NCBI RefSeq assembly: GCF_040409795.1
Contig: NZ_CP099571.1
Span: forward strand, 992,001 to 1,056,000
DNA: 64,000 bases
Reading direction: 5' to 3'
DNA from: Polynucleobacter sp. MWH-UH19D
GTDB taxonomy: Bacteria > Pseudomonadota > Gammaproteobacteria > Burkholderiales > Burkholderiaceae
Shown here: piece by piece, positions 1 to 64,000 of the stretch
How the letters are laid out: the number at the start of each line of letters is the position of its first letter
How positions within the stretch are numbered: the stretch's first letter is position 1
Notes under the pieces: model-generated
What the model was told of the DNA's origin: nothing
The model's database searches: none
What the model saw: the letters and a program-made list of their open reading frames with translations, nothing else
Program-made: the position numbers and the translations under genes

Positions 1-529
1 CGAAATTAACGCCATTGGCTCTTTCATGTTTACGCAATAATTGAACAGAAGTGGTTCCAGTAGTAGTAGCCACTTTTTTACCTGCTAAATCAGAAATTGA
101 TTTGATTCCAGAGTTTGCTTTAACCGCTATACGCACTTCTTCAACATAGAGCGTATTTGCAAATCCCACATCTTTTGCACGAGCTGTATTGTTAGTTGTG
201 GTACCGCACTCAATATCAACTGTACCGTTTTGAACAAGTGGCACACGATTTTGTGATGTAACAGGCTGATAGTTAATGCGAAGAGTGCTCAAGCCTAATT
301 TATCTTTAATATCGCCCAAAATCATACGGCACACTTCAACGTGATAACCATCAAAACGACTATCGCCAGTCGTGTAGGACATTGGGATAGAAGACTCACG
401 AACGCCCATAGTTATTGCACCAGTGGATTTCATTTTGTCTAAAGTTTGACTTGCTGCTTGAGCATTCATGCTTAAAAGCAATAAGCCCGCCGCAATCATT
501 CCTGCCTTGATCATTGAAATACGCTTCAT
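1..529 (-). CDS. gltI: Amino-acid ABC transporter substrate-binding protein (GltI-like), 5' part only
   Basis: Periplasmic solute-binding protein of a polar amino-acid ABC importer, probably for glutamate/aspartate. I translated it by hand from the ATG at 527-529; about 176 residues are visible and the 3' end lies beyond the window edge. Residues 1-26 form a signal peptide ending in MNAQA-A. The mature protein begins with the family pattern TGAITMGVRESSIPMSY and continues with YHVEVCRMILGDIK and VDIECGTTTNNTARAKDVGFA, typical of the SBP_bac_3 fold. A strong ribosome binding site, AAAGGAG, lies at about 535-543. The permease and ATPase genes would be expected further left, outside the window. 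The family is certain; the exact ligand is inferred from resemblance to GltI. Confidence 0.88.
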   Translation of the reverse strand, partial: MKRISMIKAGMIAAGLLLLSMNAQAASQTLDKMKSTGAITMGVRESSIPMSYTTGDSRFDGYHVEVCRMILGDIKDKLGLSTLRINYQPVTSQNRVPLVQNGTVDIECGTTTNNTARAKDVGFANTLYVEEVRIAVKANSGIKSISDLAGKKVATTTGTTSVQLLRKHERANGVNF

Positions 530-673
530 AGAATTTCTCCTTTAGTTGCCGCACTTTATTTAAATTGATATAGATGCATCTGCATTTATAGCAAATTTAG
601 AGGCGAAGAAAGCATTTTTGCACGGAAACAGCGGGTTTCTACTGCATCGGCAATAAAAAGAAATGTGGTGGAT

Positions 674-750
674 TGGCCTGCCCAGCAGGAGTCGAACCTG
701 CGACCTACGGCTTAGAAGGCCGTTGCTCTATCCAGCTGAGCTATGGGCAG
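674..750 (-). tRNA. tRNA-Arg (anticodon TCT)
   Basis: Read on the minus strand, the sequence folds as a full cloverleaf. The acceptor arm CTGCCCA pairs with TGGGCAG, the D-stem is GCTC/GAGC, the anticodon stem ACGGC/GCCGT encloses loop CTTCTAA (anticodon TCT), and the T-arm is GCAGG-TTCGACT-CCTGC. Discriminator G and an encoded CCA follow (674-676 on the plus strand). It lies 37 bases downstream of tRNA-Pro in the same orientation, so the two are probably cotranscribed. Confidence 0.95.
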
Positions 751-787
751 ATATTGGCTGGGTCTATATCAGAACTAATAGAGAAAA

Positions 788-864
788 TGGTCGGAGTACA
801 AGGATTCGAACCTTGGACCCCCTGCTCCCAAAGCAGGTGCGCTACCAGGCTGCGCTACACTCCG
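788..864 (-). tRNA. tRNA-Pro (anticodon TGG)
   Basis: The minus strand shows a complete tRNA. The acceptor CGGAGTG pairs with TACTCCG (one G-T pair), the D-arm contains AGCCTGGTAG, the anticodon loop TTTGGGA carries TGG, and the T-arm is CAAGG-TTCGAAT-CCTTG. Discriminator A and an encoded CCA follow (788-790 on the plus strand). It is the upstream member of the Pro-Arg tRNA pair. Confidence 0.96.
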
Positions 865-954
865 ACGGAATCGTTATTCTACACCGATAGGGCAATTTCA
901 AGCAAATCCTGTAATATTCATCACATGATTGCCCATTTTTCCAGCAAATTGAAT

Positions 955-1293
955 ATGAGAATACGCGCTGCATTTGTAGTGCTATTGTTGTCATTTTCCT
1001 TGCTTGGAACACACTGGGTTGGACTTAGCCATAGCATCTCGCATGCGGGTGCGACAAAGCAAGTATCTTGTAATACTAACAATGAGGTATGCACCCAAAC
1101 AGCTAGTCACGCTTCTGAGTTATGCCATCTATTTGACGCCTTAACGTTGGCTAGTTGCATCGCTCCAAGCACTTACTTATCATCCTTCACTTCGCATACT
1201 CAAGCCATCACCCCTCACATAGTGATTGCAGAGGTTGATATACCCTTTCCAATAGGGTATCAGTCACAAGCACCCCCACCCTTCATCCTCTAA
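955..1293 (+). CDS. Small secreted Cys/His-containing protein (DUF2946-like), unknown function
   Basis: A 112-residue exported protein that I cannot name. Residues 1-30 form a hydrophobic signal or anchor segment (AAFVVLLLSFSLLG). The rest holds seven His and four Cys (for example SCNTNNEVC and ELCHLF), and the C-terminus is proline-rich (QAPPPFIL). This layout of short export signal, scattered Cys/His and a proline-rich tail resembles the DUF2946 proteins often found beside metal-related TonB receptors. I chose the ATG at 955; an in-frame ATG at 925 would add 10 residues. The longer open frame reaching back to 673 runs through both tRNA genes and is not credible. The TonB receptor gene begins 78 bases downstream, so a shared metal-related role is plausible but inferred. 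Confidence 0.6.
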   Translation: MRIRAAFVVLLLSFSLLGTHWVGLSHSISHAGATKQVSCNTNNEVCTQTASHASELCHLFDALTLASCIAPSTYLSSFTSHTQAITPHIVIAEVDIPFPIGYQSQAPPPFIL

Positions 1294-1306
1294 ATATAGG
1301 GCTCGA

Positions 1307-1358
1307 ACCAGAATTAATTCTGGTATTGATCATTGATTAATCGTCAATTCATTGACGA
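1307..1358. promoter_or_regulatory. Two perfect inverted repeats before the TonB receptor gene
   Basis: 1307-1324 is an uninterrupted 18-bp palindrome, ACCAGAATTAATTCTGGT. 1341-1358 is an inverted repeat with 8-bp arms, TCGTCAAT and ATTGACGA, around a 2-bp centre. Both fit in the 78-bp gap between the small secreted protein gene and the receptor gene. They could be operators for a dimeric regulator, or the first could be an RNA hairpin that reduces readthrough. Neither matches the Fur or Zur consensus I know, so no regulator is assigned. Confidence 0.45.
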
Positions 1359-1371
1359 ATTTGGATGAAGT

Positions 1372-3459
1372 ATGAATCTTAAGTATTTCCGTAATTTTCT
1401 GTTTGCATTCTCCTTTATCGCATTCTGTTTATTTGGCACAAATATTTGGGCTCAAAAGGATCTTGATAGCGGATTGCAGATTAATGTAAGTGGCTCACGT
1501 GATGATGGCCAGGGATTTCTTTCGCCTAGCAAAGCTCTTGCTGGAGATGAGTTACAAAACAAACTGGGTAACACTCTAGGCTCTACCCTGTCTAATGAAT
1601 TAGGCGTTTCTGCGACTGGCTATGGATCTGGAGCATCAAGACCCGTTATCCGCGGACTTGAGGGCGCCCGTGTCCAGATTTTGCAAAACGGGCTATCAGT
1701 AGGCGATGTTTCAAGCATATCGCCCGATCATGCTGTAGCAAACCCAATGCAAAATATCCACCAAATTGAAATTCTGCGTGGAGCCTCCGCATTAATGTAT
1801 GGTTCGGGCTCTAGCGGTGGCTTGGTGAATGTACTAAATGATCGAATTGTGACCACACTGCCAGATGCACTTTCTGGAGCCATTAACGCCAGTTACGAAA
1901 CTGTTAACCAAGGCAAAACAGGAAATATTGAACTAGATGCCCCAGCAGGCCCAATAGCATTGCATTTAGATTCGACAATCAGCAACTCCAATAATTACCA
2001 AATTCCTGGGTATGCAGAACAGGGTGGGCCAAATGCAAATTGGGCAATCAATCCAGGCAACCCAGTTAATGTTCCTTATAGCGGGAAGCTGCCTTTTTCA
2101 TTTAGCAACCAAAATAGCCTCGGATTTGGCGCGTCATACATTCGAAATGATGGTTATACCGGAGCCTCATTGGAGAGGATGAATCACAACTACGGGATAC
2201 CTACTGCAGAAGGTGGCTTCATACAGCAATCTCAGAACCGGTATGACTTCGCCCATCAAACAAATAACCCGTTTGACGGATTTTCATTTTTGAAGTTCAG
2301 TGCTGCCAATACCAATTACCAACATACTGAATTTAACAATAACGGTATTGCCTCGACACAATGGTCCAACACTGCTACAGAGGCTAGATTAGAACTAGCC
2401 CACAACAAGTGGCTTGGATCACAGGGCGTATTAGGCGTGCAAATAACTGGCGCAACCCTGAATGCAACGGATTTAGCGACCAATAATTACGCAATCGTTC
2501 CGCAAACAAAGTCCAATGCAAATGCCCTATTTTTAGTTGAAGAAGGTCGATATGGCGATCTAAAAACAAGCCTGGGTGCTCGATATAGCTATGCTGGACA
2601 GAACCCTAACACTGCAACGCAATTTCCTAGCTCCAGTTCACAAGGAATACCAAATTCCTATGGCCCACCAAGCATTCAAAATCGCCAGTTCAATCTATTC
2701 TCATACTCAGCAGGCGGTATTTATGACTTTGTCAGAGGCTACGGCTTGGGTCTAGCGTATACCGTCTCTCAACGAGCGCCGACTCCGCAAGAACTATATT
2801 CATACGGACCCCACGATTCAACAGCTACCTTTGATATTGGCAACTCAAGCCTAGGTACAGAAACTTCCCACAACATTGAACTCAGTTTTCAGAAAACTTT
2901 GGGCAATATTCGTAGCAAAGTAAGCCTATATCGCAATCAATTTACTAACTACATTTATGGGTTCTATACAGGCGCCTATAGCACGGTCTATGAAAATTTC
3001 TCGGTTGTTCAGGCTTCACAAGCCAACGCATATATACGCGGAGCCGAAGGTGAAATTTCTTATAACTGGAATCAATCAGGCATGGGAAGCCGCATTTTTG
3101 GAGATGTTTCACAAGGCAGCTTTAATGCTGGTGGAAATTTACCTCTTCAACCTGCACCACGATTAGGTACCGAGCTGGCATACCAAAAAAATGGTTGGCT
3201 TACTAGTGCAAGCTATATTTATAGCTATCAACAGAATCGTTTAGCTAACTGGGAAATTGGACCCACTCCAAGCTATAACTTACTAAATGCAAACCTTTCA
3301 TACACAGAACGGATTGGGAAAGTCAATTGGACAAGTTATATTGCCCTGAAGAATTTATTAAACGAAGATATTCGATATGCAACATCACCGATGGCAGTTA
3401 GACTTTATGCCCCACAACCAGGTAGAAGCCTAATGATAGGCGTAAGAGCCGCCTTCTAA
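1372..3459 (+). CDS. TonB-dependent outer-membrane receptor, possibly for a metal
   Basis: A 695-residue outer-membrane receptor that imports a ligand using TonB energy. Residues 1-27 are a signal peptide. The plug domain (about residues 45-160) shows PVIRGLEGARVQILQNG and IEILRGASALMYGSGSSGG, the classic TonB plug motifs. The remainder is a beta-barrel ending in terminal Phe, as barrel proteins do. The stretch SSISPDHAVANPMQNIHQIE resembles ZnuD-type zinc receptors and related copper receptors, but the His-rich loop of ZnuD is absent, so the ligand is open. The ATG at 1372 follows a GGATGAAG ribosome site. It sits downstream of a Cys/His-containing secreted protein gene and two palindromes, suggesting regulated expression. 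It is convergent with glmM, 20 bases away. Confidence 0.88.
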   Translation: MNLKYFRNFLFAFSFIAFCLFGTNIWAQKDLDSGLQINVSGSRDDGQGFLSPSKALAGDELQNKLGNTLGSTLSNELGVSATGYGSGASRPVIRGLEGARVQILQNGLSVGDVSSISPDHAVANPMQNIHQIEILRGASALMYGSGSSGGLVNVLNDRIVTTLPDALSGAINASYETVNQGKTGNIELDAPAGPIALHLDSTISNSNNYQIPGYAEQGGPNANWAINPGNPVNVPYSGKLPFSFSNQNSLGFGASYIRNDGYTGASLERMNHNYGIPTAEGGFIQQSQNRYDFAHQTNNPFDGFSFLKFSAANTNYQHTEFNNNGIASTQWSNTATEARLELAHNKWLGSQGVLGVQITGATLNATDLATNNYAIVPQTKSNANALFLVEEGRYGDLKTSLGARYSYAGQNPNTATQFPSSSSQGIPNSYGPPSIQNRQFNLFSYSAGGIYDFVRGYGLGLAYTVSQRAPTPQELYSYGPHDSTATFDIGNSSLGTETSHNIELSFQKTLGNIRSKVSLYRNQFTNYIYGFYTGAYSTVYENFSVVQASQANAYIRGAEGEISYNWNQSGMGSRIFGDVSQGSFNAGGNLPLQPAPRLGTELAYQKNGWLTSASYIYSYQQNRLANWEIGPTPSYNLLNANLSYTERIGKVNWTSYIALKNLLNEDIRYATSPMAVRLYAPQPGRSLMIGVRAAF

Positions 3460-3479
3460 AGAGCTAGGCATCTTATAGA

Positions 3480-4823
3480 TCAGTTTATAGGCACTAGCTC
3501 AGCAATACTTTTTGCGCTTCTCATAGCCACATCCGCATTGTCTGTTTCGACCATCACGCGCAAAACTGGCTCAGTGCCAGAGGCGCGAATAAGAACCCTG
3601 CCAATGTTTCGAAGCTCGTTTTCAACCTTCTGAATTTGCTTGCTTAAGACTTCATCTGATTTCCAGTTGTAACCAAGTTTATATTTCACATTCAAAAGCA
3701 CTTGGGGGAAAATCTTTACCACATCTAGCAATTGAGAAAGGCTTTTTTTGCTCTGACTCATGGCTGCTAAAACTTGTAAAGCGGCTATAGTGCCATCACC
3801 AGTTGAATGCTGATCTAAACAGAGCAAATGACCTGAGCCTTCCCCGCCAACTATCCAAGACTTTTGCTTAAGCAATTCAAGTACGTATCTATCACCAACA
3901 TTAGCCCTTTCAAAACCAATGCCTAGAGCTTTAATGGCATTCTCAACCGCTAGATTGGTCATCAGTGTGCCAACAACCCCACCTAATTTTTGTCCTCGAT
4001 TCAAGCGATCTTTGGCTAGTACGTAAAGAAGTTCATCACCATTGAATAAACGACCAGATCCATCAACCATTTGCAAGCGATCTGCATCACCATCAAGGGC
4101 AATACCTAAATCAGCGCCAACCTCTTTGACCTTTTCAATCAGGGCACCAGGGGCTGTAGCACCACAGCCATCATTAATATTTCGACCATCAGGATTGACG
4201 CCAATCGCTATAACTTCAGCCCCAAGCTCATGAAATACATGAGGGGCGGTGTGATATGCAGCGCCATTTGCACAATCTACAACCAGTTTAAGTCCCTTCA
4301 AATTAAGATCACCGGGAAATGTCGATTTGCAAAATTCGATATATCGCCCTGCGGCATCATCCAATCTAAATGCTTTACCCAACTCTTTTGAGCTAACACA
4401 GCCCATTGGCTTATCTAATTCAGACTCGATTGCTAGTTCAAGATCATCGGATAATTTATCGCCATTCTCTGAAAAAAACTTGATCCCGTTGTCTTGATAA
4501 GGATTGTGTGATGCTGATATCACAATTCCTGCAGATAAGCGTAATGCTTTAGTGAGATAGGCAACACCAGGAGTTGGAATCGGACCGCATAACATGACAT
4601 CTACACCAGCAGCAGCAAAACCAGCCTCAAGCGCAGCCTCCAATAGGTAACCGGAAACTCTTGTATCTTTGCCGATGAGTACTTTGCAACGCTCACCAGG
4701 CTTTGCATCTTTAGTCAACACCTTGCCCGCAGCGTAGCCAAGCCGCGTCATAAATTCAGGAACAATAGGAAATTTACCTACCTCGCCACGAATTCCATCA
4801 GTTCCAAAGTATTGTTTTTTCAT
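3480..4823 (-). CDS. glmM: Phosphoglucosamine mutase GlmM
   Basis: Converts glucosamine-6-phosphate to glucosamine-1-phosphate, the step that leads to UDP-GlcNAc for peptidoglycan and LPS. The protein has 447 residues, normal for the family. [19 protein letters not shown] at the N-terminus, the phosphoserine loop [19 protein letters not shown] (about residue 100), the metal loop [13 protein letters not shown] (about 243) and the phosphate-binding [14 protein letters not shown] near the C-terminus are all present. It begins 39 bases after folP, in the order ftsH-folP-glmM also found in E. coli. The enterobacterial downstream gene secG is not here; it lies near 49 kb. Confidence 0.98.
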
Positions 4824-4862
4824 ATTGACTCATTATAAAACCTTGAGAAAATATCAATGAAG

Positions 4863-5711
4863 CTATGCATTCACCGCTTCCCAAAGCTTTAGAGCATCTA
4901 CAGTATCGGGCACATCATGCACTCGAATGATCTTGGCGCCACGATCTGCAGCCATTATTGCTGCGGCGATACTTGGTGAAAGGCGTTGATCCACCTCTTT
5001 GCCGGTGATCTTACCTAGCATTGATTTACGGGAGATGCCAGCAAGCACTGGATAACCCAATTCTGAGAAACGATCAAACTTGGCAAGCATCTCTAGATTG
5101 TGCTCAAGGCTCTTGCCGAAACCAAAACCAGGATCTAATGCAATCCTATTTTGTTCAACGCCATTACTTAACAAAAGATTTGCACGCTCACCAAGAAACC
5201 CCATAACCTCAGAAACGACATTTTGATATTCAGGGTTAAATTGCATTGTGAGTGGATCACGCTGCATGTGCATCAGCACTATTCCACAATTTGCACTCTT
5301 CAGGACTGCATCTAGTGCACCCTGCTGTCGCAAGGCCCAAATATCATTAACGCAATCAACACCTGCCTCAAGCGCTTGAAGCATTGTTTCTGCTTTGTAT
5401 GTATCGATTGATAGTGGCACCCCGCAATTTTTGAGACCTTCAATTACTGGCATCACTCGATCCAACTCTTCTTGTAGTGAAACCGGTATTGCTCCAGGTC
5501 TGGTTGACTCACCACCAATATCAATTAAATCTACACCAGATGCAATCATTACTTCCGCTAAAGAGATGACATCAGCCGTAGACCGAAATCTACCACCATC
5601 AGAAAATGAGTCTGGAGTAGCATTTAGTATGCCCATCACAATCGGACGCTTACGAATTGTGAGATCAAAAAGAAAACGCCCACAACGCCAAGTTGTAGGC
5701 GGCACTTGCAT
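4863..5711 (-). CDS. folP: Dihydropteroate synthase FolP
   Basis: Condenses p-aminobenzoate with dihydropterin pyrophosphate in folate synthesis; the sulfonamide target. The protein has 282 residues from the ATG at 5711. I prefer this start to the TTG at 5735 because AAGG lies six bases ahead of it. Family signatures are visible: MGILNATPDSFSDGGRF, DIGGESTRPGA, CVNDIWALRQ, DPGFGFGKSLEHN and AGISRKSMLGKITG. It lies between ftsH (32 bases upstream) and glmM (39 bases downstream) and is surely cotranscribed with them. Confidence 0.97.
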   Translation of the reverse strand: MQVPPTTWRCGRFLFDLTIRKRPIVMGILNATPDSFSDGGRFRSTADVISLAEVMIASGVDLIDIGGESTRPGAIPVSLQEELDRVMPVIEGLKNCGVPLSIDTYKAETMLQALEAGVDCVNDIWALRQQGALDAVLKSANCGIVLMHMQRDPLTMQFNPEYQNVVSEVMGFLGERANLLLSNGVEQNRIALDPGFGFGKSLEHNLEMLAKFDRFSELGYPVLAGISRKSMLGKITGKEVDQRLSPSIAAAIMAADRGAKIIRVHDVPDTVDALKLWEAVNA

Positions 5712-5743
5712 AACTACCTTAAGAAACTCAGACAAGAAGAAAT

Positions 5744-7621
5744 TTAAGCTGTTGCTGGAGCGCTACCTGCCGCTGGTCCTGTAGTGCCAGCAGAATTTCC
5801 AAATTGAGTAGCTGGTGGTGGCTTAGGCGCTCTTGGTGGGCGACCTTCCATGATGTCGGTTATTTGGTCGGCATCAATCGTTTCCCACTCAAGTAAAGCA
5901 GCAACCATTGCCTCAACCTTATCGCGATTTTGCTCCAAGATTGATTTGGCCAAAGCATATTGACTATCAATCAATGTACGAATTTCGGCGTCAACTTTTT
6001 GCTGAGTGAGCTCAGAAACCGTCTTAGTGCTATTGCGACCAAAGATACTTTCTGATTCAGTATCAACATAAACCATAGTGCCCAAACTATCACTCATGCC
6101 ATAACGAGTGACCATATCTCGCGCCATTTTTGTTGCGCGCTCGAAATCATTAGAAGCGCCTGTGCTCATCGAGTTGAGAAAAACTTCTTCAGCGGCACGT
6201 CCACCAAATAGGATCGCCAATTCTTCTAACATGCGATCTTTATAAAGATTGACGCGATCATGCTCAGGCAACTGCCAAGTTACCCCAAGAGCCATACCGC
6301 GGGGCATGATTGTCACCTTATGAACAGGATCTGCCTTAGGTAAAACTTTTGCTACAACAGCATGGCCTGACTCATGATAAGCAGTATTACGGCGCTCCTC
6401 TTCACGCATCACAGCAGATTTGCGTTCAGGACCCATGTAAATCTTATCCTTTGCGTCCTCGAAGTCTTTCATATCTACAGAACGCTTATTACGACGGGCA
6501 GCAAACAAAGCAGCTTCATTTACAAGATTGGCTAAATCGGCCCCAGAAAAACCAGGTGTACCGCGAGCCAATACCGCTGCATTGACATCAGGATCAATGG
6601 GGACCTTACGCATGTGCACCTGAAGAATTTGTTCGCGACCACGGATATCGGGTAGACCTACATGAACCTGCCTATCAAATCGACCTGGACGCAACAAAGC
6701 CCTATCCAAAACATCTGAACGATTAGTTGCAGCGACAACGATGACGCCGCTATTGCTTTCAAAGCCATCCATCTCAACCAACATTTGGTTCAAGGTTTGC
6801 TCGCGCTCATCATTACCACCGCCCATGCCTGCGCCACGATGACGACCTACTGCGTCAATCTCATCAATAAAGATGATGCAAGGGGAATTCTTCTTGGCAT
6901 TTTCAAACATATCCCGCACACGAGATGCACCAACACCAACGAACATTTCAACGAAATCTGAACCAGAGATCGAGAAAAAAGGAACTTTTGCCTCACCCGC
7001 AATAGCGCGAGCCAAAAGAGTTTTACCAGTTCCAGGGGGGCCAACAAGTAAGACCCCATGAGGAATACGTCCACCAAGCTTCTGAAATTTCTGAGGATCT
7101 TTTAAGAAATCAACCAATTCAAATACTTCTTCCTTAGCCTCATCGCAGCCTGCAACATCAGCAAAGGTCACTGTATTGCTATTCTCATCAATCAAGCGTG
7201 CTTTTGACTTCCCAAAAGAAAAAGCTCCGCCTTTACCACCGCCTTGCATTTGGCGCATCATAAAAAACCAAAAACCAATAATCAATAAAGTTGGCCCAAG
7301 ATAGTACAAGGCTGAAACCAATACATTAGGCTCATCTTCTGCTTTGCCAGTAACCTGAACGCCATACTTCATCAAATCACCAACCATCCATATATCACCC
7401 GGAGAAATAATGGAGTACTTATTTCCGTCAGAAGGGGTTACTTGCAATGTACGCCCCTGAACATCGACGCGTTTTACCTTGCCAGCCTTAGCGTCATCCA
7501 TAAATTGGGAATACGTGACTTGGTTTTGGTCCTTAGGCTTATCAAACTGCTTAAAAACAGTAAAAAGCACCAAGCCCACAATGAGCCACACACCGATTTT
7601 TTGAAACATATTGCTGTTCAA
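5744..7621 (-). CDS. ftsH: ATP-dependent zinc metalloprotease FtsH
   Basis: Membrane-anchored AAA+ protease that degrades misfolded membrane proteins and regulators. It has 625 residues. Two membrane segments (about residues 10-28 and 105-125) flank a periplasmic domain. The Walker A motif [13 protein letters not shown] (about 200), Walker [10 protein letters not shown], the second region of homology and the zinc site HESGHAVVA are intact, and the C-terminus is Pro/Ala-rich. The start is the TTG at 7621 (MNSNMF): AAAGGA lies 6-7 bases ahead, and the N-terminus matches the usual beta-proteobacterial MNNNM form. A perfect hairpin abuts the ribosome site. Cotranscription with rlmE upstream and folP-glmM downstream is likely. 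Confidence 0.98.
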
Positions 7622-7634
7622 AATGAGTCCTTTT

Positions 7635-7648
7635 CTGGATTGATCCAG
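7635..7648 (-). other. Short hairpin directly before the ftsH ribosome binding site
   Basis: CTGGAT-CA-ATCCAG on the minus strand is a perfect 6-bp inverted repeat with a 2-base centre. It ends immediately before the AAAAGGA ribosome site of ftsH. In RNA the central pairs would open into a small loop. It may modulate initiation at the TTG start or be chance; no family is assigned. Confidence 0.3.
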
Positions 7649-7747
7649 GAGTTAAAGCGAATCGCTACCTAAGTATTTGATTCTACTACCAGCCATTTTC
7701 AAGGGCTTTAGCAGGATTTATTTTATAAACCCATGTAATTTAGGGGG

Positions 7748-8422
7748 TTATTTGGGAGGCTTTAGGTTGCGCCCAAGAAGGAAAATTTCAGAAGATCGAG
7801 CTCTTGAGGCTTTTGGCTTTCTTGAGGAAACTGACTTAAAGACCTTTTTGAAAGATTCCACAATTTGACTGTAGCCACTACCGTTAAAACATTTAATCAA
7901 CAATGCCCCATCCGGCTTTAGGTGGGCTACAGCAAAATCTAAAGCTATCTCAGCTAAAAATGCCATTCTTGCCGCATCTGCAACCCCAACCCCAGATAAA
8001 TTAGGGGCCATATCCGATAAAACGAGATCAACTTTACCGCCCGCCGATTTTGGCAACAAAGCCTCTAATGCAGCTAGTCCCTCATCTTCACGGAAATCCG
8101 CCTGAATGAAAGTGACATCTGCAATCTCTTCCATGGGCAATATATCAATTGCAATAATCTGGCCGTCAGGTTTGCCAGACTCAATAGCGGGATTACTCCT
8201 GCCAAGTTCAGTTAGGCGGTTACGCACATATTGCGACCAGCTGCCGGGTGCGCTGCCTAGATCAACGATAGACATGCCAGCCTTGATGAGGTGATCTTCC
8301 TCGTCAATCTCACTTAATTTGTATACCGCTCGAGCACGATAACCCTCCTTTTGGGCCATCTTCACATAAGGGTCAGTTAAGTGGTCTTGCAACCAACTTT
8401 TATTAAATTTATTTTTTGCCAC
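7748..8422 (-). CDS. rlmE: 23S rRNA 2'-O-ribose methyltransferase RlmE (RrmJ/FtsJ)
   Basis: Methylates the ribose of U2552 in the 50S A-loop using SAM. The protein has 224 residues. The fold is clear: [13 protein letters not shown] with the first catalytic Lys, the SAM loop [28 protein letters not shown] with the catalytic Asp, and [10 protein letters not shown] with the second Lys. The start is the GTG at 8422 ([10 protein letters not shown]); no in-frame ATG precedes the conserved core. It is divergent from yhbY with 128 bases between and is followed by ftsH, the enterobacterial arrangement. Confidence 0.96.
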
Positions 8423-8550
8423 AGCATCATCACTTTCAGTATTCCTATTTTCCTAGTTTCTAAGCCCTAAAGCAAAAGGAATTCCATTTAATACGTTCAA
8501 TATTGGCTTTAACTAGCCTTAGTTGAGCTCAATGCTCTATCATCAAGTCC

Positions 8551-9135
8551 ATGACTGCACTCACTATTACCCCAACACAACGCAAATCCCTCAAAGCAGA
8601 GGCGCATGGACTAAATCCAGTAGTGATGATTGGTGGAGATGGGTTATCACCAGCCGTCATTAAAGAAGCCAAATCTGCCATTAATCACCATGGCTTGATT
8701 AAGATCCGCGTCTTGGGTGACGATCGTGAAGCGCGTATAGCAATTTATGAAGAACTCTGTGACAAGCTTGATGCCGCACCGGTTCAACATATTGGTAAAT
8801 TACTTGTTCTTTGGAGGCCTAAAGATGTTGCTGAGGAGGCTTACGCAAACCTCAATAGATCACGCAAGCAAACCAAAAAGGTGTTTCAAGATGTACGTGG
8901 GCGTAATCAAAAGACATCTTCTAGCAGATCAGGCTCTGGCAAAAAATCCCCCTTTGAGCGTGCGGCCGCCGTTAAAAAATCATCACCCAAAAAACGAGTA
9001 TTGCGATCAGAGGCTGCGGAGTCAAAAATTGGCTGGTCATCTCCAGGCTATCGTAAGGCAAGCCCCGCTCCAGCACCCATTAAAAAGCGTAAGGTACGCA
9101 TGAGTAGTAGCAAGAAAAAATCCTTAGGTTCTTAA
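8551..9135 (+). CDS. yhbY: YhbY-family (CRM domain) ribosome-associated RNA-binding protein
   Basis: RNA-binding protein of the CRS1/YhbY family, linked to 50S subunit assembly. It has 194 residues. Residues 1-97 are the CRM domain, with QRKSLKAEAHGLNPVVMIG, the loop GGDGLSPAVIKEAK and the strand HIGKLLVLWRP. Residues 98-194 form a long tail rich in Lys, Arg, Ser and Pro that the 97-residue E. coli protein lacks. The tail is probably disordered and may bind RNA, which is inference. The gene is divergent from rlmE, as in E. coli. Confidence 0.93.
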   Translation: MTALTITPTQRKSLKAEAHGLNPVVMIGGDGLSPAVIKEAKSAINHHGLIKIRVLGDDREARIAIYEELCDKLDAAPVQHIGKLLVLWRPKDVAEEAYANLNRSRKQTKKVFQDVRGRNQKTSSSRSGSGKKSPFERAAAVKKSSPKKRVLRSEAAESKIGWSSPGYRKASPAPAPIKKRKVRMSSSKKKSLGS

Positions 9136-9160
9136 GAACAAACCACACAAATAAGCGCCG

Positions 9161-9634
9161 CTAGTCGGCGTATTTTGTTGACTGCCATACCAATCCTATT
9201 CCAAGGATGGATTGAATCATAAAGATGATGTTCGATAGGCTATGCAGTAGACCAAACAGATTTGCATTAATTGTTTCACGCACCGAGATGCCTAGCAGTA
9301 AGGCTTGATCGCGCAATCCATTCATCCATGGAATGATGACGAATGCAGCCAGCACACCGCACACCAGTATCAGTAGCAATAACCAGCGGACTAAGCGATA
9401 TGCTTGACTGCCTGATTTAACAAGGTGATTTGCCATCACCATTAAAAATCCGCAAACGCCGACACTTATGTATGCGGTGAGCTTGAACAAATTGCCAGCA
9501 ATCAGACCGGCAACCTGTCGATCTCCCATTGCCATAAATATTACTGGAACAACTAAGAAGCCAATTGAGATAAAGGCGCCTACCCAGAGCCCAGAAATTA
9601 CAGTGAATAATCGCTGGGTTTGGGTGCGGTTCAT
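9161..9634 (-). CDS. DUF4149 membrane protein
   Basis: A 157-residue integral membrane protein with four predicted helices (about residues 10-32, 48-68, 82-103 and 128-150). It matches the DUF4149 pattern: an N-terminal Trp-Val-Gly helix (SGLWVGAFISIGFLVVP) followed by a second helix with LFKLTAYISVG. The function is unknown. Its ATG overlaps the greA stop codon by one base (TAATG), so translation is probably coupled to greA. A weak CGCCG/CGGCG hairpin (9156-9170) overlaps its stop codon and may terminate transcription from one or both sides. Confidence 0.85.
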   Translation of the reverse strand: MNRTQTQRLFTVISGLWVGAFISIGFLVVPVIFMAMGDRQVAGLIAGNLFKLTAYISVGVCGFLMVMANHLVKSGSQAYRLVRWLLLLILVCGVLAAFVIIPWMNGLRDQALLLGISVRETINANLFGLLHSLSNIIFMIQSILGIGLVWQSTKYAD

Positions 9635-10110
9635 TAGATATATTTGACGGCTAAGATTTCTACCTCACGATTGCCGCCTGGAGCCTGAACTGCAACCACA
9701 TCACCCTCTTCCTTGCTAATTAATGCCCGAGCAATTGGTGAGCTAATTGAGATTTTGTTTGCAGCGATATCTGCCTCGTCATCGCCAACAATTTGATAGG
9801 TAAATTTAGTGCCATCCTCGAGATCCTCGAGATCTACAGTAGCACCAAATACCACTCTTCCAGATACATCTAGGGCAGCGGGGTCAATAATTTGAGCGGC
9901 TGATAACTTGCCTTCAAGCTCTTGAATGCGCCCCTCAATAAAGCCTTGCTTCTCTTTGGCAGCATCGTATTCGGCATTTTCAGAAAGATCTCCCTGAGCC
10001 CGTGCCTCGGCAATGGCATTAATCACAGCAGGACGCTCTACATGCTTCAAACGGTGCAACTCCTCTTTGAGGAGTTCAGCACCACGCTTGGTAATTGGAA
10101 TTGTGCTCAT
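9634..10110 (-). CDS. greA: Transcription elongation factor GreA
   Basis: Rescues backtracked RNA polymerase by stimulating transcript cleavage through the secondary channel. The length of 158 residues is normal. Residues 1-75 form the coiled coil, with the tip acids in [16 protein letters not shown]. The C-terminal FKBP-like domain ends [16 protein letters not shown] and [10 protein letters not shown]. It lies between carB and DUF4149 on the minus strand. A terminator-like hairpin ends 16 bases before its start, so most transcripts must read through it or begin within carB. Confidence 0.98.
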
Positions 10111-10126
10111 GCTACTAACCTAACCT

Positions 10127-10147
10127 AAAAAGGCGCAAAATGCGCCT
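10127..10147 (-). terminator. Rho-independent terminator after carB, just before greA
   Basis: On the minus strand AGGCGCA and TGCGCCT pair around a TTT loop and are followed by TTTT. It begins 17 bases after the carB stop and ends 16 bases before the greA ATG. It may act as a partial terminator (attenuator) for greA rather than a full stop. Confidence 0.75.
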
Positions 10148-10164
10148 CGATAAGTAATTTTAGA

Positions 10165-13100
10165 TTAAATAAGCGTCTTATGTAAATTCTGAAGTGAATA
10201 AACCTCTAAGGAGTCCTTATTGCCATTCTGCGAAGCTAGTAAACCATCCATTACTGCTCTAGCAGCGCTAATAGTTGTGTAATAAGTCACGCCATTTGCT
10301 TGCGCACTGGTACGAATGGAGCGCGAGTCAGCAATCGCTGTGCGAGTCTCATCAACGGTAGTAAATACCAGTGAAATCTCACCATTCTTAATGAAATCCA
10401 CAATATGTGGACGTCCATCCTTCACCTTATTTACCAACTTGACGGGTAATCCAGCCGCTTCGATAGCAGCAGCGGTACCTTTTGTAGCTACCATTGGAAA
10501 GCCCAATTGATGCAATAGCTTAGCAACCTCTACAGCCTTGGGTTTATCACTATCTTTTACCGTTAAAAGAACCGTACCACTCTTTGGAAGTTTAATAAAT
10601 GCACCTAACTGGGACTTAAATAATGCTTCACCAAAAGTTTTACCAACACCCATAACTTCGCCGGTTGAACGCATCTCTGGCCCGAGAATTGGATCAATTC
10701 CAGGAAATTTATTAAATGGGAATACCGCTTCTTTAACTGAAAAGTATGACGGCTTCACCTCAGATTGGATGCCCTGCTTATCTAAAGTCTGCCCAACCAT
10801 ACAACGTGCTGCAATTTTAGCCAATTGCAAACCTGTTGCTTTCGATACAAACGGAACAGTGCGTGATGCACGCGGATTCACCTCAAGAACATAAATGACG
10901 TCTTTACCATCAACATTCTGAATCGCAAACTGTACATTCATCAATCCAACAACATTTAAACCTTTAGCCATTGCCGCTGTTTGGCGCTTAATTTCAGTAA
11001 CAGTGGTATCGGATAAGGAATATGGAGGTAATGAACAAGCCGAATCACCAGAGTGCACACCCGCTTGTTCGATATGCTCCATTACACCGCCGATGAATAC
11101 TTTGCCCCCATCGCTAATGCAATCAACATCGCACTCAATCGCATCATTAAGGAAGCGATCTAGCAAGACAGGCGAATCATGAGAGACCTTTACTGCTTCG
11201 CGCATATAGCGCTCGAGATCACGGCCATCGTGCACGATCTCCATAGCGCGACCACCAAGTACGTAAGATGGACGCACAACCAATGGATAACCAATTTCTT
11301 CAGCAAGCTTTAAGGCTTCTTCTTCAGTTCGAGCAGTGCGATTAGGCGGTTGTCGCAATCCTAAATCATGTAAAAGTTTTTGGAAGCGCTCACGATCTTC
11401 GGCTGCATCGATCATGTCTGGCGATGTACCAATAATTGGAACACCATTGCGCTCTAAGTCTAAAGCAAGTTTCAATGGTGTTTGTCCGCCATACTGAACA
11501 ATTACACCCATTGGTTTTTCTTTGGCGACGATTTCAAGCACATCTTCTAGTGTTAAAGGCTCGAAATATAAGCGATCAGAAGTGTCATAGTCTGTAGAAA
11601 CAGTCTCCGGGTTACAGTTGACCATAATGGTTTCATAACCATCATCACGCATTGCTAATGCCGCATGAACACAGCAATAGTCAAATTCAATACCTTGACC
11701 TATTCGATTAGGGCCGCCACCCAAAACCATAATCTTTTGCTTGTCTGTTGGGCGTGATTCGCATTCACCATGTTCAGCTTCATAGGTTGAGTACATATAG
11801 GCTGTATTGGTCGAGAATTCAGCAGCGCAAGTATCTACTCGTTTATAAACAGGCAAAACCTTTAGACGATGACGAGCTGCACGCACAGAGGATGCATCAA
11901 CACCAAGCAATTTTGCCAGTCGCCTATCAGAGAAACCTTTTTGCTTCACAAATCGCAATTCTGCTGCAGAGAGGCTATCTACTTTACGTTGCTTCAGTTC
12001 AGATTCAATAGTGATGAGCTCTTCAATCTGCTCTAAAAACCAAGGATCAATTTTGGTTTCACTATAGACTTCATCCAACCCCATTCCCATCCGGAATGCA
12101 TCTGCCAAATACCAAATACGATCTGGGCCAGGTTCATTAATTTCATTAATGATGTCATCAAGATCGGTAGACACTTCATCCAGACCATCAACGCCCACTT
12201 CAAGTCCACGCAAAGCCTTTTGGAAAGACTCTTGGAATGTGCGACCAATAGCCATCACCTCACCAACGGATTTCATCTGGGTAGTTAACCGTGAATCTGC
12301 TTGCGGAAATTTTTCAAACGCAAAGCGAGGAATCTTGGTTACAACATAGTCAATCGATGGTTCAAATGATGCTGGTGTTGCACCGCCAGTGATGTCGTTC
12401 TTTAATTCATCCAATGTATAGCCAACAGCAAGCTTGGCAGCGATTTTCGCTATTGGGAAACCCGTTGCTTTGGAAGCTAACGCAGACGATCTCGAAACAC
12501 GAGGATTCATTTCAATCACAATCATGCGGCCGTCAACTGGATTGATGGAGAACTGAACGTTAGATCCGCCTGTATCAACACCGATCTCACGCAGAACAGC
12601 GATTGATGCATTACGCATCAATTGATACTCCTTATCTGTGAGCGTTTGTGCGGGCGCAACCGTAATCGAGTCGCCCGTATGCACACCCATCGGATCTAAA
12701 TTCTCAATAGAACAGACAATGATGCAATTGTCGTTACGATCGCGCACCACCTCCATTTCAAACTCTTTCCAACCCAATAGGGACTCTTCAATTAAGAGCT
12801 CGCGAGTTGGAGATAAATCCAGTCCACGCTTACAAATTTCTTCAAATTCTTCACGGTTATATGCAATACCACCGCCTGAACCACCCATCGTGAATGAGGG
12901 GCGAATCACGACTGGGAATCCAGAGCTGCCAGTTTCTCTCTGAATCCGTTGCTGTACTTCATGCGCTTCTTCCATAGAATGCGCAATACCTGACTTAGCG
13001 GATCCGAGACCAATCTTGGTCATGGCGTCTTTGAACTTTTGACGATCTTCCGCTTTATCAATTGCTTCAGGGGAAGCGCCAATCAATTCGCAACCATACT

Positions 13101-13428
13101 TTTTCAACACACCATTGCGATGTAAATCTAGCGCACAATTCAAAGCGGTTTGGCCGCCCATGGTTGGCAATATTGCATCTGGCTTTTCTGCAGCAATGAT
13201 GCGCTCAACCACTTCCCATGTAATTGGCTCAATGTAGGTGACATCGGCCATCTCGGGATCAGTCATGATGGTTGCAGGATTGCTATTTACCAAGATAACT
13301 TTATAACCCTCATCACGCAAAGCTTTGCAAGCTTGTGCACCCGAATAGTCAAATTCACAGGCTTGACCGATCACAATCGGACCAGCACCAATAATCAGAA
13401 TGCTCTTAATGTCGCTACGCTTAGGCAT
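10165..13428 (-). CDS. carB: Carbamoyl-phosphate synthase large subunit CarB
   Basis: Makes carbamoyl phosphate from bicarbonate, ATP and CarA-derived ammonia for pyrimidine and arginine synthesis. It has 1087 residues in two homologous ATP-grasp halves. Each half has a pre-ATP-grasp segment ([36 protein letters not shown]) and a metal/ATP motif ([40 protein letters not shown]). The MGS-like allosteric domain is at the C-terminus. Its ATG overlaps the carA TAA by one base, coupling the two subunits. A Rho-independent terminator follows the stop. Confidence 0.99.
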
Positions 13429-14624
13429 TATTTGCCCTCCTTCTTGCTGGCAGCATTCATGAGCTCCACAAATCGATCAAATAAATAAGCAATATCGTGA
13501 GGACCTGGTGAGGCCTCAGGGTGACCCTGAAAACACAAGGCTGGCTTATCTTTCCATGCAAGACCTTGAAGCGAACCATCAAATAAAGAAACGTGAGTTA
13601 CCCGCACATTGCTTGGCAAGGTATTTGAGTCCACTGCGAAACCATGATTCTGAGAAGTAATCGCAACACGTCCAGTATCCAAATCCTTTACAGGATGGTT
13701 GGCACCATGGTGGCCAAATTTCATTTTCAAAGTTTTGGCTCCAGCAGCTAGCCCCATAATTTGATGACCCAAGCAGATGCCAAAGGTAGGGACACCCTTT
13801 TCAATAATGTCTTTAGCGGCAGCGATGGCGTAATCACATGGACCAGGATCTCCAGGTCCATTTGAGAAAAATACACCATCTGGGTTCATCGCCAATACTT
13901 CAGTTGCAGAAGTTTGAGCTGGAACTACAGTCAGCTCACATCCACGTTCTGTGAGCATGCGCAAAATATTGCGTTTAACACCAAAGTCGTATGCAACTAC
14001 CTTTTTAATTGGCTTGGAAGTATCTAATGATTTATATGCTGGCTTTCCATTTGCTCCACAGAGCTCCCACTCTGCTTCACGCCATTCATAGGGCTTCTTA
14101 GTTGTAACTACCTTAGCCAAATCAAGACCAGCCATCCCAGGAAATGCTTTCGCCAACTCTAGGGCTTTTGCGGTTAAAGATTCATAACTGTCACCCAGCT
14201 TGCCTGCTACAACTGCTCCCGATTGCGCGCCTTTATCACGCAGAATGCGAGTGAGTTTGCGAGTATCGATTCCAGCGATACCTACAACACCCGCATTTGC
14301 TAGATAACTATCTAAGCTGGCTTCAGAGCGAAAGTTGGATACCCGTTTTGGTAAGTCTTTGATTACCAAAGCAGCAGCATGAATTTGATCGGATTCCGCA
14401 TCTTGAGTATTTACACCCACATTGCCAATGTGCGGATAGGTCAAGGTAACGATCTGACGCGAATAACTGGGATCAGTAATGATTTCTTGATAGCCAGTTA
14501 ATGCGGTATTAAAAACAACTTCACCAGCTGTCTCGCCATGAGCACCAATACTAAAACCGGGAAAGATAGTGCCGTCAGCTAAAGCCAGCACGGCAGGAGG
14601 AAAAGAAGGAAGCAAGGGTGACAA
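13428..14624 (-). CDS. carA: Carbamoyl-phosphate synthase small subunit CarA
   Basis: Glutaminase subunit that delivers ammonia to CarB. It has 398 residues. The N-terminal CPSase domain ([20 protein letters not shown]) precedes a class I glutamine amidotransferase domain with the nucleophile in [12 protein letters not shown] and the His/Glu pair in [14 protein letters not shown]. The start is the TTG at 14624: GGAG lies five bases ahead, and no ATG is available before the conserved core. The 223-base gap upstream to prpE should hold the promoter. Minus-strand CCCC and GGGG blocks followed by TTTT at about 14655-14685 could form a weak leader hairpin, but I do not call an attenuator. Confidence 0.98.
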
Positions 14625-14807
14625 ACTATCTCCAGTCCCTGCTCCATCCGACGCTCAAAACCCCAAAAAGACCAACCCGGGGCTGTTTATGCGGGAGGTG
14701 AGTGTCTTTAAGCGCTAGGGTATTTAATTAGTTTCGAACCCTGTAATGATACCAGTTTTGCGTTCTAAGCCCTTGAATCCCCAGCCAATTAGGGTTGGCA
14801 AGCCGAT

Positions 14808-14832
14808 CTCCCTAGAACAAAGATCTAGGGAG
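14808..14832 (-). other. Perfect stem-loop in the prpE-carA gap
   Basis: CTCCCTAGA and TCTAGGGAG form 9-bp arms around a 7-base loop, 16 bases after the prpE stop. Neither side has the T-tract of a Rho-independent terminator in the right place: six Ts lie before, not after, the stem on the minus strand. It may protect the prpE 3' end or act with Rho. Confidence 0.5.
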
Positions 14833-14847
14833 TCTTAAAAAACTGTA

Positions 14848-16731
14848 TTACCCAGCAGACCTTTGGTCGATGATTGTCTTAATTTGAGCCAAGACATTTT
14901 GGTCTTCCATAGTACTAATGTCACCAGGATCACGACCTTCAGCCACAGCCTGTAAAGCACGGCGAACAATCTTGCCAGATCGTGTTTTTGGCAAAGCAGT
15001 CACAACATACACATGGCTTGGTCTAGCAATTGCTCCTAATTGAGCATCTACGGTCTTCATACATTCTTTTTCCAAATTCTCCGCCTTTGAGGCATCTTTT
15101 GGAATCACAAATGCAATAGCCGCTTGGCCCTTCAATTTATCTTCCACGCCCACCACTGCAACTTCAGAAATGTTCGGGTGGCTAGAAATGCTTTCTTCAA
15201 TTTCACGAGTACCGAGACGGTGACCGGCAACGTTGATCACGTCATCGGTACGACCCAATATAAAGAAATATCCATCTTTATCTTTGATGCCCCAGTCAAA
15301 TGTAGAGTAGATTAACTTTCCAGGAATAGTTTCCCAATAGGTGCTAATAAAGCGTTTGTCATCACCCCAAACAGTTTGCATACAACCTGGAGGCAATGGA
15401 CCCTCAATGGCGATCACGCCTTTTTGATCTGCACCCAACTCCGCAGAGGTAGCATCATCTAATAACTTCATGTTGTAACCAAAAGATGGAACGCCTGGCG
15501 AGCCAAATTTATGGGGCATTACCTCTACACCCCTCTGAATTGCCAACATCGGCCAGCCAGTTTCAGTTTGCCAATAGTTGTCCACAATAGGCTTTTTAAT
15601 CGCATCATGAATCCAGCTTGCGGTTGGCTCATCTAATGGCTCACCAGCTAAAAACAATGCGCGTAAGCTAGATAAATCATGCTTGGTTAAGAATGCAGGA
15701 TCTTGTTTCTTTAAAACACGAACAGCTGTCGGCGCAGAGAACATCACTGAAACTTTGTACTTAGCAACCAATTCCCACCAAATGCCTGCATCAGGACGTA
15801 ATGGCGTGCCTTCATACATGATGGTTGCCATACCATTTAGCAATGGGCCATAGATAATGTAGCTATGACCAACAACCCAGCCGATGTCAGACGTTGTGAA
15901 CATGGTCTCGCCTGCTTTGCCGCAGAAGATATGGTTCATGGTTGACATCAATGCAACAGCATATCCACCAGTATCGCGCTGAACCCCTTTGGGTTTACCA
16001 GTTGTTCCAGATGTGTAGAGAATGTATGAAGGATGTGTAGCATCAACCCACTCAATTGGCACCAAGTCATTGAGATGTTTTTGTCGCTCGCTAGCGTAAT
16101 CCAGGTCTCTACCAGCAACAGTAGTGAACTCAGACAGGCCGCGGTTCACAATCAAAACTTTTTCTGGCTTGTAAGTAGCTAGCGTGATAGCCTCATCCAG
16201 CAATGGTTTGTAAGGGACTGCCTTACCACCGCGCATGCCAGCCTCAGCCGTTACTACCATCTTTGGCTTAGCGTCATCAATACGAGTTGCCAAGCTATGA
16301 GAAGCAAAACCGCCAAATACAACCGAATGAATCGCTCCAATGCGTGCACATGCAAGCATGGCAAAACAAGCCTCGGCAATCATGGGCATGTAGATCAAGA
16401 CGCGATCACCCTTTTTGATGTCATTAGCTTTGTAAATAGCCGCCATACGATTAACCTCTTCGTATAGCTCTTTAAATGTATAAGCCTTTTCTTGATTCGT
16501 TTCTGTAGAAACAGCTACCAGAGCCAATTGACCTGGATTCGATTTGTAATGGCGATCAACTGCGTTGTAGCAAAGATTTGTCAGGCCTCCCTCGAACCAT
16601 TTTGCAAATGGTGGGTTGTTGTAATTTAAAACCTTCTCAAATGGCTTTTCCCAATGTATTAACTTGGCCTGCTCACCCCAAAATCCATCTGGGTCTTTAA
16701 TTGAGCGTTCATGGTGTGCTTTATAGGACAT
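14848..16731 (-). CDS. prpE: Propionate-CoA ligase PrpE (acyl-CoA synthetase family)
   Basis: Activates propionate (and probably acetate) to its CoA thioester through an acyl-AMP. It has 627 residues from the ATG at 16731 (MSYKAHHERS), which follows AGG at normal spacing and matches PrpE N-termini; an upstream in-frame start at 16746 would add five residues. The AMP-binding loop YTSGTTGKPKGVQRD (about residue 245), the motif DNYWQTETGWPML and the C-terminal acylation Lys in KTRSGKIVRRAL are present. No prpBCD genes are nearby. Acetyl-CoA synthetase is the alternative, but the N- and C-termini favour PrpE. Confidence 0.92.
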   Translation of the reverse strand: MSYKAHHERSIKDPDGFWGEQAKLIHWEKPFEKVLNYNNPPFAKWFEGGLTNLCYNAVDRHYKSNPGQLALVAVSTETNQEKAYTFKELYEEVNRMAAIYKANDIKKGDRVLIYMPMIAEACFAMLACARIGAIHSVVFGGFASHSLATRIDDAKPKMVVTAEAGMRGGKAVPYKPLLDEAITLATYKPEKVLIVNRGLSEFTTVAGRDLDYASERQKHLNDLVPIEWVDATHPSYILYTSGTTGKPKGVQRDTGGYAVALMSTMNHIFCGKAGETMFTTSDIGWVVGHSYIIYGPLLNGMATIMYEGTPLRPDAGIWWELVAKYKVSVMFSAPTAVRVLKKQDPAFLTKHDLSSLRALFLAGEPLDEPTASWIHDAIKKPIVDNYWQTETGWPMLAIQRGVEVMPHKFGSPGVPSFGYNMKLLDDATSAELGADQKGVIAIEGPLPPGCMQTVWGDDKRFISTYWETIPGKLIYSTFDWGIKDKDGYFFILGRTDDVINVAGHRLGTREIEESISSHPNISEVAVVGVEDKLKGQAAIAFVIPKDASKAENLEKECMKTVDAQLGAIARPSHVYVVTALPKTRSGKIVRRALQAVAEGRDPGDISTMEDQNVLAQIKTIIDQRSAG

Positions 16732-16759
16732 GGTCAACCTGATCAAAAAGTTTTAACAA

Positions 16760-18172
16760 TTACTGATTTTTATTCACCCCTTTGCTGCTTGAATTTGCCT
16801 TTAAAGAAGGTGAACTACCATTTTTCGCAGATTTTGCAAGCGCTGTCGATGCGGATTTATGCTGAGAGGCAGAAGATTTGCCTGCTGAATTACCCTTATT
16901 TTGAACAACAGGTGCACATTTAACAGGCTTTGAGCCGTTTGCTCCTTTAGTAGCTTTAGCGCACTTACCAGCTGACTGAATGGGTTTTTCTAAGCTCAGA
17001 CTTGCGTTATCGGCCAAAGCAGGCGACACATCTCCACTTTTTCCGTTAGTTTTGGGGATGATTACTGTAGAGCCGGCCTTGATACGCATCCCCCTTGGGA
17101 TTCCATTAACCTGCCTCAAAGAATTTGCATCAACCCCCAAACCCTTTGCTACCTGATCGACGCTTTCAGTTTTGGATACTTTTACAGCCGTCCATGTTGA
17201 AAGTGGCTTATTAAAGCGCTTCAGATTTGCCTGAAATATTTCGGCATGGCCAAATGGCAAGAGTATTTGTTGATTGGCATTACTCAGTATTACGGGCTTA
17301 TTAAAGGATGGATTCAGACTATGAAACTCATCTTCGGGGATCTCTGCCAATTTAATTGCAAGCGCTACATCAATATCGTTGTCAACGTCGATTGCCACAA
17401 AATATGGGTGATTCTCAAGTTGTGGCAAAACAATGCCATATGCCTCAGGATCCATCACAATCTGACGATAAGCCATGAGTTTGGGCACATACATACGCGT
17501 TTCTCGCGGCATGGTGAGGCTTTCGTAATTTATTGGTAAACCTGCTGCTTGATTACGTTTTTGCGCCTTGAGAACATTTCCTGCACCCCAGTTATAAGCA
17601 GCCAAGGCAAGCTCCCAATTACCAAACTGATTATTTAAGCGTTGTAGATAATCTAATGCCGCATCCGTTGATTGCAATACATCGCGTCGCTCGTCTCGAA
17701 ACACATTCTGCGTTAACTGAAAGTCTTTGCCTGTTGCTGGCATAAATTGCCAAAGGCCTACAGCTTTTGCACTCGACTTGGCATTCGTGACAAATGCACT
17801 TTCCACGAAAGGTAAAAGCGCAATTTCAGTTGGCATATTACGGGCATTTACCTCTTGAACGATATAAAAAAGATAGCGAGATGATCGCGCCATTGATCTA
17901 TTTACATAGTCGGGTTTAGAAGCTAACAGACGGACTTGCTCAATTTCAAGCGGGCTATTCATCGGCTGCATTTGAAAGCCATCGCGGATTCGTAGCCACA
18001 AGTTATCTGAAGGAGCGTATAACTTACTAACTGATTGAGTGCTCAAGTTCACGCGGGTCGCTTTTGATGCCTTTGAACTCCCTTTTGTAGGGGTATCGGA
18101 TGACCAATCACCTGAAGTGGCGCAACCGGATAGCAATCCAATCGATATGATTATGAGGTAAAGCAAACGCAT
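16760..18172 (-). CDS. mltD: Membrane-bound lytic murein transglycosylase (MltD-like) with LysM domain
   Basis: Cleaves peptidoglycan glycan strands to 1,6-anhydro products in the periplasm. It has 470 residues from the ATG at 18172. A lipoprotein signal ends in LLSGC, so it is an outer-membrane lipoprotein. The SLT domain (about 95-250) has the catalytic Glu in PFVESAFVTNAKSSAKAVG and the motif GLWQFMPATGKDF. One LysM repeat (about 330-375) follows, then a Lys/Ser-rich low-complexity tail. Its ATG overlaps the gloB TAA by one base. MltD beside gloB is the order also seen in E. coli. Confidence 0.93.
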   Translation of the reverse strand: MRLLYLIIISIGLLSGCATSGDWSSDTPTKGSSKASKATRVNLSTQSVSKLYAPSDNLWLRIRDGFQMQPMNSPLEIEQVRLLASKPDYVNRSMARSSRYLFYIVQEVNARNMPTEIALLPFVESAFVTNAKSSAKAVGLWQFMPATGKDFQLTQNVFRDERRDVLQSTDAALDYLQRLNNQFGNWELALAAYNWGAGNVLKAQKRNQAAGLPINYESLTMPRETRMYVPKLMAYRQIVMDPEAYGIVLPQLENHPYFVAIDVDNDIDVALAIKLAEIPEDEFHSLNPSFNKPVILSNANQQILLPFGHAEIFQANLKRFNKPLSTWTAVKVSKTESVDQVAKGLGVDANSLRQVNGIPRGMRIKAGSTVIIPKTNGKSGDVSPALADNASLSLEKPIQSAGKCAKATKGANGSKPVKCAPVVQNKGNSAGKSSASQHKSASTALAKSAKNGSSPSLKANSSSKGVNKNQ

Positions 18173-18975
18173 TAAAACTGATCTTTCCAAGCGCGAACGA
18201 CAGCCAGTACATGTGCATCATTTGGCAGAGATGATTGCTTAGATTGATGTTTTGCTGACTCTATAACGTCCACTTGATCACATCTCATAAATGGGTTGAC
18301 CTGAAGCTCTTGACCAATGGTTGTAGGCAAAGTTGGTAATCCTTTGTCTCTGAGCTCTTTTGCACGCTCCGACCATGAAATGAGATTCACATTATTTGGT
18401 TCTACCGCTAAAGCAAATCGTATATTCGATAAGGTGTATTCATGTGTGCAATACACCAAAGTGTTTTTTGGAAGGCGCTTAAATTTTGCTAAAGATTGAG
18501 CCATTTGAGTCGGGGTTCCCTCAAATAATCGCCCACATCCCGAGGCAAATAATGTGTCTCCGCAAAATAGCATCGGCTCGACAACATTAGCCTGCATATT
18601 TGCAAAATAGGCTATGTGACTTAAGGTGTGGCCTGGCACCTCAAGCACTTTAAGAGTAAGTCTGGGAGCTAGAATTTCAATAACGTCACCATCCTTGACA
18701 AGATGAGTCCGCCCAGGAATATTATCGCCACGAGGACCGTATACCGGAATATCCCCTTCCAATTTATCCAATAACTTTAGAATGCCACCAACATGATCGG
18801 CATGATGGTGAGTAATAACGATTCCTTTTAGATGTAAACCTGAGTCAGCCAAGTAGTCTAAAACTGGATCAGCATCACCAGGATCAACTACTAAGGCAGA
18901 TTCACCATCATGGATGACCCAAATATAGTTATCATCAAACGCCGGAATTGGCCAAACTTGCAATAAAGTATTCAT
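18172..18975 (-). CDS. gloB: Hydroxyacylglutathione hydrolase GloB (glyoxalase II)
   Basis: Hydrolyses S-D-lactoylglutathione to lactate and glutathione in methylglyoxal detoxification. It has 267 residues from the ATG at 18975 (MNTLLQVWPIPAFDDNYIW), the standard glyoxalase II N-terminus; upstream in-frame starts would overlap the divergent gene. The binuclear metal motif THHHADHVGG, the metal-binding Asp in FCGDTLFASGCGRLFEGT and CTHEYTLSN are intact. The start lies only 7 bases from the divergent yafS-like start, and its stop overlaps the mltD start (TAATG). Confidence 0.96.
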   Translation of the reverse strand: MNTLLQVWPIPAFDDNYIWVIHDGESALVVDPGDADPVLDYLADSGLHLKGIVITHHHADHVGGILKLLDKLEGDIPVYGPRGDNIPGRTHLVKDGDVIEILAPRLTLKVLEVPGHTLSHIAYFANMQANVVEPMLFCGDTLFASGCGRLFEGTPTQMAQSLAKFKRLPKNTLVYCTHEYTLSNIRFALAVEPNNVNLISWSERAKELRDKGLPTLPTTIGQELQVNPFMRCDQVDVIESAKHQSKQSSLPNDAHVLAVVRAWKDQF

Positions 18976-18982
18976 AAAGGCG

Positions 18983-19795
18983 ATGATACCAACCCCACCC
19001 ATTCCCCTGCAGAGCGGCACACCACCATGGAGTTCTTGGGAGAAATGGCTGCAATCTCCGCCTGGACGCTATGTACTCCACTGGGAGCAGCAATGCTTAG
19101 ACCAGATAGTTGCCAACGTTTTTGGGTTTCATGCGGTACAAATTGGACTCCCCCAGTTAAATGGGCTACGCGAGAACCGTATGCCAATGCATGCTCTATT
19201 AACTCATGCAAATGACAATCGACAATTAATCTCGCAATTCGAGTGGAACCCTATCGAGGGCAATACCTCTGAAATGCCATTTGCCAACGAAAGTATTGAC
19301 CTAATAATATTGCCTCATGTGTTGGAGTTTGCCACGGACCCACATCAGGTTTTGCGGGAAGTCGATCGCGTATTGCGCCCGGAAGGACGTGTTGTAATTT
19401 CAGGTTTTAATCCTGCAAGTCTTTGGGGGGCAAAACAATACCTTAGTCGGTTAATTGGAAGCCCCTATTTACCAAGAGATGGACAATTTATTAGTCTTAT
19501 TCGTATAAAAGACTGGTTGCAACTGTTAAATTATTCCTTAGATCGAGGCCATTTTGGTTGTTACAAACTCCCCCTTCACGGTGAAGCGGCTATGGCACGC
19601 ATGGACTTCTTGGAGCCCATGGGAAACCGATGGTGGCCAATATTTGGGGCTGTATTTATAGTTTCTGCTATTAAACGACATCAAGGGATAAGACTCATTG
19701 GGCAAGTGCAAAAGGCACGCATACCAGCCTTGACGCAATTGAGTCCCGCAGCTGAACGCAATAAACTGACAACAGCCCACAACACCGAAACCTAA
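18983..19795 (+). CDS. YafS-like class I methyltransferase-fold protein
   Basis: A 270-residue protein of the Methyltransf_11 fold, in the position of yafS between gloB and rnhA. The post-core motifs are clear: [19 protein letters not shown] and [22 protein letters not shown]. The glycine-rich SAM loop (motif I) is replaced by [12 protein letters not shown], without the usual GxGxG, so SAM binding may be altered or lost. The substrate is unknown. The start at 18983 keeps the conserved N-terminal [10 protein letters not shown] segment. It is probably cotranscribed with rnhA, 25 bases downstream. Confidence 0.85.
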
Positions 19796-19820
19796 CGATA
19801 TATTTTCATCAAGACTAACA

Positions 19821-20267
19821 ATGAGCAATAAACCCCATGTCATCATCTATACCGACGGAGCCTGCAAAGGCAACCCCGGTCCAGGTGGTTGGGGTGCAGT
19901 TTTGAAATCTGGGGCCCATGAAAAGCATCTTCATGGTGGCGAACGGTTGACCACCAATAACAGAATGGAGATTAGCGCGGTAATTTTCGCTTTACGAGCT
20001 TTGAAGCAACGCAGTAGCGTCGAACTCTGGACGGACTCTCAATACGTTCAAAAAGGTGTTACAGAGTGGCTTGAGGGCTGGAAAAATCGCGGGTGGAAAA
20101 CTGCAGCCAAGGAACCTGTAAAAAATGCCGATTTATGGCAAGAATTGGACGGGTTGCTTCCAGATCATGAAATTTCTTGGCATTGGGTACGGGGCCACAA
20201 CGGCCACCCCGGAAATGAGTTGGCAGATCAGCTGGCCAACAAAGGCGCAGAAGAATACCTGCCATAG
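19821..20267 (+). CDS. rnhA: Ribonuclease HI
   Basis: Degrades the RNA strand of RNA-DNA hybrids. It has 148 residues. The four catalytic acids are visible in [44 protein letters not shown] and [14 protein letters not shown]. The basic handle segment [18 protein letters not shown] is also present. In related genomes rnhA adjoins dnaQ; here an RND pump of two genes lies between them. Confidence 0.99.
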
Positions 20268-20273
20268 CAAAAA

Positions 20274-20316
20274 CCCACTCTCAAGGGCGTTTTTCGCACT
20301 CTTGTGAGAGAATGGG
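20274..20316. repeat. Imperfect inverted repeat after rnhA
   Basis: CCCACTCTCA (20274-20283) can pair with TGAGAG-AA-TGGG (20305-20316) in a stem of about 10 pairs with a two-base bulge. It lies between rnhA and the adaptor gene. No T-tract follows on the plus strand, so it is a candidate Rho-dependent or processing signal, not a canonical terminator. Confidence 0.4.
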
Positions 20317-20340
20317 CATGCTTTAAAGTATCCAAAATGG

Positions 20341-21684
20341 ATGTTTAATCCATATAAAACAAAGAAATACGAGACTGTGTCAAAAATTGAATCTACTCTG
20401 GATCGTTTGCTTGTCAAATTAGTTGAACTAAAAGGTTCAGCAAAAACTCGCTTATGCGCTCTTTGGATAAAAGCAAGTCCACTCGCAGGCAAACTAAAAA
20501 AACTCAATTTGCCAACGATTAAGACATTTGCAATTCAGTACAAATGGCGCATTCTATTAGTGCTAATTGTTTTATATGCTTGCTCTAAGGTATTTGACTA
20601 CTTTTTCCCCGCAGCAGATAAGGCTGGCGGACCAATTACCGTGACCACGATGATTGTCGAGAAAAAGGATATTCCACTGATTATTGAAGCTACCGGAACT
20701 ATCGTGTCCAATAGCATCGTCGATATTCGCCCAATGGTAACCAATACAGTAGCCAAGGTGAATGTAAAAGATGGTCAGGAAGTAAAGGCTGGAGATTTAC
20801 TTTTTACCCTTGATGATCGAAACGATAAGGCCAATTACGAAAAGTTAAGGGCTTTGGCAGATGATGCTAATAAACAATATCTGCGCGCTAAGGAATTAGT
20901 AGCAAAGAACTTTATTTCTAAGGCTGGTCTTGAGACTTCCTACGCTAATGCAAAGGCAGCCGAGGCAGCAGCTAAGGCAGCAGAGGTTCAACTATCGTTC
21001 GATTACATTAAATCGCCAATAGATGGTCGCGCGGGCATAGTCAATGTATTTCCTGGCTCATTAGTGCAGGCTAGCAACGTGGTTACCACAGCAACAAGCT
21101 CAACCGCTACATCGAGCGTAGGCTCTATGGTCACCATCACCCAACTTAATCCAATCAATGTTCAATTCGTTATTCCCGAGAAAGATATCCCCACTATTCT
21201 GGAAAATCAGCTAGATGGGGAGCCGCTTAAAGTTAAGGTAACTGTAGGCGATAGCAGCAAAAAAACTTATGAAGGCACTGTGATAGTTGTTGATAACCAA
21301 GTGGACCCATCTATCGCCGCAGTAAGAGTTAAAGCGCAAATTCCAAACGAAGGGATGACATTACTCCCAGGTCAATTTGCACGCATTTCTTTGGTAGCTA
21401 GCGATCTGAAAGATGCTCTTTCCGTTCCATCACAAGCCGTTGTAATCAATCCTCGCGGAAAGTTTGTATTTACCCTTGAAAAGGATGGGAAGGCAAACAT
21501 GATTCCAATCAAAGTGGTATACGAGTATCAAGGCACTTCCGTTATTACCGGAATTCAAGCAGGCGACAAGGTTGTTGTGGAAGGCAAGCAAAATTTACGT
21601 CCAGGAAGCAAAACTCGGGAGTCTAAGAGTCCAGCAACACCTGCTGCTCAAGCAGCACCCACATCTGCAACCGATAAAAAATGA
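20341..21684 (+). CDS. RND efflux periplasmic adaptor (membrane fusion protein)
   Basis: A 447-residue adaptor linking an inner-membrane RND pump to an outer-membrane channel. The single membrane helix is unusually far in (about residues 69-88, WRILLVLIVLYACSKVFDYF); most relatives have it within the first 30 residues. The lipoyl/barrel halves contain TGTIVSNSIVDIRPMVTN and AKVNVKDGQEVKAGDLLF, the alpha-hairpin is Ala/Lys-rich (about 165-215), and QASNVVTTATSS and MTLLPGQFARISLVA follow. The stop overlaps the pump start (ATGA). A later start cannot be excluded, but the in-frame sequence before the helix looks coding. No outer-membrane factor gene is present. Confidence 0.93.
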   Translation: MFNPYKTKKYETVSKIESTLDRLLVKLVELKGSAKTRLCALWIKASPLAGKLKKLNLPTIKTFAIQYKWRILLVLIVLYACSKVFDYFFPAADKAGGPITVTTMIVEKKDIPLIIEATGTIVSNSIVDIRPMVTNTVAKVNVKDGQEVKAGDLLFTLDDRNDKANYEKLRALADDANKQYLRAKELVAKNFISKAGLETSYANAKAAEAAAKAAEVQLSFDYIKSPIDGRAGIVNVFPGSLVQASNVVTTATSSTATSSVGSMVTITQLNPINVQFVIPEKDIPTILENQLDGEPLKVKVTVGDSSKKTYEGTVIVVDNQVDPSIAAVRVKAQIPNEGMTLLPGQFARISLVASDLKDALSVPSQAVVINPRGKFVFTLEKDGKANMIPIKVVYEYQGTSVITGIQAGDKVVVEGKQNLRPGSKTRESKSPATPAAQAAPTSATDKK

Positions 21685-24600
21685 CCTTATCCGAGTTATG
21701 TATTCGCCGCCCCGTGATGACGGTGTTGCTATCCATTGCAACCGTAATTGCCGGTACTGTCGCTTACCTCAAAATTCCAGTAGCCGCACTTCCAAGCTTT
21801 AATTCTCCCATCATCTCGGTTAGCGCCTCACTTCCGGGCGCCTCACCTGAGAATATGGCTTCATCAGTTGCGTTGCCATTAGAAAAAGAATTTTCAACCA
21901 TTGATGGCATATCAGTTATAAGCTCTACCAACTTTTTGGGTAGCACCAGCATTACGCTGGAATTCAATAATGATCGCGACATTGATAAGGCAGCAGTAGA
22001 TGTCCAGGCAGCTCTTTTGCGGGCGCAGAAACGCTTACCAATTGAGATGACTATTCCACCGTCATACCGAAAAGTAAATCCTGCAGATACTCCCGTTTTA
22101 ATTGTGCGTTTGAGCTCTCCTTCCGTCAATCTATCGGATCTAAACGCTTATGCAGAAAATCTACTATCGCCAAATATTTCCACGATAAGCGGTGTTGCGC
22201 AAGTACTTGTCTATGGCGCAAAGAGATATGCCGTAAGAGTGCGAATTCATCCTGATGCTCTTGCAAATCGCAACCTGACCATGGATGACGTCGCAGTCGC
22301 CATTAATAAAGCAAACTCTAATAGCCCCGTTGGTATTTTGGATGGCCCTCGCCAGTCTATTACTATTTATGCGAATCCTCAGCTAGTTAGACCAGAAGAA
22401 TTCGGCAACCTCATCATCAGTCAAAAAAATGGATTACCAATCTATCTAAAAGATGTTGCGGAAGTAATGGAGAGCTACGAGGATGTCAAAACACTGGCAT
22501 CTGCAAATGGTGAGCGCTCTATTGCAATTGCGATCCTAAGACAGCCCAGCGCAAATACTGTTGAAGTAGTTAAGTCTGTTAAACAGCTGCTGCCACAGCT
22601 ACAAAAGCAAATGCCTGAGTCAATAAAGTTGCAATTTGTAAATGACAGATCTCTATCGATTATTGAGGCGATTCATGACGTTAATTACACGCTAGCATTA
22701 ACTGTCTTGCTAGTGGTGCTAGTTATCTTCCTGTTTCTTAAACACATCTCAGCAACTATCATTCCGTCGATTAGCCTACCGATATCATTAATTGGTGCAT
22801 TTTTCTTGCTGTATTTCCTCGGCTATAGTCTAGACAACATCTCCTTGCTGGGCATCACCTTGGCAGTCGGCTTAGTGGTCGACGACGCCATCGTAGTTCT
22901 CGAGAACATCATGCGCTATGTTGAACAAGGCATGGATCCTTTAAAGGCCTCCCTTAAAGGCAGCAAAGAAGTAGGTTTTACGATTATTTCCATCTCAATT
23001 TCTCTTGTGGCGGTATTCATCCCACTGTTTTTCATGGTTGGCCCAATTGGCCTTCTCTTTAGAGAATTTGCAGTGGTTGTTTCTCTCTCCATTTTGGTGT
23101 CAGCTGTTGTATCTTTAACGGTTGTGCCCATGCTCTGCAGTCGATTCCTACCAAAACCCGGACAGCACGCAAAAGAATATGAGATTAATAAGAAATTTGA
23201 TCGTTTATTCGAGTGGATGCTCAAAACCTATATTCATTATTTAGACCTGGCGCTAGCTAATCGAAAAAAGGTTCTATGGGGAGCCGCCTCAACCTTCGTG
23301 ATCACAGTCGTTCTTTTTGTTAATAGCCCTAAGGGTTTCTTCCCGGAGGAAGATATTGGTCAGATTCAAGCAACCACCGAAGCTTCTGAAGATATTTCAT
23401 TTAAAGCCATGCTAGCGCTTCAAGATCGAGCAGCGGAGCTTGTTAATACCGATCCAAACGTTGCCAGTTCAATTTCCGTGGTAGGTGGCGGCGCTAGCTC
23501 CGGAACCAATACGGGTCGCATCTTCATCATTCTTAAAGACAAGGCGGATCGCCAGAAGATGTCCAAAGTGATGGAAGGTCTTCGAACGAAGTTTAAAGAG
23601 ATTCCTGGGCTGCAAGTTTATATGCGACCAGTACAAAATTTACAACTTGGTGGAAAGAGTAGTAAATCCCGTTATCAATTTATTCTCCAAAGCGTTGGCT
23701 TTGAAGGCGTCAATGAGTGGGCAGATAAGCTCATGCAAAAAATGCGCGCAGATCCCATGTTTAGAGATGTCACTAGTGACTCTCAACTCAAAGGCTTAAA
23801 CGTCAAGATTGACATCAATCGTGAAAAAGCGGCTAGCGCAGGCGTCACAATTGCAGACATTCGTTCAGCCCTTTACACTGCCTATGGAGAGAAGCAAGTT
23901 TCCACCATCTATACCCCTGTTAATACCTACTATGTCATTCTTGAAGCGGCAGAAGATGATCGCCAATTTGAGACAGACCTTAACAAAATTTTCGTGCGTG
24001 GAAGAGCTACTGATAAGCTTATTCCCCTATCAAGCTTGGCGACCTTCAACCGCTCGATTGGACCAACTGCAGTAAACCATCAAGGTCAAATTCCTGCCGT
24101 AACCCTTTCATTTAACTTGGCCCCTGATGTTTTTTTAGGTGATGCCACGAAAAAGATTGAAGAATATACAAAACAAATTGATCTACCTCCTTCTATTATC
24201 ACTAGCTATGGCGGCGATGCCGCTGTTTTTAAGAGCAATCAATCTGGTCAGCTAATTTTGATCTTTGCCGCCTTAGGAGTGATCTATATTTTGCTTGGTG
24301 TGCTGTATGAAAGCTATATTCACCCTTTAACCATTTTGGCGGGCTTACCATCAGCAGCAATCGGTGCAATTGTTTCTCTCAGAGTCTTTGGGTTTGAATT
24401 AACAATCGTTGCATCTATCGGCATCCTGCTCTTAATTGGTATTGTGAAAAAGAATGCAATTTTGATGATTGACTTTGCTTTAGATGCTCAACGCAATCAA
24501 AATATGACACCAGAAAAAGCTATCCGTGAGGCTTGCATATTACGTTTCAGGCCAATCATGATGACTACATTTGCCGCTTTGATGGGTGCATTACCAATCG

Positions 24601-24779
24601 CCTTCGGAATTGGTGCGGGCGCTGAATTACGTCAACCGCTTGGAATTAGTGTCGCAGGTGGACTAATCTTTTCTCAATTTGTTACTTTGATCATTACCCC
24701 TGTCATTTATCTTTATCTCGATAAATATGCAGGTAATGGTCCGATGGAGATTCCTGCCTCCGTTCTTGAGGGAACCTAA
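21681..24779 (+). CDS. RND-family efflux transporter, AcrB/MdtB-like inner-membrane pump
   Basis: A 1032-residue proton-driven exporter of the HAE1 type. The N-terminus MTLSELCIRRPVMTVLL and PVAALPSFNSPIISVSASLPGAS are hallmarks. The proton-relay helix shows GLVVDDAIVVLENI (about residue 400), followed by two large periplasmic loops and the second set of six helices (GIVKKNAILMIDFA). It resembles the MdtB/MdtC/MuxB group more than AcrB, which is a judgement by eye. The substrate is unknown. It is coupled to the adaptor by a 4-base overlap and to dnaQ by a TAATG overlap. A TolC-like channel must come from elsewhere in the genome. Confidence 0.95.
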   Translation: MTLSELCIRRPVMTVLLSIATVIAGTVAYLKIPVAALPSFNSPIISVSASLPGASPENMASSVALPLEKEFSTIDGISVISSTNFLGSTSITLEFNNDRDIDKAAVDVQAALLRAQKRLPIEMTIPPSYRKVNPADTPVLIVRLSSPSVNLSDLNAYAENLLSPNISTISGVAQVLVYGAKRYAVRVRIHPDALANRNLTMDDVAVAINKANSNSPVGILDGPRQSITIYANPQLVRPEEFGNLIISQKNGLPIYLKDVAEVMESYEDVKTLASANGERSIAIAILRQPSANTVEVVKSVKQLLPQLQKQMPESIKLQFVNDRSLSIIEAIHDVNYTLALTVLLVVLVIFLFLKHISATIIPSISLPISLIGAFFLLYFLGYSLDNISLLGITLAVGLVVDDAIVVLENIMRYVEQGMDPLKASLKGSKEVGFTIISISISLVAVFIPLFFMVGPIGLLFREFAVVVSLSILVSAVVSLTVVPMLCSRFLPKPGQHAKEYEINKKFDRLFEWMLKTYIHYLDLALANRKKVLWGAASTFVITVVLFVNSPKGFFPEEDIGQIQATTEASEDISFKAMLALQDRAAELVNTDPNVASSISVVGGGASSGTNTGRIFIILKDKADRQKMSKVMEGLRTKFKEIPGLQVYMRPVQNLQLGGKSSKSRYQFILQSVGFEGVNEWADKLMQKMRADPMFRDVTSDSQLKGLNVKIDINREKAASAGVTIADIRSALYTAYGEKQVSTIYTPVNTYYVILEAAEDDRQFETDLNKIFVRGRATDKLIPLSSLATFNRSIGPTAVNHQGQIPAVTLSFNLAPDVFLGDATKKIEEYTKQIDLPPSIITSYGGDAAVFKSNQSGQLILIFAALGVIYILLGVLYESYIHPLTILAGLPSAAIGAIVSLRVFGFELTIVASIGILLLIGIVKKNAILMIDFALDAQRNQNMTPEKAIREACILRFRPIMMTTFAALMGALPIAFGIGAGAELRQPLGISVAGGLIFSQFVTLIITPVIYLYLDKYAGNGPMEIPASVLEGT

Positions 24780-25495
24780 TGCGCCAAGTAATTTTAGATA
24801 CTGAAACCACCGGTCTGAGTCACGCAACCGGCGATCGCATCATTGAGATTGGTTGTGTTGAGGTCATTGATCGCAGACTAACTGATCGAACTTTTCACTA
24901 CTACATTAATCCTGAGCGCGATATTGATGCCGGAGCTTTTGCCGTCCACGGACTTTCTAGAGAATTTTTATCTGACAAACCTTTATTTGCCAACATCATA
25001 GAAGAACTTATAGAGTTTGTAGATGGTGCAGAGATAGTGATTCACAATGCCGCCTTCGACTTAGGATTCTTGGACAATGAATTTGCTCTATTAAAGCGCC
25101 CACCATTTCGTGGATTGGCATCGAAGATTACCGATACCTTACTAGATGCAAGGCAAATGTTTCCGGGCAAAAGAAACTCGCTGGACGCCCTATGCGATAG
25201 ATTCTCTATCAGCAATGAACATCGCACGCTACACGGAGCACTTTTAGACGCCCAGCTATTGGCTGAAGTCTATATCGCCATGACAAGAGGTCAAGAAGAC
25301 CTCTCCATCGATTTAATTGATTACACAGTGGACAATGAGGAAATGGAGTCAACCTCCAAGTCCTTACCAACCAATCTTAAACTCATTGCTGCAAGCGCAG
25401 ATGAAATTGCGCAGCATGAAAAAATTTTAGGGGAAATAGCTAAATCAAGCAAAAAGGACCCGGTATGGAGTCCTTTGAGTGAAACGCAAAACTAA
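24779..25495 (+). CDS. dnaQ: DNA polymerase III epsilon subunit (proofreading exonuclease)
   Basis: The 3'-5' proofreading exonuclease of the replicative polymerase. It has 238 residues. The DEDDh motifs are intact: LDTETTGL, VIHNAAFDLGFL and HGALLDAQLLAEVY. The C-terminal region (about 190-238), which binds the alpha subunit, is variable. Its ATG overlaps the TAA of the RND pump gene, so at least some of its translation should depend on that transcript. It is convergent with the dehydrogenase gene, five bases away. Confidence 0.97.
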   Translation: MRQVILDTETTGLSHATGDRIIEIGCVEVIDRRLTDRTFHYYINPERDIDAGAFAVHGLSREFLSDKPLFANIIEELIEFVDGAEIVIHNAAFDLGFLDNEFALLKRPPFRGLASKITDTLLDARQMFPGKRNSLDALCDRFSISNEHRTLHGALLDAQLLAEVYIAMTRGQEDLSIDLIDYTVDNEEMESTSKSLPTNLKLIAASADEIAQHEKILGEIAKSSKKDPVWSPLSETQN

Positions 25496-25500
25496 TTGAG

Positions 25501-26592
25501 TTAGATCGCGGCTGCAATGGCCTTGCCTAGATCATCAGTTTTAGCGGTGCCGCCAAGATCTGGGGTCAAAGGAGAATGTGTGGGTCCAGCCGCTAAGACT
25601 TTTTCAATTCCAGAGAAAATGGCTTTGCCTGCTTCTGGATAGCCTAGATGATCTAACATCATTGCCCCACTCCAAATCTGTCCAATTGGATTGGCAATCA
25701 TCTTGCCATAGATGTCTGGGGCAGATCCATGAACTGGTTCAAAGAGTGAAGGGAATTTGCCCTCTGGATTAATACTTCCAGAAGGTGCAACTGCGATGGT
25801 GCCTGTACAAGCAGGCCCCAAGTCCGACAGAATATCGCCGAATAAATTACTTGCAACCACCACATCAAATCGATCAGGATTCATCACGAAGTGAGCTGCC
25901 AAAATATCAATATGATATTTGTCTGTTCTCACATCGCTAAATTTCTTTGACATTTCTTCTACACGCTCATCCCAATACGGCATCGTAATTGCAATGCCAT
26001 TAGATTTGGTTGCTGATGTTAAATGCTTCTTTGGGCGACTCTGCGCAAGATCAAAGGCAAATTGCAATATGCGATCAACGCCCTGTCTTGTGAAAATTGA
26101 TTCTTGAATTACAAACTCGCGATCTGTGTCGGGAAACATTTTTCCACCAACGCTGGAATATTCACCTTCGGTATTTTCTCGTACAACAAAAAAATCAATA
26201 TCGCCCGGCTTTCGATTAGCTAGCGGACATGGCACACCTGGTAGCAAACGCACTGGACGTAAATTAACGTATTGATCAAACCCCCGACGGAACTGAATCA
26301 AGCTACCCCATAATGAAACGTGGTCAGGCAATATATTGGGCATCCCGACAGCACCGAAGAAGATCGCGTCATACTTCATTAAAGTATCAAACCAATCATC
26401 TGGCAACATTTTGCCGTGCTTAAGATAGTAATCGCAACTTGCAAAATCAAAATGATCAAATTGCATGCCAATACCAAACTTGCGATTAGCAGCCTCTAGA
26501 GCACGTATACCCTCAGGAATAACTTCTTTTCCAATACCGTCCCCTGGAATGACGGCTATCTTAGGATTTTTGAATACTTTCTTTGTGTTCAT
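25501..26592 (-). CDS. ttuC: Tartrate/D-malate dehydrogenase (decarboxylating, IMDH/ICDH family)
   Basis: NAD-dependent beta-decarboxylating dehydrogenase of 363 residues. KIAVIPGDGIGKEVIPEG at the N-terminus, FRRGFDQYVNLRPVRLLPG in the substrate-binding region, VRENTEGEYSSVGG and the metal-binding segment NLFGDILSDLGPACTG are typical of TtuC/DmlA rather than LeuB, whose ligand-binding arginines and context differ. Likely substrates are D-malate or tartrate; this is inferred from the family. It is monocistronic between dnaQ and the sprT-like gene. Confidence 0.9.
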   Translation of the reverse strand: MNTKKVFKNPKIAVIPGDGIGKEVIPEGIRALEAANRKFGIGMQFDHFDFASCDYYLKHGKMLPDDWFDTLMKYDAIFFGAVGMPNILPDHVSLWGSLIQFRRGFDQYVNLRPVRLLPGVPCPLANRKPGDIDFFVVRENTEGEYSSVGGKMFPDTDREFVIQESIFTRQGVDRILQFAFDLAQSRPKKHLTSATKSNGIAITMPYWDERVEEMSKKFSDVRTDKYHIDILAAHFVMNPDRFDVVVASNLFGDILSDLGPACTGTIAVAPSGSINPEGKFPSLFEPVHGSAPDIYGKMIANPIGQIWSGAMMLDHLGYPEAGKAIFSGIEKVLAAGPTHSPLTPDLGGTAKTDDLGKAIAAAI

Positions 26593-26654
26593 TTGTCTGC
26601 AGTCTCAAATAGTGATTGTTGTAGATTCAGGATCAATTTTAACTTTATTACCAG

Positions 26655-27317
26655 TTAGCTAATGGCTCGTCGGATCTCGTCTTGTGCTGACTTTACCCCT
26701 TTTCCAACAGTCTCAGAATCATGCTCAGCGGTATTTTCAATGGTTTCAGAAATAGCCTCTTGCATGCGAATATTATCTTTTGGGCAGATTGGCGCGCCAT
26801 AGCTAGCCCATTTTTTTAGTAGAGTAACCTCGTACCCGCATTGACCACACTTAGCCTTACTCCTGCTAGCGTTGCTAGCTCTAGGCGGAGGAAAAACAAT
26901 GGCATGGTGGGGGTATGGGCCAAGTTCCTGACTAATCATCATTAACTTCACTGTTAACTCTTCAGTAGCATGAGCCATCCGAGCTGGGCCCTCTAAACCA
27001 ACGGTTTGAGCAATGCCCTTGAAATCCTCTCCATGACCACTAAAACAATCATCTACCGCATGACAAAGCTCATGGACCAAGGTATCGAGTAACTGCACGG
27101 GATCATCAAGCTTAGGGGAAATAAATATCTCGTTCACACCACCGTTAGACCGTTCACGCGGCCAACATTGGCCCAAGGTTGTCCTTGGACTGCTTGACGC
27201 AGGAAAACCACATGAAACTCTTACTGGAGGGATGGCATATCCTGCTTTTGAAAATATCGGCTCTAAATGCTTCACAGCATCTTCAAGCCAAGCTTCACGT
27301 ACTGAATGGTGCTTCAT
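26655..27317 (-). CDS. SprT-like zinc metalloprotease-domain protein
   Basis: A 220-residue protein with the SprT-like fold. The zinc motif is LVHELCHAVDDCF (HExxH), followed by a third His in GHGEDFKGIA. A possible zinc ribbon (KCGQCGYEVTLLKKWAS ... GAPICP) follows. The C-terminal 40 residues are acidic and low in complexity. SprT family members include DNA-protein crosslink proteases, but most bacterial members are uncharacterised, so I do not assign a target. It is divergent from the amidase gene. Confidence 0.85.
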   Translation of the reverse strand: MKHHSVREAWLEDAVKHLEPIFSKAGYAIPPVRVSCGFPASSSPRTTLGQCWPRERSNGGVNEIFISPKLDDPVQLLDTLVHELCHAVDDCFSGHGEDFKGIAQTVGLEGPARMAHATEELTVKLMMISQELGPYPHHAIVFPPPRASNASRSKAKCGQCGYEVTLLKKWASYGAPICPKDNIRMQEAISETIENTAEHDSETVGKGVKSAQDEIRRAIS

Positions 27318-27397
27318 GTATAGAAAATAAGTAAAAAATATTATGCAAAAATAAATCGGAAATTGCGATCATACGCTATCAAAAGTAGAATTCCCTC

Positions 27398-28708
27398 ATG
27401 AAAGATCTTGAAAGCCTAAGCGCCTTCCAGGCGGCTAAAAAGCTAGCAAAACGGGAGATTAAAGCGACTGACCTGCTTCTAGCCTGTCTAGATCAAATTG
27501 GACAACGTGAAAATATAGTCAAGGCGTGGGCTAGCTTAGGCAAAGAGAATGCCCTGGCACGTGCTAAAGCATTAGACAAAGGGGCCATTAAGGGGCTTTT
27601 GCATGGCTTGCCTATTGGCATAAAAGACCTATTTGACACCCATGATCTACCTACTTCTTATGGGTCACCTATTTATGCGAACTACTACCCAAGAACGGAT
27701 GCCGTATCTGTAGCACTAATACGGCAAGCAGGTGGAATCATTCTTGGTAAAACAGTTACGACTGAGTTTGCATCCTTCAAAAGCAGCTCTACAACCAACC
27801 CCCATCATTCAGAGCATACGCCTGGTGGGTCCTCAAGTGGATCTGCTGCAGCAGTAGCAGATTTTATGGCTCCACTAGCGACCGGCAGTCAAACTGCAGG
27901 ATCGATTATTCGCCCTGCCTCATTTTGTGGGATAGTTGGCTATAAACCGAGTTTTGGAAAAATTAGCGTCGCAGGGGTAAAAAGCTTAGCTCCTACACTT
28001 GATACCATAGGCATCTTTGGACGATGTATTGAAGACGTAGCCCTAGGTGTTGCAGTAATGAGTGGTGACCATGAACTTGCGAATGTAGTGGATCTGCACA
28101 ACAAACCACGTGTAGCAGTCCTCAAGACTCCTGGATGGCAATATGCCAGCCCAGATACTCGTGGCGCTATCGCCCTAGCCCGCTTCAGCGCAGAGACATT
28201 TGCCAAGGGCAAGGTGAGCGATATTGATCTGCCTGCCGAACTTCATCAGCTAACACAAATCCAAACACGCATTATGCTCTCGGAAATGTCGCGTAGCCTT
28301 GCGTTTGAACGCATGCAGTATTCAAAAAAACTCAGCAACCTAGTAGCGTCTCAGATTGACCAGGGTGCTGCGATTGAATACAAGCAATATAAGCTCGATT
28401 TAGATCAGGCAATCACTGCACGAAAAATGATGCAAAATCTTTTCGATGAAAACGTCGACTTAATCATCGCACCAAGCGCTATCGGAGAAGCACCTTTAGC
28501 AAAGGAAGGTACTGGCGACCCGCTATTTTGTCGAAGCTGGACCTTATTAGGGCTGCCCTGCATTAATCTCAATGTCTCAAGCGGACATAACGGCCTTCCG
28601 ATTGGCGTTCAACTGATTGCCGCTTATGGAAAAGATCAATTTTTATTGAGCGCAGCAAGAGCTCTAGCGCTAGCATTACCTGATCCCGTGTTACGAGATC
28701 AGGCATAG
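27398..28708 (+). CDS. Amidase (amidase signature family)
   Basis: A 436-residue amidase-signature hydrolase. The Ser-cisSer-Lys triad is visible: Lys in LPIGIKDLFDTHDLPT, the cis-Ser in PGGSSSGSAAAVADFM, and the nucleophile in TGSQTAGSIIRPASF. The C-terminal half contains CRSWTLLGLPCINLNVS, usual in the family. The substrate cannot be told from sequence. The gene is convergent with a tripartite-tricarboxylate binding protein gene eight bases on. A 7-bp inverted repeat, CCTGATC/GATCAGG (28679-28703), overlaps its 3' end and might form a hairpin. Confidence 0.92.
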   Translation: MKDLESLSAFQAAKKLAKREIKATDLLLACLDQIGQRENIVKAWASLGKENALARAKALDKGAIKGLLHGLPIGIKDLFDTHDLPTSYGSPIYANYYPRTDAVSVALIRQAGGIILGKTVTTEFASFKSSSTTNPHHSEHTPGGSSSGSAAAVADFMAPLATGSQTAGSIIRPASFCGIVGYKPSFGKISVAGVKSLAPTLDTIGIFGRCIEDVALGVAVMSGDHELANVVDLHNKPRVAVLKTPGWQYASPDTRGAIALARFSAETFAKGKVSDIDLPAELHQLTQIQTRIMLSEMSRSLAFERMQYSKKLSNLVASQIDQGAAIEYKQYKLDLDQAITARKMMQNLFDENVDLIIAPSAIGEAPLAKEGTGDPLFCRSWTLLGLPCINLNVSSGHNGLPIGVQLIAAYGKDQFLLSAARALALALPDPVLRDQA

Positions 28709-28716
28709 AGAATTAT

Positions 28717-29691
28717 TTAATCCAAGGTAATGTTCGCTGATTTAATTACCTTATTCCAATAAGGTAACTCTCTTTTAACAAGAGCCTCCGTTGCAGCTGG
28801 ATTTTGATAACGTAATTCGACACCAGCCGCATCTGCTCGCTCCTTCACTTCCGGCAAAGACAAACTTTTTTTGACGGAATCAGTAAGCTTAGCGACAACC
28901 GGGGCTGGTGTACCAGCCGGAGCAAATAAGCCGACCCAAGACTCCAATTGAAAGGATGGAAGGCCTGCTTCTGCTGTAGTTGGCACATTAGGCATACCAG
29001 GATGGCGATTTTTTCCTGTTACAGCCAATCCTTTTAATTTGCCACTTTGAACATGCTGCATCAGCGAAGGCGGAGTAGAGATGAAGACTTGCACTTGTCC
29101 TGCTAAAACATCCTGAATGGCAGGGCCAGATCCTTTATATGGAACGTGAACCATATCTACACCTGTAGTCTGCTTAAACATTTCGGTACCAACATGTGAC
29201 ACAGAGCCGTTTCCTTGAGATGCATAATTTAATTTGCCTGGGTTTGCTTTTGCGTAAGCAATGAATTCTTTTAGATTATTTACAGGTACAGATGGATGAA
29301 CAGCAATCACATTGGTTGATACAGTTAATAGTGCAATCGGAGAATAATCTTTGACTGGATCCCAGGGTAATTTATCCATTAATGCAGGATTGCCAACGTG
29401 ATAGCCTGAATAAGAAATCAACAAGGTATATCCATCTGGCTTTGCTTTAGCAACGAACTGATAAGCCGTGTTACCACTAGCACCGGGCTTATTATCAACC
29501 ACCACAGGCTGTCCAATCACGCGTGTAAGCGGCTCACTTAGCAGACGTGCAGAAGTATCCACTAAACCTCCTGGAGGGTTTGGAACCACCAGCACAATAG
29601 GATGATCAGGAAAGGATTGTGCAAAGGCAACATTCATAAAAGTGAGCATGCCCAGAATGAAAGATTTTGTATGTACAGAATATGTATTCAT
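28717..29691 (-). CDS. Tripartite tricarboxylate transporter substrate-binding protein (Bug family)
   Basis: A 324-residue periplasmic binding protein. Residues 1-25 are a signal peptide (MNVAFAQ cleavage region). Bug-family signatures include IVLVVPNPPGGLVDTSARLL, VVDNKPGASGNTAYQFVAKAKPDG, HVPYKGSGPAIQDVLAGQVQ and WVGLFAPAGTPAPVVAKL. No TctA/TctB membrane genes are adjacent, as is common for the many orphan Bug proteins of Burkholderiales. The ligand is unknown. Confidence 0.93.
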   Translation of the reverse strand: MNTYSVHTKSFILGMLTFMNVAFAQSFPDHPIVLVVPNPPGGLVDTSARLLSEPLTRVIGQPVVVDNKPGASGNTAYQFVAKAKPDGYTLLISYSGYHVGNPALMDKLPWDPVKDYSPIALLTVSTNVIAVHPSVPVNNLKEFIAYAKANPGKLNYASQGNGSVSHVGTEMFKQTTGVDMVHVPYKGSGPAIQDVLAGQVQVFISTPPSLMQHVQSGKLKGLAVTGKNRHPGMPNVPTTAEAGLPSFQLESWVGLFAPAGTPAPVVAKLTDSVKKSLSLPEVKERADAAGVELRYQNPAATEALVKRELPYWNKVIKSANITLD

Positions 29692-29721
29692 TTGATCTCC
29701 ACAGAAATTGATTTATTGACC

Positions 29722-30843
29722 TTAACGTTGCCCAACCTTAACATCACCAAAGACGGATTGCGCTTCACGGGGCAAACAACGCCAATAGCGTTCATTTGCT
29801 TTTACTGTTGCGCCGAGGGCAGCGGCCGCCTCCCAGCCCCAGCGAGGTTTATACAAAAATGCCCTAGCCAGAGCAATTAAATCTGCATCGCCCGCTTCGA
29901 GAATCGATTCAGCCTGCATTGGCTCAGTGATTAATCCAACAGTCATGGTTGGTAGACCAGACTCATCTTTAACGATCTTGGCAAATGGAACCTGGTAATT
30001 CGGGCCAATAGCAATTTTTTGCTTTGGTGATATACCGCCAGAAGAAATATGTAGAAAATCACAACCTAATGGCTTCAGGCGTTTTGCAAACTCTGCAGTC
30101 TCATCGGGTGTCCAGCCTCCCTCAATCCAGTCACTTGCCGAGATTCGTATGCCTAATACACCCGTATACGCCTTTCGGACTGCACCAAATAATTCCAGCG
30201 GAAAACGAATACGGTTTTCAAATGACCCGCCGTAATGATCTGTGCGTTGATTAGCAATTGGAGATAAAAATTGATGCAATAAGTAACCGTGCGCACCATG
30301 CAACTCAATGCCATCAACACCAACTCGGTCAGCGCGTTGAGCTGCGACAACAAACGCATCAATCAGCTCGCTGAGTTCCTGGGTAGAAAGCTCGTGCGGA
30401 AGCCGCTCACCATCCAGTTGCGGAATGGCGGATGGGGCCAAAGTCTCCCAACCCCCTTGACCTACTGAAAGAAGCTGTCCGCCATCCCAAGGCGTTGCGC
30501 TGGACGCCTTCCGGCCTGCATGAGCTAGCTGAATAAATACTGGCGTAGCTGGCGCCAGTTTTCTAGCGCGACTTAATTTATCTTTTAAGGCTGCCTCCGT
30601 TCTATCGTCCCATAGTCCTAGGCATGCTGGTGTAATACGCGCCTCCGGTGTAACTCCAGTGGCCTCAATTATGAATAAGGCAGCCCCGCTATTTAACAAG
30701 TTCCCCCAATGCATAAGATGCCAATCGGTAGCCTCACCATTTATAGCTGAATATTGGCACATTGGCGCAACCACAATGCGATTTTCGAGCTTTAGTGGGC
30801 CACGTGGAGAGCCAAGGGTGTAATTTGAGAAAAGAAGGCTCAT
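29722..30843 (-). CDS. NADH:flavin oxidoreductase, old yellow enzyme (YqjM/XenA-like)
   Basis: A 373-residue FMN-dependent ene-reductase. The N-terminal RIVVAPMCQYSAINGEATDWH carries the redox-tuning Cys of the YqjM class. The substrate-binding His pair region GIELHGAHGYLLHQFLSP and the C-terminal FMN/phosphate segment ADLIALARAFLYKPRWG are intact. It reduces activated alkenes such as enones; the physiological substrate is unknown. It lies 30 bases before the Bug-family gene on the same strand, so cotranscription is possible. Confidence 0.93.
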   Translation of the reverse strand: MSLLFSNYTLGSPRGPLKLENRIVVAPMCQYSAINGEATDWHLMHWGNLLNSGAALFIIEATGVTPEARITPACLGLWDDRTEAALKDKLSRARKLAPATPVFIQLAHAGRKASSATPWDGGQLLSVGQGGWETLAPSAIPQLDGERLPHELSTQELSELIDAFVVAAQRADRVGVDGIELHGAHGYLLHQFLSPIANQRTDHYGGSFENRIRFPLELFGAVRKAYTGVLGIRISASDWIEGGWTPDETAEFAKRLKPLGCDFLHISSGGISPKQKIAIGPNYQVPFAKIVKDESGLPTMTVGLITEPMQAESILEAGDADLIALARAFLYKPRWGWEAAAALGATVKANERYWRCLPREAQSVFGDVKVGQR

Positions 30844-30995
30844 GGCTGTCTAAAGCTCCAAATATGAGATGAAAATACTAAATTTGTCGTAAAGGGATAA
30901 AATAATTAGAAACAAGAATAAACGAGACAGAAAAGTCCTGCAGGCCATCAGCCTGGATGACTTTTTTACCCCAAAAACTGAATAAATTACATAAG

Positions 30996-32522
30996 ATGAC
31001 TATGAATGCACCGCAAGCCTTTGAATCAAAAGAAGATATTGGCCACTATGTAGGTGGCTCCGTTGTTAATCCAAAAGATGGTCGTTTTTCAGACGTCTAT
31101 AACCCTGCTAAAGGGGCTGTTGCACGCAGAGTTGCTTTAGCCAGTCGCAAGGAAGTAGATGCTGCTGTCACTATTGCTCAAAAGGCATTTGAAAGCTGGA
31201 GTCAAACTAGCCCCCTTAGGCGTGCACGCATTCTTTTTAAATATCTTGAATTACTCAATGCCAATCGTGACGAATTAGCAGCCATGATTACCGCTGAGCA
31301 CGGTAAAGTTTTTACCGATGCACAAGGTGAAGTGACTCGCGGTATTGAAATTTTAGAATTTGCAACAGGCATTCCCGAGCTTCTCAAGGGTGATTACACC
31401 GAACAAGTTTCGACCGATATTGATAACTGGGTAATGCGCCAGCCCTTAGGCGTTGTTGCTGGCATTACCCCATTTAACTTTCCTGTCATGGTGCCAATGT
31501 GGATGTTCCCGATGGCGATCGCCTGCGGAAATACATTCATCTTAAAGCCTAGCCCAACAGATCCTTCTGCTTCTTTATTTATGGCTAAGCTTCTCAAGGA
31601 AGCCGGACTCCCAGATGGAGTATTTAACGTTGTCCAGGGGGACAAAGAGGCGGTTGATGCTTTGATCGAGAACCCAGATGTAAAAGCAATAAGCTTTGTT
31701 GGTTCAACCCCAATCGCAAACTATATTTATGAGCGCTGCGCTCACTTTGGCAAACGTTCTCAGGCGCTTGGTGGCGCTAAGAACCATATGGTCATCATGC
31801 CTGATGCTGATATAGATAAAGCAATTGATGCCTTGGTTGGCGCTGCTTATGGCTCTGCTGGAGAGCGTTGTATGGCAATTTCAGTAGCAGTACTCGTTGG
31901 CGATGTAGCTGAGAAAATCATGCCAAAATTGATTGAGCGCACTAAAACACTCAAAGTCAAAAACGGCATGGAGTTAGACGCTGAGATGGGCCCTATTGTT
32001 ACCAAAGCAGCTCTTGATCGCATTACTGGTTATATTGAAAGTGGCGTAGCTTCTGGCGCAAAACTATTGGTGGATGGCCGCGGCTTCAAAGTACCCGGCA
32101 ACGAAAACGGCTACTTCCTAGGTGGAACATTATTTGACAACGTTACGCCAAATATGAAGATTTATCTCGAAGAAATCTTTGGTCCAGTACTATCCTGTGT
32201 GCGTGTAGCCAACTTCACCGAGGCACTGAATCTCGTAAATGCTTGTGAGTTTGGCAATGGAGTTGCTTGCTTTACCAGTGACGGCAATATCGCACGTGAA
32301 TTCGCCCGTCGAGTTCAGGTTGGAATGGTGGGCATTAATGTACCAATCCCAGTTCCAATGGCTTGGCATGGATTTGGTGGCTGGAAAAAATCCCTCTTTG
32401 GCGATATGCATGCATACGGCAAGGAAGGTGTCCGCTTTTATACCAAGCAAAAGAGCGTGATGCAACGCTGGCCCGAGAGCATAGCAAAAGGTGCCGAGTT
32501 TGTGATGCCTACCTCGAAATAA
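30996..32522 (+). CDS. mmsA: CoA-acylating methylmalonate-semialdehyde dehydrogenase
   Basis: Oxidises methylmalonate (or malonate) semialdehyde to propionyl-CoA (or acetyl-CoA) in valine and related catabolism. It has 508 residues from the ATG at 30996 (MTMNAPQAF); 30957 and 31002 are alternative starts. The fold is clear: [19 protein letters not shown], the NAD loop [36 protein letters not shown] and the catalytic Cys in [14 protein letters not shown]. The valine-pathway partner mmsB is not adjacent. A strong bidirectional terminator follows. Confidence 0.94.
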
Positions 32523-32561
32523 GGCGGGGTATTTAAGTCATTGAACTAAATGACATAGAAA

Positions 32562-32585
32562 AATGGCGATCCTGGGATCGCCATT
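32562..32585. terminator. Bidirectional Rho-independent terminator between mmsA and the DUF1178 gene
   Basis: AATGGCGATCC and GGATCGCCATT are perfect 11-bp arms around TG. The minus strand reads on into TTTTT and the plus strand into GTTATTTTAT. It lies between convergent genes and serves both. Confidence 0.9.
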
Positions 32586-32606
32586 GTTATTTTATGAGCA
32601 CAGAAA

Positions 32607-33092
32607 TTATTGCAAAGTATTTTTGAATGCGGGAATGATCGGTACAGCCAACACCTCTATTCCCTCTTCTCGAAGAGACTCAGCCTCATCTAAAGTGGTT
32701 TGTCCACGAATGCTGCGCTCGGGAGCTTCTTTATAGTGAATCTTCCTAGCCTCTTCGGCAAACGCAGTACCAACATCCTCTGACTTACCCATAAGCTCAC
32801 GCATCCCCTTTAAAAAGGCGGCTTGAACTTGAGCTTCCAACTGGGAATGGTCATTACCCGTTAATGCAACTACTTCACCAGGCGTGGCGGCAGTAGCATC
32901 CTCAGATACATTAACTAAAGCGGTGGAGGATTTTGCAATATGCGGGGCTGATGGCATGCGGGTAACTTCCACGCTGTCACAAACAGGACAGGCAAGCATT
33001 CCCTTCTCTTGCTGAGCAAGACAATCTTCTTCTGAAGCGAACCAACCTTCAAAACGATGATCCAATGGGCAAGCGAGGTTATAAACTTTCAT
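32607..33092 (-). CDS. DUF1178 protein
   Basis: A 161-residue cytoplasmic protein of the DUF1178 family. The N-terminus MKVYNLACPLDHRFEGWF and the CPVCDS pair suggest a small zinc-ribbon-like head (Cys at about 8, 26, 36 and 39). A variable linker follows, then the conserved core TAFAEEARKIHYKEAPERSI and IRGQTTLDEAESLREEGIEV. The function is unknown. It lies 67 bases downstream of the NUDIX gene on the same strand. Confidence 0.9.
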   Translation of the reverse strand: MKVYNLACPLDHRFEGWFASEEDCLAQQEKGMLACPVCDSVEVTRMPSAPHIAKSSTALVNVSEDATAATPGEVVALTGNDHSQLEAQVQAAFLKGMRELMGKSEDVGTAFAEEARKIHYKEAPERSIRGQTTLDEAESLREEGIEVLAVPIIPAFKNTLQ

Positions 33093-33159
33093 AGGGACTA
33101 AATGGGGGCAAAAATACCAAAATCAATACCCCTCATTTTATAGGAATTAAAGTCCGTTA

Positions 33160-33768
33160 TTAAATCGCCTCGGGAAGAGCCTGGGGTTTAATTAACCCTC
33201 GCCTATAGCGATCCAGCCAATATGCTGAAATAGTGGTTTTAACGTCAGTAATCTCGCCTGACTCGATCCAATGAAGTAGCTGCTGCAATGGAGCTGCAAA
33301 TACATCTAAAAATTCCTCTGAATCTAATCGACTTTTGCCAGGAATCAAGCCTTCTGCCAAATAAATATCGATAAATTCAGTGGAATATGAGATGACAGGA
33401 TGAATTCGTCTAATATAGCTCCACTTTTTTGCGGTATACCCAGTCTCTTCCTCTAGCTCGCGTTGTGCACACAGTAAATGACCCTCACCAGCCTCAAGCT
33501 TCCCTGCAGGAATTTCTATGCAGGCTTTAGCAATGGGATATCGATATTGGCGTTCTAACAAAATTCTACCGTCATCTAGGATTGCTACAACTGCCACAGC
33601 GCCTGGATGAGTTAAGTACTCACGCAAAGCAGTCTTACCATCAGGTAATCTCACTTGATCGCGCTTCATATTTAAAAAGATGCCGCCATAGACATCCTCA
33701 CCATCAATCCGATCTTCACGCAAATGCTTATCGTCGGGAGGCAAGTTTTCAAATGATTTTTCAGTCAT
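33160..33768 (-). CDS. NUDIX hydrolase, ADP-ribose pyrophosphatase type
   Basis: A 202-residue hydrolase from the ATG at 33768 (MTEKSFENLP); an upstream in-frame start at 33795 is less likely. The NUDIX box reads GKLEAGEGHLLCAQRELEEE followed by TGY, matching the GX5EX7REUXEEXGU rule exactly. Upstream are RQYRYPIAKACIEIPAG and downstream the tyrosine/proline segment RRIHPVISYSTEFIDIYLAE, as in ADP-ribose pyrophosphatases (NudF). ADP-ribose is the likely substrate. Confidence 0.93.
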   Translation of the reverse strand: MTEKSFENLPPDDKHLREDRIDGEDVYGGIFLNMKRDQVRLPDGKTALREYLTHPGAVAVVAILDDGRILLERQYRYPIAKACIEIPAGKLEAGEGHLLCAQRELEEETGYTAKKWSYIRRIHPVISYSTEFIDIYLAEGLIPGKSRLDSEEFLDVFAAPLQQLLHWIESGEITDVKTTISAYWLDRYRRGLIKPQALPEAI

Positions 33769-33865
33769 ATCCAATAATTTGCGTAATTGATGCAATTAGT
33801 TAATAGCGCTTAATGCAGCACCAAGAGCATAACAACAATCCATGACACGACTATGTAATTTATGA

Positions 33866-33896
33866 AACAAAAATAAAGGCCCCAAAAGGAGCCTTT
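33866..33896 (-). terminator. Terminator of the nuo operon
   Basis: On the minus strand AAAGGC and GCCTTT pair with extra inner pairs (CC/GG) and are followed by ATTTTTG. It lies 20 bases after the nuoN stop. Confidence 0.75.
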
Positions 33897-33916
33897 AGAT
33901 TTAAGAATCACCTTGC

Positions 33917-35416
33917 TTACGAACCCAATAATGTTCGGCGCATTGCATCTAAACAAATACTCATTAGACTTGCTGGAATGATGCCAATTACCAATACTAA
34001 AATGGTATTCAAACTCAATACTCCCTTGGCAAATCCGGAACCAGAAACGCCATGATCATGAGCCGGCTCATCGAAATACATGACCTTAACAACTCTGAGG
34101 TAATAGAATGCGCCAATCAAGGATGCAATCACGGCGATGATTGCCAAGAAAGTGTGTTCAGCATCTACTAAAGCCTCTAAAACACCTAATTTTGCCGCAA
34201 AGCCAACCGTTGGCGGGATACCCGCTAGTGAAAACATCATTACCAGACCAATAAAGGCAAACCAAGGATGCTGTTTATTTAATCCCTTGAGGCCCTCCAA
34301 TGTTTCGCAATCGTAACCCTTGCGAGATAGCAACATCAAAAGACCGAAGGTTCCTAAAGTTGTTAGGACATAAGTAATGACATAAAACATAGATGCACTA
34401 AACGCATGGTCATCAAAGACCGAGAGCATACCAAGCAGGACAAAGCCCATTTGCGCAATCGCAGAGTAAGCCAACATGCGTTTCACATTAGTTTGCGCAA
34501 TCGCAGTAATGTTACCCACAATTAAAGAAAGAATCGCCAGCAAGACCAGCATAGGCTGCCAATCACCCATTAATGGTAATAAAGTGTTTACCAGCAATCT
34601 AAATAGCAAGGCAAAAGCAGCTAACTTAGGCGCAGCTGCAATCATCAGCGTAACGGCTGTTGGTGCACCTTGATATACATCTGGTACCCACATATGAAAT
34701 GGCACCACGCCAAGCTTGAATGCTAAGCCAGCGACAATAAAGACCAAGCCAAATGCCATTACCAAATGATTGATACGTGGGTCTGCTACCGTCTTAAATA
34801 TCTCTATGAGGTCCAAAGAACCGGTTACACCATAGAGCATCGACATGCCATATAACAAGAAACCAGATGCAAGAGCACCCAAGATGAAGTACTTAATACC
34901 CGCCTCTACGCTCTTCTCACTTGTATGACGCATTGCCACCAACGCATACATTGGCAATGCCATCAACTCTAAACCAAGATACAGAGTCAATAAATTTGCG
35001 CCTGAAATCAATACAAACTGACCTAACAAGGCTAATAAAACCAAGACAATAAAGTCCGGACGGAATAAAGCGCGATCAGTTAGATACTGTTTAGAGTAAA
35101 TTAAGCTCACAAATACTGCTGCGCATGAACATGCTTTTAGAAGATTTGATAACGAATCTGACTGGAACAATCCATTCATCGCCACCAGGGAAACCTCATT
35201 TAAACGGCCAATGAAGGCTAGAAAGAGATAGGCCAGGAGGATTAATGAGAAAAAGTAGACAAAACCTACACCACGGGGAGTATGAAAAATATCTTGCTCT
35301 ACCCCTGGTACAGACTTCACATTTTCGCGCACATAAACACTTGCTACAAGCAGTATGCAGGTAGCAAGTAGTAAAACGAGTTCCGGCAGGACGGCGTATA
35401 GATCGAATGCTTGCAT
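33917..35416 (-). CDS. nuoN: NADH-quinone oxidoreductase subunit N
   Basis: Antiporter-like membrane subunit of complex I, part of the proton-pumping arm. It has 499 residues and about 14 helices. The channel Lys/Glu residues lie in [40 protein letters not shown] and [20 protein letters not shown]. It is the last of the 14 nuo genes, with a terminator behind it. Confidence 0.98.
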
Positions 35417-35425
35417 TTGCTTTAC

Positions 35426-36892
35426 TCAGAGTTTGCTAACAGCAACGTGCTGCAGCAGATTAATTACAGCTGGATGAATAATGTCTGTAAATGGCTTTGG
35501 ATAAACACCCATACCAATAACGCAAATGGTTAATACAGCCATCATGAAATATTCGCGCGCATTAAGATCTTTTAATTCTTCAACGTGCGCATTATGAATG
35601 GCGCCAAAGAAGACGCGCTTTACCATCCACAAGGAATACGCAGCACCTAAGATCAACGCAGTAGCCGCCAAGATGCCAATCACAAAGTCATAATCTACGG
35701 CAGCCAATATCACCATAAATTCACCGACGAAACCTGAGGTAGCTGGTAATCCGCAATTTGCCATCGCCATCAGAACAGCAAAAGCAGTAAATGCTGGCAT
35801 GCGATGCACTACGCCACCGTAATCGGCAATTTGACGAGTATGCATGCGGTCGTAGAGCACGCCGATTGATAGGAACATTGCCCCTGCCACGAATCCATGC
35901 GAAATCATTTGCACAATACCGCCCTCTATGCCTAGTGGACTAAAGAGGAAGAAGCCAAGGGTGACAAAGCCCATGTGGGCCACTGAAGAATAGGCCACTA
36001 GCTTTTTCATGTCCTTTTGCACCAAGGCAACTGCACCAACATAAATGACAGCAACTAGTGATAGGAAAATAACAAATGGGGCTAAATACTGACTTGCATC
36101 AGGCGCGATAGGCAATGAGAATCGCAAGAATCCGTATGCACCAAGCTTCAACATAATCGCTGCCAACACGACTGAACCACCAGTTGGCGCTTCAACGTGT
36201 ACGTCTGGCAACCATGTGTGCAAAGGCCACATTGGTACCTTGACCGCAAAAGCCATAAAGAATGCTGCAAATAACAAGATTTGCTCAACAATATCAAGTC
36301 GAGCATTTTGCCAAGCCAAGATATCGAATGTATTGGTGACGTTATAGAGATACAACATCGCGACCAAAGTCAGCAAAGAGCCAAGCAAGGTATACAAAAA
36401 GAACTTAAAGGCTGCATAGATACGGTTATGCCCGCCCCATACGCCGATGATGATGTACATCGGAATGAGTGTTGCCTCGAAGAATACGTAAAACAACAAT
36501 GCATCAAGTGCAGCAAATACGCCAATCATTAATCCAGACAGGATCATGAAAGATGCCATATATTGAGATACCTTGGTATCAATCACCTCCCAAGCAGCAA
36601 TCACCACAAAAATATTGATGAATGCAGTTAATACGATGAACCATACCGAGATACCATCAATACCCAAGTAGTAGTTAATGTCGTAACGAGGAATCCAGCT
36701 AATTTTTTCTACAAACTGCATGCCTGAATTAGCGGTGTCAAAACTAATAATTAATGGAAGAGTCGCAATAAAACCAATAATTGATCCAACCAGTGCTAAC
36801 CAGCGCACTCCAGCAGAAGGCTTTTCAGACCCATAAAACAAAATAATGAGTCCAAAAATAATTGGGGTCCAGATAGCGTAAGAAAGAGTCAT
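35426..36892 (-). CDS. nuoM: NADH-quinone oxidoreductase subunit M
   Basis: Antiporter-like proton-channel subunit of complex I with 488 residues and about 14 helices. Typical motifs are LFYVFFEATLIPMYIIIGVW with the helix-5 Glu, MWPLHTWLPDVHVEAPTGGS and KKLVAYSSVAHMGFVTLGFF. It lies 24 bases after nuoL and 9 before nuoN. Confidence 0.98.
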   Translation of the reverse strand: MTLSYAIWTPIIFGLIILFYGSEKPSAGVRWLALVGSIIGFIATLPLIISFDTANSGMQFVEKISWIPRYDINYYLGIDGISVWFIVLTAFINIFVVIAAWEVIDTKVSQYMASFMILSGLMIGVFAALDALLFYVFFEATLIPMYIIIGVWGGHNRIYAAFKFFLYTLLGSLLTLVAMLYLYNVTNTFDILAWQNARLDIVEQILLFAAFFMAFAVKVPMWPLHTWLPDVHVEAPTGGSVVLAAIMLKLGAYGFLRFSLPIAPDASQYLAPFVIFLSLVAVIYVGAVALVQKDMKKLVAYSSVAHMGFVTLGFFLFSPLGIEGGIVQMISHGFVAGAMFLSIGVLYDRMHTRQIADYGGVVHRMPAFTAFAVLMAMANCGLPATSGFVGEFMVILAAVDYDFVIGILAATALILGAAYSLWMVKRVFFGAIHNAHVEELKDLNAREYFMMAVLTICVIGMGVYPKPFTDIIHPAVINLLQHVAVSKL

Positions 36893-36916
36893 AGTGGCTA
36901 CTTAAATAACAAAGGC

Positions 36917-38971
36917 CTAACGAACAAAAGGCAGGTAAGCATATAAAACCCAAGCAAGCAATACCGCCAAGCCCGCAATCATTGCGAAGGCGTAGTGATA
37001 CACATAACCGGATTGCAAATGACGAATCACTCCAGCAAAGCGCCCTACTGTATGGGCGCTTCCGTTAACTAGGAAACCATCTATCACTTTCTGATCTCCA
37101 CGATGCCAAAGAATTCCGCCAATCCAAATAAGGCCCTTGGCAAATACCGCCTGATTTAAATCATCGAGGTAGTACTTGTTATCAAATAATTTTTTGATAG
37201 GTGCAAACGTCTGCGCAAACTTAGTAGGTAAGCCAGGAGCCCATAAATAGCCAATGGCAGCAGTCAAGACACCCAATACAACCAACCCCAGGACTGGAGA
37301 ACTAAATGCATGTATCGCCATTGCGACTGGCCCATGGAATTCTTCTGCGAGCTCCTTCATTACTGGATGACGAGCAAGGTCAATAAAAATTGAATCGCCA
37401 AAATAGGTACCAAACAGCAGCGGAGTAATGGTGTAGAAGCCAATGATCACAGATGGAATTGCCAACAAAATCAGTGGCAAGGTAACAACCAGCGGTGACT
37501 CATGAGGTTTCTCACCTGGAGCTAAGACGTGGTGCGCGTGGTCATCACCCTGCTCTGCATGATCATGATGATGATCATGAGGATCTGCATGACCCCAGCG
37601 AGCCTTTCCATGAAAAACCCAGAAGTAGAGGCGGAATGAATACAAAGCCGTAACAAATACGCTAGCCATCACCGCAAAGTATGCAAAACCAGATCCAGGA
37701 ATGTGGCTTGCTGCTACCGCTTCAATAATCGAGTCTTTTGAATAAAAGCCTGAGAAGAATGGCGTGCCAATTAAGGCGAGATTACCGAGCAACATCATGA
37801 GACAAGTAATTGGCATGTATTTCCAGAGACCACCCATCTTGCGCATGTCCTGCTCATGATGCATACCCAGAATGACGCTACCTGCAGCAAGGAATAGCAA
37901 CGCCTTAAAGAATGCGTGGGTCATCAAATGGAAAATAGCAACTGGGTAAGCAGATACACCAAGTGCAACTGTCATGTAGCCCAACTGGGAAAGCGTGGAA
38001 TACGCAACAACACGCTTGATGTCGTTCTGTACGATTCCCAAGAATCCCATAAACAGTGCAGTGATAGAGCCAATGACTAAGATGAAGCTCAGAGCAACAT
38101 CCGAAAGCTCAAACAGCGGTGACATACGGGACACCATAAAGATGCCAGCAGTAACCATGGTTGCCGCGTGAATCAACGCAGAAATGGGTGTTGGACCTTC
38201 CATAGAGTCTGGGAGCCAGACATGCAATGGGAACTGCGCAGACTTACCCATCGCACCAATAAATAAGCAGATACATGCAACCGTTAAGAGATTCCAGCCA
38301 GTACCTGGCAATGTTTGTGCTGCTAATGCCGTATTTTGCGAAAAGATAACGTCATACTGCATAGAGCCCGTACTCGCCAGCAACAACCCAATTCCCAAAA
38401 TAAATCCAAAGTCACCTACGCGGTTAACCAGGAAGGCTTTCATATTGGCAAAGACGGCGGACTGACGCTCGAAGTAAAAACCAATCAATAAATAGGAAAC
38501 AACGCCCACCGCTTCCCAGCCAAAGAATAGTTGTAACAAATTGTTACTCATCACCAACATGAGCATGGCGAAAGTAAACAAAGAGATATAGGAGAAGAAA
38601 CGGTTGTAACCCTCTTCACCATGCATGTAACCAATTGTGTAAATGTGTACCATTAAGGACACAAAAGTGACAACGCACATCATGGTTGCGGTCAATGGAT
38701 CAATCAAAAACCCAATATCTAAATTAAGCTCTCCTAATTGCATCCAGCGATACACAGTACCATTAAAGTAGAAGCCATCCATCACCTGGGCCAAAACATT
38801 GCATGACAAGGCAAATGCTATTGCAACACCCAAAATAGTTACAAATTGGCATGCTCCATGACCAATTCGGCTACCGCCTAATTTGGTACCAAAGAAACCG
38901 GCAATGATGGAGCCAAATAATGGCGCCAATGGAATTGCGCAGAGAACAGGAATAGTTAAGGTTAATTGCAT
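36917..38971 (-). CDS. nuoL: NADH-quinone oxidoreductase subunit L
   Basis: The distal antiporter-like subunit of complex I, 684 residues, with the long lateral helix at its C-terminus. The motifs GWEAVGVVSYLLIGFYFERQ, FPLHVWLPDSMEGPTPISAL and KRVVAYSTLSQLGYMTVALG are intact. Residues about 455-490 form a very His/Asp-rich loop (HDHHHDHAEQGDDHAHH) between helices; this loop varies among relatives and may bind metal. Confidence 0.98.
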   Translation of the reverse strand: MQLTLTIPVLCAIPLAPLFGSIIAGFFGTKLGGSRIGHGACQFVTILGVAIAFALSCNVLAQVMDGFYFNGTVYRWMQLGELNLDIGFLIDPLTATMMCVVTFVSLMVHIYTIGYMHGEEGYNRFFSYISLFTFAMLMLVMSNNLLQLFFGWEAVGVVSYLLIGFYFERQSAVFANMKAFLVNRVGDFGFILGIGLLLASTGSMQYDVIFSQNTALAAQTLPGTGWNLLTVACICLFIGAMGKSAQFPLHVWLPDSMEGPTPISALIHAATMVTAGIFMVSRMSPLFELSDVALSFILVIGSITALFMGFLGIVQNDIKRVVAYSTLSQLGYMTVALGVSAYPVAIFHLMTHAFFKALLFLAAGSVILGMHHEQDMRKMGGLWKYMPITCLMMLLGNLALIGTPFFSGFYSKDSIIEAVAASHIPGSGFAYFAVMASVFVTALYSFRLYFWVFHGKARWGHADPHDHHHDHAEQGDDHAHHVLAPGEKPHESPLVVTLPLILLAIPSVIIGFYTITPLLFGTYFGDSIFIDLARHPVMKELAEEFHGPVAMAIHAFSSPVLGLVVLGVLTAAIGYLWAPGLPTKFAQTFAPIKKLFDNKYYLDDLNQAVFAKGLIWIGGILWHRGDQKVIDGFLVNGSAHTVGRFAGVIRHLQSGYVYHYAFAMIAGLAVLLAWVLYAYLPFVR

Positions 38972-38973
38972 GA

Positions 38974-39282
38974 CTAGCCTTTAAGGTGGCCTAGGTCTTC
39001 GGCATTGATTGTGTCAACCTTACGGAAGAGCACAACTAAGATTGCCAAGCCAATTGCCGCTTCAGCGGCAGCCACAGTCAAAATAAAGAATACAAATACT
39101 TGACCAGCCATATCACCAAGATAATGAGAGAAGGCTACAAAGTTCATATTGACTGATAGCAACATCAGTTCAATTGCCATTAATAAAACGATGACATTCT
39201 TGCGATTTAAGAAAATGCCAATCACACTGGTGGCGAAAAGAATGGCGCTAAGCACGAGATAGTGAGCCAGAGTGATAGTCAT
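38974..39282 (-). CDS. nuoK: NADH-quinone oxidoreductase subunit K
   Basis: Small complex I membrane subunit, 102 residues with three helices. The two conserved membrane glutamates are in [16 protein letters not shown] and [16 protein letters not shown]. Its ATG overlaps the nuoJ stop by four bases. Confidence 0.98.
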
Positions 39283-39926
39283 TTCTTTTCTCCTCTAGCA
39301 TCTTGCTTGGCATTGATATCTGCGCTCATCTTAACAATTTTCATGCGCTCTGCAGCCACAACATTCACTTGATCATGAATACTTTGTGATTTTGAATCCT
39401 TGCGATTGCGCAATGTAAGAGCAACAGCAGCAATAATAGCTACCAGCAGAATCACACCGGCAACCTCAAATGCATAAACATAATCACCAAATATCAACAT
39501 ACCCAATGATTGAGTATTGCTTGCCATCACTTCCTCTGGCATTAGCTGAACTGGAGCATTAGTGCCTATAAAGCTTCTGATAATCACAATAGACAACTCA
39601 AGAACAATCACCGCACCCATCAAGAATGCAATCGGAAGAAACTTTTTAAAGTCACGGCGTAAATGTTCCAAATCAAGATCTAACATCATGACAACGAACA
39701 AGAATAGAACCATTACGGCTCCAACATAAACCAGAATCAATGCCAAGCTCAAGAATTCGGCCTTAAGTAGCATCCAAATGCCCGATGCACAGAAGAATGC
39801 AAGAACCAAAAATAAGGCTGCATGAACTGGATTGCGGGCAGTAATCACGCGCAATGCAGAAACTACCAGTAAGCCAGCGAATCCGTAAAAAAATACGGCA
39901 AATAAAGTGGATGGATCGAATGTCAT
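39279..39926 (-). CDS. nuoJ: NADH-quinone oxidoreductase subunit J
   Basis: Complex I membrane subunit, 215 residues with five helices. The key helix-3 motif [20 protein letters not shown] and the N-terminal [16 protein letters not shown] are present. A charged tail of about 40 residues follows the last helix. It overlaps nuoK by four bases and follows nuoI by 21. Confidence 0.97.
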
Positions 39927-39947
39927 AGTATCTTTTGCTCGATTCGA

Positions 39948-40439
39948 TTAACGATAAGGCGCATCGATAGCGCGGTTAGCGGCAATATCTTTTTCATACT
40001 TATCGCCTACAGCCAAAAGCATCTCTTTTGTGAAGTACAAATCACCGCGTTTATCACCAAAATATTCAAAGATATTGGTCTCAACAATAGCGTCTACCGG
40101 GCAAGCCTCTTCACAGAATCCACAAAAAATACACTTAGTTAGATCGATGTCATAGCGAGTAGTACGGCGGGTTCCATCATCCCGCTCCGCCGTCTCAATC
40201 GTAATTGCATAAGCTGGGCAAACTGCCTCACACAATTTACAACCGATGCAACGCTCTTCTCCATTTTCGTAGCGGCGTAAAGCATGCAAACCACGGAAAC
40301 GATTAGACAATGGGGTCTTTTCATCTGGGTATTGAACGGTAATTTTTGGTTTAAAGAGATAACGACCGGTAATCGACATACCAGTCAGGATGTCTTTCAA
40401 CATCAAGCTATCGAGGAATTGGGAAATTTTCTTAAACAT
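39948..40439 (-). CDS. nuoI: NADH-quinone oxidoreductase subunit I
   Basis: Ferredoxin-like subunit of 163 residues that carries clusters N6a and N6b between NuoG and NuoB. The two 4Fe-4S motifs are [12 protein letters not shown] and [16 protein letters not shown]. The N-terminal [20 protein letters not shown] is typical. It lies 11 bases after nuoH. Confidence 0.98.
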
Positions 40440-40450
40440 GATTGATCAAC

Positions 40451-41524
40451 TTATTTCCAAATATTCCATGGAGACACAACCCATGCACCGATAACCACCA
40501 CCCAGAATACTGAGATAGGAATGAAGATCTTCCAGCCCAAACGCATAATTTGGTCATAACGGTAGCGTGGCAATGTAGCGCGCAACCAAATAACACAAGA
40601 CAACAAGAAGAAAGTTTTGCCAAACAGCCAGAAGAATCCTGGAATATCACGCAAAATTGGTAAATCAACAATTGGCAACCATCCGCCCAAGAACATAATA
40701 GATGCAACAGCTGCAATCAAAATCATGTTGGCATATTCGGCCAGGAAGAACATAGCAAATGACATACCGGAGTACTCAACCATATGCCCTGCCACAATTT
40801 CTGATTCACCCTCAACCACGTCAAATGGATGACGGTTAGTTTCAGCTACACCCGAAATGAAGTAGATCAAAAACATGGGTAGCAATGGCAACCAATTCCA
40901 TGACAAGAAATTAAGACCCATTTGAGCAAAGTAACCATGCTCTTGAGATTCCACAATGGCGCTTAAATTTAAAGAGCCAGATGTCAGCAACACAGTCACT
41001 AATGCAAAGCCCATGGCAATTTCATAAGAAATCATCTGTGCTGATGCACGCATTGCACCTAAAAATGGGTACTTCGAGTTAGAAGACCAACCCGCCAGGA
41101 TAACCCCGTATACGCCAATAGACGATATAGCCATGATGTAGAGAAGCCCGGCATTGACATCAGCCAACATCATCTTCGCCTGGAATGGGATTACCGCCCA
41201 AGCCGCGAATGCTGGTGCAATCACCATCACTGGTGCAATGAAATACAAAACTTTACTTGCTTGAGTAGGAGCAATAATCTCCTTCATCAATAGTTTTAAT
41301 GCGTCAGCAATTGGCTGCAATAAGCCCAATGGACCTACGCGATTGGGGCCAAGACGAATATGCATCCAACCTATTAATTTACGCTCCCACAAGGTTAGAT
41401 ACGCTACACATCCAAACATTGGTAGAACAATAATGACAATACGAACCAAAGCCCAAACTAAGGGCCATAATGACCCAAAAATAGCTTCACCTTGGCTTGT
41501 AACGAGGTCTAAGAAATTTTCCAT
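40451..41524 (-). CDS. nuoH: NADH-quinone oxidoreductase subunit H
   Basis: Membrane subunit of 357 residues and eight helices that forms the quinone chamber at the joint with the peripheral arm. Signatures: [40 protein letters not shown] and [19 protein letters not shown]. It lies 8 bases after nuoG. Confidence 0.98.
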
Positions 41525-41532
41525 CTCGTTCC

Positions 41533-43845
41533 TTATGCCTTAGTTACGGTTACAGGACCAAACATAGATCCCAATTTAGAGCCAGCGGCAGTACCTGACG
41601 AAACTCGAACAGTATTTGTGGCCAAGCTCGCCTCTAGTATTGCTGGCATATCAACGGAAACACTTCCCTGTGTCACACGCACAGCGTCACCTTCTTTTAA
41701 ACCCAAATCAGCAAATAATTTCTGGCTTAAGCCGGCTTGATTGCCACGTTTAGCATCTCTAGTTAACTGCAAAGCAGAAGCACGGCGAACAATTAAGTCA
41801 GCAGCATAAATATTGACGTCAGCTAAACGCTCTAACCCAGTGCTTGGTTGGGTAGTTGCAGAAATGGAATTGCTAGAACTTTGATTGTTTAAGCGAGTGC
41901 AATAGTTATCGCCCAATGCTTCTCCTAGCACTTCTTCGGGTAAGTTATAGAGGAAGCCATCAAGATTCAACAAGCCACCAAGCACTCGCAATACCTTCCA
42001 AGCAGGACGTGAATCACCTAGTGGTTTTACAGAAGGCTGAATTGTTTGCGCTCTACCTTCAGCATTAATAAATGTAGAAACCGTTTCAGTAAATGGAGTA
42101 ATTGGCAAAATAACATCCGCCAACTCTAATAAGTCCGTAGATTTGAATGGACTCAATGCAATGACAGTGCTTGCCTTAGCCAATGTAGCTCGAGCCTGAA
42201 CAGGGTTAGGCAAATCTGCATCCGGTTCGATATTCATCAACAACACTGCGCGTCGTTCGCCTGACAATACAGACTCAACACCAACCCCATTTGCATTTAC
42301 CAATGAAGCACCAACTGCATTACCACCCTCAGGTAAGAAACCTAAAGTAGCACCAGTCTGGGTAGCGATAAATTGTGCAAGCACATGCAGATCCGATGAT
42401 TGTGGATGCGCCACTGCTGCTGAGCCAAGCAATACAGCAGTAGTTGTTCCAGACAACAAGCCGTCAGCGATTTTTTGTGCAGTGGCTGAAACAGTTACTG
42501 AAGGTGTTCCAGCAGGTACTGAGGCGGATTTTGCTTTTGCTACAGCCTGCGCAACCTCAGCCAATGCATTTAACCAAGCGCTTGGGGCAACAGCAACATT
42601 TGTAGTCGGAATTAACCAGTCATCGCCACCTGCATCAATACGTGAAACCTGCAATCCGCGTTTAGCAGCAGTACGTAAACGGGCAGCAATAATTGGTTGA
42701 TCTTTGCGCAAGAAACTGCCGATGATTAGTGCGCGATCCAGTTCACTTAACTTTGTAACCGGCATGCCTAACCATGGAGCTATTGCAGCACCAGAGATAT
42801 TGGTTTGACGAAGACGAGTTTCAACTTGGTTTGAACCTAATCCACGAATAATCTTTTGCAAAAGATGTAATTCTTCTGTGCTGGAAATTGGATGTGCTAG
42901 AGCACCAATTGATTGAGCACCACTCTCAGAAGAAATAGTCCGTAAAGAATGAGCTACATAGTCCAACGCAGATTGCCAGTCAGTTTCAAGCCACTGACCG
43001 CCCTGCTTCACCATTGGTGTTGTTACGCGATCAGCGCTATTGAGGCCTTCATAAGCAAAACGATCGCGGTCACTAATCCAGCATTCGTTGATCGCTTCAT
43101 TTTCTAAGGCGACCACGCGCATTACTTTGTTATTTTTGGTCTGAACAGTAGTGTTTGCGCCGAGGCTATCGTGCGGACTTACAGAACGCTTGCGACCTAA
43201 TTCCCAGGTACGAGCCTCATAACGGAACGGCTTGCTAGTTAACGCGCCAACAGGACATAAATCAATCATGTTTCCAGAAAGCTCTGAATCTACTGTTTGA
43301 CCAACGAATGTCGTGATCTCAGAGTGCTCGCCACGGTTAATCATGCCGAGCTCCATTACTCCGGCTACCTCTTGACCAAAACGTACACAGCGCGTGCAAT
43401 GGATACAGCGACTCATCTCTTGCATAGAGATAAGCGGGCCAACATTTTTATGAAACACCACACGCTTTTCTTCTTCATAGCGTGAATTTGATTTACCGTA
43501 ACCAACTGCTAAATCTTGTAATTGACATTCACCGCCTTGGTCGCAAATTGGGCAATCCAAGGGGTGGTTAATTAGCAAGAATTCCATCACTGATCGCTGG
43601 GCCTCTACAGCCTTAGCGGAGTGTGTAAATACCTTCATGCCTTGAGTCACTGGTGTAGCACAAGCAGGTAATGGTTTTGGCGCTTTCTCAACCTCTACCA
43701 AGCACATACGGCAGTTAGCGGCTATTGATAATTTCTTGTGATAGCAGAAATGCGGTACGTATGTTCCAAGCTTATTCGCGGCGTGCATCACCATCGAACC
43801 CTGCGGAACTTCTACCGTCTTGCCATCTAATTCGATTTCAACCAT
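41533..43845 (-). CDS. nuoG: NADH-quinone oxidoreductase subunit G
   Basis: Large iron-sulfur subunit of the NADH arm; 770 residues from the ATG at 43845 ([13 protein letters not shown]), which matches relatives better than the upstream start at 43872. N-terminal cluster ligands are visible: [20 protein letters not shown] (2Fe-2S), [18 protein letters not shown] (His-ligated 4Fe-4S) and [11 protein letters not shown] with a later LCPVGAL. The rest is a molybdopterin-oxidoreductase-like domain without cofactor. The C-terminal third is Ala/Ser-rich and diverged, as is usual for this subunit. Confidence 0.96.
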
Positions 43846-43876
43846 GCTCACTTTTAGGCGTCCCGTACTCAATAAC

Positions 43877-45175
43877 TTATAAAGGTTTCGCAGAATCTAA
43901 GCAGCGCTTATGTTCTACGTGATACGCAAATTCATCCATGTAATGCTTCAACATGCCACGTACTGGCATAGCAGCTGCATCACCTAATGCGCAAATCGTG
44001 CGGCCCTGAATATTGGCAGCAACATCATTCAGCAAATCTAAATCCTCTGGTTTTCCTTGACCATGTTCAATGCGATGAACAATACGCCATAGCCATCCAG
44101 TACCTTCGCGACATGGCGTGCATTGACCACATGATTCTTCATGATAGAAATATGACAAGCGCTCCAATGCGCGCACCATACAACGCGTCTCATTCATCAC
44201 AATCACAGCACCTGATCCCAACATCGAACCAGCTTTAGCGATGCTGTCGTAATCCATTGTCAGATCCATCATTTGCGCGCCAGGAATGACTGGGGCAGAC
44301 GAACCGCCTGGAATAACAGCTTTTATCAACTTGCCATCACGCATGCCACCTGCTAACTTCAAGAGTTCGGAAAATGGTGTGCCCAATGGAATTTCATAAT
44401 TACCAGGATGAGCTACGTCACCAGATACAGAGAAAATCTTTGTGCCGCCATTGTTAGGCTTACCAAGTTCTAAATAAGCTTGACCGCCAATTGCCAAAAT
44501 GAATGGCACAGCAGCAAACGTCTCAGTATTGTTAATCGTTGTTGGCTTGCCGTACAGACCGAAGCTTGCTGGGAATGGTGGCTTAAAGCGTGGCTGACCT
44601 TTTTTACCTTCTAAAGATTCAAGCAACGCAGTCTCTTCACCACAAATGTATGCACCCCAACCTGGAGCAGCATGCAATTGGAAAGAGAAATCACTACCTA
44701 AAATTTTGTCGCCCAAATAACCTGCAGCACGAGCTTCTTCCAAGGCTTCCTCGAAGCGCGAATACACTTCCCAGATTTCGCCATGGATGTAGTTGTAACC
44801 AGCGCTAATACCCATGGTGTACGCACCAATAATCATGCCTTCGATGAGAGCATGTGGGTTGTAACGCATGATGTCGCGGTCTTTAAATGTACCCGGCTCA
44901 CCTTCGTCACTATTGCAGACCAAATACTTTTGACCTGGGAACTGACGAGGCATGAAACTCCACTTCAATCCAGTTGGGAAGCCAGCGCCTCCACGACCAC
45001 GTAATGAGGAAGCCTTTAATTCAGCAATGATGGCATCCGGCGCCACCTTGTCATTAATTAAACGACGTAACTGTTGATAGCCACCACGGCTTTCATAATC
45101 TTTTAAACGCCAGTTATTGCCATTCAATCCTGCAAGGATGAGAGGCTTAATGTGACGATCGTGCAAGCTGGTCAT
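43877..45175 (-). CDS. nuoF: NADH-quinone oxidoreductase subunit F
   Basis: The NADH-oxidising, FMN- and 4Fe-4S-binding subunit, 432 residues. The FMN/NADH loops are [18 protein letters not shown] and [19 protein letters not shown]. The N3 cluster ligands are in [16 protein letters not shown] plus the later Cys in [12 protein letters not shown]. Its start overlaps the nuoE stop by four bases. Confidence 0.98.
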
Positions 45176-45678
45176 GCTGCTTTCCCTTCTGCACGGAGTT
45201 CATTCAAAAGAGCATCAATTTTTTCTTTGCTCATAAAGCTGCACATGCGCTTGTCATTCACCAACATCACAGGTGAATCACCGCATGCACCCATGCACTC
45301 ACCCTCTTTCAAGGTAAATGTGCCGCAAGGCGTAGTTTCATTAAAGCCAATACCCAAGGTCTCTTTTAGATAGGTAGCTGCTGTTTCGCCATGCGTTAAC
45401 TGGCAAGGCAAGTTTGTGCAAATGACTAATTTGTACTTGCCAATTGGTTTGGTGTTGTACATATTGTAGAAAGTAGCCACTTCTTCTACGGCAATAGTTG
45501 GCATTTCTAAAATTTGAGCAACGGTGGCAATCACCTCTGGCGATACCCAGCCCACTTCAGTCTGGGCGGCAATCAAAGAAGCCATTACGGCAGACTGCTT
45601 TTGCTCTGGCGGATATTTCGCAACATTGCGCGCAATGTCTGCCAGCGTTTTATCGGATAGTTGAAGCGTTGTAGTCAT
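45172..45678 (-). CDS. nuoE: NADH-quinone oxidoreductase subunit E
   Basis: Thioredoxin-like 2Fe-2S (N1a) subunit of 168 residues. The ATG at 45678 follows AAGGA at good spacing and gives the usual N-terminus. The ligands are in [14 protein letters not shown] and [13 protein letters not shown]. NuoE is cotranslated with nuoF (4-base overlap). Confidence 0.97.
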
Positions 45679-45700
45679 TAAATAATCCTTGGCACGCCAA

Positions 45701-46954
45701 TTAGCGGTCAATCTCCCCGAACACAATATCCTGCGTACCGATAATGGTTACAGCGTCAGCCAACATGTGGCCACGAGACATTTCGTCCATCGCCGATAAA
45801 TGCACAAATCCTGGAGCACGAATCTTCATACGATATGGTTTATTGGCGCCATCAGAAATCAAATAGATGCCAAACTCACCTTTTGGATGCTCAACAGCGG
45901 AGTAAGCCTCACCATCTGGAACGTGAATACCTTCAGTGAATAGCTTGAAATGGTGAATCAACTCTTCCATATTGGTTTTCATATCCACGCGCTTAGGTGG
46001 AGAAACCTTATGGTTATCGCTCATCACAGGACCAGGGTTTGCTTTTAACCAAGCAACGCATTGTTTAATGATGCGATTAGATTGACGCATTTCTTCCATG
46101 CGAACTAAATAACGATCGTAAGAATCGCCATTCACACCAACTGGAATATCAAAGTCGAGGCGATCATAAACCTCATATGGTTGCTTCTTACGCAAATCCC
46201 ACTCAATACCAGAGCCACGCAACATCGGGCCAGTAAAGCCCATCTGCAATGCACGCTCTGGGGATACGACTCCAATATTAACCAAGCGTTGTTTCCAGAT
46301 ACGATTATCTGTCAGAAGGTTGCAATACTCATCTACGTTTGCATCGAAACCATTGCTAAATTGTTCGATGAAATCAAGCAATGTGCCGCTACGGTTTTCA
46401 TTCAAACGTTTTAATGCTGATGCACTTCGAATCTTTGACTTGCTGTATTGAGCCATTTGATCTGGCAGATCACGGTATACACCACCCGGACGATAGTAAG
46501 CAGCATGCATACGCGCACCTGATACTGCCTCATACATATCAAAAATATCTTCACGATCACGGAACGCATACAAGAACACCGCCATCGCGCCAACGTCTAA
46601 TCCGTGGCAACCAATCCATAGCAAGTGATTTAACAAGCGTGTTAGCTCGTCATACATGACGCGAATATATTGAGCACGAAGTGGAACATCTACTTGAAGC
46701 AATTTTTCAATTGCCATGACATAAGCATGCTCATTTGACATCATTGATACATAGTCCAAACGATCCATATATGGAACGTTCTGAATCCAGGTACGTGTCT
46801 CAGCTAGTTTTTCAGTGGCGCGATGTAACAACCCAATATGCGGATCAGCACGTTGAATCACCTCACCATCAAGCTCAAGTACAAGACGTAAAACACCGTG
46901 AGCTGCAGGATGCTGAGGTCCAAAATTGAGGGTGTAATTCTTAATCTGTGCCAT
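45701..46954 (-). CDS. nuoD: NADH-quinone oxidoreductase subunit D
   Basis: The 49-kDa-type subunit that forms most of the quinone site, 417 residues. Motifs: [20 protein letters not shown], the quinone-facing [34 protein letters not shown] and the C-terminal FGEIDR. It is separate from nuoC, not fused as in E. coli, and starts three bases after the nuoC stop. Confidence 0.98.
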
Positions 46955-46957
46955 GGC

Positions 46958-47557
46958 TTAAGCTTGACCTCCATACTGCTCTTCACGAACTATTCGCGGA
47001 GTAATCTCGCGTGCTTCGATAGTTACTGGCTGATAAACCACACGCTTCAACTCAGGGTCATAACGCATTTCTACATTACCGCTAATTGGGAAATCTTTTC
47101 TAAAGGGATGACCGATAAAGCCGTAGTCAGTCAAAATGCGACGCAGATCTTCATGACCTTCAAAAATAATTCCATAAAGGTCAAATGCTTCGCGTTCGAA
47201 CCAATTCGCAGAGTTCCAAACAGGAGTAACAGAAGCAACTAATGGATAGCTATCATCTGGAGCAAACACGCGTACACGCAAACGCCAGTTGTGCTCTATT
47301 GACAATAAGTGACTAACAACACCAAAGCGTTGGCCACTCCAAGCGCCATCACGATAGTCTTGGTAATCAACACCACATAAATCAATCAATTGCTCAAAAG
47401 CTAGAGACGGATCATCACGAAGCATTAATGCAGACTCAAAATAAGTATCTGCTTTTACGGTAACAGTCACTTCGCCAAGCGCAACCTCAACAGACTGAAT
47501 ACGTTGTCCTAAAACTTTTTCTAGGTTGGCGACTAATTGAACCAAACGATCTGACAT
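46958..47557 (-). CDS. nuoC: NADH-quinone oxidoreductase subunit C
   Basis: The 30-kDa-type peripheral subunit, 199 residues. Recognised by [21 protein letters not shown] followed by [18 protein letters not shown]. It is free-standing, which is normal outside the enterobacteria. Confidence 0.97.
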
Positions 47558-47560
47558 GGT

Positions 47561-48043
47561 TTATGCCTTCCGTGCGATGGTACTGGTACGAGTGATCTTG
47601 GATTGCAACTGAATGATTCCGTAGATCAACGCTTCTGCTGTTGGAGGGCAACCAGGAACATAAATGTCGACTGGAACAATGCGATCACATCCCCGAACAA
47701 CTGAATAAGAGTTATGGTAGTAACCGCCACCATTCGCACATGAACCCATAGAAATTACCCAGCGCGGCTCAGGCATTTGGTCATAGACCTTGCGTAAAGC
47801 AGGTGCCATTTTGTTACACAAGGTGCCAGCAACAATCATGAGATCTGATTGACGTGGTGATGGACGGAACACTACGCCAAAACGGTCTAAGTCATAGCGG
47901 GAAGCGCCGGCATGCATCATCTCTACAGCACAACAAGCAAGACCAAAGGTCATTGGCCATAAAGAACCATTACGGGTCCAGTTAATCAGCTGATCAGCTG
48001 TAGTTGTTACGAAACCTTCTTTCAGAACGCCTTCTAATGCCAT
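47561..48043 (-). CDS. nuoB: NADH-quinone oxidoreductase subunit B
   Basis: The subunit that holds terminal cluster N2, 160 residues. The tandem Cys is in [14 protein letters not shown], with further ligands in [14 protein letters not shown] and [15 protein letters not shown]. The ATG at 48043 ([11 protein letters not shown]) is preceded by GGGAG, part of which is the nuoA stop region; the longer in-frame start at 48142 overlaps nuoA and is rejected. Confidence 0.98.
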
Positions 48044-48048
48044 ATCGA

Positions 48049-48408
48049 TCACTCCCAGTCGAGAGCGCCCTTTTTCCAGATATATACAAATCCCACAATG
48101 AATTCCAATAGGAAGATCACCATAGAGGCGTAGCCAAACCAACCAAGATCACGTAATGCCACACCCCAAGGAAAGAGGAATGCAGTTTCAAGATCAAACA
48201 AAATAAACAGAATGGCAATGAGGTAATAGCGCACGTCGAATTTCATACGTGCATCTTCGAATGCTTCAAAACCGCACTCATATGGCGATAGTTTTTCAGC
48301 ATCAGGCTTCGAAGGGGCCAGAATTTTTCCGAGGAACATGGGGACTAATCCGACCCCGATACCTACGAGGATAAATAGCAAAACAGGGAAGTAATTAGCG
48401 AGATTCAA
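48049..48408 (-). CDS. nuoA: NADH-quinone oxidoreductase subunit A
   Basis: First gene of the nuo operon; a 119-residue membrane subunit with three helices. The loop [21 protein letters not shown] and the helix segment [19 protein letters not shown] are diagnostic. The start is the TTG at 48408 (MNLANYFPV), preceded by AGGA at good spacing. The 105-base gap to tRNA-Leu should contain the operon promoter; it also holds the inverted repeat GCTCTA/TAGAGC (48470-48487). Confidence 0.96.
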
Positions 48409-48513
48409 AATGGTCCTGATTACGTCTAGTAAGCCTTAAAACAGCAAATTATTCATTATTCCACTTCACGCTCTATTGATTTAGAGCAAAAACCCTTACA
48501 GATACAGCTTTTT

Positions 48514-48598
48514 TGGTGCCGACGGCGAGACTCGAACTCGCACAGCCTAAGCCACTACCCCCTCAAGATAGCGTGTCTACCAATTTCACCACGTCGGC
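48514..48598 (-). tRNA. tRNA-Leu (anticodon GAG)
   Basis: The minus strand shows an 85-base class II tRNA. The acceptor GCCGACG pairs with CGTCGGC, the anticodon stem CTATC/GGTAG encloses loop TTGAGGG (anticodon GAG), a long variable arm follows, and the T-arm is GCGAG-TTCGAGT-CTCGC. Discriminator A and an encoded CCA end it. It directly follows secG, as leuU (also GAG) follows secG in E. coli. Confidence 0.96.
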
Positions 48599-48683
48599 AT
48601 CTTGCAAAACCTATCAATTCTACTGCATTGCATCACTTCATACCCTCAAAAAGAGGCTAAAAAAGCAGCAAAAGACTACTGAA

Positions 48684-49028
48684 TTACTTGGGAACAGCTG
48701 GCTTACTAGGGTCTTGAGGAGGAGCGGGAGGTGCTGCAGGGGTAGCAGCTGGAGCTACCGTACCTGAGAGAACACCCGGACTGACTTCCTTCTTATTTCC
48801 AAGCCAGGTAATACCAATAGTGCTGATAAAAAATACAGCAGCAAAGATGGCAGTTGTATGTGACAAGAAATTAGCCGATCCACTGGCGCCAAATAGACTG
48901 CCAGAAGCGCCTGAACCAAAGGCAGCGCCCATATCGGCACCTTTACCCTGCTGCAATAGGACCAAGAGAATGACAGCTAAGGCTGAAATTACCTGCAACA
49001 CGATCAATAAAGTCTTAAACCATTCCAC
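48684..49028 (-). CDS. secG: Protein translocase subunit SecG
   Basis: Auxiliary membrane subunit of the SecYEG preprotein channel, 114 residues. Two helices (about 5-25 and 52-72) flank the signature LLQQGKGADMGAAFGSG and SGSANFLSHTTAIFA. The tail is Ala/Pro-rich. The start is the GTG at 49028, preceded by GGAGA. It lies between tpiA and tRNA-Leu. Confidence 0.97.
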   Translation of the reverse strand: MEWFKTLLIVLQVISALAVILLVLLQQGKGADMGAAFGSGASGSLFGASGSANFLSHTTAIFAAVFFISTIGITWLGNKKEVSPGVLSGTVAPAATPAAPPAPPQDPSKPAVPK

Positions 49029-49048
49029 AATAATTCTCCAATAAAAAA

Positions 49049-49807
49049 CTATGCTCTACAGATAGCTAAAAAATCTGATGCATTTAAAGATGCACCTCCA
49101 ACCAATCCGCCATCAATATCTGGCATGGCAAACAACTCAACAGCATTGTCTGGTTTGACGCTGCCGCCATACAAAATTCCAACATGAGAAGCGACATCTT
49201 CATCAAATTCAGCCAAGCGAAGACGAATATGACGATGCATATCTTGGGCAATTTGTGCGCTAGCAACTTTGCCGGTGCCGATTGCCCAAACAGGCTCATA
49301 TGCAATCAAGCAGTCTGCCAAACGATCTTGTAAGACATTAACTTGCTTGGCTACTTGCCCACAAACGACTTCCTCAGCCCTGCCAGAGTTACGTTCATCT
49401 AGAGTTTCGCCAACGCAAATGATGGGGGTCATACCGCTATCGAGAGCTTGCAAAGCTTTTGCTGCAATCACTTCATCTGTCTCATGATGCATTTGACGAC
49501 GTTCAGAATGCCCAACAATGACGTAATGACAGCCTATTTCACTCAACATGTTTGCACTGGCCTCACCAGTGTAGGCACCAGAAGGTTGGGCAGATACATC
49601 TTGGGCGCCCAAACTTAAAAATGCAATCGAATACTCTTGAATTAATTTGCCACATTGCTGCAAATACGGAAATGGTGGACAAACTACAAATTTACGACCA
49701 GCAGGCATACCGCTTTCCATGCCGTGGGCAACTGTTTTCATCCAATCTTGATTGCCTGCAAGACTGCCATTCATTTTCCAGTTGCCAACAATGATAAGTG
49801 GACGCAT
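49049..49807 (-). CDS. tpiA: Triosephosphate isomerase
   Basis: Interconverts dihydroxyacetone phosphate and glyceraldehyde-3-phosphate in glycolysis and gluconeogenesis. It has 252 residues. The catalytic Lys is in VGNWKMNGS, the His in YVIVGHSERRQ, the Glu in AYEPVWAIGTG (with the mobile loop), and the phosphate site in LYGGSVKPDN. It lies 20 bases before secG and is likely cotranscribed. Confidence 0.98.
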   Translation of the reverse strand: MRPLIIVGNWKMNGSLAGNQDWMKTVAHGMESGMPAGRKFVVCPPFPYLQQCGKLIQEYSIAFLSLGAQDVSAQPSGAYTGEASANMLSEIGCHYVIVGHSERRQMHHETDEVIAAKALQALDSGMTPIICVGETLDERNSGRAEEVVCGQVAKQVNVLQDRLADCLIAYEPVWAIGTGKVASAQIAQDMHRHIRLRLAEFDEDVASHVGILYGGSVKPDNAVELFAMPDIDGGLVGGASLNASDFLAICRA

Positions 49808-49824
49808 AAGATTGACTTAGTTAC

Positions 49825-50823
49825 TTAGACCGTTAAAACAATCTTGCCAACATGCTCTGAAGACTCCATCAAACGATGGGCGTCTGCAGCTTGCTCCAAT
49901 GTAAACGTCTTATAAATGGCCGGCTTTAACTTACCAGCATTGAGCAAAGGCCAAACATTGTCATGCAACTGTTTGGTAATTTGCTTTTTAAATGAAACTG
50001 GACGTGGACGTAAAGTTGATCCTGTAATAGTAAGTCGGCGACGCAAAATCTGATTAGTACTTACTTCGGCTTTTGAGCCGCCTTGAATAGCAATGATGAC
50101 AATACGACCATCATCAGCCAAGCAATCAATCTCACGTTGCACATAAGCGCCTGTAACCATATCTAGAATGACATTTACACCTTTGCCGTCTGTTGCTTTT
50201 TTAACTTCTTCAACAAAGTCTTGGGTTTTGTAATTGATCGCAAGATCAGCACCTAGCTTCAAACAAGCTGCGCACTTTTCATCTGTACCCGCGGTAACAA
50301 AAACTTGATGACCCAAAGATTTAGCTAACAGGATGGCTGTAACACCGATTCCACTTGAACCGCCCTGTACCAACAAAGTTTCACCAGCGGATAACTCACC
50401 GCGCATGAAGACATTACTCCAAACTGTGTAGAAAGTTTCAGGTAATGCGGCTGCTTCTTGATCGGTAAATCCAGTTGGATAAGGTAGGCATTGTGCAACC
50501 GGTGCGATACACAAGTCTGCATATCCACCACCCTGGACCAAGGCACAAACCTTATCGCCGACCTTAAGACCAAAAGCATTGTCAGCATGTGCTAAATCGC
50601 CACCAATAATTTCACCGGCAACTTCTAAACCAGGAATATCTGATGCACCAGCAGGTACTGGGTAATGCCCCTTACGTTGCAAAACATCCGGTCGATTGAT
50701 GCCCGCAGCCAACACCTTGATTAAAACCTCGCCAGATCCTGTGTTTGGAACAGCAGGATCAGGACGAGTGGCTGACACCAACATGTCAGGCGCACCATAC
50801 TCTTTAATCTCAATTACACGCAT
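49825..50823 (-). CDS. NAD(P)H quinone oxidoreductase, PIG3/zinc-independent MDR type
   Basis: A 332-residue medium-chain reductase without the zinc ligands. The substrate domain has INRPDVLQRKGHYPVPAGAS and DIPGLEVAGEII. The Rossmann fold carries LLVQGGSSGIGVTAILLAK and the NADP region VTAGTDEKCAACLKLGAD. It resembles PIG3-type quinone oxidoreductases. The physiological acceptor is unknown. It lies between pnp and tpiA on the same strand. Confidence 0.92.
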   Translation of the reverse strand: MRVIEIKEYGAPDMLVSATRPDPAVPNTGSGEVLIKVLAAGINRPDVLQRKGHYPVPAGASDIPGLEVAGEIIGGDLAHADNAFGLKVGDKVCALVQGGGYADLCIAPVAQCLPYPTGFTDQEAAALPETFYTVWSNVFMRGELSAGETLLVQGGSSGIGVTAILLAKSLGHQVFVTAGTDEKCAACLKLGADLAINYKTQDFVEEVKKATDGKGVNVILDMVTGAYVQREIDCLADDGRIVIIAIQGGSKAEVSTNQILRRRLTITGSTLRPRPVSFKKQITKQLHDNVWPLLNAGKLKPAIYKTFTLEQAADAHRLMESSEHVGKIVLTV

Positions 50824-50853
50824 AAGAACCTTGCTAGTGAATTAGATTAAAAC

Positions 50854-53013
50854 TTAAGCTGTCTCGCCAGATGGGGCAGGAGTTGTATCAGTTGCTCCAG
50901 CCAAAGGAGCGATTGAACCACCCTCATCTGCCATTGCAGCTTTGAGTGATAAACGCAAACGACCACGCTCATCAGCAGCAAGCAACTTCACTCGAACAAT
51001 TTGACCTTCTTGCAAATAATCTTTCACTTCTTTTACACGCTCATTCGAAATCTCAGAGATGTGCAAGAGGCCGTCTTTACCAGGAAGAATATTTACTAAT
51101 GCACCGAACTCAAGAAGCTTCACAACTGGGCCTTCATAGATCTTGCCTACTTCTGCTTCTGCAGTAATGCCTTCGATACGTGATTTAGCTTCTGCTAAAC
51201 CATCGGCATTAGTAGAGGCAATAGTTACAGTGCCATCATCTTGAATATCGATGCTGCAACCAGTTTCCTTGGTCAAAGCCTGGATGGTTGCGCCACCTTT
51301 ACCGATGACTTCACGAATCTTGTCTGGATGGATCTTAAATGAAACCATACGTGGAGCATGCGCAGACAATTCTGTGCGTACAGAGCCCATTGCTTCTTGC
51401 ATCTTACTCAAGATATGCAAACGGCCTTCTTTAGCTTGAGCTAATGCAACCTGCATAATCTCTTTAGTAATACCTTGTACTTTGATATCCATCTGCAATG
51501 CAGTAATACCATTTGCTGTACCAGCAACCTTAAAGTCCATATCACCCAAGTGATCTTCGTCACCCAAGATATCAGTTAATACCGCAAAACGATTGCCGTC
51601 CAAAATCAAGCCCATTGCTACACCAGCAACATGCGCCTTGACTGGAACACCAGCATCCATCATGGCCAAGCAACCACCGCAGACAGAAGCCATAGATGAA
51701 GAACCATTTGACTCAGTAATTTCAGACACCACACGAATGCTGTATGCAAAGTCTTCTGGACTTGGCAAAACAGGGATCAATGCACGCTTTGCTAGACGAC
51801 CATGACCGATTTCACGACGCTTAGGACTACCTACGCGACCAGTTTCACCTGTAGCAAATGGAGGCATGTTGTAGTGGAACATGAAGCGATCGCGGTATTC
51901 ACCTTCGAGCGCATCAATAATTTGCTCATCACGCGCTGTACCCAAAGTAGCTACAACGAGAGCCTGTGTTTCACCACGAGTAAACAATGCTGAACCGTGA
52001 GTGCGTGGCAATACGCCATTACGAATTTCGATTGGACGAACGGTGCGTGTATCGCGACCATCAATACGTGGCTCGCCATTCAAAATCTGGCTACGAACAA
52101 TCTTAGCCTCAATTTCAAACAGGATATTGCCAACAGCAACATCATCCACTTCACCTTCTTCAGCCAACTTCGCCAAAACTTCTTTAGTAATTGCTTTCAG
52201 CTTGTCAGAACGTGCGCCCTTTTGACGAATTTGATATGCCTCACGCAATGGGCCTTCAGCCAATGCGCTTACTTTAGCAATCAATGGCTCATCTTTAGGA
52301 GCTGCTTGCCAATCCCACTCTGGTTTACCTGCTTCACGAACCAAATCATTAATCGCATTAATTGCGGTTTGCATTTGCTCGTGACCAAATACAACTGCGC
52401 CCAACATCACTTCTTCAGAAAGTTGGTTTGCTTCAGACTCAACCATCAATACAGCAGCTTGTGTACCAGCAACGATTAAATCGAGTTCGCTAGTAGTTTG
52501 CTCTGAACGAGTTGGATTCAATAAATATTGACCATTTGCGTAGCCCACACGAGCTGCGCCAACTGGACCGCTAAATGGGATGCCAGAAACAGCCAAAGCT
52601 GCAGACGCTGCGATCAATGCAGGGATGTCAGATGGAACATCTGGGTTGATCGACAACACGTGCACTACAACCTGTACTTCGTTGTAGAAACCTTCTGGGA
52701 ACAATGGACGAATAGGACGGTCGATCAAACGAGAGATTAATGTCTCGCCTTCGGATGGACGACCTTCACGACGGAAGAAACCGCCAGGAATCTTACCTGC
52801 AGCATAGGTCTTCTCAAGATAATCTACTGTTAATGGGAAAAAGTCTTGACCTGGCTTAGCAGTCTTAGAAGCAACTACTGTACCCATTACAACGGTGTCA
52901 TCTACGTTAACAATTACGGCACCACCGGCTTGACGAGCGATCTCGCCTGTTTCCATAGATACTTGATGGTTGCCCCACTGAAAAATCTTTACTGCTTTTT
53001 TAAACATACTCAT
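50854..53013 (-). CDS. pnp: Polynucleotide phosphorylase
   Basis: Phosphorolytic 3'-5' exoribonuclease of the RNA degradosome. It has 719 residues from the ATG at 53013 ([13 protein letters not shown]), behind GGAGAG. Domains in order: RNase PH 1 (about 10-145), alpha-helical linker, RNase PH 2 (about 325-545, with [14 protein letters not shown]-type segment and the catalytic region [19 protein letters not shown]), KH ([16 protein letters not shown]) and S1 ([20 protein letters not shown]). It follows rpsO after a terminator and a long leader hairpin, so it probably has its own promoter and autoregulation. Confidence 0.98.
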
Positions 53014-53115
53014 TTTGACTCTCTCCAAATTATTCACGCAACGCCCACATGAGCATTACGTTTGCCGTGAGATCAAGCAGCGTCACGACAACACTGGAGC
53101 GATTAAAGATTTCAA

Positions 53116-53179
53116 GGGATGCCATTCCAGGGAGACTCTGTTCTAACAACTCAGAAACTCATTGGAATGACACGATCCC
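53116..53179 (-). promoter_or_regulatory. Long imperfect hairpin in the pnp leader (putative RNase III/PNPase autoregulatory site)
   Basis: GGGATGCCATTCCA (53116-53129) pairs with TGGAATG (53163-53169) and ATCCC (53175-53179). The two blocks are separated by a short internal loop, and inner GAG/CTC and TCTG/CAGA pairs extend the stem. It lies about 100 bases before the pnp start. Established knowledge: in E. coli, RNase III cleaves a leader hairpin and PNPase then represses its own mRNA. That the same happens here is inference from structure and position. Confidence 0.6.
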
Positions 53180-53204
53180 CTACACAAATAATCTAAAAGC
53201 GCTC

Positions 53205-53266
53205 AAAAAACATGCCACCTTCTTAAGACTGATTCAATGAAGAAGCAACCCTAAGCAAGATGGCAT
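53205..53266 (-). terminator. Rho-independent terminator after rpsO
   Basis: On the minus strand ATGCCA and TGGCAT close a long stem-loop whose inner part also pairs (TCTT/AAGA). It is followed by GTTTTTTG. It begins 18 bases after the rpsO stop. Some readthrough into pnp is likely, as in E. coli. Confidence 0.65.
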
Positions 53267-53283
53267 TGCAATACTGATAAGAA

Positions 53284-53553
53284 TTACTTACGGAGACCCA
53301 ATTTCTCGATCAATGCGCGATAGCGATCCAAATCTTTGCCTTTGAGGTAATCCAAGAGGCGACGGCGACGTGAAACCATCTTCAACAAGCCGCGACGGCT
53401 GTGATGGTCTTTAGCGTTAGCCTTGAAATGGGGGGTTAATTCATTGATGCGGGCTGTTAGCAATGAAACTTGAACTTCAGGGCTACCCGTATCGTTTGCG
53501 CTGCGCGCATTTTCTTTGACGATTTCCGCCGTTTTGATATCAGCTACTGCCAT
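53284..53553 (-). CDS. rpsO: 30S ribosomal protein S15
   Basis: Early-assembling 16S rRNA-binding protein, 89 residues. The core [20 protein letters not shown], the [20 protein letters not shown] segment that contacts rRNA, and [15 protein letters not shown] are all present. An AAGGAG ribosome site precedes the ATG. It has its own upstream promoter candidate and a roughly 100-base leader that could hold an S15 autoregulatory structure, which I did not resolve. Confidence 0.99.
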
Positions 53554-53655
53554 TTTTTAATACTCCTTACTTGCGAACACTTGAGCTTTCACCCAAATTG
53601 TGTCGTGCCTAATTAAACAAAAAACTAAAAAAGCTTTATAAATCAAAGCCCTTGA

Positions 53656-53684
53656 ATTGTATCAGACTAGGAGCATCTCCTTAA
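53656..53684 (-). promoter_or_regulatory. Candidate sigma-70 promoter for rpsO
   Basis: On the minus strand TTAAGG (53679-53684) and TACAAT (53656-53661) are separated by 17 bases. It lies just after the leuA terminator and about 100 bases before rpsO. The -10 box is good and the -35 weak. Confidence 0.4.
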
Positions 53685-53690
53685 CCAATG

Positions 53691-53714
53691 AAAAAGCCCT
53701 CATTAGAGGGCTTT
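53691..53714 (-). terminator. Rho-independent terminator after leuA
   Basis: AAAGCCCTC and GAGGGCTTT are perfect 9-bp arms around a 4-base loop, with TTTTT on the minus strand. It lies 49 bases after the leuA stop and separates leuA from rpsO. Confidence 0.85.
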
Positions 53715-53763
53715 ATACATTTTATCGTTTAAAAACAATGACTTAAAGAATTTATATCAAGCC

Positions 53764-55311
53764 TTAGGGCGTCATTTGAGCATTGAGCTTTGCCTGACTT
53801 GGGTCATGTAACTTATTCAAAGCGGATAAATAGGCCTTTGCAGAGGCTGCAATGATGTCAGGATCTGTGCCAACGCCATTTACGATCCGACCGCCCTTAG
53901 ATAGCCGGACGGTAACCTCGCCTTGCGATTGAGTACCCGAGGTGATTGCATTGACAGAGTACAGCAACTGCTCTGCCCCACTTTTTGCAACCCCTTCAAT
54001 AGCATTTAAGCTTGCATCCACCGGACCATTTCCCTCAGCCTCGGAGCTAACTTCCTTACCACCCATACGAAAAGTAACGCGAGACTTAGGACGCTCGCCT
54101 GTTTCGGAGTGTTGATTCAATGAGACAAAGTGATAAAACTCACCCTCTTCAGCGGCTGCAGCATCCGACATGATCGCGATGATATCTTCGTCGAAAATCT
54201 CCGCCTTTTGGTCCGCTAATGCCTTAAAACGTGTAAATGCCTCATTCAAATCTGCTTCAGCTTCAACAGTAATGCCCAATTCTTGCAAGCGCTGTTTAAA
54301 AGCATTGCGTCCTGACAATTTGCCTAAAACAATCTTATTGGTTGTCCAACCCACGTCTTCTGCGCGCATGATTTCATAGGTTTCACGATTTTTCAAAATA
54401 CCGTCCTGATGAATACCAGAGGCGTGCGCGAAAGCATTTGCACCTACAACTGCTTTGTTTGGCTGGACCACAAAACCGGTGATTTGAGAAACCAATTTCG
54501 ATGCTGGAACAATTTGACTGGCATCAATGCCGCAAACCATATCAAAGTAGTCTTTTCGAGTTCGCAATGACATCACGATCTCTTCCAATGCAGTATTGCC
54601 AGCACGCTCACCTAAGCCATTTATAGTGCACTCAATTTGTCGCGCCCCACCAATCTTCACACCGGCCAAGGAATTCGCTACGGCCATTCCTAAATCATTA
54701 TGGCAATGCACGGACCAAATCGCTTTATCCGAATTTGGTACACGAGTGCGCAAGGTTTTAATGAAGTCTCCATATAACTCCGGAGTAGCGTAACCAACTG
54801 TATCTGGAATATTGATTGTTGATGCACCTTCATTAATCACAGCCTCAACCACACGGCACAAGAAATCCATCTCAGAGCGGTAACCATCTTCCGCAGAGAA
54901 CTCAATATCAGAGGCCAAGTTTCTAGCAAAACGAATGGATCGTTTGGCTTGCTCCAAAACTTCTTCTGGAGACATGCGTAATTTAACCGCCATATGCAAT
55001 GGGCTGGTAGCCAAAAATGCATGAATACGTTTCGCATTTGCAGCCTGCAAAGCATCAGCAGCCCGGGTGATGTCCTTATCGTTCGCCCTAGCCAATGAAC
55101 ACACAATAGAATCCTTAACGGCAGCAGATACGGCGGAAATTGCTTGAAAATCCCCTTCAGAGCTTGCAGCAAATCCAGCCTCAATCACGTCCACCTTTAA
55201 TCGCTCGAGCTGACGGGCAATACGAACCTTCTCGTCTTTGGTCATCGACGCGCCAGGGGATTGCTCACCATCACGTAAGGTGGTGTCAAAAATGATTACT
55301 TTGTCGCTCAT
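53764..55311 (-). CDS. leuA: 2-isopropylmalate synthase
   Basis: First committed enzyme of leucine synthesis; condenses acetyl-CoA with 2-oxoisovalerate. It has 515 residues from the ATG at 55311, behind GGAGAG. The catalytic domain starts [18 protein letters not shown] and contains [19 protein letters not shown] with the metal-binding His pair and [18 protein letters not shown]. The C-terminal LeuA dimer domain (about 390-510), which binds leucine for feedback inhibition, is complete. It is preceded by a leader peptide and attenuator and is the last gene of the ilv-psd-pssA-leu cluster. Confidence 0.98.
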
Positions 55312-55361
55312 CACTACTCTCCGGTTTGCTAGCTTAATTTACTTAACTTTTAACTCTATTT

Positions 55362-55391
55362 AAAAACAAAAACCCCAGCAATTTGCTGGGG
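55362..55391 (-). terminator. Leucine attenuator terminator in the leuA leader
   Basis: On the minus strand CCCCAGC pairs with GCTGGGG (loop AAATT), followed by TTTTTGTTTTT. It lies between the leader peptide and leuA. Its 5' arm (GCCCCAGC, 55385-55392) can instead pair with GCTTGGGGC (55445-55453) inside the leader peptide sequence, with one bulged base. That alternative pairing would prevent terminator formation when the ribosome stalls at the Leu codons. Confidence 0.9.
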
Positions 55392-55431
55392 CTGGTATTG
55401 GTGGTTAATGAATGATCTCTATCTCATCAAC

Positions 55432-55506
55432 TCAGGCCTTACCCGCCCCAAGCATAAGGCTTAGTGCTAGCAGAAGAAGGCTGTTTAAATGTGATAAATG
55501 TTTCAT
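55432..55506 (-). CDS. leuL: leuA leader peptide (24 residues, Leu-rich)
   Basis: Translated by hand: MKHLSHLNSLLLLALSLMLG followed by AGKA and TGA. Nine of 24 residues are Leu, four consecutive at positions 10-13 and using rare as well as common codons (CTT CTT CTG CTA). It ends about 40 bases before the attenuator terminator. Family knowledge: leader peptides with runs of the regulated amino acid govern leu operons by ribosome stalling. No clear ribosome site precedes the ATG. A TATAGT box eight to nine bases upstream suggests a nearly leaderless transcript, or else translation within the pssA readthrough RNA. Confidence 0.85.
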   Translation of the reverse strand: MKHLSHLNSLLLLALSLMLGAGKA

Positions 55507-55537
55507 TATGGATTTACTATACCCCAAAAAAAGGGTT

Positions 55538-56401
55538 TTAGCTAAAACGTCTACCGCTTAGACGTTCCCACGCCCATATGACGTATCCAGAAGCTGAATA
55601 GATCACAAATAAACCAAATAAGGTCAATGGCGGATTGGAGGATATCAGCACAAAGGTTAGGATCAATAGAACCATCACCCCAAATGGCACTCGATACCGG
55701 ACATCCAAAGCTTTACCACTGTAAAAACGTGCGTTAGACACCATGGTTAGTCCGGCGTAGACCGCAATAAAGAACGTTATCCAAGGAATGGCTGAATCGC
55801 GCACTGGAATCTTATTGTCATCAGCCAGCCAAATAAAACCAGCAATCAATGAACCTGCGGCTGGACTAGGGAGCCCTTGAAAGAACTTTTTATCGACAAC
55901 ACCCGTATTGACATTAAAGCGCGCTAGGCGCAAAGCAGCGCCTGCACAATAGGTAAAAGCAGCCAACCAACCCCACTTACCCAAATCTTTTAGGGCCCAC
56001 TCGTAAGCCACTAAAGCTGGCGCAACTCCAAATGACACCATATCGGCAAGTGAGTCGTACTGCTCGCCAAAAGCGCTTTGGGTGTTAGTCATGCGCGCTA
56101 CACGACCATCCATTCCGTCCAATACAAGAGAGGCAAAAATTGCTATAGCCGCCACCTGAAATTGATCATTCATCGCATTAACGATGGCGAAAAATCCACT
56201 GAACAAAGCGGCGGTTGTAAAGGCATTTGGCAGTAAATAAATACCCTTGCTACGCAAACGTGGCTTCTCAAGTGCGAGCTCCTCGACTTCATAGTCCAGC
56301 TCATCACCCATTACTTCAGCCCATTGATCCTCGTTGGTGCTGATGCGACCTGGATTTATGCGACTTCGATGGATTCGACCGCGACGGCGAAATGTGCTCA
56401 A
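55538..56401 (-). CDS. pssA: CDP-diacylglycerol-serine O-phosphatidyltransferase
   Basis: Makes phosphatidylserine from CDP-diacylglycerol and serine in the inner membrane. It has 287 residues. The CDP-alcohol phosphotransferase signature reads DGRVARMTNTQSAFGEQYDS followed by LAD, matching DGx2ARx8Gx3Dx3D. About eight hydrophobic helices follow the charged N-terminal 60 residues. The start is the TTG at 56401, with GGA nine bases ahead. It follows psd (the next enzyme of the pathway) by 24 bases and ends 31 bases before the leuA leader peptide. Confidence 0.95.
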   Translation of the reverse strand: MSTFRRRGRIHRSRINPGRISTNEDQWAEVMGDELDYEVEELALEKPRLRSKGIYLLPNAFTTAALFSGFFAIVNAMNDQFQVAAIAIFASLVLDGMDGRVARMTNTQSAFGEQYDSLADMVSFGVAPALVAYEWALKDLGKWGWLAAFTYCAGAALRLARFNVNTGVVDKKFFQGLPSPAAGSLIAGFIWLADDNKIPVRDSAIPWITFFIAVYAGLTMVSNARFYSGKALDVRYRVPFGVMVLLILTFVLISSNPPLTLFGLFVIYSASGYVIWAWERLSGRRFS

Positions 56402-56425
56402 AGTTTTTCCAATAATTAAGTGAAA

Positions 56426-57073
56426 TTAATCTAGTCCTGGCACACGTGCCAAAGCGGTATTCGTAGCAAATACTTTATCGCCTACCGATACCAAAGGCTC
56501 GGCAGTTAAGGGCAAATAAACATCCACACGAGATCCGAAGCGGATAAACCCATAACGCTCGCCTGCTTTGAGGCGATCTCCCACGTGAATGTAGCAAAGA
56601 ATACGCCGCGCTATAAGACCAGCAACCTGAACTAAGGTCACGATTTGACCATTCGCATCAATCACAACAGCATTACGCTCATTTTCAGTAGAGGCCTTAT
56701 CTAAATCCGCATTCACGAATTTGCCAGGAAAGTACTGGATTTCTTTTACCAACCCGTTTACCGCGCTACGATTGGAATGAACATTGAAGACATTCATAAA
56801 AACGCTAATCTTCAACGCTTGGCGACCCGCGTATGGATCATTAGTAGTTTCAACAACCACTATACGTCCATCAGCAGGAGATAAAACCAAATCGCGACCG
56901 AGCGCAGGAATCCGTTGGGGATCACGAAAGAACTGTAGAACAAAAATAAAGACGACCCACAGTGGCCATGACCACGCAATTCCGCCAAAACGATGAACCA
57001 ATAGGGATATCACTCCCACTAAAGCCAAATAAGGCCAGCCTTCTTTCGCAATAATGGGATGGGGGTACATCAT
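56426..57073 (-). CDS. psd: Phosphatidylserine decarboxylase, short type
   Basis: Converts phosphatidylserine to phosphatidylethanolamine. It has 215 residues, the length of the short class. The self-cleavage site that makes the pyruvoyl group is the Gly-Ser in [14 protein letters not shown]. The conserved [12 protein letters not shown] and [17 protein letters not shown] are present. An N-terminal hydrophobic segment (about residues 12-45) anchors it. Tandem ATG codons at 57070 and 57073 are both possible starts. It pairs with pssA. Confidence 0.96.
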
Positions 57074-57135
57074 CTTTGTTCTATGCCTTCTTAATAACTT
57101 CTATAAAAAATATGTAACTTCAATCGAGCACTTGT

Positions 57136-58167
<1,032 letters not shown>

Positions 58168-58207
58168 TTAAAAATATCGTTATTAGAGTAATCAATCGGT
58201 TTAAAAA

Positions 58208-58699
58208 TTAGACTTTCAAAATACGCTCGCCGCGCCCAATACCAGAGCCTCCTGAACGGACAGTTTCAAGAATAGATGCGCGGTCAATCGAATCGATAAA
58301 GGCATCTAACTTAGCGCCATCGCCAGTAAGTTCAATGGTGTAACTCTTATCAGTCACATCAATAATGCGTCCGCGGAAGATATCCGTTGTACGCTTCAGT
58401 TCTTCACGCTCTTTGCCTACCGCACGCACTTTAATCATCATCAGTTCGCGCTCGATATGGGGGCCTTCACTCAAATCAAATACCTTAACTACTTCAACCA
58501 AGCGATTTAAGTGTTTGGTGATTTGCTCGATCACGTCATCAGATCCAAATGTCACGATCGTCATGCGAGAAAGTGATGGATCTTCAGTTGGCGCAACGCT
58601 TAAGGTGTCGATGTTGTAACCGCGAGCTGAGAACAAGCCAACCACACGAGATAAGGCGCCCGGTTCGTTCTCAATAAGTACAGAAATAATGTGTCGCAT
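58208..58699 (-). CDS. ilvH: Acetolactate synthase small (regulatory) subunit
   Basis: Regulatory subunit that confers valine sensitivity, 163 residues. The N-terminal ACT domain reads ISVLIENEPGALSRVVGLFS and ARGYNIDTLSVAPTEDPSLS; the C-terminal ALS_ss_C domain follows. Its ATG overlaps the ilvB TAA by one base (TAATG), which should keep the two subunits in proportion. Confidence 0.98.
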   Translation of the reverse strand: MRHIISVLIENEPGALSRVVGLFSARGYNIDTLSVAPTEDPSLSRMTIVTFGSDDVIEQITKHLNRLVEVVKVFDLSEGPHIERELMMIKVRAVGKEREELKRTTDIFRGRIIDVTDKSYTIELTGDGAKLDAFIDSIDRASILETVRSGGSGIGRGERILKV

Positions 58700-60486
58700 T
58701 AAAGATCCTCACTACCCAAAAGCATTTCAGTAATACCCTTGCCCGCTTGAACCATTGGCCAAACGTTTTCTTCTGGGTCAGTCTGGAAATCCATGAATAC
58801 AGTACGATCTTTTAAGCGAATCGCCTCTTTAAGCGCACCCTCAACATCAGATTTTTTCTCAATACGCATACCAACATGTCCATAGGCTTCGGCCAACTTC
58901 ACGAAGTCAGGTAAAGAGTCCATGTAGGAACTAGAGTAACGTTTGTTATAGGTCAGCTCTTGCCACTGACGTACCATACCAAGATAACGGTTATTCAATG
59001 ACACGATCTTGACTGGAGTGTCATATTGCTTGCATGTAGAAAGCTCTTGAATACACATCTGAATGGAGCCTTCGCCAGTAATCGTGAAAACATCCTTATC
59101 AGGAAATGCTTTCTTGATGCCCATGGCGTATGGAAGACCGACTCCCATGGTGCCTAGACCACCAGAATTGATCCAACGACGTGGCTTATCAAACTTGTAG
59201 AACTGAGCGGCCCACATTTGATGCTGACCAACGTCAGAGCAAATGAATGCATCGCCACCCGTGAGCTCCCATAGCTTTTGAACAACGTACTGTGGCTTCA
59301 CGATCTGTGAAGCTTCGTCGTATTTCAAGCAATCTTTTTTACGCCACTCATTGATTTGATCCCACCAAGCGGCAACCTTATCGCCATTCTTGCGTGGACC
59401 AGCAGCCTTGAGCTGGGCGGTCATCTCAACTAAGACTTCTTTGAGGTTACCAACGATTGGCACATCCACCTTCACCCGCTTAGAAATTACAGATGGATCG
59501 ATATCAATATGAATGATCTTGCGTGGATGACTTGCAAAGTGTGCTGTATTACCAATCACGCGATCATCAAAGCGTGCGCCAATTGCAATCAACACATCAC
59601 TGTGTTGCATTGCCATATTAGCCTCATAGGTTCCGTGCATTCCCAACATGCCAACAAACTGTGGACTTGTGCCTGGGAAGCCGCCAAGCCCCATCAGAGT
59701 ATTGGTTACTGGGTAACCCAACAAATCCGCAAATTCTTTGAGCTCAGGCGCTGCGTCAGCAAGAATAATACCGCCACCGGTATAGATATATGGGCGCTCA
59801 GCTTCTTGCAACAAAGCAATGGCTTTGCGAATTTGACCGCTATGACCTTTGATTACAGGGTTGTAAGAGCGCATCTCCAGCGTCTCTGGATATACGAATG
59901 GGCCCTTTGCAGCAGATACATCCTTCGGAATATCAATCAATACTGGACCAGGACGTCCAGTCTGCGCAATATGAAAAGCTTTCTTGAGCACCAATGGCAA
60001 ATCTTTAACATCCTTCACTAGGAAGTTGTGCTTTACCACTGGGCGAGTGATACCAACGGTATCGGCCTCTTGGAATGCGTCTTCACCGATCGCGTAAGTA
60101 GGTACGTTACCGCTAATGATCACCATGGGGATCGAATCCGTGTATGCGGTAGCGATACCGGTAACGGCATTAGTAACGCCAGGTCCCGATGTCACTAGTG
60201 CGACACCAACTTTACCGGTTGCACGAGCATAGCCATCGGCTGCATGAACTGCTGCTTGCTCATGTCGTACCAAAATATGTTCGAACTTATCTTGCTTAAA
60301 AATTTCGTCGTAGATAAAGAGAACTGATCCACCTGGGTAACCCCAGACGTACTCAACACCCTCTTTGTGCAGTGCATGCACGAGCATCTCAGCACCGATC
60401 ATTTCTGGAGGCGCTGCTACTGCATTTGTATTTGCTGAGTCTTTGTTAGCTTTAGTAGCTAAAAATTCGGCGCTGCTTGTATTCAT
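58699..60486 (-). CDS. ilvB: Acetolactate synthase large (catalytic) subunit
   Basis: ThDP/FAD enzyme that makes acetolactate and acetohydroxybutyrate, 595 residues. The N-terminal ThDP-binding domain holds YPGGSVLFIYDEIFKQ and the catalytic Glu in ILVRHEQAAVHAADGYARAT. The central FAD domain is intact. The C-terminal domain has the ThDP motif TGEGSIQMCIQELSTCK with NN at NNRYLGM. An N-terminal extension of about 25 residues precedes the core. It is the first gene of the ilv cluster; a good promoter lies about 130 bases upstream, and I found no leader peptide there. Confidence 0.98.
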   Translation of the reverse strand: MNTSSAEFLATKANKDSANTNAVAAPPEMIGAEMLVHALHKEGVEYVWGYPGGSVLFIYDEIFKQDKFEHILVRHEQAAVHAADGYARATGKVGVALVTSGPGVTNAVTGIATAYTDSIPMVIISGNVPTYAIGEDAFQEADTVGITRPVVKHNFLVKDVKDLPLVLKKAFHIAQTGRPGPVLIDIPKDVSAAKGPFVYPETLEMRSYNPVIKGHSGQIRKAIALLQEAERPYIYTGGGIILADAAPELKEFADLLGYPVTNTLMGLGGFPGTSPQFVGMLGMHGTYEANMAMQHSDVLIAIGARFDDRVIGNTAHFASHPRKIIHIDIDPSVISKRVKVDVPIVGNLKEVLVEMTAQLKAAGPRKNGDKVAAWWDQINEWRKKDCLKYDEASQIVKPQYVVQKLWELTGGDAFICSDVGQHQMWAAQFYKFDKPRRWINSGGLGTMGVGLPYAMGIKKAFPDKDVFTITGEGSIQMCIQELSTCKQYDTPVKIVSLNNRYLGMVRQWQELTYNKRYSSSYMDSLPDFVKLAEAYGHVGMRIEKKSDVEGALKEAIRLKDRTVFMDFQTDPEENVWPMVQAGKGITEMLLGSEDL

Positions 60487-60619
60487 TTTCTTTCGTCCTT
60501 TGCAATTTTCGGCAAAAAATTGTTTGGTCTGTTCTATCCCCTGCTTTTGGCCTGAGTTCGAACGGCGCTGCTACCGGAAAAACCACTTCGTAAATGAGAA
60601 TCTAGGTAGTAAGCCCTAT

Positions 60620-60649
60620 ATTCTATAGCAATCCCCTAAAATAACTCAA
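60620..60649 (-). promoter_or_regulatory. Candidate sigma-70 promoter for ilvB
   Basis: On the minus strand TTGAGT (60644-60649) is followed after 18 bases by TAGAAT (60620-60625); TATAGA (60622-60627) gives a 16-base spacing. It predicts a leader of about 130 bases that contains an AT-rich hairpin, CAATTTT/AAAATTG (60503-60522), just before the ilvB ribosome site. Confidence 0.45.
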
Positions 60650-60678
60650 TTCTGACCGATTCAGGTGTAATCGACTGC

Positions 60679-61248
60679 ATGGCATCTGCCCAAGAACTAT
60701 CCGACTTTCTCAGTAGTGTCGAGCAACGCGCTTTTAAGCAAGCGGTTTATGCCGTGCGTGACGATGACGCTGCAATGGATATTGTTCAAGATGCCATGAT
60801 TAAGCTGGCTGAAAAATACGGGGATAAGCCAGCAGCAGAGCTACCCCTGCTGTTCACCCGAATCTTGCAAAACCGCGTTCATGACTGGTTTCGCCGTCAA
60901 AAGGTCCGAAATGCTTGGGTGACCCTCTTTTCCAGCTTGGGCAAAAAAGCCGAAGAAAGCGATGATTTTGACCCTCTAGAGTCACTTTCAGCGCCAGATG
61001 ACAGCGAAATTCACCAAGATGGAGCAAAACAGCTCGAAAAGAGTCAGCTTTTACAGGCTTTAGAGTCAGAAATCACTAAATTACCTGTGCGTCAACGAGA
61101 AGCCTTCCTAATGCGTTATTGGGATGAGCTAAGTATTACCGACACTGCCAAAGCAATGAATTGCAGCGAAGGCAGCGTTAAAACGCATTGCTCCAGAGCA
61201 ACGCAAACTTTAGCTAAAGCATTGAAATTAAAAGGAATTACCCTGTGA
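60679..61248 (+). CDS. ECF-type RNA polymerase sigma factor
   Basis: A 189-residue sigma-70 family protein. Region 2 (about 15-85) contains DDAAMDIVQDAMIKLAEKYG and the -10-binding LQNRVHDWFRRQKVR. Region 4 (about 130-185) contains LPVRQREAFLMRYWDELSIT and the helix-turn-helix MNCSEGSVKTHCSRA. An acidic linker separates them. It is first in a four-gene operon with DUF3619, DUF3106 and RDD proteins, an arrangement I recognise as conserved in Burkholderiales. The signal and regulon are unknown. It overlaps the next gene by four bases (GTGA). Confidence 0.93.
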   Translation: MASAQELSDFLSSVEQRAFKQAVYAVRDDDAAMDIVQDAMIKLAEKYGDKPAAELPLLFTRILQNRVHDWFRRQKVRNAWVTLFSSLGKKAEESDDFDPLESLSAPDDSEIHQDGAKQLEKSQLLQALESEITKLPVRQREAFLMRYWDELSITDTAKAMNCSEGSVKTHCSRATQTLAKALKLKGITL

Positions 61249-61715
61249 AACACCTTGATGAGACCATGTCACCCATGCAAGCCGATGAATTCGGACGTGC
61301 TAGCGCCGCCCTTTTGAGCCAAGGCGCTCAAAATCTGCCCGTCAGCATTAAAGATCGTCTGTATGAAGCACGTCACAAAGCTTTGGCTGTTCGCAAACTC
61401 GAGAAAGTTCGCGTCAACCGTGCGGTCTTGGCTAACGTCTCTGGAAATTGGGGTGGCAGCTTTAAATCGTCTAGCAACCTTTGGGACACCCTAGGTTGGG
61501 TTGCTCCATTAGTGGTGTTGGTATTTGGTCTGATTGGTATCGCGCAATGGCAGAGTGAATCTCGCATCAATGATATTGCCGAAGTTGACGCTGCATTACT
61601 AACTGATGATGTTCCGCCAGATGCTTATGCTGACAGTGGATTTATGGCCTTCCTTAAGAATGGCCCGCTATCGGATTCTGAAGACTCAACTCATGAGCTA
61701 TCACCAAGTAAATAA
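61245..61715 (+). CDS. DUF3619 membrane protein, candidate anti-sigma factor
   Basis: A 156-residue protein with one membrane helix (about residues 84-103, VAPLVVLVFGLIGIAQ). The N-terminal half is cytoplasmic, with MQADEFGRASAALLSQGAQN and LPVSIKDRLYEARHKAL. The start is GTG at 61245, overlapping the sigma gene stop. One membrane helix, an N-terminal cytoplasmic domain and immediate coupling to a sigma factor suggest an anti-sigma role. That is inference; there is no zinc-binding anti-sigma motif. Confidence 0.85.
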   Translation: MKHLDETMSPMQADEFGRASAALLSQGAQNLPVSIKDRLYEARHKALAVRKLEKVRVNRAVLANVSGNWGGSFKSSSNLWDTLGWVAPLVVLVFGLIGIAQWQSESRINDIAEVDAALLTDDVPPDAYADSGFMAFLKNGPLSDSEDSTHELSPSK

Positions 61716-61723
61716 GCTTGGCT

Positions 61724-62365
61724 ATGATGGTTCACACAATGAAGCTTATCCAGAACTTCACGAGCAATGCCTTGATGGCTGCAATGCTAGTGTTGCCAGC
61801 TTTGTGTGGCACAAGCGTTTATGGTCAAAATACTTCTCCGCCTCACGGAAAAACTGCTGCAATACAAGCAAAAACACCTGACGGAACCTGGGATAGCCTA
61901 AGCCCAGCTCAGCAAAAAATCCTGGAGCCCCTTGAGAGCGACTGGGACTACATGCTTCCTGATAGCCGAAAAAAATGGATTTATGTTTCAAACATATACC
62001 CAAAAATGACTGCCACAGATCAAGAGCGGCTCCAATCACGCATGACCAGTTGGTCTAAGCTTTCTCAGCGGGATAGACGCATTGCCCGCGAAAACTATCT
62101 CACCAGCCTGAAATTCCCTGCAGAAAAAAAAGCTGAGGCATGGAGCGCTTATCAAAAATTAAGCGAGGAGCAAAAAAAGAAGTTAGCGGAGATGGAGTCC
62201 AAGAAAAAACCAAACGCTACCAACGCCCCAACTTTGCAGCAACATGCAATCAAACGAGAAACCACCCCAGCCCCTGCTGCCCCAAACCCACGCGCAGTAC
62301 AAATAACTACGCCTGAAGCGAGTTCAGCGCCGACTTCAACTCCTAGCACCACTGAAAACCAGTAA
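61724..62365 (+). CDS. DUF3106 exported protein
   Basis: A 213-residue secreted protein. A signal peptide (about residues 1-35) ends near SVYGQ. The DUF3106 domain follows, a repeating Trp/Leu helical pattern: WDSLSPAQQKILEPLESDW, LPDSRKKWIYVSNIYPKM and RMTSWSKLSQRDRRIAREN. The tail is Pro/Thr/Ala-rich. Start choice is uncertain: ATGs at 61724, 61727 and 61739 and a TTG at 61718 are in frame. Its pattern resembles periplasmic helical sensors such as CpxP/Spy-like proteins only loosely. Function unknown. Confidence 0.85.
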   Translation: MMVHTMKLIQNFTSNALMAAMLVLPALCGTSVYGQNTSPPHGKTAAIQAKTPDGTWDSLSPAQQKILEPLESDWDYMLPDSRKKWIYVSNIYPKMTATDQERLQSRMTSWSKLSQRDRRIARENYLTSLKFPAEKKAEAWSAYQKLSEEQKKKLAEMESKKKPNATNAPTLQQHAIKRETTPAPAAPNPRAVQITTPEASSAPTSTPSTTENQ

Positions 62366-62376
62366 GCCCCACTCTA

Positions 62377-62913
62377 ATGACTCCTGCTGAGTTCAATGTA
62401 TTACCTGCGCCACAATTTTGGCGTCGTGTTTGTTGCGGTCTTTATGAGCAACTTGTGTTGCTGGGTGTAATTGCATTTACTTTTCTCGTACCCAATTTGG
62501 CGCTAGGCATTCTTTTTGGAATTTCTCTTCCTAGCTGGCTGAGTTTTTTTTATTTGTACTCAGTGTTGGGCGTTTACTTTGTTTGGTACTGGACAAAGTC
62601 AGGCCAAACACTAGCTATGCAAACTTGGCGTATTCGTATCATCGACTTAAATGGTTTTAATCTAACTAGACGGCAAGCGATTTGGCGCTATGTATACGGA
62701 TCCCTATGGCTTTTTCCTTGTGTAATCTTGCAGTGGAGCTTTCATCTAGAGAAATGGCAAATTATTGAAATGTTATTTGCAGTTGCTTTGTTCATTTGGC
62801 CAGTGAGTATTTTCCTAGACAGACGTAGCCCCTCCATACGCCAGAGCCTTCCAGATAGATTGGCAAACTCGAGATTAGTTGAATTACCAAAGGATCTGGT
62901 AAAGCTTTCTTAA
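62377..62913 (+). CDS. RDD-family membrane protein
   Basis: A 178-residue integral membrane protein with about four helices. The RDD name-giving pattern is at the start (FWRRVCCGLYEQLVLLGVIA) and the second signature is TLAMQTWRIRIIDLNGFNLT. RDD proteins are widespread; a few are proposed as ion antiporters, most are uncharacterised. Last gene of the sigma factor operon, convergent with the permease gene seven bases away. Confidence 0.9.
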   Translation: MTPAEFNVLPAPQFWRRVCCGLYEQLVLLGVIAFTFLVPNLALGILFGISLPSWLSFFYLYSVLGVYFVWYWTKSGQTLAMQTWRIRIIDLNGFNLTRRQAIWRYVYGSLWLFPCVILQWSFHLEKWQIIEMLFAVALFIWPVSIFLDRRSPSIRQSLPDRLANSRLVELPKDLVKLS

Positions 62914-62919
62914 TTTGAA

Positions 62920-64000
62920 TTAGCACTCACGCAGACATTGCACTGCTGTGGCACCCTGGATACGTTTTTGAAAACGATAACCCGCCAATAGAGTGGAGCT
63001 AATGCCAAGCACAAGACCCAAAATGATGGCTTGCGCAAAGGCATTGAATTGAATATCCATAACATAGCGCCCTAGACACCATGAAGCTAGCCCAGCAGAT
63101 AGCCCTGCCAATAAGCCAGCTACCCCACCAATAATCAGTAATTCGGTAATTCCGATGCGCTTCAAAATCGGTTTTGATGCACCAATAGCCTTTAATAAGG
63201 CAGCATTACGGTAACGCTCATCTTGGGTAGCCGCCATCGCAGTAAGCAATACCAGAATTGCCGCTAATAGCGTAAATATGAACAACAAGCCCAATGCGGT
63301 AGATAGCCTATTAAGTACATCTTGAATCTGCTGTAACGATGCGGAGACATCCACCATTGTGACATTAGGATAGGCTTGGTTAATCTGAAAATCCAAACTA
63401 GCTAAATTTGGTGCCTGATAGTAAGAAGTAATCCATGATTGCGGCATTGATTGCAATAAAGCTGGCGGCATAATTACAAAGAAATTAACTCGCATAGAAC
63501 TCCAATCCAATTTACGGATAGAAGTAATTGGCGCACTAACCACTTCACCTGCAACCTCATAAGTTAATTGATCGCCCAGTTTGAGCTTTAATGTCTTAGC
63601 AATGCCTGACTCAATAGAGATTTGTGGATGATCTCCTGAAATCCATTCTCCCGATAAAATACGATTGCCAACAGGTAGTTGATCGGTGTAAGAGAGATTA
63701 AATTCTCGATCAACCAGACGTCTAGCGTTCTCATCGGTATAGCTAGCGGGCGATATATCAACACCATTGACTTGAACTAAACGACCTCTGACCATTGGGT
63801 AAAAATCAGGCTTAGGTGCGCCAGAGGATTCAATGAGTTTAGCTAGAGGCGTCTTTTGATTCTCTTGCACGTTAATCATGAAACGATTGGGTGCATTCAG
63901 TGGAATATTTTCACGCCACGCATTTAACAAGTCTTGTCTTAGCAAGAAAATCAGCAGGATCGCCAGAATAGCAATGCCAAGCGCCGTTATTTGCATTACA
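62920..64000 (-). CDS. FtsX-like (YbbP-type) ABC transporter permease, C-terminal part
   Basis: The reading frame is open to the window edge, so the first Met seen (63996) is probably internal. About 359 residues are visible. A membrane helix at the start (ALGIAILAILLIFLLR) precedes a periplasmic MacB_PCD-like domain (DISPASYTDENARRLVDREF, DQLTYEVAGEV). Three more helices (about residues 230-345) form the FtsX core, with MAATQDERYRNAALLKAIGA. The YbbA/YbbP systems handle release or export of unknown cargo. The ATPase gene should lie to the right. Confidence 0.85.
   Translation of the reverse strand, partial: VMQITALGIAILAILLIFLLRQDLLNAWRENIPLNAPNRFMINVQENQKTPLAKLIESSGAPKPDFYPMVRGRLVQVNGVDISPASYTDENARRLVDREFNLSYTDQLPVGNRILSGEWISGDHPQISIESGIAKTLKLKLGDQLTYEVAGEVVSAPITSIRKLDWSSMRVNFFVIMPPALLQSMPQSWITSYYQAPNLASLDFQINQAYPNVTMVDVSASLQQIQDVLNRLSTALGLLFIFTLLAAILVLLTAMAATQDERYRNAALLKAIGASKPILKRIGITELLIIGGVAGLLAGLSAGLASWCLGRYVMDIQFNAFAQAIILGLVLGISSTLLAGYRFQKRIQGATAVQCLREC

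Follow-up and report, generated by a model that had tools for sequence, protein, structure and literature searches.

The pssA-leuA gap and its promoter

The stretch of DNA analysed here (64,000 nucleotides, referred to below as the window) belongs to a genome of 1,950,979 bases in one contig. The leuA gene lies on the minus strand downstream of ilvB, ilvH, ilvC, psd and pssA (CDP-OH_P_transf), the identities of which were confirmed with Pfam, and has 92-96% identity to its closest genus-named relatives, which are Polynucleobacter. Its start codon is the ATG at 55311, with the GTG at 55314 as a possible alternative. The pssA stop codon occupies 55540-55538 (minus strand), just before a short leader frame (Table 1). 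The earlier note had described this frame as having 24 codons with nine Leu, four of them consecutive, and it is indeed found on the minus strand from the ATG at 55506 to the TGA at 55432. The perfect terminator hairpin with a T-tract, claimed to lie about 40 bases further on, follows 38 nt after the leader stop and reads AGCCCCAGCA-AAT-TGCTGGGGTT and then TTTGTTTTT (55393-55362, minus strand). Apart from the leader, no short ORF on either strand of the 64-kb window has four identical residues in a row and is followed within 130 nt by a perfect-stem terminator. A longer TTG-started form (LGYSKSI...) was rejected as coding because its additional codons correspond to the -10 box and the region around the start, translated in frame. 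The NCBIfam search with the leader peptides gave no match above the cut-off.

Table 1. Features of the leader region and of leuA, in window coordinates.
Feature	Position	Strand	Basis or remark
-35-like hexamer TAGCTA, weak	55539..55544	-	overlaps pssA stop codon
-10 box TATAGT	55516..55521	-	conservation in genus
Predicted transcription start	55509	-	-10 spacing; equals A of leader ATG in other species
Leader peptide ORF, MKHLSHLNSLLLLALSLMLGAGKA and stop	55432..55506	-	24 codons, 9 Leu; between pssA and leuA
Regulatory Leu codons 10-13 (CTT CTT CTG CTA)	55468..55479	-	leader translation
Protector hairpin P1, CUAAGC / GCUUGG	55448..55464	-	in codons 15-20; alternative to antiterminator
Antiterminator 5' strand GCUUGGGGCGGGUA	55440..55453	-	conserved pairing, modelled folds
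Post-stop hairpin P2, GUUGAUGA / UCAUUAAC	55404..55431	-	loop between antiterminator strands
Antiterminator 3' strand UACCAGCCCCAGC	55385..55397	-	overlaps terminator 5' arm
Intrinsic terminator stem, 10 pairs, 3-nt loop	55371..55393	-	perfect stem, conserved
U-tract	55362..55372	-	sequence
leuA Shine-Dalgarno GGAGAG	55317..55322	-	kept in most of genus
leuA, 2-isopropylmalate synthase	53764..55311	-	Pfam HMGL-like and LeuA_dimer
Terminator-like palindrome between leuA and rpsO	53693..53714	+	sequence scan

As judged from conserved elements, the putative attenuator has its own promoter, located at the end of pssA and missed by the earlier note. The -10 box is TATA(T/G)T in 85 of 86 genus sequences, and in 84 of the 86 it is positioned 6-7 nt before the leader ATG (6 nt in 73 sequences, 7 nt in 11, 8 nt in one and 9 nt in one). 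The 9-nt case is the genome of the window, in which the first ATG is now ATA and the next ATG, 3 nt on, is used. Based on this -10 spacing, transcription most likely starts at the A of the leader ATG, or 3 nt earlier in the species of the window, and the leader mRNA is probably leaderless. There is no Shine-Dalgarno sequence in front of the leader ORF. It should be mentioned that the promoter of the window, the -35 of which is a poor match, was not picked up by a generic promoter scan; it was revealed by conservation. In divergent congeners, CTGACA, ATGACA or GTGACA can be read directly 17 nt upstream of the -10 box, at the same spacing.

The palindrome between leuA and rpsO suggests that leuA is transcribed alone. 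Because the conserved promoter lies inside the pssA-leuA gap and this palindrome follows leuA, the claim that leuA is controlled separately from the upstream ilv-psd-pssA genes gains support. A search upstream of ilvB for a leaderless Leu frame did not find one.

Conservation and alternative RNA pairings

Among the 81 genus genomes in which leuA was located, the pssA-leuA gap is readable in 77. A Leu-rich upstream ORF is present in all 77 gaps, typically MLMNFSPLTGLLLLALSLKLGAGKA; in divergent clades most of the leader residues are changed and the Leu run is kept (for example, MNTNLSLLLLLELGQNLGSVHA). The genus pattern is also followed by eight additional genomes from a family search, and in one of them, G160, a G-C pair of the terminator is replaced by G-U. 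The leuA of G160 has eight in-frame stops, although its promoter and leader ORF persist together with a terminator that is nearly intact; its leucine pathway looks like it is decaying. Eight loci have a 12-nt in-frame insertion at the Leu run, by which LLLLAL becomes L(P/A)S(G/R)KLLLAL. Its occurrence in scattered species suggests that the regulatory codons were altered repeatedly or that the alteration was transferred. Among the leader Leu codons of the genus, 34% are CTA compared to 11% in the larger ORFs of the window, and TTA and TTG are depleted in the genus leaders. It is noted that the window encodes, at 48514-48598 (minus strand), a tRNA-Leu whose anticodon GAG reads CTC/CTT, as used at positions 10-11 of the leader.

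Covariation was evaluated on 54 non-redundant genus sequences, with P1, P2 and the terminator counted together. In these three structures, 93.8% of cells are paired compared to 23-56% in slid controls, and 11 pairs are changed on both sides, giving 26 such cells versus 6.9 in shuffles (0 of 500 shuffles reach this value). Changes on both sides are found for four of the six pairs of P1 and five of the eight pairs of P2, the latter hairpin being missing in one clade.

These observations bear on a reading in which the hairpin serves to terminate the ilvBHC-psd-pssA operon and the frame encodes a small secreted peptide or the remnant of a signal peptide. The terminator is indeed downstream of pssA, and the leader peptide resembles a signal sequence, starting with MK and having a hydrophobic run and small residues at its end. 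However, the promoter sits between pssA and the terminator, the hairpins covary within the coding region, and the Leu run persists though the rest of the peptide varies between families. Moreover, the PHGR/PNGR end of the Comamonadaceae peptides encodes ACGGGC, complementary to their own terminator arm. We regard an end-of-operon terminator with a secreted peptide as very unlikely.

The pairing of 55453-55445 (GCTTGGGGC) with the 5' arm of the terminator, as claimed earlier, is confirmed, and the full antiterminator is longer. Its strands are paired in 87% of cells compared to 20-43% when slid. For the antiterminator by itself, the fixed alignment shows three pairs changed on both sides, a number also reached by 37 of 500 shuffles and so not clearly in excess, and its covariation score is no higher than shuffled. 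The antiterminator core does not vary, and the little covariation obtained by column counts is partly due to one clade in which the GGGG is displaced by one column. A duplex permutation test independent of the alignment was therefore added, in which the cognate duplexes of ten clade representatives exceed permuted ones in strength (p = 0.018). In one clade, GGGGC:GCCCC and GGU:ACC are replaced by GGGGU:ACCCC and GUG:CAC.

Folds were modelled for 17 species. With a stalled ribosome and nascent RNA, the antiterminator is formed in 17 of 17, and with the ribosome at the stop codon the terminator is formed in all 17, as it is in the untranslated RNA. The full-length starved RNA shows a slight thermodynamic preference for the terminator in 14 of the 17 species, so the antiterminator would have to form first, before the 3' arm of the terminator is made. 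The earlier note had proposed to examine the gap for compensatory changes in relatives, and considered that non-conserved Leu codons or pairing partners would speak against its claim; this comparison does not refute the claim, as the terminator, the two competing pairings and the Leu run are kept genus-wide, with compensatory changes.

Proposed mechanism and comparison with known leaders

A ribosome-mediated attenuator is expected to combine a short ORF rich in codons for the product, an intrinsic terminator between this ORF and the gene, and mutually exclusive antiterminator and protector structures that can be selected by the ribosome. At this locus, nine of the 24 leader codons before leuA are Leu, the terminator has a conserved 10-pair stem and U-tract, and the alternative structures are present, with strong covariation for P1 and modest covariation for the antiterminator. 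By these sequence criteria, the pssA-leuA element is a ribosome-mediated attenuator. The leader-peptide attenuation design put forward in the earlier note is thus supported by the conserved Leu run, the alternative pairings and the terminator. We consider it very probable that leuA is controlled by a classical ribosome-mediated transcription attenuator, in which readthrough would rise when leucine is scarce and would depend on translation of the regulatory codons; the element is with high probability functional and its mechanism ordinary.

The analysis shows the elements and how far they are conserved, covariation in P1, P2 and the terminator, an antiterminator pairing that is maintained, and modelled folds; in the following scheme, the start site, leaderless initiation and the response to leucine are inferred. 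RNA polymerase would start at the promoter at the pssA end, with the RNA beginning at the leader AUG or, in the species of the window, 3 nt before it, and the ribosome would initiate on the leader without a Shine-Dalgarno sequence. With ample Leu-tRNA, the ribosome would reach the stop codon and cover GCUUGGGGCGGGUA, allowing the terminator to form and stop transcription. When leucine is scarce, the ribosome would stall on Leu codons 10-13 and cover the 5' arm of P1; the freed GCUUGGGGCGGGUA could then pair with UACCAGCCCCAGC, the terminator would not form and leuA would be transcribed. In the absence of translation, P1 would form and termination would be the default. The LeuA enzyme is probably made only when leucine is short.

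The leu attenuator of E. coli and Salmonella likewise relies on competing hairpins and CUA codons. The leuL-leuABCD arrangement of these bacteria is similar in having a short leader ORF of comparable size with a Leu run and a terminator before leuA. In contrast, the Polynucleobacter leader is probably leaderless, has its own promoter at the pssA end and would control leuA alone; it has more Leu codons and an extra post-stop hairpin, and it matches no Rfam leader family. The E. coli leu leader has 28 amino acids with four Leu (PMC6123439). In Streptomyces lividans, an organism of an unrelated phylum, leuL1 (leuA) and leuL2 (leuS) encode Leu leader peptides that are leaderless (PMC8079986); they resemble the Polynucleobacter leader in the leaderless transcription, predicted here, of a Leu-run ORF before a leucine gene, and differ in that leuL1 is without an intrinsic terminator. 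Leader mutations of Streptomyces coelicolor leuA were not in agreement with classical attenuation (PMC1262725). In the actinobacterial LEU element, a Leu-run ORF likewise precedes leuA, but the conserved pseudoknot of this element pairs the Leu codons with the leuA Shine-Dalgarno sequence and there is no terminator (PMC1262725); with a conserved terminator, and an antiterminator, the Polynucleobacter leader is not a member of this element.

The trpL leader of Sinorhizobium meliloti (PMC7298713) is another case of proteobacterial attenuation in which the RNA starts at the leader ATG, as predicted here; it senses Trp, whereas the Polynucleobacter leader carries Leu codons. Leaderlessness is therefore not new in kind, being already reported for Sinorhizobium trpL (PMC7298713) and Streptomyces leuL1/leuL2 (PMC8079986). 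In S. meliloti, the leader RNA rnTrpL and the peptide peTrpL are reported to act in trans (PMC7298713). A similar action of the leuA leader RNA or peptide on other mRNAs, in addition to attenuation and not as an alternative to it, is conceivable from the layout, which is that of rnTrpL: a leader RNA of about 150 nt, presumably leaderless and strongly terminated. The peptide tail LALSLKLGAGKA is also very conserved in the genus. However, this conservation is explained by the RNA pairings that the tail encodes, and where the pairings differ, the tail differs with them. We consider a trans function unlikely.

No leader family of Rfam 15 matches the pssA-leuA region at E values up to 10, and 18 related loci gave no Rfam match at the gathering score. 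We found no description of a beta-proteobacterial leuA attenuator in the open literature, though subscription papers could contain one. The leuA attenuator would thus represent a known mechanism in a lineage for which no earlier description was found in the open literature or Rfam 15. Elsewhere in the window, 14616-14814 (minus strand) strongly matches Rfam RF04192 (200.6 bits), the carA motif, which is a structured RNA originally discovered in Polynucleobacter (PMC8632094).

Leucine leaders in other Burkholderiales

To cover the order, we scanned for TATA(A/G/T)T followed after 6-7 nt by an ATG and a frame of 15-45 codons with at least three Leu. Matches are found upstream of leuA at 36 of 75 loci from other genera or families of the order, compared to none on the reverse strand, none further upstream and 0.01 expected from Markov sequences. 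With a looser -10 box, 43 of 67 titled-record loci outside Polynucleobacter have such a frame (none on the reverse strand, 0.2 expected). A terminator is present in 36 of these 43 loci, and in 28 at least 6 nt of the leader are complementary to the terminator 5' arm. The complementary segment is mostly ACGGGC, encoded by a conserved HGR/NGR peptide end. Loci L176-L236, mostly Comamonadaceae, have very short, putatively leaderless Leu leaders (for example, MKTNLLALLLTPHGRDV) followed by a GGCCCG-type terminator, and the HGR/NGR end of these leaders likely encodes the antiterminator strand. Three other genera, probably Cupriavidus/Ralstonia-like (attribution by sequence), have a CGCCCCGGC...GCCGGGGCG terminator upstream of leuA.

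Five loci that we attribute to Burkholderia-like bacteria, L102 among them, have a putatively leaderless CTA-rich leader of the LSLLAGAPLRALALARLPR type. In L102, CTA accounts for six of the eight leader Leu codons compared to none of 38 in leuA. The CTA contrast can be sharper in GC-rich relatives; other families use mainly CTG. No clear U-tract terminator was found in the Burkholderia-like genera keeping the leader, so another output is needed there. These relatives, which keep the putatively leaderless CTA-rich ORF and show no U-tract terminator, and the actinobacterial LEU element, also without a terminator (PMC1262725), are consistent with an ORF that acts on translation, by coupling or reinitiation to leuA, and not on transcription termination. 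Such an output is highly improbable for the Polynucleobacter leader, in which the terminator is the most conserved part in the genus and leuA has its own Shine-Dalgarno sequence >100 nt downstream of the leader stop.

We lean slightly toward a leaderless leucine attenuator being ancestral to leuA across Burkholderiales, with outputs that diversified into terminator and terminator-free versions. This ancestral reading, held as a whole with the same slight preference, would have unrelated terminator stems in Polynucleobacter, Ralstonia/Cupriavidus-like genera and Comamonadaceae, terminator-free (Rho-dependent or translational) versions in Burkholderia-like genera, the promoter-ATG fusion kept by all and the rare CUA codons kept by many. 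Since not every locus matches, universality is not claimed.

For a widespread freshwater genus, and by extension for a large part of Burkholderiales, the element represents a predicted leucine switch of leuA that is unannotated. With its nearly constant distance between promoter and ATG, it may provide a natural system for asking why attenuator leaders often dispense with a ribosome-binding site. It would also be a case of one leader that was re-wired to different terminators while its sensing part stayed unchanged.
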